Positions 1 to 12,603 of a stretch of 12,603 nucleotides of DNA are shown piece by piece. Position numbers and translations under genes: made by a program. Numbering within the stretch: position 1 is the first letter of the stretch; each line of letters opens with the position of its first letter. Source of the DNA: Candidatus Fermentibacterota bacterium (GTDB lineage Bacteria; JAFGKV01); NCBI GenBank assembly GCA_030620115.1, contig JAUXFG010000113.1, forward strand, positions 1 to 12,603, written 5' to 3'. The notes below the pieces were generated by a model. It searched no databases, was not told the DNA's origin, and saw nothing but the letters and a program-made list of their open reading frames with translations.

Positions 1-129
1 CCTACCTCCTTGTTTAATGTAGTTGATGAGTTCTCTTCTATCAATCGTAACTACCTCGCCAATCAGAAAGAGTACTCCCAAAACACCATCGCCAGTTACA
101 GCGACTGCATCAAACTCCTGATATGTTGA
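1..129 (+). pseudogene. Truncated tyrosine recombinase (integrase) N-terminal fragment
   Basis: The frame is open from the window edge and ends at TGA 127-129, giving 42 residues. The core, NYLANQKEYSQNTIASYSD, matches the pattern of the SAM-like core-binding domain at the N-terminus of phage/XerC-type tyrosine recombinases (Y-L-x-x-Q-x-x-S-x-N-T-I-x-S-Y-x-D). This is followed by IKLLIC and then the stop. A complete enzyme is about 300 residues and has a catalytic R-H-R-Y domain, none of which is present in the following DNA, so this is a remnant. The stop falls inside the perfect palindrome at 119-142, where the family resemblance ends. No start codon is visible, so the 5' end may lie outside the window. 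It faces the truncated TonB operon. The family call rests on pattern recognition of a short stretch; the truncation is seen directly. Confidence 0.55.
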
Positions 130-142
130 GCTCAACATATCA
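119..142. repeat. 24-bp perfect palindrome at the end of the integrase remnant
   Basis: The half site TGATATGTTGAG is followed immediately by its exact reverse complement with no spacer. The next base pair outward (118/143) does not match. The palindrome contains the stop codon of the recombinase fragment. It could be a recombination or target site, a dyad operator, or a rearrangement scar. Confidence 0.85.
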
Positions 143-273
143 AAGGTTCAAAGTTCCCAAACCCTCGTCGGGAGCTTCATCGGAAGTCCCGCAAAAGGCG
201 GGATCGATTTCCCAAAAACTTCCTCCAGAGCTTCGTCGAATCCGAGCCTGGTTTCTTCCATGAATGGTCCCGC
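130..273. other. Intergenic stretch with degenerate ~55-bp duplication and small hairpin
   Basis: No gene is seen. Two related blocks, 154-182 and 209-238, both begin TTCCCAAA and end GAGCTTC(A/G)TCG, offset by 55-56 bp. Between them is a hairpin with 6-bp arms TCCCGC/GCGGGA (187-192 and 198-203) and a 5-nt loop. It lies just beyond the stop of the leftward MotA/TolQ/ExbB gene, so it could act in termination. No T-run follows it in that direction, so no terminator is called. Confidence 0.45.
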
Positions 274-1719
274 CTATTTCCCTGCTGCGGTCGCTGCCGC
301 CACGCCATTCCTCAGCTTCAGGGTATTGATGAAACTTGTGGCGCTTTTCTCCAAACCATCTGCAATGGCGTTCACCCGCCGGTTCAAAAATGCATGCATG
401 AAAAGAAGGGGAATGGCCACAGCCAATCCGGCTTGGGTGGTGAGCAGCGCTTCCGAGATTCCCCCGGAGAGCATTCGCGGATCCCCGGTCCCGAATACAC
501 TGATCAGATTAAAAGTGTGGATCATCCCGGTTACCGTACCGAGGAGACCCAAAAGAGGGGATACCGCGGCGCCCACCGCCAAGAATGAAAGGTGCTGTTC
601 GAGCCGCGGTATTTCTGTTATGAGCGCTTCGTGGAGAATCTCCTCCAGCGTTCCCTTTGGAGCGGCATGATGATCAACTCCTTCCTCCAAGAGACGCTTG
701 AGTGGAGGTTTGGCCGCCTCTACCAATAGAGAAGCGCCCTTCAAGTCGCCGCGTCGAAGGAGCGTGGCTAACTCAGCGAATGGCCGATCAAACGCAATGT
801 CCACGCGCAGAAGTTGCACGAACTTCCAGATCCCGATCCCGAAGGAGAGGAGGCCTACGATTATTATGGGAATCATGACAACGCCGCCGGCCTTCAAAGT
901 CTCAATCGTCGATCGTTTGGCCTCCGAACTCCGGAACACAACACCTGAGGTCAAATCGAGAGGAATTGCGCTGCTGCCACTGGTGACAAGCGCGTGGGTA
1001 GCTCGCGTACCACGCCCATCGAATGGCCAGACGTGAGGATTCGGGCTGCCATGTTCGATCCGAATGAGACCGGCCAGAGAACCATCTGCGCTGAGAAAGA
1101 GACTCTGTACTCCGCCGACATGGATGAACGTTCCCGAAACCTCTTCACCGTCTGGTCCAATAGCAGCACCGGTCGTGGCTCTGATCAGACCCGCATTTCT
1201 TGCTCGTTCGGCATTGAGGTTCAGGAGCCTTGATGCCGCATGAGTCAGGACCTCAGGGTTGGCCAGAGCGCTGTCGAGGAGTGAGTCAATATGCTTCAGT
1301 TCCGGTTGGCTTGATGCCGCGTCAGCAATGCCTAACCGTGTTTCTGTGTCACGCCGGAGTTCCACAAGAAGCGAACGGATTGTCCGAACCTGGTCAATGA
1401 GCAACTCCGCGCGATTTCGCGTAGTCTCAGCCAAAGCATCGCGGCGGTTGAGCTCAATACGCTTCACATCCCATATGCGGCGTTTCCACACCACCTCTGC
1501 TTGGAGTTCGTGTACCTGTCTTGCCAAGCCCACACGTTCCTCGGCTATCCGTTCCCGTGCGGCCACAAGGTCCGCTCGCGTCTGTTCGATTTGACTCCTG
1601 GTTTGAGCCATGGCCTCGACAATCGCCTGATCAGCTGAAGCCGATTCCTGAGCCCATGAATCTGCCCAGAATGGCCAGATCATAAACAAACCCAACAGCA
1701 GAAATGCGGGCAAAGGCAT
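274..1719 (-). CDS. TtpC-like MotA/TolQ/ExbB proton-channel protein with periplasmic coiled coil
   Basis: A 481-residue inner-membrane protein. It has an N-terminal signal/anchor (about residues 2-24), a long coiled coil (about 30-125), and a periplasmic segment with GG..SLFLSADGSLAGLI (about 202-219). A membrane segment follows at about 278-300, then a cytoplasmic stretch. The MotA/TolQ/ExbB core is at about 378-470, with VSPLLGLLGTVTGMIHTF and SEALLTTQAGLAVAIP carrying the Gly- and Thr-rich proton-path signature. ExbB is about 240 residues; the extra N-terminal half matches TtpC of TonB2-type systems, which helps energise TonB receptors. ATG at 1717-1719 overlaps the upstream TGA as TGATG, behind an AGGAGG. 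A TTG one codon earlier (1722) is also possible. It is the third gene of the receptor operon, and the expected ExbB, ExbD and TonB genes do not follow. The family call is firm; the TtpC-like role is inferred from architecture and neighbours. Confidence 0.88.
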   Translation of the reverse strand: MPLPAFLLLGLFMIWPFWADSWAQESASADQAIVEAMAQTRSQIEQTRADLVAARERIAEERVGLARQVHELQAEVVWKRRIWDVKRIELNRRDALAETTRNRAELLIDQVRTIRSLLVELRRDTETRLGIADAASSQPELKHIDSLLDSALANPEVLTHAASRLLNLNAERARNAGLIRATTGAAIGPDGEEVSGTFIHVGGVQSLFLSADGSLAGLIRIEHGSPNPHVWPFDGRGTRATHALVTSGSSAIPLDLTSGVVFRSSEAKRSTIETLKAGGVVMIPIIIVGLLSFGIGIWKFVQLLRVDIAFDRPFAELATLLRRGDLKGASLLVEAAKPPLKRLLEEGVDHHAAPKGTLEEILHEALITEIPRLEQHLSFLAVGAAVSPLLGLLGTVTGMIHTFNLISVFGTGDPRMLSGGISEALLTTQAGLAVAIPLLFMHAFLNRRVNAIADGLEKSATSFINTLKLRNGVAAATAAGK

Positions 1720-2543
1720 CAATGCCCGCCTCCTTCAGGATCTTGACGCCTCATGAGACCAAGCGGAAGGGAAACGAGTTCAGGCGGCCGCTGCTTGGAA
1801 AACACGGCAAAACCTGTTCTGATCACGTCGGCGAGGTCATTGTGAGGAAGGACGACCCAGTCCTCGTGCTCCCGGACGATCATGCCTGCGAGTTTCCCAT
1901 CAGGTGAAACATAATAGCCGATGGCGCCGCCTATGTAGAGGACGTCGGCCTCGATTCGTAGGTCATCCTCCAACTCGAGAACCTGCTGAACTCGATGTAT
2001 TGATCCTAACAGGCGCTGCAGATCCGCTCCGAAGGTTGTGGCAACCTGTAGCCGTTCCGGCGCAGGAGACATTCCATTCCGGCTCCAAGCAATGGGCCGG
2101 ACACGCGTCGCTCCGCCTCCAATCATGGTCGCAAGCGGACTTGGGAGTGTGGCATAGACCTCTAACAATTCCCTGGCGTACTCTTCAATGGCTTGATCCA
2201 GGGAATCGAGAATATTCTCAGACTGCACTGCTCTTGAGGATGATGATGCTTGATCCGTGCTTGCTGAATCGATATCACCTTCTGCAGCATCGAGCAGCTC
2301 TTTTAGCTGTGCCAATTCCTTGGAAAGGAGATCAGACGTTGTCTCGAGATGCGCCTTCTCCTCTTTCCATCCCCCGATCTCGGCCTGAAGCTCCAGCTGA
2401 AGCTCGATATGCTCATGCACTAGGTTCTGGAGGGTTTCCGCGGGGTGAGTTGTCGGACCGGCTGCAAAGGCCATATGAACAGACATGGCAAAGACCATCA
2501 GAAAACCAACGGAGAAATCTCGCAGGCCGGCACTCCTTTCCAT
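1719..2543 (-). CDS. DUF3450-type periplasmic coiled-coil protein of a TonB system
   Basis: A 274-residue exported protein. It has a hydrophobic signal segment (about residues 11-27, ending near AFA) and a long coiled coil at about 35-90. A Ser-rich linker follows at about 93-107 and a helical stretch at about 108-135. The C-terminal part contains RVQQVLELEDDLRIEADVLY and GGAIGYYVSPDGKLAG, resembling the conserved end of DUF3450 proteins (about 250-270 aa), which are commonly encoded next to TtpC/ExbB/ExbD/TonB genes. The molecular function is unknown; a periplasmic accessory role in TonB energisation is inferred from context. The start is 4 nt after the receptor stop and has only a weak upstream GGAA, so translation is probably coupled to the receptor. 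The gene ends TGATG with the next one. The C-terminal motif recurs in the neighbouring TtpC-like protein. Confidence 0.75.
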   Translation of the reverse strand: MERSAGLRDFSVGFLMVFAMSVHMAFAAGPTTHPAETLQNLVHEHIELQLELQAEIGGWKEEKAHLETTSDLLSKELAQLKELLDAAEGDIDSASTDQASSSSRAVQSENILDSLDQAIEEYARELLEVYATLPSPLATMIGGGATRVRPIAWSRNGMSPAPERLQVATTFGADLQRLLGSIHRVQQVLELEDDLRIEADVLYIGGAIGYYVSPDGKLAGMIVREHEDWVVLPHNDLADVIRTGFAVFSKQRPPELVSLPLGLMRRQDPEGGGH

Positions 2544-2547
2544 GTTG

Positions 2548-4710
2548 CTATTCCGACGTCAACGAGATGCCGATGCCGCCGTATACGATCCGTCCGCTCA
2601 GGGGGGCATAGATGAAGGCCGCGTCGTCGGGGTGTCGCTCTTCCTGGACCTGATCAAATACATTCTTGGCTCCCAAGAAGAGCTCGTGGCCCCATACACG
2701 CTTCGCCACGCGTGTATTCACGATGGCAAAGATGTCTGTCTTCTTGATGTAGCTGTCCGGGCTCTCAACGTCATCATCAGCGTTGTAGTCGATGTGCATA
2801 GGGCCGGTAACATCAACGCCGGCGCTGAGCATCCACCCCGTTGGCTTATAGCTCAGTTCGCCGCCGAGTGTCCACTGCGGGACCCGCGAGAGGTATTCGC
2901 TCTTATCGCCGTACAGATCGCCGTGCACCGGATGATCGACCCAGTCACCACGTGGCTCTTCGTACTTCGCGTCCGTGAAAGTGCCGGAAAGATCAAGCTC
3001 CATGCTGCTCAACAGGTAGACCTGTGAGCCGATTTCCACCCCCTGGGTGTACGCATCACCAATATTTTCCCACTGATAATCATAGCCCCGCGATCGGGCC
3101 GTTTCGTCAGCATCTGCGAAATCGATTTTGTCCTTGAGGTTTGTCCTGAAGAGATATCCGCTCAGTGTGAACCGATCCCCATAGTAGTCAGCCCCAAGGC
3201 TGATACTCACCGATTTTTCCGGCTCGAGGTCCGATCCTTTGAACACTCGAGGAGAGCCGGAGCAAAGATGCAGGTCCTCGCTGAACCCATAGGGTACCCG
3301 GAACCCTGTCCCCGCGGCCAGGCGAAAGGTGAGTGTCTCAGATGTTTTGTACTTCAATGCAAACCGGGGATTCACCGAGCTCTCGTCATATTCATTTTTC
3401 ACAGGCGCCGCGCTTCCAGAGCCTCCAAAATTGTCCTCTGACTTGTGCGTATCGTATCTCGCGCCAAGAACAAGCTCTGCTTTATCGGAAATGCGCCACT
3501 CGTCTTGGAGATAGATACCGAAATCGTCCGCATGCTTGTCTGCCACTGACTTATACGGCTCAGGGGTCTCTGGAATTGATGTATCCACGTATTTGCCGGT
3601 TTCCTCCAGCTCGTTTCTGGTGTACAGGGCGCCGGCCAGAATGGTATGGTTGTTGCCGATTGTTTTCTTGTAGCCCATGTCTGTGGCAACTGCGAACTCA
3701 TCCGCGATATAGGGCTCCAGTTCATCGGCGGGCGGTGGAGTGCCGAACGCATCGACATAGTCTCCGAAGTATGTGTCGTTAGTGGCGTTTCTATTGTGGT
3801 CTGAGAGGGTGATGTTGAACATAATATTGTCATCTGAACCGAGTTGTCTCTCATAGCCTACGCCAACCTCATATCGCTGGGTTCGTATGTGCTCCGCTCC
3901 TTCGGCGAATGGGTTCTCGAAAGTCTCAAGCTCCCCGCCCTGCCGCTGTTCATTGAGGCTCGTGAACGAGAATTTCAGCGCACCTCCAAAAGCATCGTGC
4001 CAATTCATCTTCGCGCCAATGGCAACGTTGTCGGACTTGACACGATCGGTGATATCATCGCCATCTTGGTCGACCTCGTCCCCCGTGTTTTTCTGTACCG
4101 TCAGCACCACGTCGGCGTTTCCTTTTCGCAGAGACGAGGTTGCACTGAACACATTGGTGTTGTATTCACCGACTGAGAGGGAAATACTTGTCTTGGGGGT
4201 TCCGGCAGGTTGCCGGGTGATGATGTTCACCACACCTGCAATGGTGCTTGCGCCATATAGTGCTGAGCCGGCGCCCTTCACCACCTCGATCCGTTCAATG
4301 TTTGATGCCGGTATTTGCTGCAATCCGTACACGGACGCCAAACCAGAATAAATGGGCTGCCCATCGAGAAGCACCTGGGTATGGTCGGCGCCTAGACCCT
4401 GCATCCTTAGCTGGCTGAAGTTGCAAGCGGAGCACTGCTGCTCCACGCGGATGCCGGGGAACCCTTGCAGTACTTCGTAGAGATCGGTTGCACCAAGTGC
4501 CGTGATGTCTTCGGAGCTGATGATCTCCGTTCGGACCGGAACATCGATCTGCAGTCGCTTTGTCTTGGTCCCGGTCACCACGTATTCCTCGAGTTCCGTG
4601 ATGTCGCCTTCATCGGATGGGTCTTGCGCGAATACGGCATTCGTCATGCAGACAAATGCCAGCAGACCGACAAGAAGATGAACCGTTGCTGTGCTGAGTC
4701 TTGCTTTCAT
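2548..4710 (-). CDS. TonB-dependent outer-membrane receptor, probably metal/iron related
   Basis: A 720-residue outer-membrane receptor for energised import. The signal peptide runs to about residue 28 (AVFA|QD). A TonB box, EEYVVTG, is at about 41-47. The plug is at about 52-170 and includes QVLLDGQPIYSG, IERIEVVKGAGSALYGA and GVVNIITR, all diagnostic for the plug. The rest is a beta-barrel of about 540 residues, ending near GRIVYGGIGISL. Length fits BtuB/CirA/heme-type receptors (600-750). The plug carries CSAC (93-96) with R102 and M103 nearby, a CxxC that suggests a metal- or heme-linked substrate; the true ligand cannot be told. The start is set by an AAAGGAG about 6 nt upstream. It heads the operon with the DUF3450 and TtpC-like genes. 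A DtxR-family gene and an operator-like site upstream imply repression by metal. Confidence 0.93.
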   Translation of the reverse strand: MKARLSTATVHLLVGLLAFVCMTNAVFAQDPSDEGDITELEEYVVTGTKTKRLQIDVPVRTEIISSEDITALGATDLYEVLQGFPGIRVEQQCSACNFSQLRMQGLGADHTQVLLDGQPIYSGLASVYGLQQIPASNIERIEVVKGAGSALYGASTIAGVVNIITRQPAGTPKTSISLSVGEYNTNVFSATSSLRKGNADVVLTVQKNTGDEVDQDGDDITDRVKSDNVAIGAKMNWHDAFGGALKFSFTSLNEQRQGGELETFENPFAEGAEHIRTQRYEVGVGYERQLGSDDNIMFNITLSDHNRNATNDTYFGDYVDAFGTPPPADELEPYIADEFAVATDMGYKKTIGNNHTILAGALYTRNELEETGKYVDTSIPETPEPYKSVADKHADDFGIYLQDEWRISDKAELVLGARYDTHKSEDNFGGSGSAAPVKNEYDESSVNPRFALKYKTSETLTFRLAAGTGFRVPYGFSEDLHLCSGSPRVFKGSDLEPEKSVSISLGADYYGDRFTLSGYLFRTNLKDKIDFADADETARSRGYDYQWENIGDAYTQGVEIGSQVYLLSSMELDLSGTFTDAKYEEPRGDWVDHPVHGDLYGDKSEYLSRVPQWTLGGELSYKPTGWMLSAGVDVTGPMHIDYNADDDVESPDSYIKKTDIFAIVNTRVAKRVWGHELFLGAKNVFDQVQEERHPDDAAFIYAPLSGRIVYGGIGISLTSE

Positions 4711-4784
4711 GTGAGTCTCCTTTCATGAAGCAATTGCCGATTCCCCGTGCCCAGATATCCCGGATACCCACGTGACTGCAGGGT

Positions 4785-4872
4785 CAGTGGGGCAGTCAGT
4801 GGGCAGTCCAGTGGGGCAGGCGTCCCTGCCTGCCATTCCATCCCCTGCCTGCCATCTTCCCCTGCCTGTCAT
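4785..4872. repeat. GC-rich repeat cluster: three CAGTGGGGCAG and three CCCTGCCTGCCAT copies
   Basis: CAGTGGG(G)CAG occurs at 4785-4795, 4797-4806 and 4809-4819. CCCTGCCTG(C/T)CAT occurs at 4824-4836, 4843-4855 and 4860-4872. The inner copies form a hairpin with arms GGCAGGC (4815-4821) and GCCTGCC (4828-4834) around GTCCCT. A related element with the same ends is at 8149-8238, so this is a dispersed repeat family rather than a chance tract. It would lie in the 5' leader of the receptor mRNA. Confidence 0.8.
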
Positions 4873-4944
4873 CCCAAAGGCACCGGAATAGCCGGAGCAC
4901 ATCTGCCGTGGCCATATCTTGGTCGATATTTGGCACGGCCTATA

Positions 4945-4964
4945 AAGTTTGGCACGCCTAACTT
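4945..4964. promoter_or_regulatory. Imperfect palindrome resembling a DtxR-family operator
   Basis: The dyad has the form AAGTTnGGCnnGCCnAACTT, with 16 of 20 positions symmetric. It resembles the TTAGG...CCTAA type of DtxR/IdeR boxes: on the minus strand it reads TTAGGCGTGCCAAA. A second, poorer copy, TTTGGCACGGCCTAT, lies at 4929-4943. The palindrome covers most of the proposed -10 of the receptor promoter, as expected for a repressor site, and a DtxR-like gene is the next gene upstream. Binding is inferred, not shown. Confidence 0.5.
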
Positions 4965-4987
4965 ATGGTATAAAAAAAGACTGTCAA
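4960..4987 (-). promoter_or_regulatory. Putative sigma70-type promoter of the receptor operon
   Basis: Reading leftward, a perfect TTGACA -35 (4982-4987) is followed by a 16-nt spacer and TAAGTT (4960-4965) as a moderate -10. Transcription would begin near 4953, giving a leader of about 240 nt to the receptor ATG. The -35 is strong and the -10 is only half matching, so the exact start is uncertain. Confidence 0.45.
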
Positions 4988-5055
4988 CCCCGAAGCGAAA
5001 AATCAATTATCTCAGATTCCATGGCCTCCATCATTCTCGTCGCAATATCGAGAAG

Positions 5056-5820
5056 CTAGCTTTCCTCGAGTTCGACAGTGATGAGTGCCGCCTCCTTTTT
5101 TCTAATGGAGAGACTGTAACCCTTGAGTTTGATCTCGAGTGGATCACCCATGGTGGACATCCGCCTGACTTCAACACGGGTCCCTGAACTGGCGCCCATA
5201 TCCACCAGGCGACGGCGGATCGCGCCACTACCGGTCACCTTGATGATTCTTCCTCTCTGCCCGGGTTTCATCTCAGATAATGGCAGCTGCGCAGTCTCGC
5301 CTGGTTTTTTGGCTCTCTTTCTTTGATCGAGGTCGCGAAGGCAAAGCTCTATGCAGCGCCGGCAGTGTTCCGGATCGTAATTGATGTCACACTGATATTC
5401 AAAACCATGGATCCATTTGGCGCCGCCCCTGGGGCATGTCTTGACGAACTCGACGAAGCGCGTGAACCGCTCCATTATCTCAGGGGATACCACATGCTCC
5501 ATCTCGCAGGCCGTGCTGTCAGCGAGTTCATACTCAACGCCAAGGACTTCCATGAAAAACTTTCTGAACACTTCATGTTTCCGAACGATTTCCGCAGCCA
5601 GTGTCTTGCCATGAGCGGTGAGCGTCACAAACTCATATGGTTCGTAGTTTATCAGTCCCTTTGAGGAGAGAGCATGAAGTGCACCGGTTACAGAGGGCCG
5701 TTTTACTTTGAGGCGTTTGGCAATGTCCTTCGCCCTGGCAGCGCCTTTCTCCGAGATGAGGCTGAAGATCGCCTCCAGGTAGTTCTCTAGGCTGACGCTG
5801 AGACTTGAGTTAGCCCGCAT
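5056..5820 (-). CDS. DtxR/IdeR-like metal-dependent repressor with C-terminal FeoA domain
   Basis: A 254-residue cytoplasmic transcription repressor. Winged helix-turn-helix is at about residues 10-75 (SLENYLEAIF...KDIAKRLKV..PSVTGALHAL...VTLTAHG). The metal/dimer domain at about 76-127 contains H82 and the run C105-E-M-E108-H109. This aligns with Cys102-Glu105-His106 of DtxR rather than the Glu of MntR, so it points to iron more than manganese. A linker with C129, C144, C153, C156 and C160 follows. A FeoA/SH3-like domain is at about 178-251 (LSEMKPGQRGRIIKV, RRRLVDMGASSGTRVEV). ATG at 5820 follows AAGGGATC and lies inside the preceding small ORF (11-nt overlap), suggesting translational coupling. 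It lies directly upstream of the receptor operon, which it likely represses. No feoB follows. Family and domain order are firm; metal identity is inferred. Confidence 0.9.
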   Translation of the reverse strand: MRANSSLSVSLENYLEAIFSLISEKGAARAKDIAKRLKVKRPSVTGALHALSSKGLINYEPYEFVTLTAHGKTLAAEIVRKHEVFRKFFMEVLGVEYELADSTACEMEHVVSPEIMERFTRFVEFVKTCPRGGAKWIHGFEYQCDINYDPEHCRRCIELCLRDLDQRKRAKKPGETAQLPLSEMKPGQRGRIIKVTGSGAIRRRLVDMGASSGTRVEVRRMSTMGDPLEIKLKGYSLSIRKKEAALITVELEES

Positions 5821-6004
5821 GATCCCTTCTTTTCTCGTTTGCCCATGTGGCCACTCCCTTGAAGTCGTTGACGAACGCGATAGCTTGCCCCAACCAATCG
5901 AGACGTTGCGAAATGCTCATGCGTTCGAATTCTGTGTGCCCATCGAAATCTTGCTCCACACATCCATTCAACGCAGGCTGAGCCGCTCGTTTGACTATTG
6001 ACAT
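5810..6004 (-). CDS. Small hypothetical protein, probable partner of the nucleotidyltransferase
   Basis: A 64-residue ORF between the nucleotidyltransferase and the regulator. The central part, FERMSISQRLDWLGQAIAF, resembles the short helical proteins (F..M...ERL.WL..A..F) often found beside DUF6036/MNT-like nucleotidyltransferases; this resemblance is from memory and not tested. The start is uncertain: ATG 6002-6004 has no Shine-Dalgarno and sits in a tandem repeat, and an internal GTG at codon 16 or ATG at codon 29 could be used. Its TAA (5810-5812) lies inside the regulator gene. A nucleotidyltransferase plus small helical partner would fit a toxin-antitoxin-like module, but this is inference. 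Composition is ordinary and no catalytic motif is seen. Confidence 0.55.
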   Translation of the reverse strand: MSIVKRAAQPALNGCVEQDFDGHTEFERMSISQRLDWLGQAIAFVNDFKGVATWANEKRRDHAG

Positions 6005-6026
6005 ATGACTATTGACATATGACTAT
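5992..6026. repeat. 14-bp tandem repeat, 2.5 copies
   Basis: TGACTATTGACATA occurs at 5992-6005 and 6006-6019, followed by TGACTAT (6020-6026). Read leftward, each unit brings a TAG and an ATG. The array joins the stop of the nucleotidyltransferase (6023-6025) to the start of the small ORF (6002-6004) and creates a decoy 7-codon ORF starting at 6018. Confidence 0.9.
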
Positions 6027-6535
6027 CGAGCTTCGCCATTCCGGCAAAGGATGGCTCGCAATTCCGCTATATCCAGTTGATCCTTGGGCCGTGGTGGATC
6101 AATCTGTTCCTTCAGTGCGATGAGTTTCTCAGCAGATACCACACGTAATCTCCGGCCCTCTGATTCCACGGTCACGGAACTCCGCATCAAGGCGGGGAAT
6201 GAGAGTTCTTTGCGCAAGAACACATCAACGTGTTTGAATGGGATCTGGGGATCGATGAATGTAAAAACAAAGGCGTTCTTCTCTTCGATCATCTCCTGGA
6301 CCTTCTTGGGTTCCATCAAGGAATGGGCAGGTACCGGCGCCCGTGGCTCCATGGCGAATTCAGACATGATCCCCAGGAATTTCTGGACATTATTTGGCTC
6401 CATATTCAGCGCTATATCCAGGTCCAGAGTGATTCGTTCCACTCCGTGAAGCACCGCGGCGACACCGCCGCCGATGATGAAATCGACTCTGAGATCGGCC
6501 AGCGCATAGATGATCTCTTTCAGGTAGTTCCGCAT
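6023..6535 (-). CDS. Minimal nucleotidyltransferase (MNT/DUF6036-like)
   Basis: A 170-residue protein of the DNA polymerase beta-type nucleotidyltransferase fold. It contains GGGVAAVLHG (about 22-31) followed by TLDLDI, giving the DxD metal pair D38/D40, and a likely third acidic residue in KHVDVF (D104). The C-terminal SAEKLIALK...RPKDQLDI (about 134-155) is typical of the AbiEii/DUF6036-like group. Such proteins transfer nucleotides to RNA or protein and are often toxins or partners of small antitoxins; the substrate is unknown. The frame extends to 6613, but the ATG at 6535 was chosen for its AGAGGAA ribosome site, the N-terminus typical of the family and a promoter just upstream. The small ORF follows after 18 nt, so the two are probably co-transcribed. 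Confidence 0.82.
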   Translation of the reverse strand: MRNYLKEIIYALADLRVDFIIGGGVAAVLHGVERITLDLDIALNMEPNNVQKFLGIMSEFAMEPRAPVPAHSLMEPKKVQEMIEEKNAFVFTFIDPQIPFKHVDVFLRKELSFPALMRSSVTVESEGRRLRVVSAEKLIALKEQIDPPRPKDQLDIAELRAILCRNGEAR

Positions 6536-6570
6536 ACCGTGATTCCTCTGATGCAAAGGATTGACAAAAA

Positions 6571-6599
6571 ATGATAGATGCTCTCCACGCAGAACGCAA
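6571..6599 (-). promoter_or_regulatory. Putative promoter of the nucleotidyltransferase
   Basis: Reading leftward, TTGCGT (6594-6599), a 17-nt spacer and TATCAT (6571-6576) form a plausible sigma70-type promoter. The -10 matches 5 of 6. Transcription would start about 30 nt before the ATG at 6535, supporting that start over the longer frame. It could also drive the small ORF and the DtxR-like gene. Confidence 0.4.
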
Positions 6600-6698
6600 G
6601 GAACATGTATCACAAGATTGTTATGGAGAGCCGCCTTCCCCCCGATGACGGGCTTCTCTTTTGCCCGAGCATGGTCGAGGGGCTCAATAGCTCATCCG

Positions 6699-8021
6699 CT
6701 ACCCCGGACCGATCTTGGGTGGGGTATAGGTCCCGCACAGGTCGACCTTCTCGATGTACTTGCTGTTCCAGCTTCCGTCAAAAAAGGCTCCGGCTTCTGC
6801 GGCAATACCCTTGCCGTAGAAAAAGAGACTGACGTTCCGTGATTGGAAGAAACCGCCTCGGGTCCAGTTGGATGTACCGATCCAGCACACATTATCGTCG
6901 GCAATCATGTATTTCGGGTGTTCCACCCGGGCGTAGGGGATGAACCCTCCAGACCATTCCGGGATGTTCGAAAACCGAATATCGATTCCTGGTACGGCGG
7001 CAAGACTCAATACGAAGGGCAAGATATGGCCGCGCTTACTCCAGTTTGAAAGAATAATCTGAACTGTGACGCCACGCGCTGCTGCTCACTTCAAGGCGCA
7101 TTCGAGGGTCTCGTAGTACCTCCCAGCTCTGTCGACAGGCATGAAGGTCAGGAGATGTAGACGAATCCGGGCCCTGGCACCGTCGATTGCCTGTTGGAGT
7201 AGCGGCTCATCCCAACCTATTCCTTCCGGCAATGCTTGGTTGGGGCTGGCGGCGAGTATCACCTTTGTCCCATCCCCTGATTCTGTCTCGAGAAGGAACG
7301 GCCCCCTAATCCCAGACTTCACAGACACATTCTCGCGTTTTCCCGGTGAGTCGCCGGGGGCTTGCTCCCCAACTGACCTCTCCCAGTCCATGAGGAAGAC
7401 AGTCTCCAGAGCGTGAGCGAGGCCTTTGTGGCGGATTCGCACACCAAGCTCATGGATATGCTCGAGAGCCCGCCAATCCCAATTTTGGCTGCCGACGAAC
7501 AGCTCCTCACCGTCTACGATGAAGAACTTCGCGTGGACCACGCCGCCCCATAGACCGCCGGCGTCGATAATCCGTGTTTCAGTGTTTGGCAACTGACCGA
7601 ACCGTTCGAATACCTCCGGATAGGTCTCATGGAACCCTGCATCCGAGAGCATTCTCACCCGGACTCCTCTTCTCGAAGCATTCTCCAGGGCCTTTAGAAT
7701 CAACTCGAAACGATTTTCTCCTGGCCCGGCGCTGAAGTAGAATGCTTCTATGTCAATTGTGCTCGTTGCGCTGTCGATCATCTGCAGCCAGACTTCCGGC
7801 GTGTTTCTCAGACCAGGGAGATCGAGAGAAGTCTCAATCGGAATGCTTTCCACCAGCTCCACGATTCCTCGTTCTCCGTTCGCTCCCAGCTTTTTCTCGA
7901 GGCCACCCTTTTCGTGCGGCAGAGACACCGTCCATTGTCCGGCAGCCACCTGACACCACACACAACAGAGTGAGATCATCACCCCAATGGCACACGTCCT
8001 TTTCATCAAGAAAGCTCTCAT
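6699..8021 (-). pseudogene. Secreted phospholipase D-like protein, interrupted by an in-frame TGA
   Basis: One continuous frame of 440 codons is split by TGA at 7086-7088 (codon 312). The first part has a signal peptide (about 1-28) and the first HKD motif, HAKFFIVD (H163, K165, D170), with GSQNWDWR after it. The part after the stop continues in the same frame with AAARGVTVQIILSNWSKRG and the second HKD motif, HPKYMIAD (about 368-375), then GTSNWTRGG. Both motifs are needed for the PLD active site (phosphodiester/phospholipid hydrolysis or transfer). A single CGA-to-TGA change would explain the break. Shorter products of 311 and about 107 residues are possible. ATG 8021 was chosen for AAGGAAGAG just upstream and because the signal peptide follows it. 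TGA serves as a normal stop in neighbouring genes, so code reassignment is unlikely. Sequencing error cannot be excluded. Confidence 0.8.
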
Positions 8022-8041
8022 CGCTCTTCCTTTGTCATATT

Positions 8042-8070
8042 CCGGACTTCTCACCAACCTTCGTCGCGAA
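8042..8070 (-). repeat. 29-bp dispersed repeat, copy A
   Basis: Read leftward it begins TTCGCGACGAAGG and ends GGTGAGAAGTCCGG. It matches copy B (8735-8763, opposite orientation) at 28 of 29 positions. It lies 20 nt before the PLD-like start and can be read as FATKVGEKSG. Confidence 0.9.
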
Positions 8071-8148
8071 CCCTAAGTAACTTCAACGATGGCAGAGAGT
8101 TCCACAATAACGTCTTGCCCCCCCAGCTAATAGCTGAAAGCTATCTAC

Positions 8149-8238
8149 AGTGGGGCAGGCGTCCTCTCCGAGGCGTAGGCTCTACCCTCCGGCCTGTAGG
8201 CCCACGGGCCGGAAGCGGAGCCGGAGGCCTGCCTGCCA
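8149..8238. repeat. GC-rich repeat element related to 4785-4872
   Basis: It opens with ACAGTGGGGCAGGCGTC and closes with CCTGCCTGCCATCC, the same ends as the cluster upstream of the receptor. Between them lie about 60 bp of nested GC-rich inverted repeats, for example CCGGCC...GGCCGG and GGCCTGTAGGCC. The whole can fold into a long hairpin. It resembles an expanded version of the simpler element. Confidence 0.75.
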
Positions 8239-8410
8239 TCCTGAGAGCCATTTGCAGGCACCGCATGCCGTGCCAAAGCCAAGCTGCGAACTTGCGTCCA
8301 CCACCACCCAATAGATATGCTTGGTGGCTGAATGCAACGTGATTCAGAGTGGCGGGCAAAAGATGATTCGCCCGAATCGTGTGGATTACGGGTTCGTGAG
8401 GAAGGAAGAA

Positions 8411-10993
8411 ATGACCCAAGACAGCATGATAGGAGTGCTTCTGGGAATAGCCATTCTCAGTCTCGTGACATGTCCAAATGTCTTCGGAACAGACCTCCTG
8501 GTCTGTTCGGGATTCACAGCGAGGGAGATTGCCTTTGCCGAGCAGACAGCACGATCCGACCTAACCCGAACTTCTCGCCAATCCCGCGTCGGCCGCGGGA
8601 CTGCAACAACTGATCCGGCACTTCCTGCTTTCCGCCAGCTGGCGGACTCGGTCGACCGGCCTCGGCGTATCGCAGAGGATACGCCTTCGACCGGCCTTGG
8701 TCGCAGGCCTTGCAGGCAATACCGTCTCAGCCGTTTCGCGACGAAGGCTGGTGAGAAGTCCGGGCTAAGACAAGCAGCGACTTCTGGTTTCTTCGGTCGC
8801 AGTCCCTGGGAATCCCGTGGCATCGGTGGCGGTGGGGCATTCTACTCCGCATCGATAAGCCCGCATGACTCTCTATCCATCTACATAGCCACGGACATGA
8901 GTGCTGTCTTCCAGACCCCTGATTTTGGTCGAAGCTGGGATACCGTGGATTTCAGGGTAGTGCAGGGTGGCATCAATTCTCATGTGCGATTCACGTCCGA
9001 CCCGCTGATCCTGTACGTGGTGAACCGCGCAAATGATTCCGGCACACCGATGAAAAGCCACGACGGCGGAACTTCATGGTCGGTTTTGAGCGGCGATCCC
9101 ACATGGGCCGAGGCTTTCTACCTTTTTGCAGATCCTCATTACACCGAGCGCCTTCTCTTGTCGGACTGGATGAACCTCTACTTCTCTGACGACGGAGGAT
9201 CCAGCTTCACCCTGGTCTATACTGCCGCAAGCTCCGACTACGGTCTTCATGTGGCAGGCGTATTCTGGGACGGTGAAGACATCTATGTGGGAACCAATGA
9301 TGGTGTTCTGGTCTCCTCAGATGCAGGTGAGAACTTCTATTTCTGCTTCACATTTTCCTATGGTGAGGGTATTCCTGACGATGAAGCGATCGCTTCCTTT
9401 GCTGGAGCCAAGGAGAACGATGTTGTCCGCTTCTTTGCGGTAACGTTGAACAGGGATGCTGTGTGGGGCGGCGTAACCGGTGAAGAGATGTGGTCATACC
9501 GGGGCATCTACAGAGTGGATTGGGGTGTCGGTGAGTGGACCAAGGTGACCAACGGTATCCCCTCCAATGTCCGTCCTTTCTTCGTGGGCATGGCCCTGGA
9601 CGAAATCGCTATCGCCTATGTTGCAGGAGGAGATGCTTCCAACGGCTTTCCCTCGGTGTTCAAGACCACGGATGGCGGCGATAGCTGGGACAACGTGTTC
9701 TACACAGAGAACAACCAGAACATTGTGACGGGTTGGTGTGGTGATGGTGGCGATACGCAGTGGTGGTACCCTGAGTACGCTCTTGGCTTCGCGGTCTCTC
9801 CTACACAGCCCAACCGGGCGATTATCACCGATCTTGGCTTCGCTCATGTTACTGAGAATGGAGGAATCACGTGGCGACAGGTTTATGTAGACTCCATGTA
9901 CGAGAATCCTGCCGGCAGCGAGACTCCCAACGGTCTGAATTATGGCGGCATCGGTCTGGAGAATACAAGCTGCTGGTGGCTTCACTGGGTGGGGCGTGAC
10001 GCTCTTCTCGCGGGTTTCAGCGATATTCGAGGGATTCGTAGTGAAGATGGGGGAGAGACGTGGACGGCCGGATCGAGTCTCGGTCTTCCACACAATAGCA
10101 CCTACTACATCACCGAGCACCCCGAATCGGGGGTGCTGTATGCTGCAACGTCCTCTGTGCATGACATGTACGAAAGCACGCGTCTCACGGATGCTACCAT
10201 CGATGGGGGAACGGGGCGCGTGATTTGGTCTGCCGACGCGGGAGCCTCGTGGCAGACGTTGAAGGATTTCGGCCATGGCGTGATGTGGTTGGCCATGGAT
10301 CCCAACGACAACGAGAGTCTCTATGCCAGTGTTGTCCAGAGTACGGCCGGCGGGATCTACGTCACTTTTGACTTGAGCGCCGGAGCATCGGCCACATGGA
10401 GCCAGCTCTCTGCCCCTCCCCGCACCCAGGGTCATCCCTTCAACATCCACGTTCTGAATGACGGAACCTTGGTGGCGACGTACTCCGGTCGAAGGGAAAG
10501 TAGCGGCTTCACAGAGAGCTCAGGGGTATTTGTGAGCACGAACGGTGGGGTCTCATGGGTTGATCGATCCGATCAGAATATGAGGCGCTGGACCAAGGAC
10601 CTTTTAGTTGATCCCCACGATTCGGCACAGAACACGTGGTATGTCAGTGTTTTCAGTCACTGGGGCAGCGCCCCAAATGAAGTTGGAGGGCTTTACCGGA
10701 CTACTGACCGTGGCGTGAGCTGGTCGAGGATCAGCGATCTCTACAGAGTTGAGTCAGCTACGGTTCACCCAGACAGCTCGCAGGTCCTCTTCCTCTCTAC
10801 AGAGACGCAAGGCCTCTGGCGAACCGACAGCCTGGGATCCATAAATCCCGCTTTCGTGCAATTGCCCGAGTATCCGTTCCGCAATCCAACCCGCATCTTT
10901 TTCGATCCATGGACCTCAAACAAGATATGGATAACCAGTTTCGGCAACGGTTTAAGAGTTCGTGACCAGAGTAGGGGAGAGCACAACGAATAG
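8411..10993 (+). CDS. Secreted Asp-box (BNR/VPS10-like) beta-propeller protein
   Basis: An 860-residue exported protein. The signal segment is at about residues 6-26 (GVLLGIAILSLVTCPNVFG). A linker at about 58-118 is encoded by repeat DNA, and the propeller region runs from about 138 to 850. About ten Asp-boxes (S/T-x-D-x-G-x-[ST]-W) are visible: 169-176, 216-223, 259-266, 302-309, 419-426, 481-488, 544-551, 607-614, 709-716 and 764-771. The IGGGGAFYSASISPHD entry resembles sortilin/VPS10-like and GH74-like propellers, but no catalytic pair can be assigned, so the ligand is unknown. ATG 8411 was chosen for AGGAAGGAAGAA directly upstream and the signal peptide; the frame opens at 8321. Unlike the convergent propeller, it has no FlgD-like or sorting tail. 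The repeat copy in the N-terminal linker is odd. Confidence 0.85.
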   Translation: MTQDSMIGVLLGIAILSLVTCPNVFGTDLLVCSGFTAREIAFAEQTARSDLTRTSRQSRVGRGTATTDPALPAFRQLADSVDRPRRIAEDTPSTGLGRRPCRQYRLSRFATKAGEKSGLRQAATSGFFGRSPWESRGIGGGGAFYSASISPHDSLSIYIATDMSAVFQTPDFGRSWDTVDFRVVQGGINSHVRFTSDPLILYVVNRANDSGTPMKSHDGGTSWSVLSGDPTWAEAFYLFADPHYTERLLLSDWMNLYFSDDGGSSFTLVYTAASSDYGLHVAGVFWDGEDIYVGTNDGVLVSSDAGENFYFCFTFSYGEGIPDDEAIASFAGAKENDVVRFFAVTLNRDAVWGGVTGEEMWSYRGIYRVDWGVGEWTKVTNGIPSNVRPFFVGMALDEIAIAYVAGGDASNGFPSVFKTTDGGDSWDNVFYTENNQNIVTGWCGDGGDTQWWYPEYALGFAVSPTQPNRAIITDLGFAHVTENGGITWRQVYVDSMYENPAGSETPNGLNYGGIGLENTSCWWLHWVGRDALLAGFSDIRGIRSEDGGETWTAGSSLGLPHNSTYYITEHPESGVLYAATSSVHDMYESTRLTDATIDGGTGRVIWSADAGASWQTLKDFGHGVMWLAMDPNDNESLYASVVQSTAGGIYVTFDLSAGASATWSQLSAPPRTQGHPFNIHVLNDGTLVATYSGRRESSGFTESSGVFVSTNGGVSWVDRSDQNMRRWTKDLLVDPHDSAQNTWYVSVFSHWGSAPNEVGGLYRTTDRGVSWSRISDLYRVESATVHPDSSQVLFLSTETQGLWRTDSLGSINPAFVQLPEYPFRNPTRIFFDPWTSNKIWITSFGNGLRVRDQSRGEHNE
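8582..8697. repeat. Palindrome-rich repeat DNA inside the propeller gene
   Basis: In order: hairpin TCCCGCG/CGCGGGA (8582-8600, 5-nt loop); perfect palindrome TCCGCCAGCTGGCGGA (8631-8646); palindrome CGGTCGACCG (8649-8658); hairpin GGCGTATC/GATACGCC (8664-8685, 6-nt loop). The last hairpin is flanked by direct repeats TCGACCGGCCT (8652-8662 and 8687-8697). It encodes low-complexity, Arg-rich residues of about 58-96 and keeps the frame open. Confidence 0.85.
8735..8763 (+). repeat. 29-bp dispersed repeat, copy B
   Basis: It matches copy A (8042-8070, opposite orientation) at 28 of 29 positions. Here it lies within the propeller gene and is translated as FATKAGEKSG (about residues 109-118), the same phase that copy A allows. 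Confidence 0.9.
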
Positions 10994-11002
10994 TCTTCGC
11001 CG

Positions 11003-12355
11003 CTATCGTATCTTCACCGCCTGTTTCGCGACTCGCTCGCCGTCAACCTGCACTGACAGGATGTACGACCCGGGAGGAGCTTCTCTTCCTCCTTCATCCA
11101 GTCCGTCCCATAAGAGTACATGATCGCCAGGCCCGAGGCGGCTTGCCACGAGACGTCGCACAAGCCTGCCCTCGAGAGTGTATGTCCCGGCACTGACATA
11201 GCCCTCTGCTGACAGCGTCATCCTACCGCGTAATGACCTGCTGAACGGGCATGGCTCAAGCTTGCTCAATCTGAGTGTCCTTGGCAGGACTTCTTCCGGC
11301 TCTTCCGCACTGACCCGGTCTGTCCAACGCCATAGTCCATCTGATCTGGCTGCCAACAGCTCCCCGGGCGGATCCTTGAGCCGAAACACCTCGCGGGTGC
11401 CTGATGGCCGAGGTAGACTATCGTTTATAGTCCCCCATGTATACCCTCCATCATTGGACCGGTACACCCCCAGATTGACAAGCCCTCTCCATGCGCCCAC
11501 CAGATAGATGACCTTTGAGTCATGAAGATCGAACAATACCTGCCTCAATCCGTCAATGCCGTTCGGCAGCTCTCGCCGCTTCCAATTCTTCCCGCCATCA
11601 AACGACTCGACGAAATAGGCGGGAAAGTTCTGTCCGGTCGATATCACTGCCGCCCAGTGAGCGCTATCATGCGGATTCTGGTCGAACCCTTCGATTCTGC
11701 CCTCCAAGACCATCTCCCAAGTGGCGCCATCGTCCGTGCTCCGAGCGAGGCCGATGGTGTCCTGCACCATGCAGGCGAACACTACTGTTGGATCTCCATG
11801 ATCGAAAACGACATTGTCACTCAACCCCGGCCCGTCCAACCCCGCCAAGCATTCCCACGTCACACCATCATCGGTGCTCCTTGATATCCACCACTGGTTG
11901 TATTTCACCGTTCCGAAAAGCAAGCCGGGAACTGCAGGGCTGGCGGTGATGCGATCCGCCCTCTCCCTGATCTCTTCCCAATGTGCTCCCGCATCCCTGC
12001 TCCTCATCGGCCAGTATATGGGCTCAATCCACTGGGCCGGTATGCCGCAGTACACGGTTGCCTGATCCATGGGATGTACGGTCACGATATGGCAGTCCGG
12101 GTTATAGCTCTCAGGCAGAAACCGCCATGTGCCCCCCCCATCGGAGCTCTTGTATACTCCTGGCTCTATGGAGTCAGCTTGAGAGTCGTACGTCGTCACA
12201 TAGATCACTTGACTTGAATCCGGCGGACCGGTCACGGAAAGAACTCCAGTCCCCGTCCATTCGATCCGCCGCCAGCACCACTCGCTCGCAGAGACCGTAA
12301 CTGTTGCGGCAATGAGAAACAGCAGGAGGAAGGCCCGCGGTATTGCCAATCTCAT
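11003..12355 (-). CDS. Secreted Asp-box beta-propeller with FlgD-like C-terminal domain
   Basis: A 450-residue exported protein. The signal peptide is at about 1-24 (ending VSA|SE). The propeller region has Asp-boxes at about 70-77, 119-126, 160-167, 206-213, 251-258 and 300-307 (for example STDDGATW and SNDGGYTW). The C-terminal domain at about 360-450 has YTLEGRLVRRLV, HVLLWDGLDEGG and APPGSYILSV, the pattern of the FlgD Ig-like domain that ends many secreted proteins of FCB and related candidate phyla and is thought to act in sorting or surface attachment. The ligand is unknown. ATG at 12353-12355 overlaps the TGA of the upstream gene (ATGA), so the two are translationally coupled. Its stop is only 9 bp from the stop of the opposing propeller gene. 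Domain calls are firm; export route is inferred. Confidence 0.87.
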   Translation of the reverse strand: MRLAIPRAFLLLFLIAATVTVSASEWCWRRIEWTGTGVLSVTGPPDSSQVIYVTTYDSQADSIEPGVYKSSDGGGTWRFLPESYNPDCHIVTVHPMDQATVYCGIPAQWIEPIYWPMRSRDAGAHWEEIRERADRITASPAVPGLLFGTVKYNQWWISRSTDDGVTWECLAGLDGPGLSDNVVFDHGDPTVVFACMVQDTIGLARSTDDGATWEMVLEGRIEGFDQNPHDSAHWAAVISTGQNFPAYFVESFDGGKNWKRRELPNGIDGLRQVLFDLHDSKVIYLVGAWRGLVNLGVYRSNDGGYTWGTINDSLPRPSGTREVFRLKDPPGELLAARSDGLWRWTDRVSAEEPEEVLPRTLRLSKLEPCPFSRSLRGRMTLSAEGYVSAGTYTLEGRLVRRLVASRLGPGDHVLLWDGLDEGGREAPPGSYILSVQVDGERVAKQAVKIR

Positions 12356-12603
12356 TGGACCAGTTTCCAGCTCCTCACCTGCGTCGGCGTGACCACTCTC
12401 ACTACCTTTGGACCAATCGGCAGTGAACCCTCCAAATCCTCAAGGCGTGCCCGAACGTAGCCTCTGTTGACCTGCTCACTGCGAGTTCTGAATGACATGA
12501 GACGCCTTCCGAGAAGATCATACACGCTCACCCTAGCTTCCCCCGCTGGTGCCGGGGCTGTCGTGGCATCGAGCTTCACTGGTCCTGACATGGCGAAGCA
12601 GTC
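12352..12603 (-). CDS. C-terminal end of an exported protein with sorting-type tail (partial)
   Basis: Only the last 83 codons are in the window; the 5' part lies beyond 12603. The frame is open to the edge, so the ATG at 12591 is internal. The visible tail begins after a Pro/Ala/Thr-rich stretch and reads VSVYDLLGRRLMSF...RVVTPTQVRSWKLVQ. This is the layout of type IX secretion-type C-terminal domains (V-x-V-Y-D-x-x-G-R ... LPxGxYxxR ... KLV). Here the usual Gly-x-Tyr step reads GPKVVRVV, so it is slightly degenerate. It overlaps the next gene by ATGA and probably shares its transcript. The function of the missing part is unknown. Confidence 0.72.
   Translation of the reverse strand, partial: DCFAMSGPVKLDATTAPAPAGEARVSVYDLLGRRLMSFRTRSEQVNRGYVRARLEDLEGSLPIGPKVVRVVTPTQVRSWKLVQ

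Follow-up and report, generated by a model that had tools for sequence, protein, structure and literature searches.

A decayed RIT element that very probably lies at the ttpC/exbB junction of a TtpC-type TonB operon spread over two contigs of a Candidatus Fermentibacterota genome

In the genome analysed here (4.10 Mb, 296 contigs, 98% complete), a RIT element, since decayed, has very probably inserted between ttpC and exbB of a TtpC-type TonB operon, and a break of the assembly inside the element would explain why the operon shows up on two contigs, C43 and C290. Both the operon type and the kind of element are known, and the event is an ordinary one for mobile elements. The window, i.e., the whole stretch of DNA that was analysed (12,603 bp), is the complete contig C43, and its left edge is an assembly end. 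The initial annotation described a TonB energisation operon that ends abruptly next to a broken integrase; the discontinuity after the TtpC-like gene is real, but because the window is a complete contig, part of the abruptness is merely the contig end. The left part of the window contains the following features:

1-126, forward strand: putative 5' remnant of ritC, the third tyrosine recombinase gene of the RIT element, 42 codons (alignment with RitC N-termini)
119-142, no strand: perfect 24-bp palindrome TGATATGTTGAGCTCAACATATCA, two inverted TATGTTGAG half-sites, ritC-side terminal mark of RIT
about 155-274, reverse strand: A half of a dispersed intergenic repeat (some 50 partial matches in the genome)
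274-1722, reverse strand: ttpC, ExbB-like, 482 aa, intact (Pfam MotA_ExbB, residues 339-457, E 5.9e-31)
1719-2543, reverse strand: ttpB, DUF3450 protein, 274 aa (PF11932, E 2.3e-20)
2548-4710, reverse strand: TonB-dependent outer-membrane receptor, first gene of the operon, a TonB3-like layout (PF00593, E 3.7e-45; PF07715, E 1.2e-25)
5056-5820, reverse strand: neighbouring DtxR-type metal regulator with a FeoA domain (PF02742, E 1.5e-20; PF04023, E 2.4e-20)

Pfam matches and ORF coordinates confirm that the row of operon genes on C43 stops after the TtpC-like gene. ttpB and ttpC overlap by 4 bp, and the ttpC product, which carries a periplasmic/coiled-coil extension at its N-terminus, aligns over nearly its full length with TtpC of intact operons (31% over residues 1-468, E 5e-66). 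TtpC-type TonB2/TonB3 operons are recognised by a DUF3450 gene that immediately precedes a long ExbB-like ttpC, which is the arrangement seen here. In Vibrio vulnificus, the TonB2 operon reads ttpB2-ttpC2-exbB2-exbD2-tonB2-ttpD2, ttpD2 encodes a TPR protein, and all components are needed for iron-siderophore uptake, while the Vibrio TonB3 operon has a receptor as its first gene (PMC6957404). ttpB occupies the same place on C43 as ttpB2 does in Vibrio (PMC6957404). The window receptor is 48% identical to the one that precedes a TtpC operon in another genome (L133), and the adjacent DtxR-FeoA regulator suggests iron or manganese control of the system.

Since a search of relatives with ttpC gave just one weak match, synteny was drawn from DUF3450 matches (16 loci in 13 other genomes); two genomes of the same family had no DUF3450 match. 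In all 16 loci, unlike on C43, ttpC and exbB are adjacent (spacing approx. -8 to +250 bp), no recombinase separates the two, and exbB is followed 3' by exbD and then usually by tonB and a TPR gene. The corresponding genes of the present genome were found on C290, a contig of 5,558 bp that starts within two recombinase genes and reads, from left to right, ritB-like (running off the contig edge, reverse strand), ritA-like (reverse strand), and then, all on the forward strand:

2065-2685, forward strand: exbB
2682-3095, forward strand: exbD, overlapping exbB by 4 bp
3092-3802, forward strand: tonB, overlapping exbD by 4 bp
3859-5286, forward strand: TPR gene (ttpD), matching TPR proteins of such operons (to E 2e-51)

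Thus, exbB, exbD, tonB and the TPR gene are all present on C290 in the canonical order, and their contiguity with ttpC would run through the RIT element. The suggestion that the motor genes had been lost can be discarded, whereas the other possibility raised initially, displacement by a mobile element, gains support from the fact that the motor genes on C290 adjoin the other part of a recombinase trio. A location just beyond the window in the same orientation, which the initial annotation had regarded as contradicting its reading, is probably the actual one in the sense that the genes lie just across the element. Taken over both contigs, the six gene families follow the Vibrio TonB2/TonB3 order, with the receptor first as in TonB3, but here in a distant lineage and with a mobile element between ttpC and exbB.

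The initial annotation also allowed for an orphan pair that works with motor genes elsewhere. In that case, ttpB-ttpC would have been without motor genes of its own from the start, or would have lost them, and would rely on the ExbB/ExbD set of C53, C139, C183 or C272. Such sets do exist: the search of the whole genome returned six ExbB-type matches (TtpC included) and six ExbD-type matches. However, C290 carries the operon-specific remainder, including the ttpD-type TPR gene, and when the ExbD proteins of the operons were compared with those of this genome, the C290 ExbD ranked top in every case over the five others. The corresponding ExbB ranking, in which C290 was the best of five non-TtpC ExbBs in 11 of the 16 loci, is supportive but weaker. 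The C272 set, moreover, has a YbgF-like gene and TolB-like repeats for neighbours, which resembles the layout of a Tol-Pal cluster. On the basis of gene context and ExbD scores, C139, C53, C183 and C272 were rejected as the missing operon half, and an orphan pair is accordingly highly improbable.

The recombinase remnant would link C43 to the insertion. The initial annotation correctly recognised a truncated tyrosine-recombinase fragment on the other strand, ending in a palindrome, although it appears to be the third gene of a RIT element rather than a lone integrase. The product of bases 1-126 reads PTSLFNVVDEF...IKLLIC*, with the in-frame stop falling inside the palindrome. Alone, the fragment gives a weak Pfam match (Phage_int_SAM_1, E 0.008) and, as too short a query, matched no plasmid, but against five trios its best matches are RitC N-termini, and it aligns in register with residues 15-40 of the intact RitC of C196 (50% over 26 aa, E 4e-5). 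Judging from this match of 26-40 aa, the fragment is probably the start of ritC. A short frame at a contig end (C125:5321-5440), considered as the rest of ritC, was rejected, as by eye it reads like the C-terminus of an integron-type integrase.

An intact trio lies on C196. Three adjacent, distinct tyrosine recombinases of 421, 302 and 343 aa in the order A-B-C (each Phage_integrase, E 8.2e-24 or better) are flanked by perfect 35-bp terminal inverted repeats (6706-6740 and 10167-10201), and ritB and ritC overlap by 4 bp. This agrees with published RIT elements, including that of Cupriavidus metallidurans CH34, which are recombinase trios with short overlaps (PMC2864759, PMC3414803) and terminal inverted repeats of 34 bp (PMC10214605), although their mobility was still undemonstrated according to a 2012 paper (PMC3414803). 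GInt, Tn554-like and SE elements likewise contain several tyrosine recombinases in a row (PMC10214605), but the C196 trio showed no ginD/tnpC-like gene as a fourth member. By eye, the intact C196 element (L120) appears to be inserted, at approx. 6500-6701, in a REP-associated tyrosine transposase-like gene (MPRGPRLDTTGALHHVMVRGIE...LLRNH).

A RIT on a Sphingobium plasmid, found with the C290 RitB, clarifies the ends of these elements. It has an inverted terminal repeat of paired half-sites at its ends, and the ritC end alone also bears a palindrome (ATTTATGCCGATATCGGCATAAAT) made up of two half-sites in inverted orientation; in both this RIT and C196, the palindrome lies approx. 80-90 bp after ritC. 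The window palindrome is therefore read as the mark of the ritC end. The 4.1-Mb genome contains exactly four copies of its 18-bp core (C36, C43, C102 and C196), whereas no genomic copies with 1-2 mismatches were found and the reversed control gave 0, so that chance is not a plausible origin. On C36 (L123), a 5.3-kb contig that lacks a recombinase gene, a solo RIT palindrome (603-630 plus flanks) lies intergenically within a longer perfect palindrome (GGGCTCCTGATATGTTGAGCTCAACATATCAGGAGCCC). The terminal half-site pair, TATGTGAAG-N8-TATGTGGAG, has six genomic copies at 0 mismatches, at RIT ends only (C102, C127, twice on C196, C269, and C290 at 1854), and none convincing in the two same-family genomes.

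It should be considered whether the junction on C43 is an assembly artefact, in which bases 1-118 would be a chimeric contig end joined at the palindrome. The junction does lie exactly at the palindrome and near a contig end. Nonetheless, the tail 1-118 has no match on any other contig, 24 bp of palindrome would make a short k-mer overlap, and the palindrome together with its outer flank also marks RIT ends elsewhere, as a genuine feature of such ends; even in a chimera, the RIT end would still adjoin ttpC. We therefore regard an artefact as improbable.

The element pieces on the two contigs complement each other. For the proposed copy at the ttpC/exbB junction, C290 supplies ritA, ritB and a single terminal repeat, and C43 supplies the start of ritC with the palindrome, while the body of ritC and its terminal repeat are absent. 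C290 ritA (40% to C196 RitA over 308 aa) contains one in-frame TAA, and ritB (38% to C196 RitB) has a frameshift near base 115-139. C290 ends at approx. residue 235 of the 302 of RitB and C43 starts at approx. the ritC start codon, which, from the trio alignment, puts the gap at an estimated 200 bp or so. Because the ritC fragment directly abuts the palindrome, the remainder of ritC, together with the inner terminal repeat, has been deleted. The palindrome after ritC is shared with the Sphingobium RIT; the copy beside ttpC differs from known RITs in being decayed, and its proteins are only approx. 33-40% identical to proteobacterial or C196 members. The GC content of the C43 ritC piece (43%) differs from that of the element on C290 (56%), possibly only as an effect of the short sequence.

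A dispersed repeat, which the initial annotation missed at approx. 155-274, provides a further join. Its A half lies between ttpC and the palindrome on C43, its B half (on C290 from approx. 1902) beside exbB, between the RIT end and exbB, so that the RIT end interrupts one half on each contig. Counted from search matches, the repeat family is abundant: each half has at least 40-50 scored matches, and the B half has 242 first-look candidates. Of 20 genomic copies that were retrieved, 10 have the A half and then the B half, with order and orientation preserved, approx. 0-62 bp apart. A small open frame, MEETRLGFDEALEEVFGKSIPPF..., was seen in the repeat (window 155-274, C290 1902-2000). The operon halves, the RIT halves and the repeat halves A and B are three independent pairs whose members match in order and direction. 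From this complementarity we infer that C43 joins C290, although no sequence spans the two contigs.

Alternatively, ttpB-ttpC and exbB-ttpD may once have formed one operon and then been separated to distant loci by recombination between RIT copies, each half retaining a partial RIT. The genome does contain several RIT ends, and exchange between copies (with ends at the contig ends of C269, C127, C102 and C196) could have moved either half. An identical 117-bp RIT end, at C102 (L122) 1-117 and at the contig end of C127 (L140), has two different outward neighbours, the palindrome in C102 and ACAGTTACCG in C127, and the point of divergence falls exactly behind the 8-bp spacer ACCCGTGA. Either there were two insertions or the element moved recently within the population, possibly with crossover at the spacer. 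On the other hand, the recombinase pieces of C43 and C290 are complementary rather than overlapping, and the split repeat fits a single insertion site, which leaves such a separation unlikely, if somewhat less so than the other alternatives. The other RIT ends at contig edges carry no motor genes.

For the single insertion, the following course can be envisaged. A receptor-ttpB-ttpC-exbB-exbD-tonB-ttpD operon would have acquired the dispersed repeat at its ttpC/exbB junction before the RIT arrived, and the RIT would then have inserted within that repeat with its genes opposed to the operon. Decay would have followed through the in-frame stop in ritA, the frameshift in ritB and the deletion of ritC from approx. 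codon 40 to the palindrome, and a break of the assembly approx. 200 bp inside the element would make the operon appear as C43 and C290. exbB-ttpD would now depend on a promoter of its own or on read-through against the element genes; simple promoter scans found no sigma-70-like promoter upstream of exbB and nothing upstream of the receptor. It is very doubtful that the RIT end serves as a control point, at which a palindromic, recombinase-binding end parts receptor-ttpB-ttpC from the motor genes, so that the halves are expressed independently or were once switched in trans by the C196 trio.

Several further observations concern the remainder of the window. An AbiEii-like nucleotidyltransferase gene (6023-6613, reverse strand; Pfam E 5.9e-5) adjoins a short ORF (5810-6004), and the two are a possible toxin-antitoxin-like pair. 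A phospholipase-D-like gene (6699-8057, reverse strand) has one in-frame stop after ...LECALK, and the PLD-like frame continues to approx. 6699. A dispersed repeat (approx. 8620-8770, forward strand) lies in frame in the 5' part of an 890-aa BNR-repeat ORF (DRPRRIAEDTPSTGLGRRPC...FATKAGEKSGL) and shares 77-80% identity with its copies on further contigs such as C183; the true start codon of this ORF may lie downstream of the repeat.

Draft-genome contigs that stop at such mobile elements can mimic gene loss. The most reusable part of the analysis is the consistent anatomy of RIT ends, i.e., at either end 9-bp half-sites that are paired across 8-bp spacers, plus a two-half-site palindrome at the ritC end. 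In the reading preferred here, the locus documents how a mobile element can sit within an operon for a multi-protein energy-coupling machine whose genes show no visible destruction. All operon genes are open while the RIT element is broken, a contrast that suggests continued usefulness of the system. ExbB/ExbD/TonB, together with TtpB, TtpC and TtpD, would energise the receptor, as shown for Vibrio TonB2, and this machine most likely still powers it from the proton gradient.
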